A DNA stretch of 64,000 nucleotides from Rhizobium aethiopicum (GTDB lineage: Bacteria > Pseudomonadota > Alphaproteobacteria > Rhizobiales > Rhizobiaceae): the NCBI RefSeq assembly GCF_014197535.1, contig NZ_JACIFV010000014.1, forward strand, positions 1-64,000, written 5' to 3'. Made by a program: the position numbers and the translations under genes. This document shows positions 1 through 64,000 of the stretch, piece by piece. Each line of letters begins with the position of its first letter. Within the stretch, counting starts at the first letter, position 1. The notes beneath the pieces were generated by a model. It saw nothing but the letters and a program-made list of their open reading frames with translations, was not told where the DNA came from and did not search any database.

Positions 1-90
1 CACCACGATCAGCCCGCTTTACACCGAAGCGGGGCAACCACCCTTGGTCGCTACACTGTTCAGCAATCTTCATCGCCCATTACGCAACAG

Positions 91-145
91 TCCCCAGCGG
101 GGAGAAGGTGCCCGTAGGGCGGATGAGGGGGCTACACGGCACGCC
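91..145. repeat. Partial copy of intergenic palindromic repeat (family A)
   Basis: These 55 bases match positions 21005-21059 with only a few differences. The core TCCCCAGCGGGGAGAAGG is palindromic, and the unit ends in a GGATGAGGGGG terminus. It resembles the RIME-type mosaic elements known from Rhizobium intergenic regions. The left half of the element is missing or has diverged here. Apart from this repeat I see no supported gene in bases 1-257. Confidence 0.7.
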
Positions 146-257
146 TTTCATTGAGCGCCCTTTGTCGCCGTGGTTAACATTGGGGTAACGACATCAGGAT
201 AAGTCTAGCGGCCGCCGCTCTCCGCGGCTGTGTTTTTGCGTTTTCTGGAGTGCGGAC

Positions 258-1070
258 GTGTTTCATCGATCAGTCGTATCGATCTCCCTGGCTATTGTCT
301 TTTCATCCCCTGCCTTGGCGCTCGCGCAGGAAAGCGGCCAGCATTTCTGGTCCGGCGACTGGTATCTGAGTGTCGGTGTCGCCGGCTTTTCCGCGCCGAA
401 ATTCGAGGGCTCACGGCGTTACGAATTCCGGTTCAGCCCGCTGATTTCGGCCGGCCGGCAAGGCTCGGCTCCGCGCTTTTCCTCCCGCAACGACAATCCG
501 TCCTTCGCCCTCATGGATAATGGTGCTTTCCGCGCCGGCCTCGTCGGCAAATTCGTGCCTTCGCGCGACGAGGGCGACGGTCACGAGCTGAAAGGCATGA
601 AGAAGGTCAAATGGGGAGCGGAAGCCGGCGGCTTCGTCGAAGTCTATCCGACCGATTTCCTGCGCGCCCGCGCCGAAGTTCGCCAGGGCATTCGCTCGCA
701 TGACGGCGTCGTTGCCGATCTCGCCGTCGATGCCTTCACCGACATCGCCCCCAATCTGCAACTGTCAGGCGGTCCACGCGCGACATTCGCCACCAGCGGC
801 TATTACGATGCCTATTACGGCGTCAACGCCAAACAGTCGGCGGCGAGCGGGCTTGATCAATACAAGCCGTCGTCGGGCATCCAGTCCTATGGCGCCGGCG
901 CGGCTCTGACATGGAAGGCGACGGAAAACCTGTCGGCCAGCTCTTTCCTCGAATATAAGCGACTGGCGGGGCCGGCGGCCGACAGCAGTCTCGTGCAGCA
1001 GCGCGGCTCGAAGAACCAGCTGCTCATCGGTGTCTCGGCGACCTACAGGTTCAATTTCTCGCTGCAATAA
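258..1070 (+). CDS. MipA/OmpV family outer-membrane protein
   Basis: This 270-residue protein begins with GTG, seven bases after a GGAG Shine-Dalgarno sequence. Residues 1-24 form a signal peptide ending in ALALAQ. The mature part has alternating aromatic and polar segments, a conserved N-terminal stretch around WYLSVGVAGFSAPKFEGS, and a C-terminal strand ending in aromatic YRFNFSLQ, as expected of an outer-membrane beta-barrel. Length and pattern fit the MipA/OmpV family, whose members are outer-membrane proteins. In E. coli MipA scaffolds murein enzymes, but most rhizobial members are uncharacterised. The gene stands alone, and no partner enzyme is adjacent. The family assignment is firm and the role is open. 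Confidence 0.85.
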   Translation: MFHRSVVSISLAIVFSSPALALAQESGQHFWSGDWYLSVGVAGFSAPKFEGSRRYEFRFSPLISAGRQGSAPRFSSRNDNPSFALMDNGAFRAGLVGKFVPSRDEGDGHELKGMKKVKWGAEAGGFVEVYPTDFLRARAEVRQGIRSHDGVVADLAVDAFTDIAPNLQLSGGPRATFATSGYYDAYYGVNAKQSAASGLDQYKPSSGIQSYGAGAALTWKATENLSASSFLEYKRLAGPAADSSLVQQRGSKNQLLIGVSATYRFNFSLQ

Positions 1071-1074
1071 TTTA

Positions 1075-1178
1075 ATGCATGTCGCCCGGAAGTGTGCGCG
1101 GTTCCGGGACAACGACATGCATAAACGCAATGCACATCGCTCGGAAGTGTGCCAAGGTTCCGGGACAACGACATGCAT
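1075..1178. repeat. Two tandem copies of a 48-bp palindromic ATGCATGTCG repeat
   Basis: Copy 1 is 1075-1122 and copy 2 is 1130-1178. Each has outer arms ATGCATGTCG / CGACATGCAT, degraded in the left arm of copy 2, and an inner pair near CCGGAA / TTCCGG, so each can fold into a long hairpin. The pair lies just behind the mipA-like stop codon. A short open frame crosses it but is a by-product of the repeat. Two units without spacers do not make a CRISPR array. Confidence 0.8.
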
Positions 1179-1265
1179 GAGCAAAGAGCCAAAGCGCGTC
1201 CAATGCGACGCGCTTCTTGGCGCTGCCGCGATCGCTTCTTGACCGGATCGCCAGCCGGCCGCTAG

Positions 1266-2234
1266 ATGAACGGCATGCAAGATACAGGCGAGTTCAACGA
1301 TCGCGTCTCCGACGCACCTTCCGATAACTGGGTCTACCGGATCCTGCCGCCATGGCTCTGGCCTTATGCGCAGCTCGCACGCTGGGATCGCCCGATCGGC
1401 TGGGAGCTCTTGATGTGGCCGTGCTTCTGGTCGGCCACGCTCGCCTCCAATGCGGCGATCGGGCAAGGGCTCTATTCCGGCAGCCTGCTGGTGTCCCACC
1501 TTTTCCTCTATTTCATCGGCGCCGTCGCCATGCGCGGTGCCGGCTGCACCTATAACGATCTCGTCGACCACGAGATCGACATGGAAGTGGCGCGCACCCG
1601 CTCGCGTCCGCTGCCCTCCGGCCGCGTCACCCGCGCCCGCGCCAAGATTTTCATCGGCATTCAGGCGCTGGTCGGCCTTTTCGTGCTCTTGCAATTCAAC
1701 TGGTTCACCGTCTTTCTCGGCCTGCTCTCGCTCGGAATCGTCGCACTTTATCCCTATGCCAAGCGCTTCACCGACTGGCCGCAATTCTATCTCGGCCTTG
1801 CCTTTTCCTGGGGCGCGCTGATGGGCTGGGCGGGCATTCTGGGTGGCCTCTCCTTTGCCGCCCTCCTGCTTTATGCCGCCTCCATCGCCTGGACGATCGG
1901 TTACGACACGATCTATGCGCATCAGGACAAGGAGGATGACGAGCTGATCGGCGTGCGCTCCACTGCCCGCCTTTTCGGTGATAAGACGAGGCAATGGCTG
2001 ATCGGCCTTTATGGGCTGACGCTGATGCTGATGTTTGCGGCCTTCGCGCTCGCCGGCGCCAATCTCATCGCCTTTATCGCCTTGTTCGGCGCGGCCGGCA
2101 TGTTCGCCTGGCAGATCGTCCGGCTCGATATCAACGATCCCGCGCAATGCCTGGCGCTCTTCAAGTCGAACAACCGCGTCGGCCTGACCATCTTCCTCGG
2201 CCTGTTCTTTTCGCTGCTCTTCGCCCTTCCTTGA
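1266..2234 (+). CDS. ubiA: 4-hydroxybenzoate polyprenyltransferase UbiA
   Basis: This inner-membrane prenyltransferase joins a polyprenyl chain to 4-hydroxybenzoate, an early step of ubiquinone synthesis. The 322 residues contain about eight or nine membrane segments. Both aspartate-rich signatures of the family are present: N97-D-L-V-D101-x3-D105 in the first loop, and a second site in the segment YDTIYAHQDKEDD that binds the Mg-diphosphate of the prenyl donor. A soluble N-terminal tail of about 35 residues precedes the first helix and is usual in rhizobial UbiA. No strong Shine-Dalgarno sequence precedes the ATG, and Met4 (1275) is a possible alternative start. A bidirectional terminator follows. 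Confidence 0.95.
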   Translation: MNGMQDTGEFNDRVSDAPSDNWVYRILPPWLWPYAQLARWDRPIGWELLMWPCFWSATLASNAAIGQGLYSGSLLVSHLFLYFIGAVAMRGAGCTYNDLVDHEIDMEVARTRSRPLPSGRVTRARAKIFIGIQALVGLFVLLQFNWFTVFLGLLSLGIVALYPYAKRFTDWPQFYLGLAFSWGALMGWAGILGGLSFAALLLYAASIAWTIGYDTIYAHQDKEDDELIGVRSTARLFGDKTRQWLIGLYGLTLMLMFAAFALAGANLIAFIALFGAAGMFAWQIVRLDINDPAQCLALFKSNNRVGLTIFLGLFFSLLFALP

Positions 2235-2256
2235 GGGTAACGGCGCGTGAAACGAT

Positions 2257-2280
2257 AAACCCGGCACGAGTGCCGGGTTT
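2257..2280. terminator. Bidirectional terminator between ubiA and the DUF6101 gene
   Basis: A perfect 10-bp stem AAACCCGGCA / TGCCGGGTTT encloses a CGAG loop. Its A/T tails suit both strands. It lies between two convergent stop codons, so it probably ends both transcripts. Confidence 0.85.
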
Positions 2281-2311
2281 CGAAATCGAAATGGCGCTGT
2301 CGCGATTTCGG

Positions 2312-2878
2312 TCAGTTGCGGGCGATGATTTCCTTGCCTTCGATCTTCATGGCGACGCCCAGCTGACCGGTGGTGCGACGCACGAGGAAGCGCGGACGGC
2401 GATTGGCGAAGTAGGAATGACGGCGGCGCGGCTTGAGGTCACTGGTGCGCAGCGCCCCGATATGGTCTTCGAGCGGCCGGGCGACGCCATCGGCCTCGAC
2501 CATCAGCATCGGAATGCGGAAGGCCTCCGACCAGCTGCGCCAGTCGGCGGCGATGTCGCTGAGATCATGGGCGACGAGCAGCGGAATGCAGAGTTCCGGA
2601 TCCGCATGGTGAAGCTCGAGCGTGACGGTGACCTCGCCGTCGCCATGGTCGATGGCGCGGGCGGCGACACCCTTGAAGACGCGCCTCGGCAGGGCAATCG
2701 AGAGCGGCAGGCCGCTGGAGGGAAGGACTTTCCGCAGGACTGCGCCGCGTTCGTCGATCGTGATGCTGACGTCATCCGAACAATCATGGATGGCGTAGCT
2801 GATTTGCTGCGGGAAGCGGGACGGATCGAGACGCAGCGTCGTGCCAGCCCAAACGGGCTTCAAAACGGGATTGTTCAT
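2312..2878 (-). CDS. DUF6101 family protein
   Basis: This is a 188-residue soluble protein without signal peptide or membrane segments. I recognise it as the DUF6101 family, which occurs across Rhizobiales as a single conserved protein of unknown function. The N-terminal half is rich in beta strands and acidic residues. The C-terminal third holds a basic stretch, KPRRRHSYFANRRPRF. The start has a Shine-Dalgarno-like AAGGG about nine bases upstream. It faces ubiA across a shared terminator and is divergent from the DUF1217 gene. Neither the neighbours nor visible motifs suggest a biochemical activity. Confidence 0.75.
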   Translation of the reverse strand: MNNPVLKPVWAGTTLRLDPSRFPQQISYAIHDCSDDVSITIDERGAVLRKVLPSSGLPLSIALPRRVFKGVAARAIDHGDGEVTVTLELHHADPELCIPLLVAHDLSDIAADWRSWSEAFRIPMLMVEADGVARPLEDHIGALRTSDLKPRRRHSYFANRRPRFLVRRTTGQLGVAMKIEGKEIIARN

Positions 2879-3178
2879 TTCATTCTACCCTTGTCTTACC
2901 TGAGAGCCGGTTTGCGGTCTTCTCCTCGGGACTTTTCGTCCTCTATGTCCGACAATAGGCGGCCCCCCTTCCGTACAGCTTAAAAATTGCGGTTAAGAAA
3001 ACTTTGCCTCCCCTGATGGTTATCAAAACCGAATCTGGCAGGGTTTCCGGAAGGTGAACGGCCCGCTGTCCTGAAATGGCGCAGTCCAAAGGTAAGTCTC
3101 GGGTAAGTTTTGCGTGGCAAAATGGGCTTACCAGCAGTTTGTCGTTCTTTAGAGATTTTGCCGAAAAGGGCGCTTTTC
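2879..3178. other. Divergent promoter region, DUF6101 / DUF1217 genes
   Basis: This 300-base gap between two divergent genes must hold both promoters. It is more AT-rich than its neighbours around 2980-3030. It carries a direct repeat GGTAAGT (about 3091 and 3102) and no recognisable operator or gene. A reading frame extends the DUF1217 gene upstream to a TTG at 3110, but it has no supporting ribosome site. Confidence 0.4.
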
Positions 3179-6100
3179 ATGATCACGGCTTCCCTCGCGT
3201 ACACGATCCTGTCGAAGGATATGACGTCGAGCCTCAACAAGGTTGCGGCGCAGGCGACGGTCAAGAAGGATGCCCAGTACTACGCCGACAACATCAACAA
3301 GGTCAAAGACGTCGACGACTTCCTCGGCGACTACAAGCTCTACAGCTACGCCATGAAGGCCTATGGCCTCGAGGACATGACCTATGCCAAGGCCTTCATG
3401 AAGAAGGTGCTCGAAAGCGATCTCACCGACCCGAACAGCTACGCCAACAAGCTCTCAGATACGCGCTACCGTGAATTCGCCGCCGCCTTCAATTTCAACG
3501 CACCCGAGAAGGACGTTCAGACCGACGCGCAGGAGGACGAGCTCATCGGCCTCTACAAGCAGTCCTTCGTCGATGCCGACAAGGCGGCGGCCACCGAGAG
3601 CACCTATTACAGGAACAATATCGACAGCGTGCAGACCGTCGACGATCTGGTCAACAACACCCGGCTGCGCACCTATGTGCTGAAGGCCTTCAAGATCGAT
3701 CCCACCTATGCGTCGAAGGATTTCCTGCGGCAGGTGCTGACGAGCGATCTCAGCGACCCGGCAAGCGTCGTCAACACGCAGGGCGGCGACAAGTACAAGG
3801 CGCTTGCCGCCCAGTTCAGCTTCAATGCCGACGGGACTGTCAACGGCAGCGCCCAGACCGCGACGCAGAAGTCGTCGATCATCGAGACCTATACGCTAAA
3901 TAACCAGTCCGTCATCATCGACAATTCCGTCGGTTCCGATGTCGTTTATGTCAGCAAGACGGCGGCCGAATACAACCAGGCCTATTACACCGCCAAGATC
4001 GGCACGATCACCAATGTCGACGATCTCGTCGCCGACAGTCGCCTGACCTCCTATATCAAGACCGCCTACAGCATGGGCGCCGACTTCACCGCGCCGGCGC
4101 TGCGCATGGTGTTGACCGATCCCGGCTATGCCCAGCTGATGGGCTTCACCAATGTCTACAACGCCTTCAATTTCAAGGCGGACGGCACGACGTCGACAAC
4201 GGCGCGTGCCCAGACGATCGACCAGTCGAACAAGCTGAAGGACGCAGCGGCAAGCACCGCCAATTATTATAACGTGACCTCGCGGTCGAGCAGCATCACC
4301 AATGTCGACGACCTGCTCGCCGACAGCGTTCTGGCGCGCTACATCAAGGATGCCTACAGCCTCGGCACCAGTTTCAGCAATGCCGAGCTGAAGAGCATTC
4401 TGACGGACTCGACCTATGCCGCCGCCCAGGGGCATGCCGATCTCAATGCCGACTTCAACTTCCAGGCTGACGGCTCGATCAATGGTTCAGTGATTCAGAC
4501 CGACGCGCAGCGCAAATCGACCACCGACAAATCGGCGGCGAACGCAGCGCACTTCAACGCCATGATCGGCAATGTCACCAATGTCGATGACATCATGTCC
4601 GATTCCGTCGCCGTCAGCTATCTCAGAACCAGCATGCAGATCGCCGACAGCGTCTCCGACGCAACGCTGAGGAGCTTCCTCGTCGATCCCGCGGCTGCCA
4701 GCGCCCAGGGCTACAGCGACGTCCACGATCTCTTCAATTTCAAAACGGACGGCTCGGTCGCGACCCTCTATGCCACGCAGAGCGCGGCGCAAAGCGCCAG
4801 CACGGCAAGCAAGGCCGACGATGCCGCCGTCTATTACCAGTCAACCATCGCCGGCATCTCCAATGTCGACCAGCTGCTAAGCGACCAGCGGCTGAACAAT
4901 TTCATCCGCAACGCCTACGGCATCCCGTCGACCGTCAGCGATGTCGATCTGCGCGCTATCCTGACCGATCAGAGCGGCACCGGCACCTATGCCGACGTCG
5001 CCGCCGCTTTCAATTTCAAGGCGGACGGTTCGCTTGAGGACGGCATGGCGGCACAGACGTCCGCCCAGATCACCAACACGAAAATTGCCGCCACGGCGCG
5101 CACGGACGACTATTCCGCCCGTATGGCGACGATCGCCAATGTCGATGATCTCATCGCCGATCCCGCCATCACCAACTTCCTGAAGAGCACTTACAATCTG
5201 CCGTTCGATATCACGGACGCCGATCTCAGGAGCATCCTGACCGATGCGACCGCCGCCGCCGCGGCAGGCTATTCCGACCTCAATGCCGATTTCAACTTTG
5301 CCGCCGACGGATCGCTCCCCGTCGTCAGCTCGATCCAGACCGCAGATCAGGCGCAGACCACCAACGACAACTACATGGCGCGTTATGACGACGAGCGCGA
5401 CGAGGCGATCGAAGAAGTCGCCGATAATTATAAGAGCATGATGGCCGACAGCAGCAGCCTCTTGAACTTCTCCGACGTCAAGACCGTCAATGATTTCCTG
5501 CGTACCAATCGAACGGCCGATTTCACCAGGAGCAACGACAATCTGCCGGATCTCTATCATGTCGCGCTGCAGGCCTTCGGCCTGACCGATCAGGACGTGC
5601 CGCGCTCGATGATGCGTAAAATCCTGACGAGCGATGCCTACGATCCGGACGGCTATATCGCCTCGCTGAAGGACGAGCGCATCACCAACCTGGCGCGCGC
5701 CTTCAACTTCGGCCCCGACGGCAAGGCGGCCGCACCCCTCCAGGCACTGCCGGACGCGACCATGGCCAAATACGCCACCGACTACAAGGCGCATGTGACC
5801 ATGCTGCTGAAGGCCGGGCCGGTAAAGGACAAGGCATCGAAGGACGCAACCGCCGAGGTGGATTATTTCGCCAAAGGTATGGCGAAAGTGCAGTCGCTCG
5901 ACGATTTCCTCGATGACAGCCGCCTGACCGACCTGGTGCTGAAGGCGAACAACCTCGACCCGAAGGATTACGACAAGGCGACGCTGAAGAAGATCTTCAC
6001 CTCCGATCCCGAGGACAAGAAGAGCTACCTCAACACCAAAGCCGATGCGCGTTTCAAGGATATCGTCGCAGCCTTCAACTTCGACAAGGACGGCAATCTG

Positions 6101-6514
6101 ACCCGCGCCAAGATCGGCGCCATCCAGAACAAGGCGGCCGAGGACAATACCCAGGAGCTCTACCTGCAGCAGACGCTGGAGACCCAGCAGGGCGAAAGCA
6201 ACGACGGTGTGCGTCTGGCGCTCTACTTCAGCCGCAAGGCCTCCAGCATCACCTCGCTCTATTCGATCCTCGGCGACAAGGCGCTCTATCAGGTCATCAC
6301 CACGGCCTACAGCCTGCCGTCACAGATGTCGAGCATGGATGTCGCCAAGCAGGCCGATCTCCTCAACCGCTTCGTCAAGCTCGAGGATCTCCAGGACCCG
6401 AAGAAGGTCGACAAGCTGCTGCGGCGCTTCACCGCGATGTACGACGTCCAGAACAGCACCCAGCAGTCACCGGCCCTGCAGATCCTGACCGGCGGCGGCA
6501 CACAGTCGTCCTGA
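3179..6514 (+). CDS. Large DUF1217 tandem-repeat protein
   Basis: This 1111-residue protein is built almost entirely from about ten copies of a DUF1217-type unit of 90-110 residues, beginning near nucleotides 3270, 3600, 3970, 4258, 4546, 4831, 5105, 5440, 5860 and 6215. Each unit has the pattern tyrosine pair, V-D-D-L/F-L, a helix ending in K-A-Y/F-G/S-L, then L-T-S/D-D, and closes with A-F-N-F-x2-D-G. Units 3-7 are the most alike, with a period close to 285 bases. There is no signal peptide or membrane segment. The ATG at 3179 is chosen because AAAAGGG lies about nine bases upstream. DUF1217 proteins occur in rhizobial flagellar gene clusters, but no flagellar gene is nearby, so function is unknown. 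Confidence 0.8.
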   Translation: MITASLAYTILSKDMTSSLNKVAAQATVKKDAQYYADNINKVKDVDDFLGDYKLYSYAMKAYGLEDMTYAKAFMKKVLESDLTDPNSYANKLSDTRYREFAAAFNFNAPEKDVQTDAQEDELIGLYKQSFVDADKAAATESTYYRNNIDSVQTVDDLVNNTRLRTYVLKAFKIDPTYASKDFLRQVLTSDLSDPASVVNTQGGDKYKALAAQFSFNADGTVNGSAQTATQKSSIIETYTLNNQSVIIDNSVGSDVVYVSKTAAEYNQAYYTAKIGTITNVDDLVADSRLTSYIKTAYSMGADFTAPALRMVLTDPGYAQLMGFTNVYNAFNFKADGTTSTTARAQTIDQSNKLKDAAASTANYYNVTSRSSSITNVDDLLADSVLARYIKDAYSLGTSFSNAELKSILTDSTYAAAQGHADLNADFNFQADGSINGSVIQTDAQRKSTTDKSAANAAHFNAMIGNVTNVDDIMSDSVAVSYLRTSMQIADSVSDATLRSFLVDPAAASAQGYSDVHDLFNFKTDGSVATLYATQSAAQSASTASKADDAAVYYQSTIAGISNVDQLLSDQRLNNFIRNAYGIPSTVSDVDLRAILTDQSGTGTYADVAAAFNFKADGSLEDGMAAQTSAQITNTKIAATARTDDYSARMATIANVDDLIADPAITNFLKSTYNLPFDITDADLRSILTDATAAAAAGYSDLNADFNFAADGSLPVVSSIQTADQAQTTNDNYMARYDDERDEAIEEVADNYKSMMADSSSLLNFSDVKTVNDFLRTNRTADFTRSNDNLPDLYHVALQAFGLTDQDVPRSMMRKILTSDAYDPDGYIASLKDERITNLARAFNFGPDGKAAAPLQALPDATMAKYATDYKAHVTMLLKAGPVKDKASKDATAEVDYFAKGMAKVQSLDDFLDDSRLTDLVLKANNLDPKDYDKATLKKIFTSDPEDKKSYLNTKADARFKDIVAAFNFDKDGNLTRAKIGAIQNKAAEDNTQELYLQQTLETQQGESNDGVRLALYFSRKASSITSLYSILGDKALYQVITTAYSLPSQMSSMDVAKQADLLNRFVKLEDLQDPKKVDKLLRRFTAMYDVQNSTQQSPALQILTGGGTQSS

Positions 6515-6543
6515 GGTAATTCCGGCAAACTTTGCGAGTAAGA

Positions 6544-6715
6544 CCCCTCCCCAACCCCTCCCCACAAGGGGGAGGGGCTTGAGTGCCGCGCTGCCCTCCG
6601 CAACCGCCTCGTCGGAGGCAGCGGAACGGTAACAGCGTGCGAGACTTTGACTTCTAGCCGCCGATGCTGGCCGCAAGTTAGCCCCTCCCCCTTGTGGGGA
6701 GGGGTTGGGGAGGGG
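6544..6715. repeat. Long inverted repeat element (family B), copy 1
   Basis: Two perfect 35-base inverted arms (6544-6578 and 6681-6715) begin and end with CCCCTCCCCAACCCC and its complement. They flank about 100 bases of unrelated sequence. Each arm is itself palindromic around CCCCACAAGGGGG. A second copy with the same arms but a different centre lies at 40031-40186. It sits between two convergent genes and could end both transcripts. Confidence 0.85.
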
Positions 6716-6751
6716 CCTTCCCTCATGCTGATATCGCCGAACGGGCCAACC

Positions 6752-8188
6752 TCACCCCTCGAGACTGACAACCTTTCCCGGGTTCATGATATCAGCCGGA
6801 TCGAAAGCCCGCTTGATGCGGCGCATCAGCTCGATTTCGATAGCCGGGCGGATCGCCGCCAATTCGTCGCGCTTCAGCTGGCCGATGCCGTGTTCGGCCG
6901 AAATCGAGCCGCCATGGGCGAGCACCAGGCCATGGACGATATGGTTCATTTCGCGCCAGCGGGCGATGAAAGCGGCCTTGTCGGCACCGGTCGGCTGGGA
7001 AATATTGTAATGGATATTGCCGTCGCCCATGTGGCCGAAGGCGCAGATGCGGGCGCCCGGCATGGCCGCCATGACGGCTTTTTCCGCTTCGGCCATGAAA
7101 TGCGGGATCTTCGACACCGGCACGGACACATCGTGCTTGATCGAACCGCCTTCCGGCTTCTGCGCATCCGACATGCTCTCGCGCATATGCCAGATCGCCT
7201 TCTGCTGGGCGACGGAGGCGGCGATCGCGGCGTCTTGCACCAGCCCGGCCTCGAAGCCCTGTTCCAGCACGCCGTTCATCATCCGCTCCGCCGTCTCGGC
7301 CGAATCCGACGTCGAAATGTCGATCAGCACGTACCAGGGGTATGCCGCTTCTAGCGGATCGCGCACGCCGTCGATGTGGCGCGTGGTGATCTCGACGCCA
7401 AAGCGCGGCATCAGCTCGAAACCGGTGAGCGAGGTGCCGCAGAGGCTGGCGGCAAGGTTGAAGAGGGCGAGCGCATCCTCAACCGAATTGAGGCCGGCAA
7501 ACGCCACCTGATGGCCGAGCGGCTGAGGAAACAGCCTCAGCACCGCGCCGGTGATGATGCCGAGCGTGCCTTCGGCGCCGATGAAGAGATCGCGCAGGTC
7601 ATAGCCGGTATTGTCCTTCTTCAGGCGGCGCAACCCATCCCAGATCTCGCCGGTCGGCAGCACCACTTCGAGGCCGAGGCAGAGCTGGCGCATATTGCCA
7701 TAGGCAAGCACGGCCGTGCCGCCGGCATTGGTGGAGAGATTGCCGCCGATGCGGCAGGAGCCCTCCGAGCCGAGCGACAGCGGAAACAGCCGTCCATGCG
7801 CCTCGGCCGCCTTCTGCACATCCGCCAGGATCGCGCCGCCATCGGCGATAAGCACGTTCGCCACCGGATCGACGTCGCGTATTCCAGTCATACGTTCGAG
7901 CGACAGGATGATATCGCACTTGCCTTCGCGGGGCGTCTGGCCGCCGACGAGGCCGGTATTGCCGGTCTGCGGCACGATCGCCGTTTTGGTTTCGGTCGCA
8001 AGCTTCATGATCTCGGAGACCTGCTCGACCGAGCCGGGCTTCAGCAGGAGAGGGGAAGAGCCATGATAGAGCCCGCGATTTTCGATCAGATGCGGCGCCA
8101 GATCTGCCTCGCTGCGAAGCGCGTATTTCTCGCCGACGATCGCGGCGAAACGGTCGAGAAGATCGGTGGAAATGCCGGGACTGCTCAT
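6752..8188 (-). CDS. FAD-binding oxidase, D-2-hydroxyacid dehydrogenase type
   Basis: This 478-residue flavoprotein belongs to the vanillyl-alcohol oxidase / GlcD superfamily. It most resembles D-2-hydroxyglutarate or D-lactate dehydrogenases that pass electrons to a quinone or flavoprotein acceptor. The FAD domain (about residues 35-215) contains PQTGNTGLVGGQ, GNLSTNAGG and the segment around DLFIGAEGTLGIIT. The C-terminal oxidase domain carries GHMGDGNIHYN, a metal-ligand histidine region, and the EHGIGQ signature. A GAGGA ribosome site lies eight bases before the ATG. It starts 33 bases after the stop of the Sua5 gene and is probably cotranscribed with it. The exact substrate cannot be read from sequence. 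Confidence 0.85.
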   Translation of the reverse strand: MSSPGISTDLLDRFAAIVGEKYALRSEADLAPHLIENRGLYHGSSPLLLKPGSVEQVSEIMKLATETKTAIVPQTGNTGLVGGQTPREGKCDIILSLERMTGIRDVDPVANVLIADGGAILADVQKAAEAHGRLFPLSLGSEGSCRIGGNLSTNAGGTAVLAYGNMRQLCLGLEVVLPTGEIWDGLRRLKKDNTGYDLRDLFIGAEGTLGIITGAVLRLFPQPLGHQVAFAGLNSVEDALALFNLAASLCGTSLTGFELMPRFGVEITTRHIDGVRDPLEAAYPWYVLIDISTSDSAETAERMMNGVLEQGFEAGLVQDAAIAASVAQQKAIWHMRESMSDAQKPEGGSIKHDVSVPVSKIPHFMAEAEKAVMAAMPGARICAFGHMGDGNIHYNISQPTGADKAAFIARWREMNHIVHGLVLAHGGSISAEHGIGQLKRDELAAIRPAIEIELMRRIKRAFDPADIMNPGKVVSLEG

Positions 8189-8221
8189 CGGGTCGATCCT
8201 CTTTCGCTTTTATCGGGTCTG

Positions 8222-9226
8222 TCAGTCACGCGGGGCGGCAGCTCTTTGCAGCCGGTCGTTGATGGCTTCGCCGAGCCCGTCGTCCGGGATCGGCGAAAAG
8301 GCGATGCTCGACACCCCGCTGGCATCGGCCCGCTTCATGTAGTCGAAAAGATTGGCCGCCGCTTCCGCCAGATCGCCGCGCGGGCTGAGGTCGAGGGCGA
8401 TGCGTGCTTCGCGCGCGCCTTCGACCGCCGCACCGCCGAAGGCGATCAGCGCTTCGCCGGGTTCCACTTTGGTCGCATTGAGGCGCACGCTGGCGCCTGG
8501 CGCATAGTGCGAGGCGAGCATGCCGGGCGCTTCGATTGCCGCCGATGCCTTTTTGGCGCGCAGCAGCGGCTGGCCCGCCACGCGCTCGATCTCGCGTGCC
8601 GCCAGTCCGCCGGGTCGAAGCAGCCGCAACCGGCCGTCCTCGGCCTTGACGATGGTCGATTCGACGCCGACGGCGCTCGGTCCCGCATCGAGGATCAACG
8701 GGATTCTCGCCCCGAGATCGGCTTCGACATGGGCCGCACTCGTCGCGCTGATGGCGCCTGAGGTGTTGGCGCTCGGAGCTGCGAGCGGCCGTCCGAAGGC
8801 GCCGATCAGGGTGCCGGCGAAGCCCTTGGGCACACGCACGCCGACGCTGTCGAGACCGGCGGTCGCCAGCGCGTGAATCGGGCTTGCGGGCCTGAGCGGC
8901 AGCACGAGCGTCAACGGGCCGGGCCAGAAGGCCTCGGCGAGCGCCCGCGAGACGGGGTCGAACTCCGCATGCTGTTCGGCCATCTCGAGATCGGCCATAT
9001 GGCAGATCAGCGGGTTGAAGCGCGGTCGGCCCTTGGTTTCGTAGATGCGGGTGATGGCTGCCGGATTGGTGGCGTCGGCCGCAAGGCCGTAGACGGTCTC
9101 CGTCGGCATGGCGATGGCAAAGCCATCGGAAAGAGCGGCACAGGCCGCTTCGAGTGCCGCCTGCCTGTCTGCCCTGATGTCGATGATGCGTGCCATATGC
9201 TGCCCGTGTCTGGTTCCGGCAGTCAT
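8222..9226 (-). CDS. L-threonylcarbamoyladenylate synthase (Sua5/TsaC)
   Basis: It makes threonylcarbamoyl-AMP from threonine, bicarbonate and ATP, the first step of the t6A37 modification of ANN-decoding tRNAs. The YrdC domain (about residues 20-200) shows PTETVYGLAADA, the KGRPRFNPL segment, and APSANTSG. A C-terminal Sua5 domain of about 110 residues follows a linker that contains HYAPGA, so it is the longer Sua5 type (334 residues) and not the short TsaC. The ATG at 9226 has GGAAAG six bases upstream. Met11 (9196) is an alternative start closer to homologues as I remember them. It is the first gene of a two-gene unit with the FAD oxidase. Confidence 0.92.
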   Translation of the reverse strand: MTAGTRHGQHMARIIDIRADRQAALEAACAALSDGFAIAMPTETVYGLAADATNPAAITRIYETKGRPRFNPLICHMADLEMAEQHAEFDPVSRALAEAFWPGPLTLVLPLRPASPIHALATAGLDSVGVRVPKGFAGTLIGAFGRPLAAPSANTSGAISATSAAHVEADLGARIPLILDAGPSAVGVESTIVKAEDGRLRLLRPGGLAAREIERVAGQPLLRAKKASAAIEAPGMLASHYAPGASVRLNATKVEPGEALIAFGGAAVEGAREARIALDLSPRGDLAEAAANLFDYMKRADASGVSSIAFSPIPDDGLGEAINDRLQRAAAPRD

Positions 9227-9264
9227 TAGGCTTTCCGTCGCCGGCGATCAATCGCCTTGTTCGC

Positions 9265-9873
9265 TCACAGTTGGCGGATGATTTCGCGCAGCTGTTCGTT
9301 GCGGGCGCCGAGCAGCAGGATGTTGCGGATCGCCGCCTGCGGATCGTGGGTGCGAAAGAGCAGCCCGTTGCCGCGCACCGACCGGTCGATCGTCATCTTT
9401 TCGGCGGAATCCTCGCCCGGTTTGATCGCGACGGCGAAATACATCCGGGAATAGCCGACATCGATCCGTTCGAAGAAATTGTCGTTGTCGCCGATGTCGG
9501 AATAGAAGTTGGCGATGTAGAAGGCCCAGCTCACCTCTTCGTAGCGCGCGAATTTCGTGCGCGCCGCGGTGACGTGGCAATAACCGAGATGCGGGCTGTC
9601 CTCCAGCGTCCGGTGGAAGATCATCTTCGGAAACTGGATCGAGTGGTGGAAGCCGTTGATGTGCTGATGCGTCTTCTCGCCGGCCGCCTGCAGCTTGCGG
9701 CCGGTCTTTGCGGCGACCTCGTCATGGGTGAGGTAGCGCCTTTCCTCGGCCAGCCAGTGGCGCCGGTCGCGGGGGATGCGGCCGGTGCGCAGGAATTCGG
9801 AATGGGCGGCGACCAGTGGCCGCTCCTGCGGCCGGATTACTTCTTTCGCGTCGAAATAGCGGAGTCTGGCCAT
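9265..9873 (-). CDS. Conserved hypothetical protein (possibly DUF6656)
   Basis: This is a 202-residue soluble protein with no signal peptide or membrane segment. The N-terminal half is basic and helical. The C-terminal half has alternating strands rich in aromatic residues (YCHVTAARTKFARYEEVSWAF) and ends in a helix with LLLGARNEQL. I tentatively connect it with the rhizobial DUF6656 family, but this rests on memory and not on a motif. It ends 38 bases before the Sua5 start on the same strand and could be cotranscribed with it. Its upstream region is shared with the divergent Rieske oxygenase gene. Function unknown. Confidence 0.6.
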   Translation of the reverse strand: MARLRYFDAKEVIRPQERPLVAAHSEFLRTGRIPRDRRHWLAEERRYLTHDEVAAKTGRKLQAAGEKTHQHINGFHHSIQFPKMIFHRTLEDSPHLGYCHVTAARTKFARYEEVSWAFYIANFYSDIGDNDNFFERIDVGYSRMYFAVAIKPGEDSAEKMTIDRSVRGNGLLFRTHDPQAAIRNILLLGARNEQLREIIRQL

Positions 9874-9972
9874 GGTTTACGTGCTTCGTCGGTCTGAGGT
9901 CGACAGCAGGATAAGAGCGTATGCTTAACGCAGCATTAAGAAGCGGCTGCCGCATCGGGCAGAAGCCGGCGA

Positions 9973-10153
9973 TGTCGTAAATGCGACAATCGCCGATATC
10001 GCAGAGCCGCCTCTTTGCCGATCCGGTCTTTACGCCATGTCGCAATTGACGATAATTGCCTGCAGAGTCGACATCGGGTCGATCGGGAGGGGCTGTTTTG
10101 AAGCCTCGGCGCTTCCTGTCGTCAATTTCGAAGCCGATGTCGCATTACAACCA
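9973..10153. promoter_or_regulatory. Cluster of four related imperfect palindromes before the Rieske oxygenase gene
   Basis: Four sites of about 16 bases share arms TGTCG / CGACA. They are 9973-9988 (TGTCGTAAATGCGACA), 10038-10053 (TGTCGCAATTGACGAT), 10117-10132 (TGTCGTCAATTTCGAA) and 10138-10153 (TGTCGCATTACAACCA). Sites 1 and 4 resemble each other on opposite strands, as do sites 2 and 3. They lie in the 400-base divergent gap 9874-10274, which holds no gene, and look like operator sites of a dimeric regulator. The regulator is not encoded nearby. Confidence 0.5.
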
Positions 10154-10274
10154 AGCGGCAGGAATGCCAGGTGATTAAATGGCGCCATGAACAGTTCTCC
10201 CGCAGGAGAAGGTTAGCAGGCGCGCTTCCAAAGCCTTCAGCTGAAGGCGGCAGCCGGTGCACGAGGACATGAAG

Positions 10275-11519
10275 ATGGATATTCGCAGCAACGTTTTACG
10301 TCAGCTCAAGAACCGCCGCGAGGGCTTCAGCCTCGAACAGCCGTTCTACACCGACGAGGATTATTTCAAACTCGACATGGAGATGATCTACTATCGCGAC
10401 TGGCTGTTCATGGGCCATGATTGCGAGTTGCCGAAACCGGGCGCCTACTTCACCGTCCAGATCGGCACGTATCCGGTCGTCATCGTCCGCGGCCGTGACA
10501 ATGTCATCCGCGCCTTCCACAACAGCTGTCGTCATCGCGGCTCGCGCGTCTGCACGAAGGAGCACGGCTCTTCCGTGCGTCTCGTCTGCCCCTATCATCA
10601 GTGGACTTACGATCTCGACGGTAAACTTGCCTTTGCCCGTCACATGGGCGACGATTTCGACAAAACCGGCTTCAACCTGAAGCCGGTCCACTGCGAGAGC
10701 GTCGCAGGCTATATTTTCATCTGCCTTGCCGACGTCGCCCCGGATTTCAAGCCGGTGCGCGACAAGATCGAGCCCTATATGGCGCCGCACCGGATCGGCG
10801 AGACCAAGGTCGCTTTCCAGAGCACGATCATCGAGAAGGGCAACTGGAAGCTCGTCTGGGAAAATAACCGCGAGTGCTACCACTGCGCCGCCAATCACCC
10901 GGAACTCTGCCGCACCTATCCCGAGGCGCCGAGCGTCACCGGCACGGACGGCGGCGCCGACGATCCGGAGATCGCCGGCCATTGGGCGCGCTGCGAGGCC
11001 GCCGGCCTGCCGAGCAAGTTCCAGATCTCGCCGGACGGCCAGTTCCGCACCGCCCGCATGCCGCTGATCGAGGACGCTGAAAGCTACACCATGTCCGGCA
11101 AGCCGGCCGTGCAGCGCCGGATCTCCGACGACATCTCGATCAATCGCATCGGCACGATGCTGCTCTTCCACTATCCGACGACGTGGAATCATCTGCTCGG
11201 CGACCACGCCATCTCCTTCCGGGTGCTGCCGCTCAGCGCCAACGAGACGGCTGTGACGACCAAGTGGCTCGTCCACAAGGACGCCGTCGAGGGCGTCGAT
11301 TACAATCTCGAGGAATTGACCCACGTCTGGACCGAGACCAACGACCAGGACCGCCGGATCGTCGAGGAAAATGCCTTCGGCATCCACTCGCCCGCCTATG
11401 AGCCCGGCCCCTATTCCGCCCTGCACGAGGGCGGTGTCATGCAGTTCCTCGAATGGTACTCGAACTTCATGGTGAACCGCCTGCAGGGCGACCAAGCGAA
11501 AATCTCCGCCGTCGCTTAG
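10275..11519 (+). CDS. Rieske oxygenase alpha subunit, glycine betaine monooxygenase-like (GbcA type)
   Basis: This is a ring-hydroxylating oxygenase family protein of 414 residues. The Rieske cluster ligands are C85-x-H87 and C105-x2-H108. The mononuclear iron site is seen in ECYHCAANHPE, with H203 and H208. Length and sequence resemble GbcA and stachydrine demethylase, which oxidatively N-demethylate quaternary amines, more than true aromatic dioxygenases. No ferredoxin reductase gene (gbcB) is adjacent, so the electron donor must be encoded elsewhere. A reading frame goes back to a GTG at 10257, but GAGG at 10263-10266 sits eight bases before this ATG. Betaine-type substrate is inference. 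Confidence 0.82.
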   Translation: MDIRSNVLRQLKNRREGFSLEQPFYTDEDYFKLDMEMIYYRDWLFMGHDCELPKPGAYFTVQIGTYPVVIVRGRDNVIRAFHNSCRHRGSRVCTKEHGSSVRLVCPYHQWTYDLDGKLAFARHMGDDFDKTGFNLKPVHCESVAGYIFICLADVAPDFKPVRDKIEPYMAPHRIGETKVAFQSTIIEKGNWKLVWENNRECYHCAANHPELCRTYPEAPSVTGTDGGADDPEIAGHWARCEAAGLPSKFQISPDGQFRTARMPLIEDAESYTMSGKPAVQRRISDDISINRIGTMLLFHYPTTWNHLLGDHAISFRVLPLSANETAVTTKWLVHKDAVEGVDYNLEELTHVWTETNDQDRRIVEENAFGIHSPAYEPGPYSALHEGGVMQFLEWYSNFMVNRLQGDQAKISAVA

Positions 11520-11553
11520 CCTCTGCCGGTTGAGCCGGCCAAGCTCTACTCAT

Positions 11554-11583
11554 CCAGAAGCTGCCGAGTCCGGCCGCTTCTGG
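11554..11583 (+). terminator. Hairpin after the Rieske oxygenase gene
   Basis: Perfect 8-bp arms CCAGAAGC / GCTTCTGG enclose a 14-base loop, 35 bases after the stop codon. No strong T-run follows, so it may be a weak terminator or an mRNA 3-prime stabiliser. Confidence 0.45.
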
Positions 11584-11645
11584 AACCATTCTCGCTCGCA
11601 AGCGTTGCAGGGCAAGCGGTGATCGCTGTTGAATGGGAGAGAGAA

Positions 11646-12116
11646 ATGATCGGGCTGAGAAACAGGATGGCAACCGCGGTGATAGCCGCTGCCGTCGTTT
11701 TAACGAGTTTCGTGCCGTCGCAGGCAATCCAGATGCCGGCCGCGCCGCAGGTTGAAAAATCCTCGGCTGTTGAGAATGTCCAGTACTATTACCGACGCGA
11801 CTACTACCGGCCCGGCTATCGCCCCGGCGCCTATTACCGGCCCGGCTGGTATGGCGGCTATCGCGGTTATTCCTACTACCGCCCCGGCTATCGCCGCTAT
11901 AACGGTTACTGGTATCCGCTCGCCGCCTTCGGCGCCGGCGCGGTGATCGGCGGCGCCATCGTCGCTCCGCCGCGGCGTTATGTGGTGCCTGCGCGGCGCA
12001 TGGGTTCGGCTCACGTTGCCTGGTGCGAAAACCGCTACCGCTCCTATCGGGCCTACGACAACACCTTCCAGCCATATAACGGCCCGCGCCAGCAGTGCTA
12101 TTCGCCTTATCGATAG
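11646..12116 (+). CDS. BA14K family protein
   Basis: This is a secreted or envelope protein of 156 residues. Residues 1-27 form a signal peptide ending near PSQAIQ. A low-complexity middle section follows with many Tyr, Arg, Gly and Pro residues (repeats like YYRPGYR). A hydrophobic glycine-rich stretch, [15 protein letters not shown], comes next, then the BA14K C-terminal motif [12 protein letters not shown] ending in QQCYSPYR with two conserved cysteines. The family takes its name from a Brucella immunoreactive protein with lectin-like properties and is common in Rhizobiales. The start at 11646 is preceded by GGGAGAGAG; an upstream frame at 11619 lacks this. The role here is unknown. Confidence 0.85.
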
Positions 12117-12130
12117 GTCCCGGATGCTGC

Positions 12131-12164
12131 CCCTAACCCTCTCTCGGAAACGCGAGGGTTAGGG
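12131..12164 (+). terminator. Hairpin after the BA14K gene
   Basis: Perfect 11-bp arms CCCTAACCCTC / GAGGGTTAGGG enclose a 12-base loop. The arms match the terminal part of the family A repeats, so this may be a decayed repeat now serving as transcript end. No T-run follows. Confidence 0.5.
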
Positions 12165-12237
12165 CCTAATGTGGAGCGGAGCGGTAGGGCCATGGCATGA
12201 AGGAGCCCGTGAACCCATTTCATAGTCGGCTGCGAAC

Positions 12238-12501
12238 TCAGTGAACGACGGTAATCACCGGAATGCCGGCTTCCTTGGCAGCACTGATCAGCGCTTCTCG
12301 CGCGTCCTCAGCCGGAAGGTCCCCGTGGATGGCATCTCGGCAAGCCTTCACCGCGGTCAGATATTCTTCGCCGTCGTCGAGTGGCCAGCAAGCCGTTAGC
12401 AGCTGCGCCGCATCCCAAAGGCTCGCGACAAGTTTGTATTTTTCCGGCCCGTCCACAACGAGCATCAGAGGGCTGAATTCTCCAGGTGTGTGCCACTTCA
12501 T
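12238..12501 (-). CDS. DUF982 domain protein
   Basis: This is a small soluble protein of 87 residues. It shows the pattern of DUF982, a rhizobial family: a tryptophan near the start (MKWHTPGEF), a central A-A-Q-L-L-x3-W-P segment, E-Y-L-T-A-V-K-A-C, and a terminal helix A-L-I-S-A-A-K-E-A-G-I. Its function is unknown. The reading frame continues far upstream through a palindromic repeat, which is clearly not coding. I chose the ATG at 12501 because GGAAGG precedes it by about ten bases; an ATG at 12528 is the alternative. It is convergent with the BA14K gene and alone in its unit. Confidence 0.7.
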   Translation of the reverse strand: MKWHTPGEFSPLMLVVDGPEKYKLVASLWDAAQLLTACWPLDDGEEYLTAVKACRDAIHGDLPAEDAREALISAAKEAGIPVITVVH

Positions 12502-12738
12502 GACATTAGGCCTTCCCACGGTGAACATATTAGTAACCGTGCAAGAACCGTTCCGGGCGGGGTGGTGGCATGAACTCCGCGCATCGATCGCTGAGATTGC
12601 CCGCCATCGCCGAGGCCAGAAATTAGATGGCCGAAGCGTCGCAATGCTGACGGTGGCCGCGTCCCGCATGATGCGATAGGCGCAACGCCGCGCCATCCGC
12701 TGCGTCGGCGGCGAATTTGGCAAGAACGTTAACCGACA

Positions 12739-12785
12739 CTCCGTCATCCCAGGGCTTGACCAGGTCAAGCCCTGGGATGACGGAG
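12739..12785. repeat. Perfect 23-bp palindrome (family C, short form)
   Basis: The arms run 12739-12761 and 12763-12785 with a single A between them. They start with CTCCGTCATCCCAGGGC and end with its complement. The same CTCCGTCAT ... ATGACGGAG ends bound longer elements at 36347-36437 and 54951-55039. It lies in the 372-base gap 12502-12873, which otherwise holds the DUF982 promoter and no gene that I can support. Confidence 0.85.
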
Positions 12786-12873
12786 CGTCGGGTGAGCTCT
12801 GTGGCAAGTACCGCGACGTTTGATGGAATAAGAGCGAGCTCGCACTCCGAGAGTCATGCCGGAGCTTTCGTCC

Positions 12874-13869
12874 TCAAAGAATATCTACCCGCCGCAGCAG
12901 CCACCAGGCGAAGACGATCGAGGCAATGATCAGAATGACGGCGTATTCCGTGCCGTAATCGCCGACGGCGAAGGGAAGGTTGGCGGTGTTCATGCCGAAG
13001 AAACCCGTCACCAGCGTCGGCGGCAGCAGGAAGGCGGTCATGATCGACAGCAGATAGAGATGGCGGTTGGTCTCGGAGGATTGTTTCGAATCGATTTCTT
13101 CGTGCAGCAGGCGGGCCCGGTCCTGCAGGGCGTAGACATCGTGGTCGACCGTTTCCAGCCGGCTCGTCAGCCGCCGGGCCACATCGTCGAAGCCGAAGGG
13201 CATTTCATCGTCATCGGCCGCCGCCGCTCGGCGCATCAGCGCCAGCACCGTGCGCAGATGCCGGTGCAGCCGCACCACGGTTCGCCGGACCGGCGCCAGC
13301 CGCCGGCGCTCGTCGCGCGGGGCGTTGTCGTAGACGATATCCTCGATCTGGTTCAGCTCCTCGGTAAGCTCGATGACGATCGCGATCAGTGTGCGCTGGA
13401 ATTCGATCACCAGCAGCTCGAAGAGATCGACCGGCCGCGAGAATTTGCCCGGATTCTTCTCGATTAGCGTGCGCGCCCGTTCGACGCTGCGCAGCGGCTG
13501 CAGCCTTGTGGTGACGATGAAGCGGTCCGACATGGCGAAATGCAGCCAGCCGAGATTGTTGGTGTCCTGGTCGAAATCACGCTGGCAATCGACGAGCGTG
13601 CCGTAGAGCATCTGCTCGTCGACGGTCAGCGCCGCATGCGTGTCATGCGTCGTCAATGCCGATTTCGCCTCCTCCGTCAGCCCGTCGAGCGTCTCGAGCA
13701 GGGCCGGCACACGGGCGTCGACGAGGTTGAGATGCAGCCAGTAGAAACAGTTCTCGGCGGTCAGATCCGCCACCGTCGCGGTGTTGGTCAGCCGCACCGC
13801 CGTTTTTTCGTCCGGCGAGAAACGATAGGCCCAGACGAAACCGGGTATGTTGACGGGCAATGTATCCAT
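12874..13869 (-). CDS. CorA-family divalent cation transporter, ZntB-like
   Basis: This is an inner-membrane cation channel or transporter of 331 residues. The large cytoplasmic N-terminal domain contains FYWLHLNLVDARV. A long helical stalk follows, and two C-terminal membrane helices are joined by the pore signature GFFGMNTANLP. The GMN motif is intact. Domain order, length and the early WLHLN motif resemble ZntB more than Mg-type CorA, so zinc rather than magnesium may be moved, but the sequence does not settle this. The last residues, LLRRVDIL, form a short basic tail. An AAAGGA site lies about eleven bases before the ATG. It is divergent from the acyl-CoA dehydrogenase gene. Confidence 0.88.
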   Translation of the reverse strand: MDTLPVNIPGFVWAYRFSPDEKTAVRLTNTATVADLTAENCFYWLHLNLVDARVPALLETLDGLTEEAKSALTTHDTHAALTVDEQMLYGTLVDCQRDFDQDTNNLGWLHFAMSDRFIVTTRLQPLRSVERARTLIEKNPGKFSRPVDLFELLVIEFQRTLIAIVIELTEELNQIEDIVYDNAPRDERRRLAPVRRTVVRLHRHLRTVLALMRRAAAADDDEMPFGFDDVARRLTSRLETVDHDVYALQDRARLLHEEIDSKQSSETNRHLYLLSIMTAFLLPPTLVTGFFGMNTANLPFAVGDYGTEYAVILIIASIVFAWWLLRRVDIL

Positions 13870-14075
13870 TGGTCGCCGATCCTTTGCGAGGGCGATAGAT
13901 TGTCTTCAGTTCTCCATGCCGTCCATGGGCGCGGCTGTGCAAGAAGAAAGCGCCATGCCGGGTGGAATTATCGCACCCCGTGATATGAATCAAAATTGAC
14001 GTTTACGTAAAAATCAACTAGCCCTTGCCTGGGAGGGCTTTGCATGAGGTGCAGGCACCCGACGGAGGAGGAAGC

Positions 14076-15851
14076 ATGTACAAGGCGCCCGTTGAGGAAA
14101 TCGCGTTCACATTGAAGCATGTAGCCGGCATGGGCGAGGCGATGTCGAATGGTCTTTTCGACGATCTCGGCGAGGATCTCGTCGACGCCATCCTGGCCGA
14201 GGCGGGACGTTTTGCCACAGAGGAAGTGGCGCCTCTCGCCGAAATCGGCGACCGCCAGGGCGTCCGCCTCGTCGATGGCGAGGTCCGGCTGCCGGATGGC
14301 TGGCGTGATCTCTATCGCAACTGGATCGCCGGCGGCTGGAACGGCCTGACAGCGCCGGAAGCTTTCGGCGGCCAGGCACTGCCTGATATGCTGAATGTCG
14401 CGGCTCTGGAAATGTGGAATTCCGGGTCCATGGCCTTTGCCCTCGCGCCGACGCTGACCATGGGCGCCATCGAGGCGGTCAGCACCCATGGCAGCGCGGC
14501 GCTCAAGGAGAAATATCTGGCAAAGATGGTGTCGGGCGAATGGACCGGCACCATGAACCTGACCGAGCCGCATGCCGGCTCCGATCTCGGCGCCCTGAAG
14601 GCTCGCGCCGAGCGGCGCGCCGACGGCAGCTATCGCATATCGGGTCAGAAGATCTTCATCACCTGGGGCGAACATGACGCCGCCGACAACATCATCCATC
14701 TGGTGCTGGCGCGGCTGCCGGATGCGCCGGCCGGCACGCGCGGCATTTCGCTCTTCCTGGTGCCGAAATTCCTGGTGAACGACGACGGCTCGCTTGGCCC
14801 CCGCAACGATCTCTTCTGCCACTCGCTGGAGCACAAGCTCGGCATCCATGGTTCGCCGACCTGCACGATGATCTATGGCGACGGCCGGTTCGGTGACGAA
14901 AAGGGGGCGATCGGCTGGCTGGTCGGTGAGGAGAACAAGGGGCTCGCCTGCATGTTCACGATGATGAACAATGCCCGTCTGGCGGTCGGCATGCAGGGTG
15001 TGGCCATATGCGAGGCCGCCACCCAGAAGGCGCTCGCCTATGCCGGCGAGCGCACGCAGGGCAAGGCCCCTGGCTCGACCGGCGCCGCCATGAGCCCGAT
15101 CGTTGAACATCCTGATGTCGCCCGCATGCTTCTGACCATGAAGGCGCTGACCCAGGGCTCGCGCGCCATCTCCTATGCCTGCGCCCACGCGATCGACATG
15201 TCCCGCCGGGCAGGTGATGGTCGCCATTGGCAGGAGCGCGCCGCCCTTTTGACGCCGATCGCCAAGTCCTTTTCGACCGATGCCGGCGTCGAGGTCGCCT
15301 CGCTCGGCATCCAGGTGCATGGCGGCATGGGTTTCATCGAGGAGACGGGGGCGGCCCGGTATCTCCGCGATGCCCGTATCGCGCCGATCTACGAGGGCAC
15401 CAACGGCATCCAGGCGATCGACCTCGTCACCCGCAAGCTGCCGCTTTCCGGCGGCGATCAGGTGAAAGGTTTTATCGTCGAATTGCAGGAGATCGCCGAC
15501 GGCGTCCGCCGCTCCAATCTCGACGGTTTCGGCGAAACGGCCGCGCGGCTCGATGCAGCCATCGCCGACCTTGAACAGGCGACGAGCTGGCTGCTGAAGG
15601 CGCTGGCGGACGACAGGGCTGGTGAAGCGCTCGCCGGCGCTACACCCTATCAGCGCCTGTTCGGGCTGGCGCTCACCGGCTGTTATCTTGCCAAGGGTGG
15701 CCTGGCCGAGAGCGGCGACGGCAAAGCCGAGGGCCGCATCGCGCTCTGCCGCTTCGCCGCCGAAAACCTGCTTGCCGAGACCGCAGCCCTGCGCGACCGG
15801 GTCGTCAACGGCGCGGCAAGCCTTGCCGCCGCCCGCATTCTGCTTGTCTGA
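14076..15851 (+). CDS. Acyl-CoA dehydrogenase, DmdC-like long form
   Basis: This FAD-dependent acyl-CoA dehydrogenase has 591 residues, about 200 more than the classic family. It belongs to the subgroup with an extra C-terminal domain, often annotated as 3-methylmercaptopropionyl-CoA dehydrogenase (DmdC). Visible motifs are MNLTEPHAGSDLG (FAD and substrate binding), GQKIFITWGEHD, and YEGTNGIQAIDL with the likely catalytic glutamate. The start is fixed by GGAGGAGGAAGC directly before the ATG; an upstream in-frame Met at 14025 lacks such a site. The enoyl-CoA hydratase gene begins ten bases downstream, so the two probably work in one beta-oxidation-like route. The substrate is not deducible. 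Confidence 0.88.
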   Translation: MYKAPVEEIAFTLKHVAGMGEAMSNGLFDDLGEDLVDAILAEAGRFATEEVAPLAEIGDRQGVRLVDGEVRLPDGWRDLYRNWIAGGWNGLTAPEAFGGQALPDMLNVAALEMWNSGSMAFALAPTLTMGAIEAVSTHGSAALKEKYLAKMVSGEWTGTMNLTEPHAGSDLGALKARAERRADGSYRISGQKIFITWGEHDAADNIIHLVLARLPDAPAGTRGISLFLVPKFLVNDDGSLGPRNDLFCHSLEHKLGIHGSPTCTMIYGDGRFGDEKGAIGWLVGEENKGLACMFTMMNNARLAVGMQGVAICEAATQKALAYAGERTQGKAPGSTGAAMSPIVEHPDVARMLLTMKALTQGSRAISYACAHAIDMSRRAGDGRHWQERAALLTPIAKSFSTDAGVEVASLGIQVHGGMGFIEETGAARYLRDARIAPIYEGTNGIQAIDLVTRKLPLSGGDQVKGFIVELQEIADGVRRSNLDGFGETAARLDAAIADLEQATSWLLKALADDRAGEALAGATPYQRLFGLALTGCYLAKGGLAESGDGKAEGRIALCRFAAENLLAETAALRDRVVNGAASLAAARILLV

Positions 15852-15861
15852 GGAAACCTCC

Positions 15862-16614
15862 ATGACCGATCACATCATCGTCGAGCAGCCTTCCGCCCAT
15901 CCGGGCGTCCAGCTCATCCGCTTCAACCGGCCGGAGAAGAAGAATGCTTTTACGCGGGCGATGTACCGCACCATGACCGAAGCGCTGAATGCCGCCAATG
16001 CGAACGCGAATATCAGGGTGACGGTGTTCCTCGGCACCGAGGGCAGCTTTTCGGCCGGCAACGACATCGGCGATTTTCTGGCCGTTGCCATGGGCGGCGG
16101 CATGGGAGAGGAACTGATCGATTTTCTCTACGCGCTCGTCAGAGCCGAAAAACCGCTGGTCTCCGGGGTAGACGGCCTGGCGATCGGCATCGGCACGACG
16201 CTCAACCTGCATTGCGACCTGACGATCGCCTCCGACCGCAGCCAGTTCCGCACGCCCTTCGTCGATCTGGCGCTGGTGCCGGAAGCGGCGTCCAGCCTCA
16301 TCGGTCCGCGCGTCATGGGCCACCAGCGAGCTTTTGCCATGTTCGCGGCCGGAGAGGCCTTTAGCGCCGAGGACGCAAGGGAAGCCGGTCTTGTCTGGAA
16401 GGTGACGACGCCGGAAGAGGTTGAAAGACAGGCACTGGCGGCTGCCGCAAAGCTTGCCGCCAAGCCGCCCGAGGCGCTGCGTATTGCGCGCGATCTTATC
16501 CGCGGCCCGCGCGAGGAAATCATCGCCCGCATCGACGAAGAGGCCCGCCATTTCTCCGCCCGGCTGAAAAGTGCAGAGGCGCGGGCCGCCTTCGAAGCTT
16601 TCATGCGCCGCTGA
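15862..16614 (+). CDS. Enoyl-CoA hydratase/isomerase family protein
   Basis: This is a crotonase-fold protein of 250 residues. The oxyanion-hole segment is EGSFSAGNDIGDF, and the second signature includes DGLAIGIGTTLNLHCD. One acidic catalytic candidate is seen in LVPEAASS, while the other family glutamate position is not obvious. The protein may therefore be a delta3-delta2 enoyl-CoA isomerase rather than a hydratase. It starts ten bases after the acyl-CoA dehydrogenase stop and has GAGGAAAC as ribosome site. It is convergent with the RlmD-like gene, with only 16 bases between the stop codons. Confidence 0.85.
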   Translation: MTDHIIVEQPSAHPGVQLIRFNRPEKKNAFTRAMYRTMTEALNAANANANIRVTVFLGTEGSFSAGNDIGDFLAVAMGGGMGEELIDFLYALVRAEKPLVSGVDGLAIGIGTTLNLHCDLTIASDRSQFRTPFVDLALVPEAASSLIGPRVMGHQRAFAMFAAGEAFSAEDAREAGLVWKVTTPEEVERQALAAAAKLAAKPPEALRIARDLIRGPREEIIARIDEEARHFSARLKSAEARAAFEAFMRR

Positions 16615-16630
16615 GGCGAATATGGCGGCG

Positions 16631-17881
16631 CTATTTCTCCAGCGTCGCCACCACCTCGACATGCGAGGTCCACAGGAACTGGTCGATCGGCGTTACTCCG
16701 GTGATGCGGTAGCCGCCCTCGACGAGGATCGCGAGATCACGCGCCAGCGTCAGCGGATTGCAGCTGACGGCTGCGATCTTTTTGACCGCCGAGCGGGCGA
16801 GCTCCTTGCACTGGAACTCCGCGCCGGCGCGCGGCGGATCGAAGACGACGACGTCATAGGGCTTGAATTCCTGCGTCATCAGCGGACGGCGGAAGAGGTC
16901 GCGTTTCTCGATCGTCACCGGCTTCAGCCCTTGGGTTTTGCGCGCAGCCTGGTCAAGGGCTGCGAGCGCATTCGCCTCGGCTTCGACGGCATGGACGCGG
17001 CCGATCCGCGCCAGCCTGAGTGAAAACGTGCCGGCGCCGGCAAAGAGATCGGCGATCCGCTTGGCCCTGCCGGCATGGGCAAGCACCAGCTCCGCCATCG
17101 CCTCTTCGGCCGGCTTTGTCGCCTGGGCAAAACCCCCCGCCGGCGGCGAAACCGAGACACCGCCGAAATCGAGGAGCGGCTTCGACGGCTCGACCAGGAT
17201 TTCGCCATTCACCGTCACGCGGGCGATGCCGCGCAAGGCCAGCACCGTCTCGATCGCCTTGCGCCGCTGCGGGTCGGAGAGCTTCTTGATCTCGTCGACC
17301 GCAAGATCGAGGCCGGAGAGCGTTTCGAGCACCGCGATCCGGAAGGCTTCGGCCCTGGTCGCCAGCGATGCGGCGATCGCCTTGATCGCCGGCAGCCGGG
17401 CGACGATGCCCGAAGACGAGATCGGACATTCCTCGATGGCGACGATATGATGGCTTTCGGCTTGGTTGAAGCCGATCAGCATATCCTTCTCGGTCCGGCG
17501 CGCCGCAAACACCACACGCCGGCGCTCGCCCGGGTGGGCCGGAACGATCTCGCCGATATCGGGCGTCAACCCCTTGGATTTCAACGCATCGACGACCAGT
17601 TGGCGCTTGAAGGCGCGATAAGGACGGTCGGCCAGGTGCTGCAGCGTGCAGCCGCCGCAGGTGCCGTTGACGCCGTCCGGGCCGAAATGCCGGCAGGGCG
17701 GCTCCTGCCGGTCGGGCGAGGGCGCTGCGATCGACATGATCGTGCCATGGCTTTTGACGCGGGCGATCGCCACTGTTTCCCCGGGCAGGGAAAAGGGCAC
17801 GTAGACAGGCCCGCCAGCGTCGCTTGCGATGCCGTCGCCCTGGGCGCCGAGTTTCTCGATCGTGACGGTTTCGGTGCTCAC
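16631..17881 (-). CDS. RlmD/RumA-type 23S rRNA (uracil-5) methyltransferase
   Basis: This SAM-dependent RNA methyltransferase has 416 residues. An N-terminal TRAM-like beta domain (residues 1-60) precedes the Fe-S cysteines seen as C-R-H-F and C-G-G-C, with a further one in EECPI. The Rossmann domain has IADLFAGAGTFSL (motif I) and FDPPRAGA. The catalytic cysteine is in AAVSCNP. Family members methylate U1939 or U747 of 23S rRNA; which one cannot be decided here. Its ATG overlaps the tlyA stop by four bases (ATGA), so the two rRNA methyltransferase genes are translationally coupled. Confidence 0.9.
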   Translation of the reverse strand: MSTETVTIEKLGAQGDGIASDAGGPVYVPFSLPGETVAIARVKSHGTIMSIAAPSPDRQEPPCRHFGPDGVNGTCGGCTLQHLADRPYRAFKRQLVVDALKSKGLTPDIGEIVPAHPGERRRVVFAARRTEKDMLIGFNQAESHHIVAIEECPISSSGIVARLPAIKAIAASLATRAEAFRIAVLETLSGLDLAVDEIKKLSDPQRRKAIETVLALRGIARVTVNGEILVEPSKPLLDFGGVSVSPPAGGFAQATKPAEEAMAELVLAHAGRAKRIADLFAGAGTFSLRLARIGRVHAVEAEANALAALDQAARKTQGLKPVTIEKRDLFRRPLMTQEFKPYDVVVFDPPRAGAEFQCKELARSAVKKIAAVSCNPLTLARDLAILVEGGYRITGVTPIDQFLWTSHVEVVATLEK

Positions 17882-18624
17882 GCTTTCAATCCTGCCAGAA
17901 GATATTCCCGATTGCCGTCGCCGCCTGATATCGGGGAGGGAATGAGGCCGAGGCTTTTCCAGCCCATGTCCTCGGTGAACCAGCGCTCCAGCTCGGATGC
18001 GACGGCCGGAGCAGACGAGGGATCCTTCAAAAGCCCGCCCTTGCCGATCGCCTCGCGCCCGGCCTCGAACTGCGGCTTGACCAAGAGCACGGCGAAGGCA
18101 CCCGGCGCGGCGAGATCGAGCGCCGGAGCCAGCGCCAGCTTCAGCGAGATGAACGAGACATCGGAGACGATGAAGGTGGCGGGCTCGCCGGTATCGTCGG
18201 CGCTGAGACTGCGGGCGTTGACGCCCTCCCGGTTCGTCACCCGCGGATCGGCCGATATCCGCGGATGCATTTGCCCATGGCCGACATCGATGGCCGTGAC
18301 ATGCGCAGCACCCCGCTGCAGCAGCACTTCGGTGAAGCCGCCGGTGGAAGCGCCGATATCAAGACAGTGATGGCCGGCGGGATCGAGCCGGAAATGGTCA
18401 AGAGCGGCGGCAAGCTTCAGTGCGGCGCGCGAGACGTAAGCCTGTGCCGGATCGTCGATCTCGATATCGGCATCGTCGCCGAAGAGCGCGCCGGCCTTGG
18501 TTACCACCTGGCCGCCGATCCTGACCGTGCCACGCTGCACGGCGTCGCGCGCCCGCGAGCGGCTGGCAAAGAGGCCGCGGGAGACGAGAAGCTGGTCGAG
18601 GCGTTGGCTGTTCTGATCGGACAT
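17878..18624 (-). CDS. tlyA: TlyA family rRNA (cytidine-2'-O)-methyltransferase
   Basis: This is a 248-residue protein with an N-terminal S4 RNA-binding domain (RLDQLLVSRGLFASRSRARD) and a FtsJ-like methyltransferase domain containing DIGASTGGFTEVLL as the SAM motif. TlyA methylates ribose 2'-OH of cytidines in 16S and 23S rRNA in organisms where it has been studied, and some relatives were called haemolysins. The frame extends upstream to 18948, but MSDQNSQRLDQLL at 18624 fits family starts and the rest is not conserved in type. It is followed by the RlmD-like gene with an ATGA overlap. A chemoreceptor gene on the opposite strand separates it from dxs. Confidence 0.9.
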   Translation of the reverse strand: MSDQNSQRLDQLLVSRGLFASRSRARDAVQRGTVRIGGQVVTKAGALFGDDADIEIDDPAQAYVSRAALKLAAALDHFRLDPAGHHCLDIGASTGGFTEVLLQRGAAHVTAIDVGHGQMHPRISADPRVTNREGVNARSLSADDTGEPATFIVSDVSFISLKLALAPALDLAAPGAFAVLLVKPQFEAGREAIGKGGLLKDPSSAPAVASELERWFTEDMGWKSLGLIPSPISGGDGNREYLLAGLKA

Positions 18625-18889
18625 CGGCTGTGAATGACCGGCAAAGCCGCCGCTTGCAAGCATTTTATTCCCAGCGGATTGCAGGGCAATTCCTGAGATG
18701 CGCAATTTAAGCAAATTTAAAGCCTGCCCGCATAGGGTCGCCACGATTGCAGCGGTTGGTCCGAACCGCTTGGCGCCATGAAGGCGCAGGCGTCTTCCGC
18801 CGATCATGTTTCCGATTCCAAGTCTCTGCGGTTGCGCCTTGCGCGCGACTGTCTCTCGCCGCGTCGACTGTCGCCAGGAGAACTCACCG

Positions 18890-20833
18890 ATGTCTGCTAA
18901 AAACATATCCTTGAACGGGAAGCTTGCGGCCACGTTCGCAGCCCTCATTCTGATCTTCGTGTCCGTTTCGGCTTTCGTCTATTCGAAGGCGACGGCGTCG
19001 GCGGCCGCCTCCGCCGAGCAGGAAAAATCGGAACTGCTCGTCAATCAGATCGACGATGCGCTGCAGGCCATGCTCGAGCAGGCGGTCAACCTGCGCGGCT
19101 TCATCCTCTTCCGCAGCGACAGCACCTATGGCGATGTCTTCGCCAACCGCGAGCGCATGCTGAAGGCGATCGCTGCCGCCAAGCAGACGGCATCAGGCGA
19201 GCCGCAGCTGCTCGAGATGATCGACGGCATGCAGAAGGCCGCAGACCTCTATTTCCATGAACTTGCCGAACCGCAGACCAAGGCGCGCAAGGAAACCGAC
19301 ATGCCGATCGAAGAGGTCGTCAAGATCGGCGTCAACGCCACCAAGGGTCAGCTCGATGGTTTCCGCCAGGCGTCCACCAAGATCAAGGCCACCGCCCGCG
19401 AAAAGTCGAATGCTCTTGCCGCGATCCGGGCCGATGCCAACAGCGATCTGGCGACGACACTGCTTGCTGGTGGCATTGTCGCCTCGCTTGCCGCCGCCCT
19501 TCTCGCCTGGCTGATGTCGCGCACCATCGTCCGCCCGGTCGTCGGCATGACCGCCGCCATGGATCGTCTCGCCGGCGGTCAGAACGACATCGAGGTCCCG
19601 GCTGTCGAGCGCGGCGACGAAATCGGCCGCATGGCCCAGTCGGTTCTGGTCTTCAAGCAGGCGGCGATCGAGAAGCTGCGCCTTGCCGGTGAAACCGACC
19701 GCATGCGTGATGATGCCGAGCGCCAGCGCCAGGCAAGCGATGAGCAGAAGGCGCGCGAGGAAGGCGAGCTCCGCCATGCCGTCGACGCTTTGGCCGGTGG
19801 CCTTGCCGGCCTTGCCGTCGGTGATGTCGCCGCCCGCATCCAGGCGCCCTTCGCGCCGCAATATGACAGCCTGCGCAACGACTTCAACCATGCCGTGGAA
19901 AAGCTGCAGGCGGCACTCCAGTCGGTCGGCCGCAACGCCTCGGCGATCAATGCCGGCGCCGGCGAGATCCGCTCGGCCGCCGACGATCTTGCCCATCGCA
20001 CCGAGCAGCAGGCCGCCGCCGTCGAAGAGACCGCCGCAGCCCTCGAGCAGGTGACGACGACGGTGCGCGACAGCGCCAAGCGCGCCGAGGATGTCGGCAA
20101 TCTCGTCGAGCGCACCCGCCTCGGTGCCGAAAAATCCGGCGATGTCGTCCGCAGGGCGGTCTCGGCCATGCAGCAGATCGAAAAGTCCTCGGGCGAAATC
20201 TCCAATATCATCGGTGTCATCGACGATATCGCCTTCCAGACCAACCTCTTGGCGCTGAATGCAGGCGTCGAGGCGGCACGCGCCGGTGAGGCGGGCAAGG
20301 GTTTCGCGGTCGTCGCCCAGGAAGTGCGCGAACTGGCGCAGCGTTCCGCCAAGGCTGCGAAGGAAATCAAGGACCTGATCACCAATTCCGGCACGCATGT
20401 TCAGACCGGCGTCACGCTGGTCGGCGAAACCGGCAAGGCGCTGGAGGCGATCGTCGCCGAGGTGCAGGAGATCAACCGTAACGTCAACGCGATCGTCACC
20501 GCCACGCGCGAACAGTCGATCGGGCTGCAGGAGATCAACACCGCCGTCAACAATATGGATCAGGGCACGCAGCAGAATGCCGCCATGGTCGAGGAACAGA
20601 CCGCCGCAAGCCATGCGCTCGCCCAGGAAGCCAGCGCCCTGGACGAGTTGTTGCGCCAGTTCAAACTCGGAGCCGAGCTTGCCGCTGCGGCCCAGAAGAC
20701 TTCAGCCGCAACGCCCGCCTCCCGCCCGGTCGCCTCACCGGCCCGCGCCCTCGCCAGCAAAGTCACCAAGGCATTTGGCGGCAAACAGGCAAGTGCTGCG
20801 GCTGCGGTTCAGGAGGATTGGACGGAGTTCTGA
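18890..20833 (+). CDS. Methyl-accepting chemotaxis protein with helical periplasmic sensor
   Basis: This chemoreceptor has 647 residues. TM1 is about residues 12-32, and the periplasmic domain is all-helical, resembling CHASE3 ([14 protein letters not shown]). TM2 is about residues 187-207, followed by HAMP and a second HAMP-like segment. The methyl-accepting signalling domain has the conserved tip [20 protein letters not shown]. The last residues, EDWTEF, form a CheR/CheB-docking pentapeptide-like tail, so this receptor is probably methylated efficiently and helps others. The ATG at 18890 has AGGAG nine bases upstream. Sinorhizobium mcpU also lies near dxs, as I recall, but its sensor domain is of a different kind. 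The ligand is unknown. A strong terminator follows. Confidence 0.92.
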
Positions 20834-20867
20834 GAGCGGCGCTTTCGGAGACAGGTTAAAGGAAGAG

Positions 20868-20893
20868 GGCGGCGCAGGGGTGCCGCCTTTTTT
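20868..20893 (+). terminator. Rho-independent terminator of the chemoreceptor gene
   Basis: The stem GGCGGC / GCCGCC with an 8-base loop is followed directly by six T residues (20888-20893), 35 bases after the stop codon. Confidence 0.88.
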
Positions 20894-20925
20894 CAATGAT
20901 GAGATGGTTATGGTGCGGCCCGCAG

Positions 20926-21045
20926 CCCCCTCATCCGACCCTTCGGGCCACCTTCTCCCCGTTGAGGAGAAGGGGTGATGCCGCGACCTCTCGATTACCT
21001 CTTCTCCCCAGCGGGGAGAAGGTGCCCGTAGGGCGGATGAGGGGG
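20926..21045. repeat. Intergenic palindromic repeat (family A), 120-bp form
   Basis: The element is bounded by CCCCCTCATCCG and its complement CGGATGAGGGGG. It contains two hairpins of the type CTTCTCCCC...GGGGAGAAGG. Its right half and flank are nearly identical to 91-145. Longer relatives are at 38551-38690, 43058-43227 and 62182-62320. It resembles RIME-type elements of Rhizobium. It lies between the convergent chemoreceptor and dxs genes. Confidence 0.8.
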
Positions 21046-21071
21046 CCACACGGCACACCCTCACAATTCAT

Positions 21072-22988
21072 CTACCCAGCAACTCCAACCGCAACCCCAC
21101 GCCCCAGCGCCCGGAACACCGTCGAAACAATCCCCGCGCGATCCAGCCCCGCATGGGCGTTCATCGCTTCGGGCTTGGCCTGTTCCATCCAGATATCCGG
21201 CATAACAAGCGAGCGGATCTTCAGCCCGTTGTCGAGCAGGCCTTCGCTTGAGAGATATTGCATCACCTGACTGCCGAAGCCGCCGACCGAGCCTTCTTCG
21301 ACGGTGATCAGCATCTCGTGGTGGCGGGCGAGCTGGCGGATCAGATCGTGGTCGAGTGGCTTGGCGAAACGCGCATCGGCGACCGTCGTCGACAGGCCGG
21401 CGGCCTCGAGATCCTCGCTGGCAAGCAGGCAGTCGGCAAGCCGCGTGCCGAAGGAGAGCAGCGCCACCTTGGTGCCTTCCTTGACGATGCGGCCCTTGCC
21501 GATCTGCAGGATTTCGCCCCGCGCCGGCATGTCGACGCCGACACCTTCGCCGCGGGGATAACGGAAGGAGATCGGACCGGCATCATAGGCGGCGGCCGTT
21601 CGCACCATATGTTTCAGTTCGGCCTCATCGGCTGCCGCCATCACCACGAAGCCAGGCAGGGTGGCGAGGAAGGCGGTGTCGAAGGAGCCGGCATGGGTCG
21701 GCCCGTCGGCGCCGACGAAGCCGGCGCGGTCGATCGGAAAACGCACCGGCAGTCCCTGGATCGCGACATCGTGGACGACCTGGTCATAGGCGCGCTGCAG
21801 GAAAGTTGAGTAAAGCGCGGCGAACGGCTTGTAGCCCTCGGCCGCCAGGCCGGCGGCAAAGGTCACGGCATGCTGCTCGGCGATGCCGACATCGAAGCAG
21901 CGCGACGGGAAGGCTTCGGCGAGCTTGTCGAGGCCGGTGCCGTTCGGCATGGCGGCGGTGATGCCGACGATCTTGTCATCGAGGGCGGCTTCCTGCACCA
22001 GCGCTTCGGCAAAGACGCTGGTATAGCTCGGCGCATTCGGTTTGACCCGCGCCTGGGCGCCGGTGATGACGTCGAACTTGTTGACGCCGTGATATTTGTC
22101 GGCCGCGGCTTCCGCCGGCGGATAGCCCTTGCCCTTCTGGGTGACGACATGGATCAGCACCGGTCCGCGCCCATTGTCGCGCACATTGCGCAGTACCGGC
22201 AGCAGATGGTCGAAGGAATGCCCGTCGATCGGCCCGATATGATAGAAACCCATTTCCTCGAACATCGTGCCGCCGGTGACGTAACCGCGGGCATGCTCCA
22301 CGGCGCGGGTGATCGCCCGGTCGATATTCTTGCCGAGATAGGCCGTCAGTTTCTTGCCGAAGTCCCGGAAGCCCATATAGGTGCGGCCCGAGGCGAGGCG
22401 AGCGAGATAGGCGCTCATCGCCCCTGTCGGCGGCGCGATCGACATGTCGTTGTCGTTGAGGATGACGATGAGGCGGGCATCGAGGGCGCCGGCATTGTTC
22501 AGCGCCTCATAGGCCATGCCGGCCGACATCGCCCCATCGCCGATGACGGCGATGACGCGGCGATCGGTCTTCTCGAGATCGGCGGCGATCGCCATGCCGA
22601 GGCCGGCCGAGATCGAGGTCGAGGAATGCGCCGCCCCGAAGGGATCATATTCGCTTTCGGCCCGACGGGTGAAGCCGGACAGCCCGTTTTCCTGGCGCAG
22701 CGTGCGGATCCGGTCGCGCCGGCCGGTGAGGATCTTGTGCGGATAGCACTGGTGGCCGACATCGAAGATCAGCCGGTCGTTGGGCGTATCGAAGACGCTG
22801 TGGATGGCGATCGTCAGCTCGACCACGCCGAGGCCGGCGCCGAGATGACCGCCGGTGCGCGACACCGCATCGATCATTTCGTCCCGGACCTCGCGGGCAA
22901 GCTGCGGCAGCTCGCGATCCTCGAGCTTGCGCAGGTCGGCGGGATAGACGACCTGGTCGAGCAGGGGGGTCTTCGGCAGTTGTGTCAC
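21072..22988 (-). CDS. dxs: 1-deoxy-D-xylulose-5-phosphate synthase
   Basis: This thiamine-diphosphate enzyme condenses pyruvate and glyceraldehyde 3-phosphate to DXP, the first step of the MEP isoprenoid route and a precursor of thiamine and pyridoxal. It has 638 residues, the usual length. The ThDP-Mg site is [20 protein letters not shown] followed by LNDNDMSI. Other seen motifs are [39 protein letters not shown], and the transketolase pyrimidine domain segment [13 protein letters not shown]. The start is GTG. In many rhizobia xseB lies directly upstream and tlyA directly downstream; here other genes lie between them. Confidence 0.96.
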
Positions 22989-23252
22989 GGGCGGGCGCTC
23001 TTTCTTGCTTTTCCTCGTTTCGCTTTATTCGATTAGATCGGGGCAAAACAAGTGCATTTCAGGAACCGAAGGTTTTCACCTTAGAGCATGGCGGAAAAAA
23101 GTGTGAGCGGTTTCGGAAGATATCACTTTCTATTTCTGTGAGTTGCATTTGCCTGATTTGCCCCGCCGAGCGAACGCGCGGAAAGCCGGCGAGCAGCTTG
23201 AATATGACACGGAAAGGTAGCAATGTTGCCGTGCTGACTGGGGGGACGGGTC

Positions 23253-25229
23253 ATGGGAACGATTGTTGCAGCGCATGCCTATGTGAACAACGAGGTCGCC
23301 TATGTGGCCTGGGAGATCGATGCCAAGATCGAGGGATGCCTCGGGTTCGAAGTCGTCCGCGTCTATCTCGACGAGCAGGGAAACGTAGCGAAAAAGCTTG
23401 ATGGCAGCGAGGACAGTGTGACCTGCGCCGCCTGGGTCGCCTTCAAGGGGCAGCGCAACCCCCACTGGCTGCCGCAAACCACCTCGCTCTGGCCGGTGCA
23501 GAAGCTCTCCTGGCGCGATCTGACGCTGCGCAAGCGGCGCAACGAAATGAGACGACGGCCGGACGAGGTCCGCGTGCGCTATGAAATCCGCCCGCTCGGC
23601 GACCTGAAGCCGGGCATGCAGGCCGCGCCCGATCCGACGCCTCAGATGGTCGAGATCAACAAGCGGGACGAAAAAGGCAAGCCGATCGAGAAGAACGGCA
23701 GCTTTGAGAAAATCGCGGTCAAGGCCTATGAAGGGCCGCCGCGGCCGCTCGGCTATCTCGGGCCGGCCGTCGCCTCCAATCCGGTCCATGTGACGCGCAA
23801 GCGCGGCCAGTTCGAGTCCAGCTTCACCAACGGCATCCTCGCCGCTCAATGGCTGCGGAACGTCCTGCTGGAAGACGGGGTGAAGCAGCCGAACGAGCTG
23901 ATCGACATGATCTCCAATCCGGAAAACGGCATCCGCAAATATCTTGCCGGCGATGTTATCCCGATGCTCAGGGACTTCATGAATGCGCCCGGCCGCTTCC
24001 TTGTCGCCCTCTATGAGCTGGAGGACCTGGAACTGCTCGACCTGTTGCTTGCCAACAAGGACAAGCTGCGCATCATCCTCGCCAATACGGGAAAGGTCGG
24101 AGATGATTGGGATGTGCGCAATGCCCACGCACGCACGGCGCTGATCGAGGCCGGTGTCGAGATTCACCACCGCATGTTCAACAATTCGAGCCAGATCGGC
24201 CACAACAAATTCGTCGTCCACATCCCGCCGGATGGTGGCGATCGCAGCGTCTTCACCGGCAGCACCAACTGGACGGCGACGGGCCTTGCCGGCCAGTCCA
24301 ACAATGCGCTGATCGTCAGGAACGATGCGGCCGCCGCGGCCTATGTTTCTTATTGGGAGCGGATGCTGGAAGACAATGCGACGCTGGAAGCGCCTGTCGA
24401 ATTCGACGACGGCATGCCCGACAACCAGCAGAGCAAGGCGTTCCGGCATTCGAACGAAACGCCTTCGCTCATCCCGACCGGCAATGGCGCTTCGATCGAA
24501 GCATGGTTTTCGCCGAACATGCAGAGCCGCAAGAAGGGCAAGGCGACGCCACCCGACTTGCGTGAAGTCTACCGGCTGATGCGCCGCGCCGAGCACGCCG
24601 TGCTGTTCCTCGCCTTCTATCCCGGCCAGTCGGGCAGGGATTGCATCGTCGGCGAGGCGATCGATATCGGCCTCAAGGATCAGAAGCTGATCGTCACCGG
24701 CGCCGTTTCAAGCGCCCAGGCCATGCCCAATTATGTCGCCGGCAAGAAGAACGATCCCGACGACGAGGACGACGATGTCGACGCCGTCTCGCCCCATACG
24801 TTCGACGAGGCCAATGTCTCGATCGTCCGTGCCTCGCGCATCGACGACCGCCAGCTGCTGGCGGATTTCGGCGCCGAGGAACTGACGGCCAAGAAGGTCG
24901 GCGCCATCATTCACGACAAGGTGCTGGTGATCGATCCCTTGTCGGACGAGTGCGTCGTCGTCCTCGGCAGCCACAATCTCGGCTTCAAGGCCTCTTACGC
25001 CAATGACGAGAACATGCTGATCGTCAAAGGCAACCGCGCGCTTGCCGAAGCCTATGCGGTGCATATCCTCGACGTCTACGATCACTACCGCTTCCGTGCG
25101 GTCGAGGCGGAGCTGAAGCGCCAGGGCAAGAAGGGCTGGTCGGGCTTTCTCAATGTCGACGACAGCTGGCAGGACGGCTATGTCAACCGCACGAAGGGAG
25201 CGCTGACGCGCTATTTCGCGGCGGGTTGA
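23253..25229 (+). CDS. Phospholipase D-like protein with two HKD motifs
   Basis: This is a 658-residue soluble protein without signal peptide. The N-terminal 170 residues are of unknown type. Two PLD half-sites follow. The first has H317-N-K319 and, about 15 residues on, GSTNWT, but the Asp normally five residues after the Lys is Ile324. The second, H554-D-K556-x4-D561 with GSHNLG, is complete. Between them lies an acidic linker around NDPDDEDDDVDAV. PLD-superfamily enzymes use two histidines to cleave phosphodiester bonds in phospholipids or nucleic acids. With a cytoplasmic location, nuclease or phospholipase are both possible. It is monocistronic, in + orientation, inside an otherwise minus-strand gene series, which suggests later insertion. 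Confidence 0.82.
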   Translation: MGTIVAAHAYVNNEVAYVAWEIDAKIEGCLGFEVVRVYLDEQGNVAKKLDGSEDSVTCAAWVAFKGQRNPHWLPQTTSLWPVQKLSWRDLTLRKRRNEMRRRPDEVRVRYEIRPLGDLKPGMQAAPDPTPQMVEINKRDEKGKPIEKNGSFEKIAVKAYEGPPRPLGYLGPAVASNPVHVTRKRGQFESSFTNGILAAQWLRNVLLEDGVKQPNELIDMISNPENGIRKYLAGDVIPMLRDFMNAPGRFLVALYELEDLELLDLLLANKDKLRIILANTGKVGDDWDVRNAHARTALIEAGVEIHHRMFNNSSQIGHNKFVVHIPPDGGDRSVFTGSTNWTATGLAGQSNNALIVRNDAAAAAYVSYWERMLEDNATLEAPVEFDDGMPDNQQSKAFRHSNETPSLIPTGNGASIEAWFSPNMQSRKKGKATPPDLREVYRLMRRAEHAVLFLAFYPGQSGRDCIVGEAIDIGLKDQKLIVTGAVSSAQAMPNYVAGKKNDPDDEDDDVDAVSPHTFDEANVSIVRASRIDDRQLLADFGAEELTAKKVGAIIHDKVLVIDPLSDECVVVLGSHNLGFKASYANDENMLIVKGNRALAEAYAVHILDVYDHYRFRAVEAELKRQGKKGWSGFLNVDDSWQDGYVNRTKGALTRYFAAG

Positions 25230-25243
25230 TTGTCGCAAGTTGC

Positions 25244-25262
25244 CGGCGGCGCATCGCCGCCG
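25244..25262. terminator. Terminator hairpin between the PLD-like and pirin genes
   Basis: A perfect 8-bp stem CGGCGGCG / CGCCGCCG with a CAT loop lies between two convergent stop codons. No T-run is present, so its strength is uncertain. Confidence 0.55.
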
Positions 25263-26186
25263 TCAACCCTCCGGCAGAGGTACGAATTCCTCCTCGTCAC
25301 CCGGCACGATATCGAAGCGGCCGCTGCGCCATTCCTCCTTGGCCTTCTCGATCCGCTCCTTCGAGGAGGAGACGAAATTCCACCAGATATAGCGTTTCGA
25401 ATTCAGCGCCGCGCCGCCGAAGAGCATCAGATGACAGCCGTCGCCGCCGGCTTCCAGCGTGATCGCATCGCCCGGCCGGAAGACTAGCAGCTGATCGGCG
25501 GCGAAGCGATCGCCTGCGATGACGACCTCGCCCGACAGCGCGTAGACGGCGCGCTCCTCGTGACCGGCGCCGAAGGGAAAGCGAGCGCCGGGCTGCAGGT
25601 TGAGATCGACATAAACCGTGTCGGAGAACGTGCCGACCGGCGATGTCATGCCTTCGAACGAGCCGATGACGACCCGGCCGCGCACCCCTGATGTCTCGAT
25701 CAGCGGCATGTCGGTCTTTTCCGTATGGGCGAAGGAGGGATCGATCTCCTCCTTGTCGTCGGGCAGCGCGAGCCATGTCTGCAGCCCGGACATCAGCAAC
25801 GGATGGCCGCGCAGATTGTCCGGCGTGCGCTCGGAATGGACGATGCCGCGGCCTGCCGTCATCAGGTTGATGTCGCCCGGACGGATGACCTTTTCCGTGC
25901 CGAGGCTGTCGCGATGGCGGATCTCGCCGTCGAACAGATAGGTGACGGTGGAAAGACCGATATGCGGATGCGGCTTGACGTCGAGCGCCTCGTTGGGCTT
26001 CAGGATCGCCGGTCCCATGCGGTCGAAGAAGATGAACGGCCCGACCAGCCGCCGCTGCCGCGTCGGCAGCGCGCGCCGCACCTGGAAGCCGCCGATATCG
26101 CTGCTGCGCGGAATGATCAGGTTCTCGATCGCATCGCAGGCGAAGGCATCGCCGGGCAGGGGATCTTTACCGGGAAAGAAGGACAT
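25263..26186 (-). CDS. Pirin family protein
   Basis: This is a 307-residue bicupin. The N-terminal cupin has the metal-ligand pattern HPHIGL and, further on, the HSER motif (GIVHSERTP), typical of pirins that bind iron. Some bacterial pirins act as quercetin 2,3-dioxygenases, while others modulate enzymes such as pyruvate dehydrogenase, so the activity here is unknown. The C-terminal cupin is intact (GAGHEERAVYALSGEV). GGAG lies eight bases before the ATG. It follows the short-chain dehydrogenase gene on the same strand after an 89-base gap and may be cotranscribed with it. Confidence 0.88.
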   Translation of the reverse strand: MSFFPGKDPLPGDAFACDAIENLIIPRSSDIGGFQVRRALPTRQRRLVGPFIFFDRMGPAILKPNEALDVKPHPHIGLSTVTYLFDGEIRHRDSLGTEKVIRPGDINLMTAGRGIVHSERTPDNLRGHPLLMSGLQTWLALPDDKEEIDPSFAHTEKTDMPLIETSGVRGRVVIGSFEGMTSPVGTFSDTVYVDLNLQPGARFPFGAGHEERAVYALSGEVVIAGDRFAADQLLVFRPGDAITLEAGGDGCHLMLFGGAALNSKRYIWWNFVSSSKERIEKAKEEWRSGRFDIVPGDEEEFVPLPEG

Positions 26187-26275
26187 GAGGGATCTCCGCT
26201 TGCAGGGACGTCGACCACAGATAGTCCCTGCAGCGCCGCGCGTCCAACAGGATGTGCCGAAGAGGCTCCATGATG

Positions 26276-27043
26276 TCAGATCGCGGTGAAGCCGTTATCG
26301 ACGAAGAGATGAGCGCCATTGACGAAGCTCGATTCATCGCTGGCGAGATAAAGGGCGGCCCGCGCCACGTCTTCCGGTTCGCCGATCCGTCCCTGCTGCG
26401 CGGCGATCGCGGCATCCGAAACATCGACGCCGAGCGCCTGCAGGTCGGCGACCTCGCGCAGCCCGTGCGGCGTGCGGATGAAACCGGGGCAGACGGCGTT
26501 GCAGCGGATGTTTCGGTCGCGGAACTCGACGGCGATGGCGCGGGCAAACATGTGCACCGCGCCCTTGGTGGTGTCGTAGAGCACTTCCATCGGGGTGGCG
26601 GCGATCGCCGAGATCGACGAGGTGCAGACGATCGATCCGCCGCCGGCGGCGATCATCTTCGGCAGCACCGCCTTGGTCATCAGGAACATCGACCGCACAT
26701 TGACGGCGTGCAGCCAGTCCCATTCCTGAAGCGTCGTCTCCAGGAAAGGCTTGATGACGATGGTGCCGGCATGATTGAAGAGGACCGTCACCGCGCCATA
26801 GCGTTCCTCGACGCCGGCCACGGCGGCATTGACGGCGGCTTCGTCTGAGACATCGGCCGTCCAGCAGTCGGCCTCGCCGCCGTCATCACGGATCTGCTTC
26901 ACGGTCTCGGCGGCCGCGTGGCCATTGCGGTCGATGATCGCAACGCGCGCGCCTTCGGCCGCAAACAGCTTCGAGGCAGCACCCCCCATGCCGGTCGCGC
27001 CGCCCGAGATGATGGCGACCTTGCCCTTCAATCTGTCCGTCAT
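26276..27043 (-). CDS. Short-chain dehydrogenase/reductase
   Basis: This is a 255-residue classical SDR oxidoreductase. The cofactor motif near the N-terminus is SGGATGMGGA (TGxxxGxG form). The acidic residue in IIDRN suggests NAD rather than NADP. The catalytic set includes the serine in CTSSISAIA and Y-D-T-T-K. The substrate cannot be predicted; many relatives act on sugars, alcohols or 3-oxoacyl compounds. AGGGG lies about seven bases before the ATG. It sits between xseB and the pirin gene on the same strand, 87 bases after the xseB stop, so read-through from the xseB transcript is possible. Confidence 0.88.
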   Translation of the reverse strand: MTDRLKGKVAIISGGATGMGGAASKLFAAEGARVAIIDRNGHAAAETVKQIRDDGGEADCWTADVSDEAAVNAAVAGVEERYGAVTVLFNHAGTIVIKPFLETTLQEWDWLHAVNVRSMFLMTKAVLPKMIAAGGGSIVCTSSISAIAATPMEVLYDTTKGAVHMFARAIAVEFRDRNIRCNAVCPGFIRTPHGLREVADLQALGVDVSDAAIAAQQGRIGEPEDVARAALYLASDESSFVNGAHLFVDNGFTAI

Positions 27044-27130
27044 TGTTTGTCCCCTGATGGTTCCGGAAGGGGATCATAGATCGACCCAAAGCCGATCGCC
27101 AAGCGTCTTCAAATGCAGCGTTCGGCAGGC

Positions 27131-27382
27131 TCAGACGCCGTCGAGCGGCTCGACGCCCTGCGGCTTGCCGGCGCGGTCGAGCCTGATCTTCTCGATGCGG
27201 TTCTCGGCCGCCGAAAGCAGCGTCTCGCAATGTTTCTTCAGCGCTTCGCCGCGCTCATAGATCTCGATGGATTCATCCAGCGCCACGTCGCCGCGTTCCA
27301 GCCGGGCGACGATGCTTTCGAGTTCGGCGACCGCCTTTTCGAAGGAAAGGCCGGACACTTCCGGCTTGGCGCTGTCAGTCAT
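27131..27382 (-). CDS. xseB: Exodeoxyribonuclease VII small subunit
   Basis: XseB binds the large subunit XseA to form exonuclease VII, which degrades single-stranded DNA. The 83-residue product is mostly two helices and shows the family signature F-E-x2[21 protein letters not shown], followed by L-K-K-H-C-E. An in-frame TTG lies two codons upstream, but the ATG at 27382 is preferred; it lies two bases after the stop of the histone deacetylase-like gene. The large subunit is not in this window. In related genomes xseB is next to dxs; here an SDR, a pirin and a PLD-like gene intervene. Confidence 0.93.
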
Positions 27383-27384
27383 TC

Positions 27385-28320
27385 TCAACCCTTCATCATT
27401 CTCAGAATATGCATGCCCGCCGATTCGGCCAGCCCTTCGAGATCATAGCCGCCTTCGAGCAGGCTGACGACCCGGTTCTTCGCGTGCCGGTCCGCCAGTT
27501 CGAGGACGCGGCCGGTCGCCCAGTCGAAATCCTCGCCGGTCAGATTGATCTGCGCCAGCGGATCGCGGTGATGCGCGTCGAAGCCGGCAGAGATGATGAT
27601 CAGGTCCGGCCGAAAATCGTCGAGCGCCGGCAGCACCCGCGATTTGAACGCCTCGCGGAAATGGTCGCTGCCGACATTCGGCGAAAGCGGCGCATTGACG
27701 ATGGTATTGTGCTTGCCCTTCTCCTCCTTGGCACCGCTGCCGGGGTAGAGGGGCATCTGATGCGTCGAACAGAACAGCACCGAGGGATCGTCCCAGAAAA
27801 TATCCTGCGTGCCGTTACCGTGGTGCACGTCCCAATCGACGATGGCGACGCGCTCGGCGCCATGCCTCTTCTGCGCATGACGGGCGGCAATCGCCGCATT
27901 GTTGAAGAAGCAGAAGCCCATCGCCGTCATCTTCTCGGCATGGTGGCCGGGCGGACGCGCGGCGACGAAGACATTGTCGGCCTGGCCGGAAAAGACATCG
28001 TCCACCGCCGCCATCGCCCCGCCGATCCCGGTCAGCGCCGCCTGCAGGCTTTTGACGCTGGCATAAGTATCGGCTTCGAGCTGGTTGATCCGATCCTCTT
28101 CCTCAGGAATCTCCCGCATGACGGCGGCAAGATGCTCCTCCGGATGCGCCAGCAGCACCGCATCCTCGCTCGCCTCAGGCGCCTGCCGGCGCTCCAGCCG
28201 TTCGAAATTCGGATGTTCCAGCGCGACATTGATGGCGCGGATCCGATCCGATCGCTCGGGGTGGCCGGCGGGCGTCACATGTTCCAGGAAGATCGGGTGT
28301 TCATAAAGACGGGTGCTCAT
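27385..28320 (-). CDS. Histone deacetylase family protein (AcuC/AphA-like amidohydrolase)
   Basis: This is a 311-residue zinc-dependent deacetylase of the arginase/HDAC fold. Active-site segments are seen in order: [20 protein letters not shown] with the catalytic His-His pair, [12 protein letters not shown] with two zinc ligands, and [11 protein letters not shown] with the third zinc aspartate. [12 protein letters not shown] near the end completes the signature. Bacterial members deacetylate acetyl-CoA synthetase, acetylpolyamines or other small amides, and the substrate here is not evident. xseB begins two bases after its stop codon, a coupling that I believe is conserved in rhizobia and points to one operon. 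Confidence 0.9.
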
Positions 28321-28583
28321 GGAGACACTCTATCGGCCGCTTGCGTCATGTTCCACAGCAGATGGGGCATTGCCCGCCGATTTCAACAAGTGCTCCCGCG
28401 GCGGTTTCGCATGCTCTGGGATGCGAACCGTTCAGCCCAATGTTTGCACCGATCGCATCGTCGCACCGGCACGCCTTCAAGAACCTGCAAGCCAGGCTCT
28501 AACACTTTGAATCAAATCTGTTTCGGTCCAATGAATTATGCAGTAAAGTCTGTTTGGGGGAATGTTGTAAGGCAGTATTGTTG

Positions 28584-28985
28584 ATGAGTGAGTCAAAGCG
28601 TCCTGGGGTGACGGAAATACGCGTGCCGTTTCGCGATGTCGATATGAACGGCAAGATGTTCCTGGCCTCCTATATTTCTTATGCTGAATCCGTCATTGCC
28701 AGCTTCTGGTCGGCGCGGCCCGACGTCGACGACGAACCGCTCTATAGCGCCAGCAAGATCTCCTGCATGCTTCACCGCCCGCTGCACCATGACGAGCCGG
28801 CAATCTTCACCGCCGCCATCGACAAGATCGGCGTGCGGTCCATCGGCTTCCTCGTTTCGATCGACACGGGGGAGGAGCGTGCCGCCGAGGTCGAGATCAT
28901 CTGGCAGGCCCACAACGGGGAGGACCAATCGCCGGCCTCGCTGCCTGAGGAAACGCGCGACTGGCTCTATGGGTTTTTGGATTAG
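28584..28985 (+). CDS. Hotdog-fold thioesterase (4HBT family)
   Basis: This is a 133-residue acyl-CoA thioesterase-like protein. The catalytic region is VPFRDVDMNGKMFLASYISYAESVIASF, matching the conserved Asp and the long central helix of the 4-hydroxybenzoyl-CoA thioesterase type. The strands that follow contain ISCMLHRPLHHDEP. The frame extends upstream to a TTG at 28554, but the ATG at 28584 begins just before the conserved part. It is monocistronic and upstream of the divergently oriented malonate regulator. A link with malonyl-CoA metabolism is possible but unsupported. The 297 bases after it (28986-29282) hold no convincing gene. Confidence 0.82.
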   Translation: MSESKRPGVTEIRVPFRDVDMNGKMFLASYISYAESVIASFWSARPDVDDEPLYSASKISCMLHRPLHHDEPAIFTAAIDKIGVRSIGFLVSIDTGEERAAEVEIIWQAHNGEDQSPASLPEETRDWLYGFLD

Positions 28986-29282
28986 GGGCGTTGCGGCAGG
29001 TAGCGATGAAGGACGAGCGAGAGACCGGTCGGTGGGACGCCGACGATGTTGTGAAGTTCATGTATGGAACACAAAGAGGCGCGCTGCTTCTGGCGCTGCG
29101 GGATTTCTGGAAAGCACTTCGCTCGGCATGGCCTGATAAGAAAAAGACCTTCGTTTCCCCGCATCGTGGAGATGAACCTCAAGAGTAAGAACCCGTTGCT
29201 TGCGGTTTTTACGCAGACGGTTTCCTTGATCTCCGCGATGCGGCTCGGCTTTCCGCCGCCTGAAATTCGTATGGCCGTCCCG

Positions 29283-29951
29283 TCATCTCGACGCCATGCT
29301 GGCAACCAGATCGCTGAACCTCTCGCCCTGAATGCCGACATGCGTTCGCAGCAGGCGGCGGGCCTCGTCACCGTTTCCGGCAAAGATCGCGTCGACGATG
29401 GCGCAATGTTCCGAGAAGGAGGTTGAGAGGCGATTGCGCACACGCAGCTGGAGACGGCGGTATGGCCGCAGGCGTCGATGCAGTTGCACGCATTGCTCCT
29501 CGAGGAAATCGCTGCGGCTCGCCGCGTAGATCGCCTTATGGAATTCCTCGTTGTCGTAATAATAGGCATCGCTGTCGCCGGCGCCGGCCGATTGTTCGCA
29601 GCGGCTGTGGGTGGCGGTGATCGCTTCCCGGGAGGTGTTGTCCAGCCGGCGTGCCGCGAGCGACCCGGCAAGGCCCTCGAGCTCGGCCATGACCTCGAAC
29701 ATCTCGTAGATCCGGTGCGGTCCCGGATCGATCACGACCGCACCCCGGCGCGGACGGATTTCGATCAGCCCGATGGCGTCAAGCTGCATCAGCGCTTCGC
29801 GCACTGGCGTTCGCGATACGCCGAACCGATTGGCAAGCACCGTTTCGTCAAGCCGTTCGCCAGGGGCGAATTCGTAGGAAAGTATTGCATCTTCAATCTC
29901 ATCCCGAAGCCACCGGCCGACATTCTCGGACATCTCTCTTGTATCCTTCAT
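29283..29951 (-). CDS. matR: GntR-family regulator MatR of malonate metabolism
   Basis: This is a 222-residue transcription factor of the FadR/FCD subgroup. The N-terminal winged helix-turn-helix (about residues 8-75) includes RFGVSRTPVREALMQLDAIGLI. The C-terminal FCD domain is helical, with a metal-site-like pattern around N-x2-F-H-K-A and S-E-H-C-A-I-V. It is divergent from matA and separated from it by the operator described at 29965, the arrangement described for the R. leguminosarum bv. trifolii mat locus, where MatR responds to malonate. The ATG at 29951 lacks a clear ribosome site; Met7 (29933) with AAGGA about ten bases upstream is a plausible alternative. Confidence 0.88.
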   Translation of the reverse strand: MKDTREMSENVGRWLRDEIEDAILSYEFAPGERLDETVLANRFGVSRTPVREALMQLDAIGLIEIRPRRGAVVIDPGPHRIYEMFEVMAELEGLAGSLAARRLDNTSREAITATHSRCEQSAGAGDSDAYYYDNEEFHKAIYAASRSDFLEEQCVQLHRRLRPYRRLQLRVRNRLSTSFSEHCAIVDAIFAGNGDEARRLLRTHVGIQGERFSDLVASMASR

Positions 29952-29964
29952 ACATAAACGTCAT

Positions 29965-29978
29965 TCTTGTATACACGA
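29965..29978. promoter_or_regulatory. MatR operator TCTTGTATACACGA
   Basis: The 14 bases TCTTGTA/TACACGA match, as I remember it, the published imperfect inverted-repeat MatR site of R. leguminosarum bv. trifolii. It lies between matR and matA. A related palindrome TCGTGTACGA at 29988-29997 may be a second, weaker site. Confidence 0.8.
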
Positions 29979-30098
29979 ATGTTGACGTCGTGTACGAAAG
30001 ATGACACTCTACATACTACCGGCGAAGCCCGGCGATGGGAAGCAGATGGTCTGAATGGCCGCACAATACGGCTGGTCTTCGGAATCGAGGAGAATGGC

Positions 30099-31523
30099 AT
30101 GCCCGAGGCGTCTTTCTTCACCGACATGCTGCAAAGCATCACGGATCACGGTCGCCAGCTTTTGTTTTCCGGCTCGCGCAACACACAGGCCGCCGCCAAA
30201 GCCGATCTTCAGACCCTCTGTGAAATGCTGCTGTCGAGCCGGGGCGAAGCATCCGGCATGGCCCTTGCGGCCGAGATACTTGATCGCTGGGAGGCCCTCG
30301 ACAGCGAGGGCGCGCAGACATTCCTCCAGATGCTTCACGAAAAATTCGGGCCTGATGCGAGCAAGCTCGACCAGGCGATTGAACGCTACCGCACCGACAA
30401 GAGTTCGGCCGCCGTTATTGCGCTCCACCAGGCAGCCGAGCCGCGGCGGCAGGAGCTTCTGCGCCGGTTGAATCACGCGCCGAACGGCACCGCCACGCTC
30501 GTTCGCATGCGCCAGCAGCTGCTTGCTTCCAAAGACCGATCAGAAGCCTATGACGCGCTTGATGCCGACTTCACGCATCTGTTCGGCTCCTGGTTCAATC
30601 GCGGCTTCCTGACGCTGCGACCCATCGACTGGTCGACGCCGGCAAACATCCTGGAGAAGATCATCAAATACGAGGCCGTGCATGAGATCGCCAGCTGGGA
30701 GGAGTTGCGCCGTCGTTTGGCGCCGGCCGACCGTCGATGCTTTGCCTTTTTCCACCCGCGACTGGCCGACGAGCCGCTCGTCTTCGTTGAGGTGGCGCTT
30801 ACCCGATCCGTGCCGAAGGCGATCGCCGATGTGCTCGATGAGGGCAGGGAGCAGATCAATGCCGACGAGGCGACGACGGCTGTCTTCTATTCGATCTCCA
30901 ACTGCCAGGATGGCTTGCGCGGCATCTCCTTCGGCAATTTCCTGATCAAGCAGGTCGTGGAAGACCTGCGCCGGGACCTGCCCGGCCTGAAGAATTTCGT
31001 CACACTGTCGCCGGTCCCGGGCTTTGCCCGTTGGCTTGCCAAGGTGCGCGCCGCGGCAGACGGCCTGGTTCTATCCGAAGCGGCCCTGAAAACGCTGGCC
31101 TTGCTCGACGATCCGAACTGGGCCGGCAAGGAGAACGGCGCGGCCGAAGTGGAGCTCGTATTGCTGCCGCTTGCGGCGCGCTACTTCCTGACCGAGCGGA
31201 CGCCGGAGGGCCGTCCCGTCGATCCCGTTGCCCGCTTCCATCTCGGCAATGGCGCGCGGCTTGAACGATTGAATTTCCTCGGCGACCGCTCGCCCAAGGC
31301 TATCCAGCAGGCGCACGGTCTGATGGTCAATTACCTCTACAAGCTCGACGACATCGTCGCCAACCACGAGGCGCTGGCGCAGCGCGGCGAAGTGATCGCC
31401 TCGCCCGCCGTCAAAAACCTGCTCAGCCAGAGCGATGACGGCCGCCGCGGCGGCCATGGCCAGCAGGGCTCTCGAGCATTCGTACAACTGATGAATTCCA
31501 CGCTTGGAGGAGGGCGAAAGTGA
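30099..31523 (+). CDS. matA: Malonyl-CoA decarboxylase MatA
   Basis: MatA converts malonyl-CoA to acetyl-CoA and CO2, the last step of malonate use. It has 474 residues, about the length of known rhizobial MatA. The N-terminal half is a helical oligomerisation domain. The C-terminal half has the GNAT-like fold with the family segment FVTLSPVPGFARWL and YFLTER, where MCDs carry catalytic serine and histidine residues. A frame extends back to 29967 through the operator region, but GAGGAG seven to eight bases before the ATG at 30099 fixes the start. Its TGA overlaps the GTG of matB by four bases, so the two are translationally coupled. Confidence 0.94.
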   Translation: MPEASFFTDMLQSITDHGRQLLFSGSRNTQAAAKADLQTLCEMLLSSRGEASGMALAAEILDRWEALDSEGAQTFLQMLHEKFGPDASKLDQAIERYRTDKSSAAVIALHQAAEPRRQELLRRLNHAPNGTATLVRMRQQLLASKDRSEAYDALDADFTHLFGSWFNRGFLTLRPIDWSTPANILEKIIKYEAVHEIASWEELRRRLAPADRRCFAFFHPRLADEPLVFVEVALTRSVPKAIADVLDEGREQINADEATTAVFYSISNCQDGLRGISFGNFLIKQVVEDLRRDLPGLKNFVTLSPVPGFARWLAKVRAAADGLVLSEAALKTLALLDDPNWAGKENGAAEVELVLLPLAARYFLTERTPEGRPVDPVARFHLGNGARLERLNFLGDRSPKAIQQAHGLMVNYLYKLDDIVANHEALAQRGEVIASPAVKNLLSQSDDGRRGGHGQQGSRAFVQLMNSTLGGGRK

Positions 31524-33031
31524 GCAACCATCTTTTCGACGCCATGCGGGCCGCCGCGCCCGGCGCAGCGTTCATCCGGATCGATAGCACCCGCATATGG
31601 ACCTATGACGACGCCTTCGCTCTTTCCGGCCGCATCGCCGGCGCGATGGACACGCTCGGCATCCGCCCCGGCGACCGGGTTGCGGTGCAGGTCGAAAAAA
31701 GCGTCGAGGCGCTCATCCTCTATCTCGCCTGTCTTCGCAGCGGTGCCGTCTACCTGCCGCTCAACACCGCCTATACGCTAGCCGAGCTCGACTATTTCAT
31801 CGGTGATGCGGAGCCGCGTCTGGTGGTCGTCGCCCCGGCCGCCCGGGAAGGCGTGGAGACCATCGCCAAACGCCACGGCGCGATCGTCGAAACCCTCGAC
31901 GCCGACGGCAGTGGCTCTTTGCTCGATCTTGCGCGCGACGAGCCGGCCGACTTTGTCGATGCCTCGCGCGCCGCCGATGATCTGGCCGCGATCCTCTACA
32001 CCTCGGGAACAACGGGCCGTTCGAAGGGAGCGATGCTCACCCATGGAAATCTGCTCTCCAACGCCCTGACCCTGCGGGACTACTGGCGCGTCACATCAGA
32101 TGACCGGCTGATTCATGCCCTGCCGATCTTCCACACGCACGGGCTCTTCGTCGCCACCAACGTCACGCTGCTCGCCGGCGCCTCGATGTTCCTGCTGCCG
32201 AAGTTCGACGCCGATGAGGTCGTTTCGCTGATGCCGCAGGCAACGATGCTGATGGGCGTGCCGACCTTCTACGTGCGTCTCCTGCAAAGCCCGCGCTTCG
32301 ACAAACAGGCGGCGGCCAACATTCGCCTGTTCATCTCAGGCTCGGCGCCGCTGCTGGCGGAGACGCATACCGCGTTCCAGGCGCGGACAGGCCACGCGAT
32401 TCTCGAGCGCTACGGCATGACCGAAACCAATATGAACACGTCGAACCCCTATGACGGAAAGAGGATTGCCGGGACGGTGGGCTTGCCGCTGCCTGACGTG
32501 ACGGTGCGGGTGACCGATCCCGCCACCGGACAGGTGCTGCCGCCTGAAGAAACCGGCATGATCGAAATCAAGGGGCCGAACGTCTTCAAGGGCTATTGGC
32601 GCATGCCGGAGAAAACCGCGGCCGAATTCACCGCCGACGGCTTCTTCATCAGCGGCGATCTCGGCAAGATTGATCGGGACGGCTATGTCCACATCGTCGG
32701 CCGCGGCAAGGATCTGGTGATTTCGGGCGGCTACAACATCTATCCGAAAGAGGTCGAGAGCGAGATCGACCAGATCGACGGTGTCGTCGAAAGCGCTGTG
32801 ATCGGCGTGCCGCATCCCGATTTCGGAGAAGGCGTAACCGCCGTCGTCGTGTGCAAGCCTGGCGCCGTCCTGGATGAAAAGAGCATCGTCAGCGCTCTTC
32901 AGAACCGCCTCGCGCGCTACAAACAACCTAAACGCATCATCTTCGCCGAAGACCTGCCGCGCAACACGATGGGCAAGGTTCAGAAGAACATCCTGCGGCA
33001 GCAATACGCCGATCTTTACACCAGGACGTAA
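31520..33031 (+). CDS. matB: Malonyl-CoA synthetase MatB
   Basis: MatB ligates malonate (and often methylmalonate) to CoA using ATP. It has 503 residues and is a member of the acyl-adenylate ligase superfamily. Core motifs in order are LYTSGTTGRSKGAML (phosphate loop), ERYGMTETNM, FFISGDLGKIDRDGY, and GRGKDLVISGGYNIYP. The C-terminal catalytic lysine is in PRNTMGKVQKN. It starts with GTG overlapping the matA stop (GTGA). matC follows after 84 bases, completing the pathway: MatC imports malonate, MatB activates it, MatA decarboxylates it. Confidence 0.95.
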   Translation: MSNHLFDAMRAAAPGAAFIRIDSTRIWTYDDAFALSGRIAGAMDTLGIRPGDRVAVQVEKSVEALILYLACLRSGAVYLPLNTAYTLAELDYFIGDAEPRLVVVAPAAREGVETIAKRHGAIVETLDADGSGSLLDLARDEPADFVDASRAADDLAAILYTSGTTGRSKGAMLTHGNLLSNALTLRDYWRVTSDDRLIHALPIFHTHGLFVATNVTLLAGASMFLLPKFDADEVVSLMPQATMLMGVPTFYVRLLQSPRFDKQAAANIRLFISGSAPLLAETHTAFQARTGHAILERYGMTETNMNTSNPYDGKRIAGTVGLPLPDVTVRVTDPATGQVLPPEETGMIEIKGPNVFKGYWRMPEKTAAEFTADGFFISGDLGKIDRDGYVHIVGRGKDLVISGGYNIYPKEVESEIDQIDGVVESAVIGVPHPDFGEGVTAVVVCKPGAVLDEKSIVSALQNRLARYKQPKRIIFAEDLPRNTMGKVQKNILRQQYADLYTRT

Positions 33032-33115
33032 GGCGACCGCCCTCTGGGAGGAGGGCGCGCCGGCATCCGCATCAAACTTGAACGCAACAGCTACGGCGCT
33101 GGAGGGAGGGGAATC

Positions 33116-34465
33116 ATGGGTATTGAAATACTGGCCATAGGCCTGCTGGTCGCGATGTTCATCATTGCGACGATCCAGCCGATCAACATGGGCGCGCTTG
33201 CTTTTGCCGGCGCCTTCCTTCTCGGCTCCATGACCATCGGCATGAAGACCGGTGATATTTTTGCCGGCTTCCCGAGCGATCTGTTCCTGACGCTGGTCGC
33301 CGTCACCTACCTCTTCGCCATCGCGCAGATCAACGGCACCATCGACTGGCTGGTCGAATGCGCCGTGCGCCTGGTGCGTGGACGCATCGGCCTGATCCCA
33401 TGGGTGATGTTCCTCGTCGCCGCCGTCATCACCGGTTTCGGCGCGCTTGGGCCGGCCGCAGTGGCCATTCTCGCCCCCGTGGCCTTGAGCTTTGCCATTC
33501 AGTACCGCATTCACCCGGTGATGATGGGTCTCATGGTGATCCACGGCGCCCAGGCAGGCGGCTTTTCACCGATCAGCATCTATGGCGGCATCACCAACCA
33601 GATCGTCGCGAAGGCCGGCCTGCCTTTCGCTCCGACGTCGTTGTTTCTCTCGAGCTTTTTCTTCAACCTGGCGATATCTGTGCTGGTGTTCTTCGCCTTC
33701 GGCGGCGCAAAGGTCATGAAGCACGCGCCGGCAACATCACCTGGCCCCTTGCCCGAACTGCATCCCGAGGGCGTGTCGGCCTCGATCAGGGGCCACGGCG
33801 GCACGCCGGCCAAGCCGATCCGGGAGCATGCCTACGGCACGGCGGCCGATACGGCGGCGACGCTGCGTCTGAACAATGAAAGAATCACCACCCTGATCGG
33901 CCTGACGGCGCTCGGCATCGGCGCCCTGGTTTTCAAGTTCAATGTCGGCCTCGTCGCCATGACCGTCGCCGTCGCCCTGGCGCTGCTGTCGCCGAAAACC
34001 CAGAAGGCGGCGATCGACAAGGTCAGCTGGTCGACCGTGCTGCTGATCGCCGGCATCATCACCTATGTCGGCGTCATGGAAAAAGCCGGTACGGTCGATT
34101 ACGTCGCGCACGGCATCTCCAGTCTCGGCATGCCGCTATTGGTGGCGCTGCTGCTTTGCTTCACCGGCGCCATCGTCTCGGCCTTTGCATCCTCGACCGC
34201 ACTGCTCGGCGCCATCATCCCGCTTGCCGTTCCGTTCCTGCTGCAAGGACATGTCAGCGCTGTCGGCGTGGTCGCGGCGATCGCCATCTCGACGACGATC
34301 GTCGATACCAGCCCCTTCTCCACCAATGGTGCACTTGTCGTCGCCAATGCGCCGGATGAGAGGCGCGAGCAGGTGCTGCAGCAGTTGCTGATCTACAGCG
34401 CGCTGATTGCTCTCATCGGTCCCATCGTCGCCTGGCTGGTCTTCGTCGTGCCGGGACTGGTGTGA
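33116..34465 (+). CDS. matC: Malonate carrier MatC
   Basis: This inner-membrane dicarboxylate transporter has 449 residues and about 11-12 hydrophobic segments. It belongs to the MatC/ion-transporter superfamily related to SLC13. The N-terminal half has the conserved G-F-G-A-L-G-P-A-A-V-A-I-L and G-F-S-P-I-S-I-Y-G-G segments, and the C-terminal half repeats the topology with A-S-S-T-A-L-L-G-A-I-I-P-L. A hydrophilic loop of about 50 residues (KHAPATSPGP onward) separates the halves. A strong GGAGGGAGGGG site precedes the ATG. It is the last gene of matABC; a perfect GC-rich palindrome follows. Confidence 0.93.
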   Translation: MGIEILAIGLLVAMFIIATIQPINMGALAFAGAFLLGSMTIGMKTGDIFAGFPSDLFLTLVAVTYLFAIAQINGTIDWLVECAVRLVRGRIGLIPWVMFLVAAVITGFGALGPAAVAILAPVALSFAIQYRIHPVMMGLMVIHGAQAGGFSPISIYGGITNQIVAKAGLPFAPTSLFLSSFFFNLAISVLVFFAFGGAKVMKHAPATSPGPLPELHPEGVSASIRGHGGTPAKPIREHAYGTAADTAATLRLNNERITTLIGLTALGIGALVFKFNVGLVAMTVAVALALLSPKTQKAAIDKVSWSTVLLIAGIITYVGVMEKAGTVDYVAHGISSLGMPLLVALLLCFTGAIVSAFASSTALLGAIIPLAVPFLLQGHVSAVGVVAAIAISTTIVDTSPFSTNGALVVANAPDERREQVLQQLLIYSALIALIGPIVAWLVFVVPGLV

Positions 34466-34496
34466 CGACGACGGGCCGCCGAGCCCATCGCTTCCG

Positions 34497-34516
34497 CCGC
34501 AGGCGATCGCCTGCGG
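34497..34516. terminator. Perfect 20-bp palindrome after matC
   Basis: CCGCAGGCGATCGCCTGCGG reads the same on both strands and lies 31 bases after the matC stop. It can form a GC-rich stem with a minimal GATC loop and may end or protect the mat transcript, but has no T-run. A protein-binding site is the alternative. Confidence 0.4.
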
Positions 34517-34563
34517 CCATTCCCCTAAGTGGCGATTGCCGGCCTCGGTTGACGTGGCCGAGG

Positions 34564-34581
34564 CTGTCATAAAAATTTCAT
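34564..34581 (+). promoter_or_regulatory. PHO-box-like direct repeat before the Gly/Asp-rich small gene
   Basis: CTGTCATAAAAATTTCAT contains a perfect first half-site CTGTCAT and, eleven bases on, a weaker second half ATTTCAT (five of seven). The spacing fits PhoB direct repeats. It is oriented toward the small gene, whose start codon is about 83 bases downstream. Confidence 0.5.
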
Positions 34582-34624
34582 ATCGAGCCTATTGCGAGGA
34601 TCGCGAAAGTAATCCACTATTTTT

Positions 34625-34647
34625 ATCAGGAAACAAAATTTCCTGAT
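34625..34647 (+). promoter_or_regulatory. Leader hairpin just before the ribosome site of the small gene
   Basis: Perfect 9-bp arms ATCAGGAAA / TTTCCTGAT enclose a CAAAA loop. The hairpin ends five bases before the AAAGGA ribosome site (34653-34658). It could stabilise the mRNA or control initiation. The stretch 34560-34660 is clearly AT-richer than the surrounding genes. Confidence 0.5.
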
Positions 34648-34664
34648 GCAAGAAAGGACACTGA

Positions 34665-34892
34665 TTGGATTCATATCTTCTGACCACCATGCTCGTTGCA
34701 GGTCTTCTGGCCTTTGCCCTGTCCGCGGTAAAAGAAGGAACAACCGCCCAGACCACCGCAAACACCAGGCGCAGTGCGGACTCAGGCGGCGATGCTAGTG
34801 TTGAGTTCGAGGCCTCTGATGACGGAGGTTGCGAAGGCGGCGATGGAGGTGGCGGGGACGGTGGCGGAGGAGACGGTGGAGGAGGAGACTAG
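34665..34892 (+). CDS. Small exported or membrane-anchored Gly/Asp-rich protein
   Basis: This is a 75-residue product. Residues 1-21 are hydrophobic (LLTTMLVAGLLAFALSAV) and act as signal or anchor. A Thr/Ser/Asp-rich middle follows, and the last 22 residues are almost only Gly and Asp with one Cys: GCEGG followed by repeats of D-G-G-G-G. The TTG start is supported by AAAGGA six bases upstream; an ATG at 34689 would shorten the hydrophobic part. I do not know the family. It is preceded by a PHO-box-like element and a leader hairpin and followed by its own terminator, so it looks like a regulated single gene and not a chance frame. Confidence 0.6.
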   Translation: MDSYLLTTMLVAGLLAFALSAVKEGTTAQTTANTRRSADSGGDASVEFEASDDGGCEGGDGGGGDGGGGDGGGGD

Positions 34893-34919
34893 ATCAAACG
34901 GAAATCGATAGAATGCCCG

Positions 34920-34941
34920 ACCGCCTCAAGGCCGGTTTTTT
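34920..34941 (+). terminator. Rho-independent terminator of the small Gly/Asp-rich gene
   Basis: Arms ACCGCCT / GGCCGGT with one mismatch and a CAA loop are followed by six T residues, 28 bases after the stop codon. Confidence 0.7.
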
Positions 34942-35124
34942 GTTGCCCGAACAACGCTCCGTGCCAGGCCGGAATCTCAGACGCGCGCGGGATTGCAGAA
35001 CTGATCTGACGGGCTGATAGACGAGCGGATCCAACACGCAATTCAATTTTGGGGTCGTCGCAGGAAACTCGCGCCCTATCTCAGTCGGGTCGGCGCTGGG
35101 GCGAAGGTGTTGGAGACAATCAAT

Positions 35125-36264
35125 ATGGCAAAATCTGCGGCTGGAAGCCCGTATATTTACGGGATCGACGCACTGCGATTTGTATGTGCGCTCATGGTGA
35201 CCGTATTTCATCTTGGATTTGCTTCCTGGGCTTCGCCGTTATATCTCCGAGCCTATGCAATGCCGGCGATCGAGAACATCGCTCAGCCCGGATGGGTTGG
35301 CGTCGAATTGTTCTTCGTCATATCGGGCTTCGTCATCGTCAACTCCGCCGCTTCCGCCAGCGCCATGTCCTTTCTCAAAGGGCGCATTCTGCGGCTCTAT
35401 CCGGCGGTATGGATCTGCGCATCGCTGACGCTGATCATCATCGCGACGCAAGACGTCAACAGACGCCTCCTCTGGAATTATCTGCGCTCGATCACGCTCT
35501 ATCCCGGCGGGCCCTGGATAGACGGCCAATATTGGACCTTGGCATGCGAGATCTGTTTCTATGCCATCATCTTCATCATGTGCGCGACGCGGCAAAAGAC
35601 GAGGATGCCTGCCCTGGCGCTCGGCCTGTCGTTGGCCAGCACAGCGTTCATTGCGCTGTTATACGCCTTTCCCGATGCAGCCATCCCGGCCATATTCACA
35701 GAGACCGCCTGGCGGGCCATTCCCTTCTATTATGGCTGCCAATTCGCTATCGGCATCTACATATGGCTGCTGTCCCAGGGTCGGATGAACCGCATTTCCT
35801 GGCTGGGCTTCCTCTGCGCCCTGGCGACGGGGACTGTTCAGATCTACATGGCAGGCGAGAACACCAGCGACCGTACGCTCGCCGCTGCGGGCCATGCTTT
35901 CTCGTCGTTTCCCGCAATCGTCGTCTGGGCGGCGGGGCTGGCCTCGATCGTTGCAAGCGTCGGCTACAGCAAGCGGATCAGTCACCTGCCGGCCTCCTTC
36001 CTTCAGTCGGTGAAGACCCTCGGCTCGATGACCTACCCGCTCTATCTCCTGCATTTCGCCATCGGCGTCCAGCTTCTCGACTGGTTGACTGCTCTAGGAT
36101 TGGCACCGCTCCCGGCGCTGGTTCTAGCCGTCGCGATCGTCTGCTCAATGTCGCTTGCGGTGTGCAAATGGGGAGAGCCGCCGATCCGCAAGGTCCTGCG
36201 AGGGTTCCTCGACCGGCTTGGGCAGCGCGCTGCCGGATTTCAGGCGAAGGAGTCTCGGGCTTAG
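35125..36264 (+). CDS. OafA/YrhL-type acyltransferase (acyltransferase 3 family)
   Basis: This is a 379-residue inner-membrane protein with about ten hydrophobic helices. The family signature R-F-V-C-A-L-M-V-T-V-F-H near the N-terminus contains the catalytic-type His, and GVELFFVISGFVI follows, then R-I-L-R-L-Y-P. Members O-acylate (acetyl or succinyl) surface polysaccharides, lipopolysaccharide, Nod factors or peptidoglycan. No polysaccharide cluster is adjacent, so the target is unknown. The ATG at 35125 has GGAG nine bases upstream; an in-frame GTG at 35107 is an alternative. It lies downstream of the small Gly/Asp-rich gene but beyond a terminator. Confidence 0.85.
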   Translation: MAKSAAGSPYIYGIDALRFVCALMVTVFHLGFASWASPLYLRAYAMPAIENIAQPGWVGVELFFVISGFVIVNSAASASAMSFLKGRILRLYPAVWICASLTLIIIATQDVNRRLLWNYLRSITLYPGGPWIDGQYWTLACEICFYAIIFIMCATRQKTRMPALALGLSLASTAFIALLYAFPDAAIPAIFTETAWRAIPFYYGCQFAIGIYIWLLSQGRMNRISWLGFLCALATGTVQIYMAGENTSDRTLAAAGHAFSSFPAIVVWAAGLASIVASVGYSKRISHLPASFLQSVKTLGSMTYPLYLLHFAIGVQLLDWLTALGLAPLPALVLAVAIVCSMSLAVCKWGEPPIRKVLRGFLDRLGQRAAGFQAKESRA

Positions 36265-36346
36265 GGGGAATCGAGAAGAGGGTAGGCCGGAGGCGCGATG
36301 ACGTCCGATTTCCCGTCTCGGTTCTTGCCTTGAAGTTTACCCCACT

Positions 36347-36437
36347 CTCCGTCCTGCTCGGGCTTGACCCGAGCATCTATGTGGCCTCTTGCAGCACGGG
36401 GAATGGATTCCAGGCTCAAGGCCTGGAATGACGGAGG
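36347..36437. repeat. Intergenic repeat (family C), 90-bp form
   Basis: The element is bounded by CTCCGTC and GACGGAG and holds two inner palindromes, TGCTCGGGCTTGACCCGAGCA and a second one around CCAGGCTCAAGGCCTGG. A degraded further piece follows near 36497-36540. It fills most of the 353-base gap 36265-36617 between convergent genes, in which I see no gene. Confidence 0.7.
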
Positions 36438-36617
36438 TTGAGGAGAGCGAGCGGCAGGGGACACTCCGCTCAAGGCCCCTGCCGCGGAGCTCACTCCACC
36501 TTGCTCCTGCTCAGGCTTGACACGCGCATTCACGCGACTTCCTTCAACGCAGAATGGCCGCCTTCGCGCGGAAGGCGGCCATTGCGACACGCTGAGCAAG
36601 TATCGGCCGTTACGCGC

Positions 36618-37184
36618 TCAAGCGCGCGCCGGCAGCAGGGGATAGCCGACCATGACGGCGCGGCCGAGGAGGGCAGCGACGATGGCCTTGATCACATCGC
36701 CCGGAATGAAAGCCATCGAGCCGACGAAGGCTTTCGTGAAGCCGAGGCCTGCGACGGTCGCGAGGTAGGTGATGCCGAAGGCGTAGAGCACGACGATCCC
36801 GCCGATCATCGCGGCCAGGAAGAAGCTCACCGTCTGCACCAGGCCGGATTGCCCGTGGTTGACCAGCCGCTCGCTGAGATAGCCGGTGACGAAGGCGCCA
36901 AAGATCCAGCCGACGAGGAAGCCGGCCGTGGGCGAGGCGAAGATCGCCAGGCCGCCGCGGCCGCCGGACAGCACCGGCAGGCCGATCGCGACCAGCAGCA
37001 GCACGATCAGCACGGCGATCGCGCCGCGCCGGGCGCCGAGCACGACGCCGGCCATCATGACGCCGAGCGATTGGGCGGTGATCGGCACCGGGATGAAGCC
37101 GAGCGAGATCGGCGGCAGCAGGCCGAGCGCCACGATAATCGCGGCAAAGAGGGCGGTAAGGACGAGGTCGCGGGTGCTCATCAT
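36618..37184 (-). CDS. bioY: Biotin transporter substrate-binding S component BioY
   Basis: BioY is the membrane protein that captures biotin in the ECF-type importer. It has 188 residues and six hydrophobic segments. Family features are the P-I-T-A-Q-S-L-G-V-M-M-A-G segment, G-L-P-V-L-S-G-G-R-G-G, and A-S-P-T-A-G-F-L-V-G-W. It is the third gene of the minus-strand unit bioM-bioN-bioY, starting 21 bases after the bioN stop. BioY can work alone with low capacity, and BioMN raises the affinity. No BioR-type operator is evident before bioM. Confidence 0.95.
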   Translation of the reverse strand: MMSTRDLVLTALFAAIIVALGLLPPISLGFIPVPITAQSLGVMMAGVVLGARRGAIAVLIVLLLVAIGLPVLSGGRGGLAIFASPTAGFLVGWIFGAFVTGYLSERLVNHGQSGLVQTVSFFLAAMIGGIVVLYAFGITYLATVAGLGFTKAFVGSMAFIPGDVIKAIVAALLGRAVMVGYPLLPARA

Positions 37185-37205
37185 GAACTCCGTGTTAAAA
37201 AATCG

Positions 37206-37814
37206 TTAACTTCCATGCCGCCGAATGCGGCGCGCGTCAATCGCGGCGGCGACATTATCCGCGTCCTTCAGCGTCAGAATGATCAGCGGCGCAAGCAGGC
37301 TAGTCGGCCGGACCTTCAGCCCCCGCGCCTTGTGCGCCTCGCGGATCGCCTGGTAACGGTTGACGATCTCAGGCACGAAGCGCAGCACCAGCCCGAGAGC
37401 GAGACCGATATCGTCGGCCTGAACCCGTCCGGTGCGCTCGAGCGGGCGGGCGAGCGCCGTCACCTCGTCGATGAACTCGGTAATGGTCGTCGTCGCCGTC
37501 ACGCTGGCGGCGAGAAGCATCAGCGCCGTCAGCCGCAGCACCGGCACGAGCGCTGTCTGCCATGGATTGAAGATGAGGTTGAAGAGGGCGACGACCGCAA
37601 TCGTCAGGAAGATCGGCCGCAGACGTCGCAACGCCTCGTCGAGCGGCAGGCCGACCGTGCCGTAGAGCACCGCCGCCGCCAGCACGGCGCCCGAGAGCAG
37701 AAGCAGATTGTGGCTGATGAACAGCAGCATGGCGAAGGCCGTCAGCGACAGGAGTTTTGCCCGCGGCGAGAGTCGGTGCATGCGGCTGTTGCCTTCGACG
37801 TAGAGCGATTGCAT
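37206..37814 (-). CDS. bioN: Biotin ECF transporter transmembrane T component BioN
   Basis: BioN is the EcfT/CbiQ-family membrane subunit that couples ATP hydrolysis by BioM to movement of BioY. It has 202 residues. Hydrophobic segments lie in the N-terminal two thirds, and the two Ala-Arg-Gly-type coupling signatures are in the cytoplasmic C-terminal region: EAHKARGLK and AIDARRIRRHG. The second is A-R-R and not A-R-G, which is common in BioN. Its ATG overlaps the bioM stop by one base (TGATG), indicating translational coupling. Confidence 0.93.
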   Translation of the reverse strand: MQSLYVEGNSRMHRLSPRAKLLSLTAFAMLLFISHNLLLLSGAVLAAAVLYGTVGLPLDEALRRLRPIFLTIAVVALFNLIFNPWQTALVPVLRLTALMLLAASVTATTTITEFIDEVTALARPLERTGRVQADDIGLALGLVLRFVPEIVNRYQAIREAHKARGLKVRPTSLLAPLIILTLKDADNVAAAIDARRIRRHGS

Positions 37815-38488
37815 CAGGCGGCGATCTCTCTGTAGCGGGCGATGGCTTCGGCCGCCGGCGCATCGGCGGCAAGCCGCCCTTGATGAAACAGCAGCACCCG
37901 CTCGAACCCGCCGATCAGCTCGAGGTCGTGGGTGATGACGATGGCGCTTTCCGGCAGTCCGGCGATGATCCTCTCGACCAGCGCCCGGTTCTTCAGATCG
38001 AGCTGGTTGGTCGGCTCGTCGAGGATGAGAATGCCGGGGCCGGTCGCCAGCACCGAGCAGAGTGCGGCCACCTGCAGTTCGCCGCCGGAAAGCTCGTGCG
38101 CGCGGCGATCGGCCAGCGCCTCGGCGCCGAAGCGGGCCAGCACGCCTTCGACCCTTGCCTCGATCTCCCCTTTGCTGAGGCCGCGCCGCTTCAGCCCGAA
38201 GGCGATGTCGTCCTTGACGATCGGCAGGATGATCTGGTTCTGCGGCGACTGGAAGATGAAGCCGACATCGGCGACAACAGTCTTCTCGTCGGCCGTGTCG
38301 CGGCCATTGACCATGACGCGGCCGCTGGTCGGCTTGGTCAGCCCGTTGATCAGCCGCGCAAAGGTGGTCTTGCCCGAGCCGTTCAGCCCGATGACGCCGA
38401 TGCGTTTGCCGCTGATGGCGAGCGTCAGCGGCTCCAGCGCCACCCGCGCCCCGAAACTGACACCCGCGCTTTCGAATTGAATGTTCAA
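37814..38488 (-). CDS. bioM: Biotin ECF transporter ATPase BioM
   Basis: BioM is the ABC-type ATPase that powers biotin import with BioN and BioY. It has 224 residues. The Walker A motif is GLNGSGKTT, the Q-loop is FQSPQNQ, the ABC signature is LSGGELQ, Walker B is ILILDEPTNQLD, and the switch His is in VITHDLE. It is the first gene of bioMNY. The 316-base upstream gap (38489-38804) carries a family A repeat and the promoters of bioM and of the divergent YcaQ-like gene. Confidence 0.94.
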   Translation of the reverse strand: MNIQFESAGVSFGARVALEPLTLAISGKRIGVIGLNGSGKTTFARLINGLTKPTSGRVMVNGRDTADEKTVVADVGFIFQSPQNQIILPIVKDDIAFGLKRRGLSKGEIEARVEGVLARFGAEALADRRAHELSGGELQVAALCSVLATGPGILILDEPTNQLDLKNRALVERIIAGLPESAIVITHDLELIGGFERVLLFHQGRLAADAPAAEAIARYREIAA

Positions 38489-38550
38489 AGCAGTCCCTCG
38501 TATCCGGCGACGCTGGAAAGCGCCATCAATGGGCAGATCTGCGAGACCAG

Positions 38551-38690
38551 CCCCTCATCCGGCTGCCGCCACCTTCTCCCCGCTTGCGGGGCGAAGGGGC
38601 CATGCGGCGACCTCTCGGTTCCCCACCAGCCTCTCGCAGGGCACGTCCCCTCTCCCCGTCAGAACGGGGAGAGGGTTAGGGTGAGGGGCA
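38551..38690. repeat. Intergenic palindromic repeat (family A), 140-bp form
   Basis: The element runs from CCCCTCATCCGGC to GGGTGAGGGGC. It includes the hairpins CTTCTCCCCGC...GCGGGGCGAAGG and CTCTCCCCGTC...GACGGGGAGAG-like arms. It matches the elements at 43058 and 62182 in inverse orientation. It sits between the divergent bioM and YcaQ-like genes, so it may affect one of their leaders. Confidence 0.8.
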
Positions 38691-38804
38691 GCCGCGCCGC
38701 AGACGCAGCCATTGGCGCCAACCTGATAGCAGTGCTTCTACAAAGAGCAAATCGCGCTGTCGATATCGGGTGGCTAGGAAGATTTTCCGCGTTATGATAC
38801 GGCC

Positions 38805-39995
38805 ATGACGAATCTGCTTTCCAATTCCGATGCCCGCCGCGTCTTTCTTGCCAAGCAGGGCCTCAGCGCCCCACCGAACCGCGCCTTGACCAAGGCCGGC
38901 CTGCTGCAGCTGATCCACGATCTCGGCTTCGTCCAGGTGGATAGCATCCAGACGGTTGAGCGGGCGCATCATCAGATCCTGTTTTCCCGCAACCAGACCT
39001 ATCGGCGCGAGCATCTGAAGGCGCTGCTCGAAAAGGAACGCGCGCTGTTCGAGCATTGGACGCACGATGCCTCGATCCTGCCGAGCGCCTTCTTCGTCTA
39101 TTGGAAGCACAAGTTCCGCCATCAGGAGAAGGTCTTGGTCGAGCGCTGGCGCAAGTGGCGCGGCGAGGGTTTCGAGGCGGCTTTTGAGGAGACCTATGAG
39201 CGTGTCCGTCGCGACGGCGCGATGCTGGCGCGCGACGTCAAGGCCGATGGCCACGTCTCCGGCGGCTGGTGGAACTGGCATCCGAACAAGACGGCGCTCG
39301 AATATTTCTGGCACACCGGCAAGTTCGCCATCGCCGGCCGCTCGAATTTCCAGAAGATCTATGATCTGACCGAGCGCGTCATCCCGGCCGAATTCCGCGA
39401 GCCGGAGGTGAGCCGCGAAGACTTCGTCGATTGGGCCTGCCGCAGCGCGCTTGCCCGCCTCGGTTTTGCCACCCACGGTGAGATCGCAGCCTTCTGGAAC
39501 CTGGTCTCGCCCGACGAAGCCAAGGCCTGGGTATCAGCCCATCGCGACGAGCTGACCGAAGTGCTGGTCGAGCCGGCGCTCGGGGCCAAGGCACGGCCAT
39601 CCTGGGCCTTTGCCGACTTTCTCTCGACGCTCGACAGCCATCCCGATGCTCCGCCCCGCATCCGCGTGCTCAGCCCCTTCGACCCGATGATCCGCGACCG
39701 CAACCGCACCGAACGCCTGTTCGGCTTCTTCTACCGCATCGAGGTTTTCGTGCCCGAGCCGAAGCGTGAGTATGGCTATTACGTCTTCCCGCTGCTCGAA
39801 GGCGACAGGCTGATCGGCCGCATCGACATGAAGGCCGACCGGAAGAAATCGACGCTCGATGTCAGGCGGCTCTGGCTGGAGCCGGGCGTGAAGCCTTCTG
39901 CCGGGCGGCTGGAGCGGCTGGAGGCGGAACTGGAGCGGGTGGCGCGGTTTGCGGGGGTGGAGAAGGTGGTGCTTTTGGAGGGGTGGAGAGGGTAA
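38805..39995 (+). CDS. YcaQ-family DNA glycosylase (winged helix)
   Basis: This is a 396-residue protein of the HTH_42/AlkZ-like superfamily. Members such as E. coli YcaQ (AlkX) unhook interstrand crosslinks and remove alkylated bases. The expected Q-x-D catalytic motif is visible in GFVQVDSIQTV (about residues 42-46). Conserved features also include the segment RAHHQILFSR, a W-H-x-D-like segment HWTHDASILP, and the C-terminal PFDPMIRDRNR. There is no signal peptide. It is monocistronic. The ribosome site before the ATG is weak. Confidence 0.85.
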   Translation: MTNLLSNSDARRVFLAKQGLSAPPNRALTKAGLLQLIHDLGFVQVDSIQTVERAHHQILFSRNQTYRREHLKALLEKERALFEHWTHDASILPSAFFVYWKHKFRHQEKVLVERWRKWRGEGFEAAFEETYERVRRDGAMLARDVKADGHVSGGWWNWHPNKTALEYFWHTGKFAIAGRSNFQKIYDLTERVIPAEFREPEVSREDFVDWACRSALARLGFATHGEIAAFWNLVSPDEAKAWVSAHRDELTEVLVEPALGAKARPSWAFADFLSTLDSHPDAPPRIRVLSPFDPMIRDRNRTERLFGFFYRIEVFVPEPKREYGYYVFPLLEGDRLIGRIDMKADRKKSTLDVRRLWLEPGVKPSAGRLERLEAELERVARFAGVEKVVLLEGWRG

Positions 39996-40030
39996 TCCCT
40001 TCGCGGCAGGCGCAGCGTTCTCCGCGAAAA

Positions 40031-40186
40031 CCCCTCCCCAACCCCTCCCCACAAGGGGGAGGGGCTGCTGCGTGGCGCCCCGTCGAGTTTCATTCCTGAC
40101 GACGCCAACATGTGGAAGCGCATTTCGGCGGCACGACCCGGCAGCGGGTTAGTCCCTCCCCCTTGTGGGGAGGGGTTGGGGAGGGG
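40031..40186. repeat. Long inverted repeat element (family B), copy 2
   Basis: The arms 40031-40065 and 40152-40186 are the same 35 bases as in the copy at 6544, inverted to each other with one mismatch. The roughly 86-base centre is unrelated to that copy. As there, it lies between two convergent genes. Confidence 0.85.
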
Positions 40187-40213
40187 TCTTTCTCTTGCCA
40201 TCGCTGGCTCCGC

Positions 40214-41317
40214 TCAGCAGATCTCCGTCTTGCTGATCTTGATGCCAAAACCTTCCAGGCCGACATAGTGGCGCTCGCGGCTGGTGAGCAGCTTGATCGA
40301 GCTGACGCCGAGGTCCTTGAGGATCTGGGCGCCGAGGCCGATTTCCAGCCATTCGCTCTCGCGCGTCTGCGCCTCGGTATGGGCTTCGCGGCCCTGGTTG
40401 CGGGCCTTGCGGCCGTTGTCGTAGTGGCCGACGCCGACGGAGCCTTCGCGCAGATAGACGATGACGCCGCGCCCTTCCGCAGCGATCTTCTCCATGTAGA
40501 AATCGACCGGGCTCTTCTTGCCGAAAAGATCCTCGGCAACATTTTCCGGATGCAGGCGCACCGGAATGTCGACGCCGTCGCGGATGTCGCCGAAGACGAC
40601 GGCGAGATGCTGCATCGGATCCCACGGCAGGGAATAGGTATGGGCCTTGGCCTTGCCGAACGGCGTGTCGATGTCGAAGCTCGCGCCATGTTCGACCAGC
40701 GTTTCCTTGCGCTGGCGATAGGCGATGAGGTCGGCGACGGAGACGAGCTTCAGCCCGTGCTTCCCGGCGAAATCGACCACCTGCGGCCCGCGGGTGACGG
40801 TGCCGTCGTCATTGACCAGTTCGGAGATGACGCCGATCGGCGGCAGGCCGGCGAGCCGGCATAGGTCGACGGCCGCTTCCGTATGGCCGGAGCGCATCAG
40901 CACGCCGCCTTCACGCGATATCAGCGGAAAGATGTGGCCGGGACGGACGAAATCGGCGGCCCCCACATTCGGATTGGCGAGGTTGCGTACCGTCAGCGTC
41001 CGGTCGTCGGCCGAGATGCCGGTCGTCGTGCCATGCTTGAAGTCGACCGAGACGGTGAAGGCGGTCGTGTGGGCCGAATCGTTCTCCGCCACCATGGCGT
41101 TGAGGTTGAGGCGCTTGGCCTCTTCCTTCGGCATTGGCGCGCAGACGATGCCTGAGGTATGGCGCACGATGAAGGCCATCTTCTCCGGCGTGGTGTGCAC
41201 GGCGGCGACGATCAGGTCGCCCTCGTTCTCGCGGTCATTGTCGTCCATGACGACGACGATTTCGCCGGCCTCGAAGGCCCTGATGGCGTCGACGACGCGT
41301 TTCTGATCGTAAGACAT
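40214..41317 (-). CDS. ribB: 3,4-dihydroxy-2-butanone-4-phosphate synthase with degenerate GTP cyclohydrolase II domain
   Basis: The N-terminal domain (residues 1-205) makes the four-carbon unit of riboflavin from ribulose 5-phosphate. It shows DDNDRENEGDLI with acidic metal-binding residues, the SGIVCAP segment, and RSGHTEAAVDL. The C-terminal domain (about 210-367) aligns in type with RibA but lacks the zinc-binding C-x2-G-x8-C-x-C motif. GTP cyclohydrolase II activity is therefore unlikely, and the protein is best called RibBX. It begins eight bases after the aroC stop with AGGAG as ribosome site, so the two form an operon. A separate RibA must exist elsewhere. Confidence 0.93.
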   Translation of the reverse strand: MSYDQKRVVDAIRAFEAGEIVVVMDDNDRENEGDLIVAAVHTTPEKMAFIVRHTSGIVCAPMPKEEAKRLNLNAMVAENDSAHTTAFTVSVDFKHGTTTGISADDRTLTVRNLANPNVGAADFVRPGHIFPLISREGGVLMRSGHTEAAVDLCRLAGLPPIGVISELVNDDGTVTRGPQVVDFAGKHGLKLVSVADLIAYRQRKETLVEHGASFDIDTPFGKAKAHTYSLPWDPMQHLAVVFGDIRDGVDIPVRLHPENVAEDLFGKKSPVDFYMEKIAAEGRGVIVYLREGSVGVGHYDNGRKARNQGREAHTEAQTRESEWLEIGLGAQILKDLGVSSIKLLTSRERHYVGLEGFGIKISKTEIC

Positions 41318-41325
41318 GGACGCTC

Positions 41326-42423
41326 CTATTTCAGACGGCCGGTCTGGCCGCGGTCGCGAAGATAATGATCGGCAATGGCGCAGGCGACCATCGCCTCGCC
41401 GATCGGTACGGCGCGGATGCCGACGCAGGGGTCGTGCCGGCCCTTGGTGCGCACCTCGACATTCTTGCCGTCGGCATCGATCGACTGGCGTTCGGTCAGG
41501 ATCGACGAGGTCGGCTTGACGGCGAAACGCGCGACGATCGGCTGTCCCGTCGAGATCCCGCCCAGAATACCGCCGGCATTGTTGGAAAGGAAGATCGGCG
41601 TGCCGTCATTGCCCATGCGCATTTCGTCGGCATTGTCTTCGCCTGAAGTTTCGGCGGCGGCAAAACCATTGCCGATCTCCACGCCCTTGACGGCATTGAT
41701 CGACATCAGCAGCGAGGCGATATCCTGGTCGAGCTTCGAATAGATCGGCGCGCCGAGGCCGGCGGGCACGCCTTCGGCGATAACTTCGACGACCGCGCCG
41801 ATCGAGGAGCCCGCCTTGCGGATGCCATCGAGATATTCCTCCCAGACCGGCACGATCGCCGCGTCGGGAGAAAAGAACGGGTTCTGCCCGACCTGGTCCC
41901 AGTCCCAGTTGCTGCGGTCGATCTTGTGCTTGCCGATCTGCACCAGCGCGCCGCGCACGGTGACATCCGGCACGACGAGGCGGGCGATGCCACCGGCGGC
42001 AACCCGGGCTGCGGTCTCGCGCGCCGAGGAGCGGCCGCCGCCGCGATGGTCGCGAATGCCGTATTTGAGGTCGTAGGTATAATCGGCATGGCCGGGGCGA
42101 TATTGCCGGGCGATCTCGCCATAATCCTTGGAGCGCTGGTCGGTGTTCTCGATCAGCATGGAGATCGGCGTGCCTGTCGTCGTCATCGTCTCGCCGTCGG
42201 CATCGAGCATGACGCCGGACAGCACCTTCACCAGATCGTCCTCGCGCCGCTGCGTGACGAAGCGGGACTGGCCCGGCTTGCGCTTGTCGAGCCAGACCTG
42301 CAGGTCGGCAAGCGTAAAGCGCAGGCCGGGAGGGCAGCCGTCGACGACGCAGCCGAGCGCCGGACCATGGCTTTCGCCCCAGGTGGTTACGCGGAAGAGG
42401 TGACCGAATGTATTGTGCGACAT
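41326..42423 (-). CDS. aroC: Chorismate synthase
   Basis: AroC converts 5-enolpyruvylshikimate 3-phosphate to chorismate using reduced FMN, the last common step of aromatic amino acid synthesis. It has 365 residues. The family signatures are present: [14 protein letters not shown] near the N-terminus, [31 protein letters not shown] in the middle, and [17 protein letters not shown] near the end. The frame continues upstream to 42537, but [20 protein letters not shown] is the standard start and has GTGGGAA six bases upstream. It is first in an operon with ribB. Confidence 0.96.
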
Positions 42424-42753
42424 GTGTTCCCACGGCGGCGCCTGAGCGCCGGTCGCCGCCGGCCGCGCCATTGCTTGAAAAGGCGCGACACTCATAGGCC
42501 AAAAAACCGCCGAGGCAAAAGCCTTTCTTTGCGTCAAACCGGCAGCGGCGGAAATGCTGTTTCCGCCCGTTGCAACGGGAGGGGCGTCACGAAGCCCGAA
42601 GGGAAGGGCGTGGTTAACGCAGCGTCTTGATTATGTTTAAAATGCGATTCATCAATTGGGCGGGAAAAGCCATCCTTACGGGCAATTTTCGCCATATTCA
42701 GGAGATTATCTGTGGCCAGTGTTCTCGTGCAGCGTTTCAAGAGGATTGTTGCC
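42424..42753. other. Divergent promoter region, aroC / DUF1344 gene
   Basis: The gap holds the promoters of both divergent genes. I see a GC-rich left half and an AT-richer right half (about 42610-42700, TTGATTATGTTTAAAATG), where the promoter of the DUF1344 gene probably lies. There is no repeat element or recognisable operator. Confidence 0.35.
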
Positions 42754-43014
42754 ATGCGTTTCGTCGTCGCCACGCTTTTGGCCACAGCAAGTTTCCTGTC
42801 GCCGATGAGCGGTTTTGCCGAGAGCGCCGATGTCGAGGCGACGATCAAGAAGGTCGACACGGCCAATCTCGTCCTGACGCTCGACGACGGCAAGACCTAT
42901 CAGGCGCCGGAGGAATTCAATTTCGACGGCCTCGAAGCGGGCGTGAAGGTCATCGTCTTCTACACCGAGGTCGACGGCAAGCGCGTCATCAACGATCTCG
43001 ATATTGTTAAGTAG
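42754..43014 (+). CDS. DUF1344 family exported protein
   Basis: This is an 86-residue protein. A signal peptide (MRFVVATLLATASFLSPMSGFAES) is followed by a small beta-rich domain with the DUF1344 pattern V-E-A-T-I-K-K-V-D-T-A-N-L-V-L-T-L-D-D-G-K-T-Y and L-E-A-G-V-K-V. Function is unknown; the fold is probably OB-like. The ATG at 42754 has GAGG nine bases upstream. An in-frame GTG at 42712 with AGGAG eight bases upstream would add 14 basic residues before the signal, so two starts are possible. It stands alone, and a family A repeat follows. Confidence 0.78.
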   Translation: MRFVVATLLATASFLSPMSGFAESADVEATIKKVDTANLVLTLDDGKTYQAPEEFNFDGLEAGVKVIVFYTEVDGKRVINDLDIVK

Positions 43015-43057
43015 GTGGTTTCCAGGGGATGGTCGTGTGAGATCGGCGCCAATGGCT

Positions 43058-43227
43058 GCCCCTCACCCTAACCCTCTCCACGCTCGCGGGGCGAGGGGAC
43101 TTGCCCCACGAGAGCGAGTGGACCGGAGAGCGCGCGGCATGTCCCTTCGCCCCGCGAGCGGGGGTCCGAAGGACGGGTCGAGACCCGTGGCTCGACCCCG
43201 GTCGGTGCCGGCAGGCGGATGAGGGGC
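43058..43227. repeat. Intergenic palindromic repeat (family A), 170-bp form
   Basis: It begins GCCCCTCACCCTAACCC and ends CGGATGAGGGGC. It contains hairpins of the type CTCGCGGGGCGAGGGGAC and CCTTCGCCCCGCGAGCGGGG, plus an extra GGGTCGAGACCCGTGGC segment not seen in other copies. It lies between convergent genes. Confidence 0.75.
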
Positions 43228-43241
43228 AAGGCCAATCGTGC

Positions 43242-43832
43242 CTACAGCCAAATGATCGTCCGCTCGCTCGTATCGATCCTGACAATCCGATCCTGTGGAA
43301 TGCCGCCTTCGGCGGCGGTGCTCTTCGGCAGGTCGGCAATCGCCTGGAACAGCGTGCGGATGACGCCGCCATGGGTGACACAGACGGTAGGACGCTCGAC
43401 CGATTGCAGCCATGCGCCGGTGCGCCAGGAGAGGATTTCGTAGCTCTCCGCATCGTCGCCGGGCGGGATGAAATCCCATTTTGAGGCATTGCGCTCCGCC
43501 ACCCGCTCGGCCTGCGTCGCCTTCAGCTCCTTGAGCGTCGAGCCCTCCCAGTCGCCGAAGGAAATCTCCACCAGTCTCGGATCGGTGCGATAGGCAAGCG
43601 GCGGCAGGCCCATGGCGGCGCGCATGATTTCCATCGTTGCGCGCGTGCGTCCGAGCGGGCTTGCGACGAAATCGAATTCGCCGACCGTCTCGCCGAGAAT
43701 CTCAGCCAGTGCGATGCCGTTCTGCCGGGCCTGTTCCAGGCCGATGGCATTCATCGGCACGTCTTTCTGGCCCTGCAGGCGGCGCTCGGCATTCCAGTCG
43801 GTTTGACCGTGTCTGATCACGTAGATGAGCAC
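43242..43832 (-). CDS. Histidine phosphatase family protein (GpmB-like)
   Basis: This is a 196-residue phosphatase or phosphoglycerate mutase-like enzyme. The active-site motif is I-R-H-G-Q-T-D-W-N at residues 6-14, and the second catalytic His is in VTHGGVIRTL. The acidic residue region FGDWEGSTL is also conserved. It lacks the length of true cofactor-dependent Gpm and probably acts on small phosphoesters. It starts with GTG, nine bases after CGGAG, and follows fabI by 19 bases, so the two are likely cotranscribed. A family A repeat follows its 3-prime end. Confidence 0.87.
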   Translation of the reverse strand: MLIYVIRHGQTDWNAERRLQGQKDVPMNAIGLEQARQNGIALAEILGETVGEFDFVASPLGRTRATMEIMRAAMGLPPLAYRTDPRLVEISFGDWEGSTLKELKATQAERVAERNASKWDFIPPGDDAESYEILSWRTGAWLQSVERPTVCVTHGGVIRTLFQAIADLPKSTAAEGGIPQDRIVRIDTSERTIIWL

Positions 43833-43851
43833 GGTCTCGACTCCGGGGGAC

Positions 43852-44670
43852 TTAGTCCTTGACGACCGAGATGTCCGGCGCGTCGACCGCCTTCATGCCG
43901 ATGACATGGTAGCCGCTGTCGGCATGGTGCACCTCGCCGGTGACCGAGCGCGACAGGTCGGACAGCAGATAGAGGCCGACATCGCCGACTTCCTCGATCG
44001 TGACGGTGCGGCGCAGCGGCGCGTTATATTCGTTCCACTTGAGGATATAGCGGAAATCGCCGATGCCGGAGGCGGCGAGCGTCTTGATCGGCCCGGCCGA
44101 AACCGCGTTGACGCGGATGTTCTGCGGCCCGAGGTCGACGGCGAGATATTTGACGCTCGCTTCGAGCGCGGCCTTGGCGACGCCCATGACATTATAGTTC
44201 GGCATCACCTTTTCGGCGCCGTAATAGGTCAGCGTCAGCATCGAGCCGCCTTCCGTCATCAGCTTCTCGGCGCGGCGTGCGACCGAGGTGAAGGAGTAGA
44301 CGGAAATCTGCATCGTCTTGGTGAAATTGTCGGGCGATGTGTCGATGTAGCGGCCGGTCAGCTCGTCCTTGTCGGAAAAGCCGATGGCGTGCACGAGGAA
44401 ATCGATCTTGCCCCACAGCTTTTCGACATTTTCGAAAACCGCGTCGATAGTGGATTCGTCGGCGACATCGCAGTGACCGACGAGCGTCGCGTCGATTTCG
44501 GCTGCAAGCGGCTCGACCCGTTTCTTCAGCGCATCGCCCTGATAGGTGAGCGCAACTTCTCCGCCCTGCGCATGAATGGCCTTGGCAATACCCCACGCAA
44601 TCGAACGATTGTTGGCGACACCCATGATGACGCCGCGTTTGCCTGCCATGAGGCCGGATGCTTGAGCCAT
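43852..44670 (-). CDS. fabI: Enoyl-[acyl-carrier-protein] reductase (NADH) FabI
   Basis: FabI reduces trans-2-enoyl-ACP in the last step of each fatty acid elongation cycle and is the usual target of triclosan. It has 272 residues. The N-terminal cofactor motif is MGVANNRSIAWGIA, and the active-site pattern Y-x6-M-x-K is seen in YNVMGVAKAALEA, with the upstream tyrosine in LTYYGAEK. The frame extends upstream to 44730, but MAQASGLMAGKRG at 44670 has GGGAGC seven bases upstream. Rhizobia usually carry two fabI copies; only one is here. It lies downstream of a DnaJ-like gene and upstream of the phosphatase gene on the same strand. Confidence 0.94.
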   Translation of the reverse strand: MAQASGLMAGKRGVIMGVANNRSIAWGIAKAIHAQGGEVALTYQGDALKKRVEPLAAEIDATLVGHCDVADESTIDAVFENVEKLWGKIDFLVHAIGFSDKDELTGRYIDTSPDNFTKTMQISVYSFTSVARRAEKLMTEGGSMLTLTYYGAEKVMPNYNVMGVAKAALEASVKYLAVDLGPQNIRVNAVSAGPIKTLAASGIGDFRYILKWNEYNAPLRRTVTIEEVGDVGLYLLSDLSRSVTGEVHHADSGYHVIGMKAVDAPDISVVKD

Positions 44671-44791
44671 ATTTTGCTCCCTAGGATTCTGATCGATCCT
44701 GCCTATGGCATAGGCCGTTAATCGGTTCAAGCTTGGCCTGGATCATCAACTGTTAGGGATCGTAACAAAGGGTGCGAATGTCATAAAAATT

Positions 44792-45970
44792 TCACAGGAA
44801 CAGGCCTTCGCGCATGCTCCGCATGAGATCGGTGATCTTGTCGTCGGGTTTTTCCCACAGGATGATGCGCAATTCGACGACGAGATCGCCTCTGCTGCCG
44901 TCTTCCCGCGGCAACCCCTGACCGGGAATCGCGATCGTCTTGTCCGAGCCCGACCATGCGGGAACGGTGATGTTCAAGGGCCCGGCCGGGCCGTCGATAC
45001 GAGCCTCGGTGCCGAGCACGGCATTTTCGATGCTGATCGGCAGCACGGCGTGCAGGTCGAAACCATCGACGGTGAAGCGCGGATCGGGGGCGATGCGGAT
45101 ATTGACGACGGCATCGCCGCGCTGCATGCCCGGCAGCTTGAAGCCCTGTCCCTTGAGCCGGAGCTCATGACCATCCGTGGTGCCGGCCGGCAGCGCGAAG
45201 CCGATTTCGCGGCCCTCCGGCAGAGATGCGGTGATCCAGCCGCTCTTCAGCACGTCGTCGATCGTGACCGTCGCCGTCGTCACCTCGTCGGGCGCTTTCT
45301 CGAGGCCGGTATCCTTGGCGCCGGTGAAACGGCGCACCAGCGATGTCAGAATGCTGAGCGGCAGCGACAGGTTGGCGCCGGCATTATTTGACGTCTCGCC
45401 GGGTTCCTCATTGGCCTCGGCGGCCTCACCATCCGCACGTCTGCCCTCTTCGGCCTGGCCCTGGCCCTGCGTCTGCTGATTCTGTGTTTGCGGACTCTGG
45501 GCCTGCTGGGCGCGGCCTTGCGCCTGGCCGCCCGCCGCAGCGCGCGCCTGCGCGCCGAAAATGCGCTCCACCATCTCCTCGGCGCCTTCGCCGGCGCCGG
45601 CCTGTTGTCGCTGGCCGTCGGCCGCGGCCTTCTGGGCAGCCCGGGCAAGCTCTTCCATCACCCGCTCGGCATTGGCCTGTGCCGCCTTGGCGCGAGCCGC
45701 CGCCTCACGCGCGGCCTGGCGCTGCTGCATGATCGTCTGTTCCTGCTTCTTGGCTTCCGCCATCCGCACGGCATTGTCGAACAGGCTGCGTTTGCGCGGA
45801 TCTCTCAGCGTTTCGTAGGCGCGGCCGATCTCGGCGAACCGGGCCGTCGCCGTCGGATCGCCCTGATTGTGATCGGGATGGGCTGCTTTGGCCATGTTGC
45901 GCCAGGCCGCCTTGATCTCGTCCGCCGCCGCGTCGCGCTTGACGCCCAGAATTTTGTAAGGATCGCGCAT
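44792..45970 (-). CDS. DnaJ-class co-chaperone (CbpA-like, no zinc finger)
   Basis: This is a 392-residue J-domain protein. Residues 1-70 are the J-domain with the HPD motif in AKAAHPDHNQ, which stimulates the DnaK ATPase. A long charged coiled coil (EAKKQEQTIMQQRQAAREAA) follows, then a Gln/Ala/Gly-rich linker of about 60 residues. The C-terminal substrate-binding domains are intact (GHELRLKGQGFKLPG; GDLVVELRI). The cysteine-rich zinc domain of true DnaJ is absent, which makes it a CbpA-type protein. The frame extends upstream to 46123, but MRDPYKILGVKRDA is the expected start. fabI follows on the same strand after about 120 bases. Confidence 0.9.
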   Translation of the reverse strand: MRDPYKILGVKRDAAADEIKAAWRNMAKAAHPDHNQGDPTATARFAEIGRAYETLRDPRKRSLFDNAVRMAEAKKQEQTIMQQRQAAREAAARAKAAQANAERVMEELARAAQKAAADGQRQQAGAGEGAEEMVERIFGAQARAAAGGQAQGRAQQAQSPQTQNQQTQGQGQAEEGRRADGEAAEANEEPGETSNNAGANLSLPLSILTSLVRRFTGAKDTGLEKAPDEVTTATVTIDDVLKSGWITASLPEGREIGFALPAGTTDGHELRLKGQGFKLPGMQRGDAVVNIRIAPDPRFTVDGFDLHAVLPISIENAVLGTEARIDGPAGPLNITVPAWSGSDKTIAIPGQGLPREDGSRGDLVVELRIILWEKPDDKITDLMRSMREGLFL

Positions 45971-46259
45971 GTCAAAACCGCCGGTGTTGCGATGCGGGCG
46001 CCTGTCCTTGCCCGGCATCCCCGCCCAATATCGAAGTCCAATATCAACATGTGAGGTGCCACCGGCCGCAAAGGCAGGGAGAGCCACTCTCGACACCGAT
46101 CGTGCGGCCGAGTTGCTAATCACTTCTTATTTCTGGGGAGGGATGGGGAGTGTTTTGCCGTAAATGGTTAGCTCTTTGCTAAGCATTCACGACAAAGCCG
46201 GCCGCCGTTAACCTGTCACGCGCCGAATCGGTTCTGGCAGATCAAATTTCCCGCCGGAA

Positions 46260-46718
46260 CTAGCTTTCCGGCTGGAAGCTCAGCAGCTGCCAATTGCCGC
46301 CGCCGACGAGGCAGGTCTTGCCGTAGAATTTGGCGATGCCGACATAGGAGTGCCGCGTCGTGCGGAACTGCCGGCAAACCTGGCCCGATTCGTTGTTTTC
46401 GACGATCGTATCGATGACGCCGGCGCTGCCGGTCGATGCATTCGCCCAGGGAAGCGGCTGGCCTTCGAGTTTGTGCACATCGGCCGAAGTCACGGCATTG
46501 CGCACTGTCATCTCGTCCGAGAGGGTGTCGGTGCTCGGCGGCGTCTGCGGCACGGTGCCGGTGGCCACCGACCGGTCGACCTTGGCTTCGCTCAAGAAAT
46601 CCGTCCCGCCGGCAAGGCAGCCGGAAAGCGACAGCATTGCGGCGCCGACAACCAGGAAGACGCTGCTGCGTTGCCGCAGGCCCTTTGTATGGCGATATGA
46701 CTTTGCTATGACTTCCAC
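46260..46718 (-). CDS. RT0821/Lpp0805-type surface lipoprotein
   Basis: This is a 152-residue lipoprotein. The N-terminal part is basic, then VFLVVGAAMLSLSGC gives a clear lipobox with the lipidated Cys. The mature domain has two more cysteines, in QVCRQFRTT and GKTCLVGGG, and ends NWQLLSFQPES. I recognise the type as the Rickettsia RT0821 / Legionella Lpp0805 surface protein family, of unknown function, frequent in alphaproteobacteria. The GTG at 46718 is chosen, with AGGA six bases upstream; a longer frame to 46805 would overlap pdxH. It is divergent from pdxH. Confidence 0.72.
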   Translation of the reverse strand: MEVIAKSYRHTKGLRQRSSVFLVVGAAMLSLSGCLAGGTDFLSEAKVDRSVATGTVPQTPPSTDTLSDEMTVRNAVTSADVHKLEGQPLPWANASTGSAGVIDTIVENNESGQVCRQFRTTRHSYVGIAKFYGKTCLVGGGNWQLLSFQPES

Positions 46719-46783
46719 CCTGCGTCCTGTCCAGTTATCAAAAGCTGGGCGAGTTTTGAATAATCCGGGGCATTTGAACCAAT

Positions 46784-47404
46784 ATGTCGGCAAACGAGTT
46801 AACAAGCGGTGACTTTACCGAAAGTGGCGAGCCCTTCAAGCTCTTTGCCGAATGGCTGAAGGAAGCGGAGGCCTCCGAACCGAACGATCCCAATGCCGTG
46901 GCGCTGGCAACGGTCGATGAGCATGGTCTTCCCAATGTCCGCATGGTGCTCCTGAAGGGATTCGACGATGACGGTTTTGTCTTCTACACCAATTTCGAGA
47001 GCCAGAAAGGTCGCGAAATCTTGGGGCAGAAGAAAGCGGCCATGTGTTTCCACTGGAAAAGCCTGCGCCGCCAGGTGCGGCTGCGCGGGCCCGTCGAGAT
47101 CGTGAGCGACGCCGAAGCCGACGCCTATTTCAAGACGCGGGCGCGCGGCAGCCGCATCGGCGCTTGGGCCTCCAAACAATCGCGTCCGCTCGAAAGCCGA
47201 TTCGCGCTGGAGAAGGCGGTGGCCGAATACACCGCCCGCTACGCGATTGGCGAGATACCCCGGCCTCCCTATTGGTCGGGCTTCCGCATCCGGCCGACCT
47301 CGATCGAATTCTGGAAGGATCAGAATTTCCGCCTGCATGACCGCATCGAATTCCGCCGCCCGTCCCCAGTCGGGGCCTGGGAAAAGGTGCGGATGTATCC
47401 TTAA
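46784..47404 (+). CDS. pdxH: Pyridoxamine 5'-phosphate oxidase
   Basis: PdxH uses FMN and oxygen to oxidise PNP or PMP to pyridoxal 5'-phosphate, the last step of vitamin B6 synthesis and salvage. It has 206 residues. Conserved pieces are [22 protein letters not shown] (FMN site), [12 protein letters not shown], the R-Q-V-R-L-R-G segment, and the C-terminal signature [17 protein letters not shown]. It is divergent from the lipoprotein gene and convergent with the polysaccharide deacetylase gene, with only eight bases between those stops. Confidence 0.95.
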
Positions 47405-47412
47405 CTTACCGT

Positions 47413-48450
47413 CTACCGGCCCATCAGTTTCAGCGGAATGCCGGAGGCAAGCGCCGCGACGTAGCGCCGCCTCTGGTAGTAGCCGTTCAGCGACATGCGC
47501 GGGAGATAGCCGGTCTTGTCCGCCGCCGGCAGTCCCGGCTGAGTCGTGACCGCGACCGAAAAGCCCAGCCGGCTGGCAATCGCCGCCTCGCGGCCGGTCG
47601 CCGCTTCCGGCGTGCCGTAGGGATAGGCGATCGCGGCGGGACGGACGCCGGTCAGCGCCTCGACGTAATCGGCCGAAGCCTCCATCTCGATCCGCGCTTC
47701 GGCCTCCGAGAGCCGGGCAAGGGCGCGATGGCTGATCGTATGGGCGCCGAGCGCTGCAAGCGGACGTCGGGCGAGCCGCTGCAATTGCGCCGGTCCCATC
47801 ACCAGATCGCGCACGATATCGGTCGGCTCGATGCCTTTTTCCCGGGCCAGCATATCGAGGGTCGCCACGGCGCGCGCCTCGTCGTAGCGGTGGATATAAC
47901 GGGCGAAACGGTCGAAGGCCTCCCATTGTTGCCGCGGCCCGTCGAGCGCCAGCCGCTCGCTGCCGCGGCCGAAATCGAAGCGGATTTCTTTTGTCTGGCG
48001 CAACAGGACGGCGAGCGTTTCCCACCAGATGCTGTGGGAACCTTCGGCAAAACCCTTGGTGACGAACACCGTGAAAGGCGCCCGATGCCGCTCGAACACC
48101 GGCAGTGCATGCTCCATGTTGTTGATGTAGCCATCGTCGAGGGTAAAGGCCGCAAACGGCTTGCCGCCCTCGGGCTCGGCCAACAGCGCCGGCAGCTGGT
48201 CGACCCGCACGAAGCGATAGCCGTCGCGCGTCAGCCGCCGCAGCGCTGCATCGAGAAAGTGCGGGGTGATTTCGAGATGCGCATTCGGCGCAAAGGCTTG
48301 GGGCTCGTGCGGGCGGACATGATGCAGCGTGAAGACGACTCCGCGCCCGCGCGCCTGCCGCATCAGGCCGGCCGCAGCGATCAGCCAGGATGCCTCGAGC
48401 CCGGCGCCGATCGCCGCCCGTTTTGCCAGTCGCTTCAATTGCCCCGTCAT
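47413..48450 (-). CDS. Polysaccharide deacetylase family protein (CE4, NodB-like fold)
   Basis: This is a 345-residue protein. The NodB homology domain has the first motif as F-T-L-D-D-G-Y (metal-binding Asp), the second as GAHTISHRAL (metal His residues), and a third around AYPYGTP. An N-terminal helix of about 30 residues could be a membrane anchor but is not a typical signal peptide. CE4 enzymes remove N- or O-acetyl groups from chitin-like glycans, peptidoglycan or exopolysaccharide. It is too long and too divergent to be NodB, and no nod genes are nearby. The substrate is unknown. Confidence 0.85.
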   Translation of the reverse strand: MTGQLKRLAKRAAIGAGLEASWLIAAAGLMRQARGRGVVFTLHHVRPHEPQAFAPNAHLEITPHFLDAALRRLTRDGYRFVRVDQLPALLAEPEGGKPFAAFTLDDGYINNMEHALPVFERHRAPFTVFVTKGFAEGSHSIWWETLAVLLRQTKEIRFDFGRGSERLALDGPRQQWEAFDRFARYIHRYDEARAVATLDMLAREKGIEPTDIVRDLVMGPAQLQRLARRPLAALGAHTISHRALARLSEAEARIEMEASADYVEALTGVRPAAIAYPYGTPEAATGREAAIASRLGFSVAVTTQPGLPAADKTGYLPRMSLNGYYQRRRYVAALASGIPLKLMGR

Positions 48451-48666
48451 GCGCCGCTCATTGCCTCTTACGCCAAACTAGCAACCGCAGTTTAAGCCTT
48501 ACTGAATCCCGATTTCGCACAGCTTCTTTCGTTTTTTGTTAACCAAGACGATGAAAAGGCTAGAAAAATGGTAGGCGTTGCCGCAAAGTCGCGCCAAACT
48601 TGCGGCTTCTGTCACATTACGACACATGGCCGGCCCGATCGAGAGCCAGCGCATCAGGGGGATTCC

Positions 48667-49950
48667 ATGAGAAAGCTATTGGCGGCTGTTTTGACCGTAA
48701 CGCTAGCCGTTTCGGCGCCGCTTGCGGCTCTTGCGGGCAGCGCCTCGCTGATCCTCGATGCCCGGACCGGCAAGGTGCTGGCGTCCGAAAACGCCGATAC
48801 GCTGAACCATCCGGCCTCGCTGACGAAGATGATGACGCTCTATCTCACCTTCGAGGCGCTGAAACGCGGCAAGATCGCCTGGGATACGCCGATCAAAATG
48901 TCGAAATACGCTGCCACACGGCCGCCGACCAAGCTCGGCGTCAAGGCGGGCGGCACCATTACGGTGCGCGAGGCGGTCTACGGCATGATCGTCAAATCCG
49001 CCAATGACGCCGCTGCCGCCATGGGCGAGAAACTCGGCGGCTCGGAGAGCGGCTTTGCCCGGATGATGACGGCCAAGGCCCGCCAGCTCGGCATGAGCCG
49101 CACCGTCTTCGTCAACGCATCCGGCCTGCCGAACAGCCGCCAGGTGACGACGGCGCGCGACATGTCGACGCTCGCCGTGGCGCTGATGAAGAATTATCCC
49201 AATGAATACCGCCTGTTCTCGACGGCAAGCTTCAGTTTCCGCGGCAAGACCGTGCGCGGCCACAACAATCTCATGTACCGCTACCAGGGCATGGACGGCA
49301 TCAAGACGGGTTATACCAACGCCTCCGGCTTCAACCTCGTCAGCGCCGTCAGGGACGGCAACCGCCGCGTCGTCGGCGTCGTGCTCGGCGGCCGCACCGC
49401 CCGCAGCCGCGACGCCAGGATGGAAGCGCTGCTCGACCGCTATCTCGGCCGCGCCTCGTCATCCGGCGGCGCCAGGCTGATGGCAAGCGTCGGCGCCAGG
49501 GAGCCGGTCGAAGTCGCGTCCGCCGCCGATGCATCCGACGTTCCGGTGCCGGCGAACGCGCCGCGCCCTGACGAAGATCTCGCAGCGAAGACCCTGGCTT
49601 ATGCCGATGACGCCGTCGTGCCGCTGGAGCGTCCTGTCGCGATGGATGAGATCCTGAATGCCGGCAAGAGCGGCAAGGCTTCGGCCGGGAAAGCCGATGG
49701 AACCTGGCAGATCCAGATTTCGGCGGCACCGAGTGCCGATGCGGCGCGGGCGCTTCTTGCCCAGGCACAGTCGGAAGGCGGCGCGCCGCTGGTCTCCGCC
49801 TCGCCCTATACCGAGGCTGTCGGACAGGGGGCGAACAGGATCTATCGCGCCCGCTTCGTCGGTTTCGCCAGCAGGGACGCCGCCGTCTCCGCCTGCGATG
49901 CGCTGAAACAGCGTTCCTATGATTGCATGCTGCTGCCCGATCACAGCTAA
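48667..49950 (+). CDS. D-alanyl-D-alanine carboxypeptidase with C-terminal SPOR domain
   Basis: This periplasmic class C penicillin-binding protein has 427 residues. Signal peptide is residues 1-23 or so. Active-site motifs are S51-L-T-K54, S111-A-N113 and K213-T-G215. After the peptidase domain a linker with APRPDEDLA leads to a SPOR-like domain (about residues 350-425, WQIQISAAPSADAARALL), which binds denuded glycan strands and is typical of septal proteins. It trims the terminal D-Ala of muropeptides. The ATG has an AGGGGG site upstream and the conserved start MRKLLAA. A longer frame from 48568 is not supported. Confidence 0.92.
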   Translation: MRKLLAAVLTVTLAVSAPLAALAGSASLILDARTGKVLASENADTLNHPASLTKMMTLYLTFEALKRGKIAWDTPIKMSKYAATRPPTKLGVKAGGTITVREAVYGMIVKSANDAAAAMGEKLGGSESGFARMMTAKARQLGMSRTVFVNASGLPNSRQVTTARDMSTLAVALMKNYPNEYRLFSTASFSFRGKTVRGHNNLMYRYQGMDGIKTGYTNASGFNLVSAVRDGNRRVVGVVLGGRTARSRDARMEALLDRYLGRASSSGGARLMASVGAREPVEVASAADASDVPVPANAPRPDEDLAAKTLAYADDAVVPLERPVAMDEILNAGKSGKASAGKADGTWQIQISAAPSADAARALLAQAQSEGGAPLVSASPYTEAVGQGANRIYRARFVGFASRDAAVSACDALKQRSYDCMLLPDHS

Positions 49951-50024
49951 TCGCGGTCGCCATATTCCAATCTGGACAAGCAGCGGGAATCAGCGTCTTC
50001 TCCATAAACAAAAGGAGAACATTG

Positions 50025-50330
50025 ATGCTGCGCCGTCTCGCCGACCAGTTCGAAGCCGCTTCCTCTGCCCATGTCGCCGCCAATGGCATCGAGCGAGATG
50101 CCGACTGGTTCCTGTTGAAACTGCAGGAGGAAATGGGAGAGCTCACCCAGGCCTGGAACCGGCTGACCGGTCGGGGCCGTGCGAAGGGCCGCTCTCCTGA
50201 GGATATCAGGCGCGATCTGGCAGACGAGACTGCCGACCTGCTCGGTCACCTCATGCTGTTTGCTCGCCGCAACGACATCGACCTCGCCGCCGCAATCGAG
50301 CGGAAGTGGCGGTTTCAGCCGCGCTGGTAA
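50025..50330 (+). CDS. MazG-like nucleotide pyrophosphohydrolase
   Basis: This is a 101-residue all-helical protein. The metal-binding pattern E-E-x2-E-L in KLQEEMGELTQAW and the later D-E-T-A-D-L-L segment (about residues 69-75) match MazG-type NTP pyrophosphohydrolases, which hydrolyse NTPs to NMP and diphosphate. It is a single-domain member, so the exact nucleotide is unknown. The ATG at 50025 has AAGGAG eight bases upstream. The gene begins 74 bases after the carboxypeptidase stop and ends 16 bases before the convergent pit gene. Confidence 0.8.
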   Translation: MLRRLADQFEAASSAHVAANGIERDADWFLLKLQEEMGELTQAWNRLTGRGRAKGRSPEDIRRDLADETADLLGHLMLFARRNDIDLAAAIERKWRFQPRW

Positions 50331-50346
50331 GAAATCGGGAGCGACA

Positions 50347-51360
50347 TCAGAAGATTTTGCTCAAGCCGGTCACCAGCCAGAAGGAAAGCGCCGATATTAT
50401 CGCCGCGGCCGGCAGGGTGATGATCCATGCGATCACGATGTTGCCGGCAAGCCCCCATCTGACGGCGGACACGCGCCGGGCGGCGCCGACGCCGATGATT
50501 GCGCCGGTAATCGTATGGGTGGTTGAAACGGGGATGCCGAGCCAGGTGGCGCCGAACAGCGTCAAGGCGCCGCCCGTTTCGGCGCAGAATCCTTGCATCG
50601 GGTTCAGCCTGGTGATCTTCGAGCCCATCGTATGGACGATGCGCCAGCCGCCGAACAAGGTGCCGAGCGCCATCGCCGCCTGGCAGGAAATCACCACCCA
50701 GAGCGGCACGTGGAAGTTGCCGCCGAGATAGCCCTGCGAGTAAAGAAGCACGGCGATGATGCCCATGGTCTTCTGGGCGTCATTGCCGCCATGGCCGAGT
50801 GAATAGAACGACGCCGACACGAACTGCAGGAAACGGAAGGATCGGTCGACGGCAAACGGCGTCTGCCGGATGAAGATCCAGGTCACCGCCAGGATGAGGA
50901 ACAGTGCCAGGAGAAAACCGATCATCGGCGACATGACGATGGCGGCGGCGGTCTTGAGAAGACCGCTCCAGACGATCGAGCTCAACCCCGTTTTGGCAAG
51001 GCCCGCACCGACCAGCCCGCCGACCAGGGCATGGGATGAACTGGAGGGAATGCCGAAGATCCAGGTCACGACATTCCAGACGATGGCGCCGATCAGGGCC
51101 GCGAAAATCACCTGCGGCGTTACGATCGCCGGATCGATGATGCCGGTCCCGAGCGTCTCGGCCACATGCAGCCCGAAGAACAGGAAGGCGATGAAATTGA
51201 AGAATGCCGCCCAGAAGACCGCATATTGCGGCCTCAGGACACGTGTCGAGACGATTGTTGCGATCGAATTGGCCGCATCATGCAGGCCATTGAGAAAATC
51301 GAACAGCAGCGCGACGCCGATGAGGCCGACAAGAAGCGGAAGAGCGAGGACGGCATCCAT
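50347..51360 (-). CDS. pit: Low-affinity inorganic phosphate transporter (PiT)
   Basis: This inner-membrane phosphate:cation symporter has 337 residues and about nine to ten membrane helices. The two PiT signatures are seen: FLNGLHDAANSIATIVSTR near the N-terminus and SLGHGGNDAQKTMGII in the middle. Its ATG overlaps the stop of the DUF47 gene by one base (TGATG), so both are cotranslated. The pair is like the orfA-pit operon of Sinorhizobium meliloti, where PhoB represses it under phosphate limitation. Here a PHO box lies upstream of the DUF47 gene. Confidence 0.93.
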   Translation of the reverse strand: MDAVLALPLLVGLIGVALLFDFLNGLHDAANSIATIVSTRVLRPQYAVFWAAFFNFIAFLFFGLHVAETLGTGIIDPAIVTPQVIFAALIGAIVWNVVTWIFGIPSSSSHALVGGLVGAGLAKTGLSSIVWSGLLKTAAAIVMSPMIGFLLALFLILAVTWIFIRQTPFAVDRSFRFLQFVSASFYSLGHGGNDAQKTMGIIAVLLYSQGYLGGNFHVPLWVVISCQAAMALGTLFGGWRIVHTMGSKITRLNPMQGFCAETGGALTLFGATWLGIPVSTTHTITGAIIGVGAARRVSAVRWGLAGNIVIAWIITLPAAAIISALSFWLVTGLSKIF

Positions 51361-52001
51361 CAGACATTCTCGATCACGATGCCGCTGATCTCGTTGGCGA
51401 CGTCCTCGAAACGGTCGACCACCTTCTCCAGCTCGCCGTAGATCTCGCTGCCGATCATATAGGCCATCGCATTGCCGGCGCCGTGCCGACGAAACAGATC
51501 CTTGAGTCCCTGCTCGTGCAACTCGTCGGAGCGCCCTTCCACCCGCGTGACCTGCTCGACGATGGCAGAAAGCCGCGGTGCATTGGCGCTCATGCGATCA
51601 AGCAACGGAATGGCCTCGGAGATGAGATTGGCAGCTTCCACAACCGTCTTGCCCATCTCCTGCATCCCCGGATCGAAGCTGGTCTGCTCGAAGAGCCGGA
51701 TGGTCTTGACGGTCTTGTGCATCATGTCGATCGCATCATCCATGGATTGGATGAGATCCTTGATGTCTCCACGATCGAAAGGTGTGATGAAGCTCCGCCG
51801 GACGGCCTGCATGACTTCGCGTGTTATATCGTCGGCCTGATCTTCCAACCGCACGATCGTTTCGCATTGATGCTCGATCTCTACTCCCGACAGCAACCTG
51901 TCCAGAGCCTGTGCGGCGTCGACGATCGTTCTGGAATGTTGTTCGAAAAGGACGAAGAACCGGTCTTCGCGCGGCATCAACTTTCGAAACCAACCCAGCA
52001 T
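51360..52001 (-). CDS. DUF47 family PhoU-like accessory protein of Pit
   Basis: This is a 213-residue all-helical cytoplasmic protein of the DUF47/PhoU-like family (COG1392), which is almost always encoded with pit. Conserved pieces are FFVLFEQHSRTIVDAAQ, RLEDQADDITREV with metal-binding acidic residues, and SMDDAIDMMHK. It is thought to control the paired Pit transporter. The ATG at 52001 has GAGG six bases upstream; a frame to 52040 is not needed. The gene leads the operon with pit. Confidence 0.88.
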   Translation of the reverse strand: MLGWFRKLMPREDRFFVLFEQHSRTIVDAAQALDRLLSGVEIEHQCETIVRLEDQADDITREVMQAVRRSFITPFDRGDIKDLIQSMDDAIDMMHKTVKTIRLFEQTSFDPGMQEMGKTVVEAANLISEAIPLLDRMSANAPRLSAIVEQVTRVEGRSDELHEQGLKDLFRRHGAGNAMAYMIGSEIYGELEKVVDRFEDVANEISGIVIENV

Positions 52002-52087
52002 GAACACCTCGTGATCTTTGGTCTGCGCTATAGGCGACAAGCCGTCCTAAACCGTATCCCATTGAAGTGATAGGGGTGAATTTCAGT

Positions 52088-52107
52088 TTATGACAGATTT
52101 GTGACAG
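52088..52107 (-). promoter_or_regulatory. PHO box upstream of the DUF47-pit operon
   Basis: On the minus strand the 20 bases read CTGTCACAAATCTGTCATAA, a nearly perfect PhoB direct repeat (CTGTCA x5 CTGTCA, 11-base period). It lies 87-106 bases before the DUF47 start codon. In S. meliloti such a site mediates PhoB control of orfA-pit. Confidence 0.85.
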
Positions 52108-52214
52108 CGCCGCCCTTGAAGTAGAGATATAGTTGAGGAACATTGGCGGCGCCCGAACCTTGTTCAGCGTCCCAAGCTTCTTTTCACGATTGATCTATCG
52201 CTCAGGAGATTACC

Positions 52215-52277
52215 ATGGCTTCCGCCACTAATGATGGCCGGCCCGCGGCGGCTGAAGCCAATGCCGAAGAAAGCTAG
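52215..52277 (+). CDS. Short upstream ORF overlapping the NUDIX start
   Basis: This 20-codon frame starts with ATG, eight bases after AGGAG, and ends in TAG at 52275-52277, after the ATG of the NUDIX gene (52261) in another frame. It has the best ribosome site in the region. It may be a leader peptide that couples translation to the NUDIX gene, or a remnant of an altered N-terminus. Whether the peptide is made is unknown. Confidence 0.35.
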   Translation: MASATNDGRPAAAEANAEES

Positions 52278-52758
52278 ATCCTATCTCGGCCGGCTGGCAG
52301 GCGCGACCGATCAGCTCTTGAGGGGGGAAGCAATCGAGCAGTTTGCGGCGATCTGTTATCGAAAAGTCGGCGACAACTTGGTTGAGGTTCTCCTGATCAC
52401 ATCGCGCGACAGCGGCCGCTGGGTCATTCCCAAGGGCTGGCCTATTGCGAAGCTCACGCCCCACCAGGTTGCCGAGCGCGAGGCTTGGGAGGAGGCCGGG
52501 GTGAAGGGTAAGGCCAGGAAGCGGCCCTTTGGCTTCTACACCTATATCAAGACGCTGGCCAACGGTGAACGCGTTCCTTCCGTCGTTCAGGTCCATCTCT
52601 TGCAAGCCGAAAAAATCGACGAGAAGTTTCCGGAGGAAAAACAACGAAACAGCCGATGGCTCCCGCCGCTCGAAGCCGCTGCTCTCGTCCGCGAGCCCGA
52701 ACTGAAAAGCTTGCTGGGCAAGGTTGAAAGAACGGTGGTGAAACTGCCGAAAGCCTAA
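52261..52758 (+). CDS. NUDIX hydrolase
   Basis: This is a 165-residue NUDIX-fold enzyme. The Nudix box appears as G-W-P-I-A-K-L-T-P-x2-V-A-x-R-E-A-W-E-E-A-G-V, matching G-x5-E-x7-R-E-U-x-E-E-x-G-U except that the first Glu is replaced. Such rhizobial proteins resemble diphosphoinositol-polyphosphate-like hydrolases (DIPP type) in their KGW motif, PKGWPIAKL. The start at 52261 is chosen on the conserved MPKKARSYL; a frame goes up to 52231. It is divergent from the DUF47-pit operon, and the PHO box lies in the shared upstream region. Confidence 0.85.
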   Translation: MPKKARSYLGRLAGATDQLLRGEAIEQFAAICYRKVGDNLVEVLLITSRDSGRWVIPKGWPIAKLTPHQVAEREAWEEAGVKGKARKRPFGFYTYIKTLANGERVPSVVQVHLLQAEKIDEKFPEEKQRNSRWLPPLEAAALVREPELKSLLGKVERTVVKLPKA

Positions 52759-52801
52759 GACCGAAATCCGGCGAAGGTTTTCGGAACGACATTCTCTTTT
52801 G

Positions 52802-53293
52802 TCAGCCGACCTTATATCGATAAAACTTGCTGTCCACCGCCATCAGCGGGAAGGAGCGGGGCAGGGCGTCCTTGGCGATCTCGGTAAAGCCGTTCTTCTC
52901 GTAGAAGCGATGGGCAGCGACGAATTTGTCCGTCGTGCCGAGGAAGATATCGGTGAGGCCGGCATCTCTGGCGTGATCGAACAGACGCTGGAGAAGCCGC
53001 GCCGCCACGCCGTGTTCGCGGCCGCGAACCTCGGCGGCGACGAACATTTTGCGCAGCGCCGCCTGATTGTTGCCGATGTCTTTCAGCCCAAGCGTGCCGA
53101 CGATCGCGCCGTCCTTGACGGCGACCCAGAACTCACCTTTGCCGGACTGGTAGAAATCCGGGATGACCCTGAGATCCGGCTGCGCATCGGCTGTGATGTC
53201 GATGCCGAACTCCTCGCGCTGGATCGGCAGGATCACCGACAGCACGTCATCAGCGTCGCCGGCGGCAAAGGCTCTGATTTCGATCTCCGCCAT
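52802..53293 (-). CDS. GNAT family N-acetyltransferase (tldD operon)
   Basis: This is a 163-residue GNAT acetyltransferase. The central acetyl-CoA region has R-K-M-F-V-A-A-E-V-R-G-R-E-H-G-V-A-A-R-L-L, and the C-terminal motif is F-Y-E-K-N-G-F-T-E-I. The substrate is unknown. The ATG is preceded by GGAGGAAA. It follows the tldD stop by 16 bases on the same strand and is therefore probably cotranscribed, though a functional link with TldD is not known to me. Confidence 0.85.
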   Translation of the reverse strand: MAEIEIRAFAAGDADDVLSVILPIQREEFGIDITADAQPDLRVIPDFYQSGKGEFWVAVKDGAIVGTLGLKDIGNNQAALRKMFVAAEVRGREHGVAARLLQRLFDHARDAGLTDIFLGTTDKFVAAHRFYEKNGFTEIAKDALPRSFPLMAVDSKFYRYKVG

Positions 53294-53309
53294 CGGTTTC
53301 CTCCCCGCC

Positions 53310-54725
53310 TCAGGTCTGCGTGCCGCCGACGGTGACCTGATCCATGCGCAGATGCGGCTGGCCGACGCCGACCGGAACCCATTGACCGGCCTTGCCGCAA
53401 TTGCCGATGCCGGTATCGAGCTTCATGTCGTTGCCGATCATCGACACCCGCTTCATCGCGTCCGGGCCGTTGCCGATCAGCATCGCGCCCTTGATCGGCG
53501 CGCCGACCTTGCCGTTCTCGATCAGATAGGCCTCGGTGCAGCCGAAGACGAATTTGCCGGAGGTGATATCGACCTGGCCACCGCCGAAGGAAACGGCATA
53601 GATGCCCTTCTTCACCGAGGCGATGATTTCCTCAGGCGTCTTGTCGCCGCCGAGCATATAGGTGTTGGTCATGCGCGGCATCGGCACATGCGCATAGCCC
53701 TGGCGGCGGCCGTTGCCGGTGGGCGCCATGCCCATCAACCGGGCATTCTGCCGGTCCTGCATGTAGCAGACGAGCTTGCCGTTCTCGATCAGCACGTTGT
53801 AGCCGGACGGAGTGCCCTCGTCGTCGATGGTGATCGAGCCGCGGCGGTTGTCTATCGTGCCGTCATCGACGACGGTAACGCCTGGCGCGGCGACGATCTG
53901 GCCGAGAAGACCTGCAAAGGCCGATGTCTTCTTGCGGTTGAAATCGCCTTCCAGCCCGTGGCCGACCGCCTCGTGCAGCATCACCCCCGGCCAGCCGGAG
54001 CCGAGAACGACGTCCATCGTGCCGGCCGGCGCATCGATCGCTTCCAGATTGACCAGCGCCTGGCGCAGCGCCTCGTCGGCGCCATATTGCCAGCTGCCCT
54101 CGGCAATGAAATCGCCGAAGCCGATGCGCCCGCCGCTGCCATAGGAGCCGCTTTCCTGCCGCTCGCCGTCGCCGACCACGACGGAAATGTTGATGCGCGT
54201 CATCGGCCGAATGTCGCGGACACGATGGCCGTCGGCGCGCAGGATGTCGACGACCTGCCAGCTCGCCGCGACCGAGGCGGTTACCTGCCGCACCTTGTCG
54301 TCCTTGCCCCTGAGATAGGCGTCGATGTCCTGCAGGACCTTGACTTTCTCCTCGAAACTCGGCTGGCCGATCGGGTTCTGGTCGCCGTAGAATTTCTTGT
54401 TGGTGCCCTGGGGAGCGGCGGCATAGGTGCCGGAATAGCCGCGCGTCACCGCGCCGACAGCATCGGCCGCCCGCTTCAGCGCCGCCACCGAGAGATCGCC
54501 CGCATGGGCATAACCCACGGCTTCGCCCGCAACGGCGCGAAGCCCGAAACCCTGTTCGGTGTTGAAGCTGCCGCCCTTCAGCCGGCCATTGTCGAAGGTC
54601 AGCGCCTCGGCCTGGGCATGCTCGATAAACAGCTCGCCGTCATCAGCGCCGGAGAGCGCCTCCGCGACAAGGCCGCGCATCGTTGCTTCGTCGGCGTCGA
54701 AAAGCGTCAGGAGATCGGTGGTCAT
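53310..54725 (-). CDS. tldD: Metalloprotease TldD
   Basis: TldD is the catalytic subunit of the TldD/TldE (PmbA) protease that degrades unfolded peptides, matures some RiPPs such as microcin B17, and affects CcdA antitoxin. It has 471 residues. The zinc motif H251-E252-A-V-G-H256 is intact (MLHEAVGHGLEGD). Other conserved segments are RGYSGTYAAAPQG and GRRQGYAHVPMPRMTNTY. The frame runs upstream to 55082 across a repeat, but MTTDLLTLFD at 54725 has GGAG seven bases upstream and fits the family. TldE is not in the window. Confidence 0.94.
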   Translation of the reverse strand: MTTDLLTLFDADEATMRGLVAEALSGADDGELFIEHAQAEALTFDNGRLKGGSFNTEQGFGLRAVAGEAVGYAHAGDLSVAALKRAADAVGAVTRGYSGTYAAAPQGTNKKFYGDQNPIGQPSFEEKVKVLQDIDAYLRGKDDKVRQVTASVAASWQVVDILRADGHRVRDIRPMTRINISVVVGDGERQESGSYGSGGRIGFGDFIAEGSWQYGADEALRQALVNLEAIDAPAGTMDVVLGSGWPGVMLHEAVGHGLEGDFNRKKTSAFAGLLGQIVAAPGVTVVDDGTIDNRRGSITIDDEGTPSGYNVLIENGKLVCYMQDRQNARLMGMAPTGNGRRQGYAHVPMPRMTNTYMLGGDKTPEEIIASVKKGIYAVSFGGGQVDITSGKFVFGCTEAYLIENGKVGAPIKGAMLIGNGPDAMKRVSMIGNDMKLDTGIGNCGKAGQWVPVGVGQPHLRMDQVTVGGTQT

Positions 54726-54950
54726 GATGGGGCTCCAATGGGCATGCGGTCGGGAATGCGCTTGCGCCTTAGATAGGGCTCCTGATGATAAAGAGTGAAG
54801 CCCTGCGGTGGAATATTCTTTGTGGGGGCGCAATCTTGAGAGATGGAACATCGTCAAGGGAGGATAAGCGCTGTCATCGCTGCGCTGGAAACATGCCCCT
54901 GCCGATCCCGACATGCTAGTCCAATTCGGGGCCGGACCGGTCACCCCATT

Positions 54951-55039
54951 CTCCGTCATCCTCGGCCTTGAGCCGAGGATCCATGCCTGCCACCCAGGAT
55001 GCCGCTTGGATGCTCGGGTCAAGCCCGAGCATGACGGAG
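54951..55039. repeat. Intergenic repeat (family C), 89-bp form
   Basis: The ends are CTCCGTCATCCTCGG and its outer complement ATGACGGAG. Two inner hairpins are TCCTCGGCCTTGAGCCGAGGA and TGCTCGGGTCAAGCCCGAGCA. It shares ends with 12739-12785 and 36347-36437. It lies in the 382-base gap 54726-55107 between ialB (stop) and tldD (start), together with the tldD promoter; no gene is seen there. Confidence 0.8.
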
Positions 55040-55107
55040 TGTGAGGAGGTTCCGGAGCAAGTGCAGCGATCGAATGACGCAAGACGACGTACTGCGCTTA
55101 CATGCCC

Positions 55108-55740
55108 TCACGGCAGAGCGTCGAAACCTTCGGCGAAGCCCTTGAGGTCGACGGGGATGCCAATGCCTTCTTCCGGGGTCTGGAAGACGATGAAGGTGGC
55201 CTGAGCGCCGCTGCGGAAGGTCTTGAGCAGTTCGTCCTCAAGTACGACTTCGGCATAACAGCCGTCGGCGAAGCAGCGGACGAAGTAGGCGCGGCCGATG
55301 TCCTTGCCGTCGACATTGAGACCGAGGCCGTTTGGCAGGAGCACGCCGAGCGGCGCCAGCACGCGCAGGATCTTCGATTTGCGGTCGGCCGTCTTCAAGA
55401 CGACGACGGAAAGCCCGACCTCCGGCCGGTCCTCGGCGATGACGTTCTGCATCAGCGCGCATTGCTCCGTCGCCGCGCCGGCCGGCTTGTCGCAGACGAC
55501 AGACCAGGCGCCGTGATTGGATTTCACCGTGCCGGGCGCCTGCGGCTGGGTCTGGCCGGGCGTCACCTGGATATTCGGGTTGGCAGCCGGGGGCTGCTGC
55601 GCCGGGGCAGGGGCGGCCGGTGCTGGTGTGGTGGCTTGAGCCGGGGAAGGGGCGGGTTGCTGCGCGAAGACGGGCGTCGTCGCTGCGGCCGCGATGCTGG
55701 CAGTCACGAGAAGCGACCGCGCGAGGGAACGGAAACCCAT
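55108..55740 (-). CDS. Invasion-associated locus B (IalB) family protein
   Basis: This is a 210-residue exported protein. The signal peptide (residues 1-27) ends at PVFAQQ. A Pro/Ala/Gln-rich linker of about 45 residues follows, with PAPAAPAPAQQPPAANP. The IalB domain comes next, with HGAWSVVCDKP, cysteines in Q-C-A-L-M-Q and VRCFADGCYAEV, and F-x-T-P-E-E-G-I-G-I-P near the end. Bartonella IalB affects erythrocyte entry, but rhizobial family members have no known role. The start at 55740 has AGAGG six bases upstream. It is divergent from the cytochrome oxidase operon. Confidence 0.87.
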   Translation of the reverse strand: MGFRSLARSLLVTASIAAAATTPVFAQQPAPSPAQATTPAPAAPAPAQQPPAANPNIQVTPGQTQPQAPGTVKSNHGAWSVVCDKPAGAATEQCALMQNVIAEDRPEVGLSVVVLKTADRKSKILRVLAPLGVLLPNGLGLNVDGKDIGRAYFVRCFADGCYAEVVLEDELLKTFRSGAQATFIVFQTPEEGIGIPVDLKGFAEGFDALP

Positions 55741-56076
55741 GGAAACCTCTGGATATCGAATCATTGCGGCTATTGTTGAAGCTGCCCACCGGAAATGAAA
55801 AGCCCCACCCCGTGAAAACCGGGGGACTGCGGCAGAAATTGGACCTTTGTCAAATAATGTACGGGGGGCGGATCGGCCGGAAAGGGCATTTTTCATATGC
55901 CGATGAAAAACTTGGGATGTTTTGCCGTTCGGCCTGCCTGTGCTTTAAGCAAAAATGCCGCATAGACAATTGCGCCTGCCTGTTGCGGCAAATGCCAAAC
56001 TGTGGTTTGAAGCGCTGAAGATGGCAAGGATTCTGCGTTCGATTTAGCAGGTCAAGCGCTCGAGGGAGATAATAAG
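55741..56076. other. Divergent promoter region, ialB / coxB
   Basis: This 336-base gap must contain the promoter of the cytochrome oxidase operon and that of ialB. It has AT-rich patches (about 55845-55860 and 55905-55965). I find no FNR-type TTGAT-N4-ATCAA site and no repeat element. Confidence 0.4.
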
Positions 56077-56964
56077 GTGATGAAGAAGGCTTATGCAGCC
56101 CTGACCACGCTGGTCTGTCTGCTTTTTGCTTCCGGCACATATGCCGACCAGCCGACGCCGTGGCAGGCGACGCTGCAGCCGGCGGCGACGCCGATTATGC
56201 GGGAAATTCATTGGTTCGAACAATATACCCTGTGGTTTATCGTTCCGATCACGCTGTTCGTTCTGATCCTGCTCATCGTCGTCTGCTTCAAGTTCCGCGC
56301 CAGCGCCAATCCGGTTCCGTCGCGCACGAGCCACAATACGCTGATCGAGGTCATCTGGACCGTGGGGCCGGTCCTGGTGCTACTCTTCCTCGCCATTCCC
56401 TCGTTCAATCTTCTGACGGCGCAGCTGACGCTGCCCGAAAATCCTGACGTGACGATCAAGGCGACCGCCACTCAGTGGCAGTGGAATTATGAATATGAAG
56501 GGTCGGGCGACAGCCCGCTCGCCTTCGATTCCTACCTGTTGAAGGATCAGGATCGCGCCGCCGCCGGCAAGGAAGACAAGTCGGTCTATCCGCGACTTCT
56601 CGCCGTCGACAACGAGCTGGTGCTGCCGGTCAACAAGACGGTCCGCGTTCTTGTGACGTCTGCGCCGACCGACGTCATCCATGCTTTCGCCATGCCGTCC
56701 TTCGGCATCAAGATCGACGCCGTGCCGGGCCGCCTGAACGAGACCTGGTTCAGGGCCGAGCGCGAAGGCCTGTTCTATGGCCAGTGTTCCGAGCTCTGCG
56801 GCAAGGACCATGCGTTCATGCCGATCGCCATCCGCGTCGTCTCCGAGGACAAGTACAAGCAGTGGCTGACCGCAGCCGCCAGCGACCTGCCCGGCGCCTA
56901 CAAGACACTCATGGCCGCAACCGATGGTCCCGCGAAGACCGTCGACGTTGCCGAAGCACAGTAA
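56077..56964 (+). CDS. coxB: Cytochrome c oxidase subunit II
   Basis: This subunit accepts electrons from cytochrome c in the aa3-type oxidase. It has 295 residues. A signal peptide (to SGTYADQ) is followed by two membrane helices and a periplasmic cupredoxin domain. The CuA ligands are in C-S-E-L-C-G-K-D-H-A-F-M, with the upstream His in VIHAFAMPSFG and the aromatic Q-W-Q-W-N-Y-E-Y electron-entry patch. GAGGGAG lies eight bases before the GTG at 56077; the adjacent ATG at 56080 could equally serve. First gene of coxB-coxA-ctaB-coxF-ctaG-ctaE. Confidence 0.96.
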   Translation: MMKKAYAALTTLVCLLFASGTYADQPTPWQATLQPAATPIMREIHWFEQYTLWFIVPITLFVLILLIVVCFKFRASANPVPSRTSHNTLIEVIWTVGPVLVLLFLAIPSFNLLTAQLTLPENPDVTIKATATQWQWNYEYEGSGDSPLAFDSYLLKDQDRAAAGKEDKSVYPRLLAVDNELVLPVNKTVRVLVTSAPTDVIHAFAMPSFGIKIDAVPGRLNETWFRAEREGLFYGQCSELCGKDHAFMPIAIRVVSEDKYKQWLTAAASDLPGAYKTLMAATDGPAKTVDVAEAQ

Positions 56965-58683
<1,719 letters not shown>

Positions 58684-58696
58684 AGCGTGCGTAAAA

Positions 58697-58726
58697 CCGG
58701 ACGCCGCATTCGAAAACGGCGTCCGG
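58697..58726 (+). other. Intercistronic hairpin coxA-ctaB
   Basis: A perfect 10-bp stem CCGGACGCCG / CGGCGTCCGG with a 10-base loop lies between coxA and ctaB. It has no T-run, so partial termination or protection of the upstream coxBA mRNA is more likely than full termination. Confidence 0.6.
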
Positions 58727-58750
58727 CGTAAGGAAATTCAGGACGGAATA

Positions 58751-59701
58751 ATGACGGTTATCGACAATCACGAGGCGCTTGCAGAGGACGGCGAAATGTC
58801 GGAAGCGAGCGCGCGCGATTATTTCGAGCTCTTGAAGCCGCGGGTCATGTCGCTCGTGGTCTTCACCGCCTTTGCCGGCCTGGTGCTGGCGCCGGGCCAC
58901 ATCAACCCCGTCCTCGGCCTGATCGCGATCCTTTGCATCGCCGTCGGCGCCGGCGCCTCGGGCGCGCTCAACATGTGGTACGACGCCGATATCGACGCCG
59001 TCATGAGCCGCACGGCCAAACGTCCGATCCCGGCCGGCCGCGTCGCGCCGTCGGAAGCGCTTGCCTTCGGCCTGGTGCTGTCGGGCTTTTCGGTTGTCAT
59101 TCTCGGCCTTGCCGTCAACTGGCTCTCGGCCGGCATCCTCGCCTTCACCATCTTCTTCTACGCCGTCATCTACACCATGTGGCTGAAGCGCTCGACACCG
59201 CAGAACATCGTTATCGGCGGTGCTGCCGGCGCCTTCCCGCCGATGATCGGCTGGGCCTGTGTGACGAATTCGGTGACGATCGAGAGCACCGTTCTCTTCC
59301 TGATCATCTTCCTGTGGACGCCGGCGCATTTCTGGGCGCTTGCCCTGTTCAAGATGCGCGATTATGAAGCCGTCGGCGTGCCGATGCTGCCGAACGTCGC
59401 CGGCGAGCGGGTGACCAAGCATCAGATCGTCGCCTATGCGGTGCTGACTGCAGTCTGTGCGGTGCTGCCGTCCTTCCTCGGTTTCGCAAGCTTCGGCTAT
59501 GGCCTCATCGCCGCCGCTCTCGGCGCGATCTTCATCACCTGTTCCATCGCCGTCTGGCGCATGCCGGACGGCGATCTGAAGATGATCCCGGCCAAGAAGC
59601 TCTTCGCCTTCTCGATCTTCTACCTCTTCGCCGTATTTTCAGTCCTGATGATCGACCGGCTGGCTTCGGTCTTGGTTTCGCACGCTGGAGGTTGGTTCTG
59701 A
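58751..59701 (+). CDS. ctaB: Protohaem IX farnesyltransferase (haem O synthase)
   Basis: CtaB transfers a farnesyl group to haem b, giving haem o, the precursor of haem a for the oxidase. It has 316 residues and about nine membrane helices. The first Asp-rich motif is [12 protein letters not shown]-x-R-T-x2-R-P, and the second lies around [12 protein letters not shown]. The ATG at 58751 has GGACGGAA just upstream; the longer frame from 58607 would overlap coxA. Its stop overlaps the ATG of the small coxF-like gene by one base (TGATG). Confidence 0.95.
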
Positions 59702-59841
59702 TGGATCTGGTCAAGCTCACCGAAAAGCAGATGAAGTCGCGCCGCAATCGCAACATCGCCCTCGGGCTGGTGCTGGCCGGCCTAGTCGTCCTCTTCTATG
59801 CAATCACGATCGTCAAGATCGGCGGGGGAATGGCCGGATGA
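59701..59841 (+). CDS. Small CoxF-like membrane protein of the oxidase operon
   Basis: This is a 46-residue protein, shorter than most gene finders list. It begins [18 protein letters not shown], a basic cytoplasmic part, followed by one membrane helix (about residues 19-39) and a short GGGMAG tail. It overlaps ctaB by one base and ctaG by four (ATGA), so translation is tightly coupled. Small CoxF-type proteins at this position are common in rhizobial oxidase operons and are assumed to aid assembly, but no activity is known to me. Confidence 0.85.
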
Positions 59842-60446
59842 GCGAAAGAGCCGCCGCACCAAGGAAGCAGGGCCGTAATAACGGCGCCGTCGTGTTGATG
59901 TGCCTGAGCTTCGTCTTCGGCATGGGCGCGATGAGCTATGCCGCCGTGCCGCTCTACCGCATCTTCTGCCAGGTGACCGGCTATAACGGCACGACGCAGC
60001 GCGTCGAGCAGATGTCGAGCGTCGTGCTCGACCGCAAGATGCGCGTCACCTTCGACGCCAATGTCGCCCCCGGCCTGCAATGGGATTTCAAGCCAGTCGA
60101 GCGCGAGGTCAATCCCAAGATCGGCGAAACCATCCAGGTGATGTTCACGGCCGAAAACCGGTCGAACGAAACCCAGCGCGGCCAGGCGGTGTTCAACGTC
60201 ACGCCGGGCGAAGCGGGCGTCTATTTCAACAAGGTTCAGTGCTTCTGCTTTACGGAAACGGACCTGAAGCCGGGCGAGAAGCTGGAAATGCCGGTCGTGT
60301 TCTATATCGACCCTGAAATCGTCAAGGCGGTGGAATCGAAGGATATCCACACGGTGACGCTGTCATATACGTTCTACCCGAAAGAGGGTCAGAAGCCTGT
60401 CGCTTCGAATGAGGGTGGAGCGGTGAAGATTGAAAAGAAACTTTGA
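59838..60446 (+). CDS. ctaG: Cytochrome c oxidase assembly protein CtaG (Cox11)
   Basis: CtaG/Cox11 delivers copper to the CuB site of subunit I. It has 202 residues: a short cytoplasmic N-terminus, one membrane helix (about residues 17-38), and a periplasmic immunoglobulin-like domain with the copper-binding C-x-C in [24 protein letters not shown] after the helix is the Cox11 hallmark, with a further conserved cysteine. It overlaps the previous small gene by ATGA. ctaE follows after 60 bases that contain a weak stem-loop. Confidence 0.95.
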
Positions 60447-60506
60447 TCAAGGCTCGTTTCCGGCTAAGCCGGGAGCGAAGTGAGGAAGACATCCGGGGAT
60501 AGCCAC

Positions 60507-61385
60507 ATGGCCGATGCGCATCAGAAGAACCACGACTACCACATCATCGATCCGAGCCCATGGCCGATTCTGGCCTCGCTCGGCGCCTTCATCATGGCGA
60601 TCGGCGGCGTCTGCTATATGCGTTACCTGAACGGCGGCTCCTTCAAGGTCGCCGGCGCCGAACTCGCCAATCCCTGGCTCTTCTTTATCGGCCTCGTGCT
60701 GGTTCTCTACGTCATGTACGGCTGGTGGGCCGATACGGTGAAGGAAGCCCATGAGGGCTCTCACACCCGCGTCGTCTCGCTGCACCTGCGTTACGGCATG
60801 ATCATGTTCATCGCTTCGGAAGTGATGTTCTTCGTCGCTTGGTTCTGGGCCTATTTCGACGCCAGCCTGTTTCCGAACGAGGCGATCCAGGCCTCGCGCA
60901 TGGCCTATACCGGCGGCGTGTGGCCGCCGAAGGGCATCGAAGTCCTCGATCCTTGGCACCTGCCGATCTACAACACCGTCATCCTGCTGCTCTCGGGCAC
61001 GACGGTCACCTGGGCGCACCATGCACTGCTGCACAACGACCGCAAGGGCCTCATTCAGGGCCTGACGCTGACCGTGCTGCTCGGCATCCTGTTCTCCAGC
61101 GTGCAGGCCTACGAATATGCCCACGCCCCGTTCGACTTCAAGAATTCGATCTACGGCGCGACTTTCTTCATGGCGACCGGCTTCCACGGTTTCCACGTCC
61201 TCGTCGGCACGATCTTCCTGCTGGTCTGCCTGCTGCGCGCGCTGCGCGGCGATTTCACCCCGAAGCAGCATTTCGGCTTCGAGGCGGCCGCCTGGTACTG
61301 GCACTTCGTCGACGTCGTCTGGCTGTTCCTCTTCTTCTGCATCTACGTCTGGGGCGGCTGGGGCGCTCCGGTCGCCGCGGGCTGA
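60507..61385 (+). CDS. ctaE: Cytochrome c oxidase subunit III
   Basis: This subunit stabilises the aa3 oxidase core and supports proton uptake. It has 292 residues and seven membrane helices. Family pieces are H-D-Y-H-I-I-D-P-S-P-W-P near the N-terminus, F-I-A-S-E-V-M-F-F-V-A-W-F-W-A-Y-F, G-F-H-G-F-H-V-L-V-G, and W-Y-W-H-F-V-D-V-V-W. The ATG at 60507 has GGGGATA upstream; the frame to 60480 has a GTG with weaker support. It is the last gene of the oxidase operon before a terminator. Confidence 0.95.
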   Translation: MADAHQKNHDYHIIDPSPWPILASLGAFIMAIGGVCYMRYLNGGSFKVAGAELANPWLFFIGLVLVLYVMYGWWADTVKEAHEGSHTRVVSLHLRYGMIMFIASEVMFFVAWFWAYFDASLFPNEAIQASRMAYTGGVWPPKGIEVLDPWHLPIYNTVILLLSGTTVTWAHHALLHNDRKGLIQGLTLTVLLGILFSSVQAYEYAHAPFDFKNSIYGATFFMATGFHGFHVLVGTIFLLVCLLRALRGDFTPKQHFGFEAAAWYWHFVDVVWLFLFFCIYVWGGWGAPVAAG

Positions 61386-61405
61386 TCGGGAGCGATGTTC
61401 AAGCG

Positions 61406-61434
61406 AAAGGCGGGCCTCGGGTCCGCCTTTTCTG
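61406..61434 (+). terminator. Terminator of the cytochrome oxidase operon
   Basis: Perfect 8-bp arms AAAGGCGG / CCGCCTTT with a 9-base loop are followed by TCTGTTTT, 20 bases after the ctaE stop. This suggests that DUF983, downstream, is no longer in the same transcript. Confidence 0.8.
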
Positions 61435-61495
61435 TTTTCGGCTCCACGCACCGTGATCGCAGGGCTTGATCCACAGCGCGGCCCCTGACGTCCCG

Positions 61496-61759
61496 CTACG
61501 ATTGAGTGAGAATCACCAAGGTCTCCGGCAATACTCCGTCATACTCCATCGCATCCGCCGCTTGCTTGGACTTCATAAACTCCTCCAGGCGGCCCATGTC
61601 GGGAACGTCCATGACGAGGCCAACGCGGTTGGACGCCTGTGGATCGACAAACGTCCGAATGTTTGTGCAGCCGAGCGGCTCGAAGACCTCTTTGCGGCGC
61701 GGTGAAGTGAGCCAATGTTTGACGTCCTTGACGTCGTGGTAGGCCAATATGGTAGGCAT
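61496..61759 (-). CDS. Small protein of probable dimeric alpha/beta-barrel type
   Basis: This is an 87-residue soluble protein. The sequence alternates strands and helices in a way compatible with a ferredoxin-like dimeric barrel: PTILAYHDVKDVKHW, then TNIRTFVDPQASNRVGLVMDVPDM, then a helix with EEFMKSKQAADAM and a last strand ETLVILTQS. I recall similar unnamed proteins in many proteobacteria but no function. The ATG has GGAGG six bases upstream. It lies at the left of the accessory segment that separates ctaE from DUF983. Confidence 0.7.
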   Translation of the reverse strand: MPTILAYHDVKDVKHWLTSPRRKEVFEPLGCTNIRTFVDPQASNRVGLVMDVPDMGRLEEFMKSKQAADAMEYDGVLPETLVILTQS

Positions 61760-62366
61760 AGCATCCTCCTCTCAAAGCCAAATGGAACACTACGCCGCGA
61801 TTGATCACATTGATATTACCCGGATGGGCGGTGCCCATCGTCGTCGGCAAATGGCAAAGATGTCGATGGTCTCGTCGCTTTCGGCCCCAGCTTCGCACCT
61901 GGAAGCGATAATGGTGGCATTTGCCGCCGAACTCGGCGTCGATGCTCGGGTCAAGTCGGTCAAACCTGAGCCTAATGGAGAGTGGGACGTGCGATTGGTA
62001 AGAGGCGGACACTCATCCCATGCTTGGGCATCGACAAAGCGTTTGCATGTCGGGAGAGATCAAGAATGCTCCTCCGATTGATTGCAACTATATTCAAGCA
62101 GAAGGCATGCCCGGTGCCTGATTTTTGCAGATAAATCTCGTTTTGCTTGGCCTTGTGCCCGTTCGATTCGCGCGGGTGGCTGCCCCTCACCCTAACCCTC
62201 TCCCCGTCAAACGGGGAGAGGGGACGTGCCCTGCGAAAGGCAAGTGGGAACGGAGAGGTCGCGGCATATCCCCTTCGCCCCGTTTACGGGGAGAAGGGTG
62301 GCGGCAGCCGGATGAGGGGCCGGTCGCCCTGCGGGCCTCGACTACTAAACCTACAGCGGGAAACGG
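61760..62366. other. Gene-free 600-base stretch with a family A repeat
   Basis: The right part is the repeat element at 62182-62320. The left part (61760-62180) is less GC-rich than the neighbouring genes and has open frames on both strands (for example 61749-62081, +), but none has a convincing ribosome site or protein-like composition. It contains the promoter of the 87-residue protein gene. It may be decayed coding sequence. Confidence 0.4.
62182..62320. repeat. Intergenic palindromic repeat (family A), 139-bp form
   Basis: It starts GCCCCTCACCCTAACCC and ends CCGGATGAGGGGC, with hairpins CTCTCCCCGTC...GGGGAGAG and CCTTCGCCCCGT...ACGGGGAGAAGG. It is the closest relative, in the same orientation, of 43058-43227, and inverse to 38551-38690. 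Confidence 0.82.
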
Positions 62367-62828
62367 TTAATCGCCTTCCGATCCGCTGCCATGATGGGAC
62401 GACTGAAGATTCTTCAACATGAGCGGGGTGCTTTGGCACGCATCGACAGTGACCCAGCCAAGCTTTTCGTAGAAATGGACGGCATACGGCGCGGCATGGG
62501 CCTCCAGCCGGCTGAGGCCATATTCTACCGCTAGTCTCTCGACCTCGGACATCAAAATCCGCCCGAGCCCCTGTCTCTGATATTCCGGCAGGATGGCGAC
62601 AAGCCGCACAATACCGGATGCGCCATCCGAGAGATCGAGGCGCACCGTGCCGAGAGCGACGCCGTCTTTCCTCAGCAGGAGCGGTATATGGCTCGCTTCA
62701 TACTCATCCGGATGGTTGTCGTCGTACCCGTCAAGGCCGCGCAGTTCGAACAATACGTGCCGTCGGACGGCGTGATAGGCCTGCCAATCCTCGCTCTCTT
62801 TGACCTGCCGAAGTTCAATGGCCATCAT
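62367..62828 (-). CDS. GNAT family N-acetyltransferase (accessory segment)
   Basis: This is a 153-residue GNAT protein. The acetyl-CoA-binding motif A is V-A-I-L-P-E-Y-Q-R-Q-G-L-G-R-I-L-M, complete with Q/R-x2-G-x-G/A. The C-terminal motif is HFYEKLGWVTVDA. The substrate is unknown. The ATG at 62828 has AGAGG seven bases upstream; the next Met (62825) is an alternative. It follows the CPT-like kinase gene by 28 bases on the same strand, so the two are probably cotranscribed. Confidence 0.85.
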   Translation of the reverse strand: MMAIELRQVKESEDWQAYHAVRRHVLFELRGLDGYDDNHPDEYEASHIPLLLRKDGVALGTVRLDLSDGASGIVRLVAILPEYQRQGLGRILMSEVERLAVEYGLSRLEAHAAPYAVHFYEKLGWVTVDACQSTPLMLKNLQSSHHGSGSEGD

Positions 62829-62856
62829 GATCGATCCTCTCTGAGACACCCAGCCG

Positions 62857-63498
62857 TCACCGACCGCCTGCGATCCGTTCGAAGGCCGAGGGGGTCGGTA
62901 TGCCGAGGTCGAGCTGGTGGCGGATCGCCTCGGCGCATTCGAGTGCGGTCAGCACCGAGGTGTCGACCTCCATGTCGTAGATGCCGGGGCGATGAACCTC
63001 GTCCTGCCAGCGCTGCACCGGTTCGGGGACCGGTACGTCTTCGGTGGCGCTGAGATATAGCGTCTCGCGCCCCTCTTGCTTGATCTCGCGCCGCTGCATG
63101 ATCGTCTCGATCGGACAGCGCACGCCGACGAACAGCACTGGAAAGCCTTGCAGGCGCCGGGCGCAATCGCCGAGAATGCCGAGCGGCTGCGAGTAGCTGT
63201 CGTGATGGCCGAGATCGGCCACCACGTTGAGCCCCAGGCCGGCATGAATGGCGATCGATTCATAAAGGGCTGCATAGAGGAACGGCACGAGTTCCTCGAG
63301 ATCCGGGCGCTCGCCGCCCGGCCTCAGGCCGATGCCGGGCAGGTAGCGCTTCGGTGTCATATCATTGTAGCCGTCGACGCCGAGGTTGATCCACGGCCCC
63401 TCGAATTCGTCCTGGATTGCACGCGCAATGCTGGATTTGCCGCTTCTCGGCGCGCCGTTCAGGATGATAATCTGTCCGGCATGGCTGTCATTGGTCAT
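62857..63498 (-). CDS. Chloramphenicol phosphotransferase-like (CPT) kinase
   Basis: This is a 213-residue P-loop protein. Walker A is NGAPRSGKSS near residue 15. The segment LGVDGYND holds an Asp at the position of the catalytic Asp of Streptomyces CPT. The lid region has FVGVRCPIETIMQRRE, and the C-terminal part W-x-D-E-V-H-x4-Y-D-M-E-V-D-T-S-x-L-x2-L-E-C-A-x-A-I matches the CPT pattern. Streptomyces CPT phosphorylates chloramphenicol, but most relatives in soil bacteria have unknown small-molecule substrates, so resistance should not be assumed. It leads a two-gene unit with the GNAT gene. Confidence 0.82.
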   Translation of the reverse strand: MTNDSHAGQIIILNGAPRSGKSSIARAIQDEFEGPWINLGVDGYNDMTPKRYLPGIGLRPGGERPDLEELVPFLYAALYESIAIHAGLGLNVVADLGHHDSYSQPLGILGDCARRLQGFPVLFVGVRCPIETIMQRREIKQEGRETLYLSATEDVPVPEPVQRWQDEVHRPGIYDMEVDTSVLTALECAEAIRHQLDLGIPTPSAFERIAGGR

Positions 63499-63637
63499 CA
63501 GTCTTCTTCTTCTGTTTGGCGCGAATCGGTGAGGCGAAACCGCGCAGGCATTTCCATTCGGGATGCGAATACTTTATGGGAGAGTTAAGGCAGCATCGAA
63601 AAAGCCGCGGCCGCAAGTGGCCGCGCAAAGGAACAGC

Positions 63638-64000
63638 ATGAGCGAGGACAGCGCGCATTTCCCCCCTCTCGATCCGGTGAAAACCGGTATTAAGGGCTGC
63701 TGCCCGCGCTGCGGCCATGGCAAGCTGTTCGATGGCCTGCTCGGCCTGAAGCCACACTGCGCCTCCTGCGGCCTGGATTATTCGTTTGCCGATTCCGGTG
63801 ACGGGCCGGCAGTCTTCGTCATCCTCATCGTCGGCTTCATCATCATCGGCATGGTGCTGTGGCTGCAGGTCAATTACGGGCCGCCGATCTGGGTCCATAT
63901 TCTTATTTTCGGGCCGCTGACAATCATCCTGTCGCTCCTGACGCTGCGCTGGTTCAAGGGCATCCTGATTGCCATGCAGTACCGCCATAATGCCCGCGAA
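63638..64000 (+). CDS. DUF983 family membrane protein (3-prime end beyond the window)
   Basis: This frame is open from the ATG at 63638 to the window edge, 121 codons without a stop. The N-terminal part has a zinc-ribbon-like pair C-C-P-R-C-G and C-A-S-C-G-L-D-Y-S-F-A-D, followed by two hydrophobic helices (VFVILIVGFIIIGMVLWL and HILIFGPLTIILSLLTL). AAGGA lies about six bases before the ATG. DUF983 genes normally stand right after ctaE in alphaproteobacterial oxidase operons, before surf1; here 2.2 kb of other genes and a terminator intervene. Confidence 0.88.
   Translation, partial: MSEDSAHFPPLDPVKTGIKGCCPRCGHGKLFDGLLGLKPHCASCGLDYSFADSGDGPAVFVILIVGFIIIGMVLWLQVNYGPPIWVHILIFGPLTIILSLLTLRWFKGILIAMQYRHNARE

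What the first reader, a model, noticed from the sequence alone, without database searches (positions are those of the whole stretch)
34564..34941. Unrecognised Gly/Asp-rich small protein in a self-contained, possibly phosphate-controlled unit
The unit has a PHO-box-like direct repeat (34564-34581), a 9-bp leader hairpin ending five bases before AAAGGA, a TTG start, a hydrophobic N-terminus, a tail of G-G-G-G-D repeats with a single Cys, and its own terminator. All expression signals of a real gene are present within 380 AT-richer bases. The Asp-rich tail could bind cations, or the peptide could be processed or modified.
Basis: partly seen in the sequence, partly recalled or inferred. Interest (0 to 1): 0.6.

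Follow-up and report, generated by a model that had tools for sequence, protein, structure and literature searches.

The report
Phosphate-box small membrane protein gene
In Rhizobium of the leguminosarum/etli group this is a real but unnamed small gene behind a phosphate-response box; it encodes a tiny probable membrane protein with a strictly kept glycine-aspartate tail, and the end of its message is unusually well preserved.

Summary
Window 34564-34949 (+) is one compact unit: PHO box, leader hairpin, TTG-started 75-codon gene, terminator. It is present once per genome in 47 of 148 genomes of the genus: 45 of 48 genomes close to the window's by a COX1 yardstick, 1 of 98 more distant ones. 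One of the 47 is a truncated remnant.

The protein is real: in the other 46 copies the frame is open, every tail ends GGGD, and tail pN/pS is 0.04. The PHO box scores second in the whole 64-kb window with a matrix from E. coli PhoB sites; first is a box before a DUF47-Pit phosphate-transporter pair.

New: the 57-nt 3' UTR averages 0.946 identity, against 0.607 at the gene's own third codon positions, and far above the stretches after most neighbouring genes. That suggests an RNA role too.

Most likely: a PhoB-controlled, membrane-anchored small regulator with a cytoplasmic anionic tail. PhoB dependence, topology, partner and RNA role are inferred. No Pfam, NCBIfam or Rfam family fits.

The parts
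34564..34581 (+). PHO-box-like direct repeat CTGTCATAAAAATTTCAT
   Evidence: Second-best PhoB-matrix score of the 64-kb window, both strands; 46 of 46 upstream regions score above the 95th percentile of shuffles; conserved columns
34615..34620 (+). possible -10 hexamer (CACTAT here; TACTAT, TATTAT, TACAAT, TATAAT in relatives)
   Evidence: by eye; inference, no start site mapped
34625..34647 (+). leader hairpin, 9 bp in the window
   Evidence: consensus fold of 6 pairs, each kept in 37-39 of 40 copies, one pair with changes on both sides; broken in G012 and shortened by deletion in G073 (by eye)
34653..34658 (+). Shine-Dalgarno-like AAAGGA
   Evidence: sequence; AGGA invariant in 40 of 40 aligned copies
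34665..34892 (+). small-protein gene, 75 codons, TTG start, TAG stop
   Evidence: GATTG at the start position in 46 of 46 copies; frame open in 46 of 46, other frames 3 and 0 (G064 read from the ATT before its out-of-frame TTG)
34671..34751 (+). predicted helix, residues 3-29 (membrane span in its first part)
   Evidence: AlphaFold2 helix 3-29, pLDDT about 84-85 for residues 1-20; charge pattern and hydropathy
34815..34889 (+). Gly/Asp tail with Cys (codon 34830-34832), residues 51-75
   Evidence: tail pN/pS 0.04 over pairs of 45 copies; ends GGGD in 46 of 46
34890..34949 (+). near-invariant 3' UTR including stop codon and terminator
   Evidence: mean pairwise identity 0.946 over 1035 pairs; per-column values
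34919..34942 (+). intrinsic terminator GACCGCCTCAAGGCCGGTTTTTTG
   Evidence: alignment A3; extra C in the window only

Best explanation
A clade-specific, probably PhoB-controlled gene for a small inner-membrane protein. Shown: one conserved unit from PHO box to dedicated terminator; a frame under protein-level selection; a tail under very strong selection. Inferred: when phosphate runs low PhoB~P acts at the box (activation likelier than repression); the protein inserts with its short N-terminus outside and its linker and Gly/Asp/Cys tail in the cytoplasm; there the flexible anionic tail contacts a partner, most likely a sensor or transporter of the phosphate response, and tunes it, as other small proteins do. 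Odds: real translated gene 0.95; under PhoB 0.85, activated rather than repressed 0.7; N-out/C-in membrane protein 0.65; partner-binding regulator 0.4.
For: Frame open in 46 of 46 copies, CDS lengths all multiples of 3 though varying 57-78 codons, pN below pS in 476 of 480 pairs with pS 0.02-0.5, tail pN/pS 0.04. Lys/Arg before the hydrophobic stretch in 2 of 46, after it in 46 of 46. PHO box: rank 2 in the window, above the shuffled 95th percentile in 46 of 46; exact pattern five times in the own genome, reversed control none, one of the other four before an alkaline phosphatase gene. Clade-wide retention: 45 of 48 close genomes.
Against: No expression, topology or partner data. The N-terminal third is loosely constrained (pN/pS 0.86). 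No partner gene travels with it; immediate neighbours differ. Three close genomes lack it (G104, G144, G086), so it is dispensable. PhoB can also repress, and orfA-pit of S. meliloti with a similar box is reported as repressed (PMC3131613, passages). The box lies about 33 nt before the possible -10, further than I recall for classical PhoB promoters. Only 19 of 46 upstream regions exceed the shuffled maximum with the 59-site matrix (43 of 46 with the nine-site matrix). The other box-bearing own-genome loci are not all obvious phosphate genes.
Confidence: 0.4

Rival explanations
1. Dual-function unit: besides the protein, the 3' UTR acts as a regulatory RNA (processed from the mRNA or made on its own) that pairs with other mRNAs in phosphate starvation. 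It does not exclude the best explanation.
For: 3' UTR identity 0.946 against 0.607 at own third codon positions; on the same pairs, gaps counted, 0.926-0.986 against 0.32-0.64 after the stops of eleven of thirteen neighbour clusters; terminator stem and loop conserved by sequence, not by compensating changes; 47 of 47 genomes with the 3' element also hold the gene or its remnant.
Against: No RNA observed; no Rfam match at E 1; the 3' element was never found without the gene, so it may simply be that gene's terminator; two of thirteen control clusters reached 0.82 and 0.88 (there, by eye, the next gene begins inside the stretch). No target was sought.
Confidence: 0.3
2. Cation- or metal-binding tail: the Gly/Asp/Cys tail holds ions at the membrane during phosphate shortage.
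For: Asp and Cys kept in the tail; a diverged subgroup adds Cys and His (SHGGDCHGG.CDGG).
Against: 26 of 46 copies have a single Cys; no known metal-binding motif was found by Pfam.
Confidence: 0.15
3. Precursor of a secreted or modified peptide (bacteriocin-like).
For: Small, Gly-rich, variable N-terminal part; one of 23 members scanned matches PF25184 YxzE-like putative bacteriocin at E 0.0054.
Against: No Lys/Arg before the hydrophobic stretch in 44 of 46; no conserved maturation or immunity gene beside it (names by eye); tail too uniform for an arms race (pN/pS 0.04).
Confidence: 0.08
4. Non-coding RNA or chance frame; the ORF is not translated.
For: The RNA ends are more conserved than the N-terminal codons.
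Against: Frame open in 46 of 46, lengths multiples of 3, tail pN/pS 0.04; conserved AGGA and TTG.
Confidence: 0.02

Closest known systems
Small DUF1127 proteins acting on PhoR (Agrobacterium tumefaciens; PMC12501420, abstract and outline seen)
   Same: Very small rhizobiaceal proteins linked to phosphate control; a model of action by binding the sensor kinase
   Different: No DUF1127 match in the window protein or the 23 members scanned; hydrophobic span and Gly/Asp tail instead
E. coli YoaI (PhoB-activated; PMC10294691, passages and section 6 part 1 seen; that it is a small membrane protein is recalled)
   Same: Small gene directly behind a PhoB site
   Different: No sequence comparison made; recalled as about 34 aa without such a tail
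MgrB, small membrane inhibitor of PhoQ (PMC8404706, start of abstract in a listing)
   Same: Single-span small protein made by the regulon it tunes
   Different: Different system; no sequence relation tested
UdsC of Rhodobacter sphaeroides (PMC9779115, abstract and passages seen)
   Same: 67-nt sRNA from the 3' UTR of an mRNA for a hypothetical protein in an alphaproteobacterium
   Different: Processing, Hfq role and targets known there; here only conservation
Pfam PF07172 GRP
   Same: Hydrophobic start and Gly-rich end
   Different: 22.2 bits against a cut-off of 30; 4 of 23 members match at E 0.01: composition only

Membership tests
PhoB (Pho) regulon | two 7-nt direct repeats CTGTCAT with 4-nt AT-rich spacer upstream | tested here: met
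   window 34564-34581; matrix score rank 2 in 64 kb; 46 of 46 copies above shuffled 95th percentile
PhoB (Pho) regulon | box placed at the usual distance from the -10 element | tested here: inconclusive
   possible -10 at 34615-34620 by eye, about 33 nt past the box; start site unknown
PhoB (Pho) regulon | phosphate- and PhoB-dependent expression | not testable with these tools
   no expression data at hand
3'-UTR-derived sRNA | conserved 3' end with its own intrinsic terminator | tested here: met
3'-UTR-derived sRNA | discrete processed or primary RNA, Hfq binding | not testable with these tools
   needs RNA work
3'-UTR-derived sRNA | conserved target pairing in trans | not tested
   no target prediction made; pairing with the own leader averaged -9.4 against -8.7 kcal/mol for shuffled 3' UTRs, at differing positions
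DUF1127 small proteins | Pfam DUF1127 match | tested here: not met
   no such match for the window protein or 23 of the 46 copies scanned
Pfam PF07172 GRP | score above the curated cut-off | tested here: not met
   22.2 bits against 30
RTX calcium-binding repeats (motif GGxGxDxUx recalled) | nonapeptide repeats with an aliphatic position | tested here: not met
   the tail is GGGGD pentads without hydrophobic residues (sequence); no Pfam repeat match
Single-span N-out/C-in membrane protein | hydrophobic stretch with positive residues on its C-terminal side only | tested here: met
   no Lys/Arg before it in 44 of 46, at least one after it in 46 of 46; topology itself not measured

The most novel reading that the evidence does not exclude
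One PhoB-controlled transcript with two products: a membrane-tethered Gly/Asp/Cys-tailed regulator protein and a nearly sequence-invariant 3'-UTR regulatory RNA that acts on other mRNAs in phosphate starvation, kept across one clade of legume symbionts.
Probability: 0.28. Interest if true: 0.7.

Novelty: new variant of a known kind. Interest (0 to 1): 0.5.

Why it matters
It adds an unnamed gene, kept in 45 of 48 close genomes, to the probable phosphate response of the R. leguminosarum/etli group. A fixed TTG start and a low-complexity tail are features that family libraries handle badly, and none of those searched holds it. A tail with pN/pS 0.04 next to a 3' UTR of 0.946 identity makes a dual protein-RNA function directly testable in a laboratory strain.

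Tried and rejected
Rfam scan of 34400-35200, E up to 1: no match. Plasmid collection: 1 and 8 records with short partial hits (at most 16% of the query), none a copy of the unit. Viral contigs with the exact terminator 28-mer: none, so no sign of a mobile copy. Second copy in the own genome: none. Outside the genus: protein model 3 of 394 family genomes, all three in the genus; 3'-UTR model 5 of 394, two of them weak (E 0.004 and 0.0055) outside the genus and not followed. Pairing between leader and 3' UTR: hardly above shuffles, positions differ. Structure: a helix plus disorder, mean pLDDT 59, pTM 0.29, so no fold search was made. Literature searches listed no paper that I recognised as about this gene, judged from titles and starts of abstracts (10 to 20 listed of up to 1,016, or fewer). 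Main texts of PMC2881028, PMC4167512 and PMC3188799 were searched for coordinates of the copy in G009, which I take for R. etli CFN42 from its contig length (recalled): no relevant hit. sRNA target prediction was considered and left out: without annotation chance matches would dominate.

Full report
What is there. The unit lies between a matC-type gene (Pfam MatC_N, 33116-34465) and an acyltransferase gene (PF01757; ORF 35107-36264). The simple terminator scan did not report its terminator; the window's stem carries an extra C that the other 39 aligned copies lack.

Conservation. A search with the protein found relatives in the genus. A model of nine sequences found 40 of 148 genomes. A covariance model of the 3' UTR found 47 of 148, one match each, including all 40. 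The seven further genomes hold the whole unit with a more diverged protein (G017, six). One of the 47, G066, is a remnant: its frame is cut at the front and its stop codon is lost. It is left out below, so counts are of 46 copies; alignments A2 and A3 hold 40 of the 46, A4 holds 23. An exact scan for the terminator 28-mer in the species-genome collection gave 28 stretches, all titled Rhizobium, among them R. leguminosarum, R. johnstonii 3841, R. phaseoli, R. anhuiense, R. laguerreae and R. esperanzae. With the window's cytochrome oxidase subunit (Pfam COX1) as yardstick, 45 of 48 genomes at 97% identity or more carry the unit and 1 of 98 below that; of two genomes without a yardstick match one carries it. 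Three close genomes without it (G104, G144, G086) show no leader match either. In 394 genomes drawn from the family the protein model hit three, all in the genus.

Place in the chromosome. In the 40 loci compared (39 of the 46 copies, and G066) the neighbours are of two broad sorts: mat-type or regulator genes with acyltransferase- or bioY-like genes, or a PAS-like gene with an alpha/beta-hydrolase-like gene (names by eye except matC and the acyltransferase). Immediate neighbours vary, and outside PHO box and terminator the alignment of all copies shows no conserved columns, though related genomes share flanks (output partly cut). So no partner gene travels with it.

Protein. The frame is open in 46 of 46, the other frames in 3 and 0; lengths are multiples of three and range from 57 to 78 codons. 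Caution: G064 lacks a base after the TTG and was read from the ATT before it; it was dropped from the pN/pS figures. GATTG stands at the start position in 46 of 46, so the TTG start is a fixed trait. pN/pS (Nei-Gojobori counts, own script, 45 copies) is 0.52 for the 480 pairs with pS of 0.02-0.5, and by region 0.86 (N-terminal), 0.56 (linker), 0.04 (tail). All 46 copies end in GGGD and keep the tail Cys; 26 have one Cys, 20 have two to four. Lys/Arg precede the hydrophobic stretch in 2 of 46 and follow it in 46 of 46. AlphaFold2 gives a helix 3-29 and disorder beyond. Pfam gives only hits below cut-off and NCBIfam none.

Control region. The box is among the most conserved columns of the leader. 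A matrix from 59 E. coli PhoB sites (Table 1 of PMC10294691, read) ranks it second of all positions in the window, both strands; a matrix from nine sites of regulated genes gives the same rank. First is 52089-52106 on the minus strand, 49 nt before a DUF47 gene (PF01865) followed by a Pit-type transporter gene (PF01384). PMC3131613 (passages) names orfA-pit of S. meliloti as carrying such a box and as repressed in phosphate starvation, so the box alone does not tell activation from repression. All 46 upstream regions (103 nt each) exceed the 95th percentile of mononucleotide shuffles; 19 exceed the shuffled maximum with the large matrix and 43 with the small one. In the whole genome the exact pattern TGTCAT-N5-TKTCAT occurs five times and the reversed control never. 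Of the other four, one stands before an alkaline phosphatase gene (PF00245), one near a methyltransferase gene, one near an ECF-type sigma factor gene, and one near a frame without a Pfam match. The hairpin is kept pair by pair in 37-39 of 40 copies with little covariation.

3' UTR. Over 1035 pairs of 46 copies its identity is 0.946; the 103 nt upstream of the start have 0.821; own codon positions 0.737, 0.760 and 0.607. Six neighbour gene sets have third-position identities of 0.757-0.837; in two of these sets (context with the PAS-like gene) the unit's own third positions (0.86) are no worse than the neighbours' (0.83-0.84), so the excess of silent change is a feature of the other context. 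With gaps counted as mismatches, the 57 nt after the stops of thirteen neighbour clusters gave 0.32-0.64 for eleven and 0.82 and 0.88 for two, against 0.926-0.986 for the unit in the same genomes. In those two the next gene begins, by eye, inside the stretch; some clusters hold wrong-frame ORFs, so this control is rough. The terminator is kept letter by letter rather than by compensating changes. This is more than a plain terminator seems to need and is the ground for the RNA reading. It is not proof: no RNA was seen, Rfam has no such family, and pairing with the own leader is hardly better than shuffled.

Interpretation. Shown: a conserved, clade-specific small-protein gene with a PhoB-type box, a strongly selected tail and an unusually conserved 3' UTR. 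Inferred: control by PhoB, membrane topology, regulation of a partner through the tail, and a possible regulatory RNA. Working models are small proteins that tune sensor kinases (DUF1127 with PhoR, PMC12501420, abstract and outline; MgrB with PhoQ, PMC8404706, start of abstract) and UdsC, a 3'-UTR sRNA of an mRNA for a hypothetical protein (PMC9779115, abstract and passages). Membership in those families is not claimed; DUF1127 was tested and not met.

Noticed in passing
window 52089-52106 (-) with 50347-52040 (-): The best PhoB-matrix score of the window stands 49 nt before a DUF47 gene followed by a Pit-type phosphate transporter gene: a likely Pho-controlled pair within 18 kb of the unit.
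   Followed up: partly
window 44779-44796 (+): A third strong PHO-box-like sequence, TGTCATAAAAATTTCACA, almost the same letters as the unit's box, in the gap between two minus-strand genes that look by eye like fabI and a DnaJ-family gene.
   Followed up: no
L097 and L101 (own genome C1:313302 and C15:21035): Exact PHO-box patterns near a methyltransferase gene and an ECF-type sigma factor gene: candidates for the same control.
   Followed up: no
L065 (genome G066): Truncated remnant of the unit: promoter, leader and N-terminal part gone, stop codon lost, 3' UTR still recognisable.
   Followed up: partly
L096, L107, L108, L110, L111, L112 (and in part L109): A diverged protein subgroup whose tail adds Cys and His (CHGG.CDGG type; L109 differs) while the 3' UTR stays almost unchanged.
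   Followed up: partly
L105 and L106 (genomes G327 and G459): Two weak matches to the 3'-UTR model (E 0.004 and 0.0055) outside the genus.
   Followed up: no
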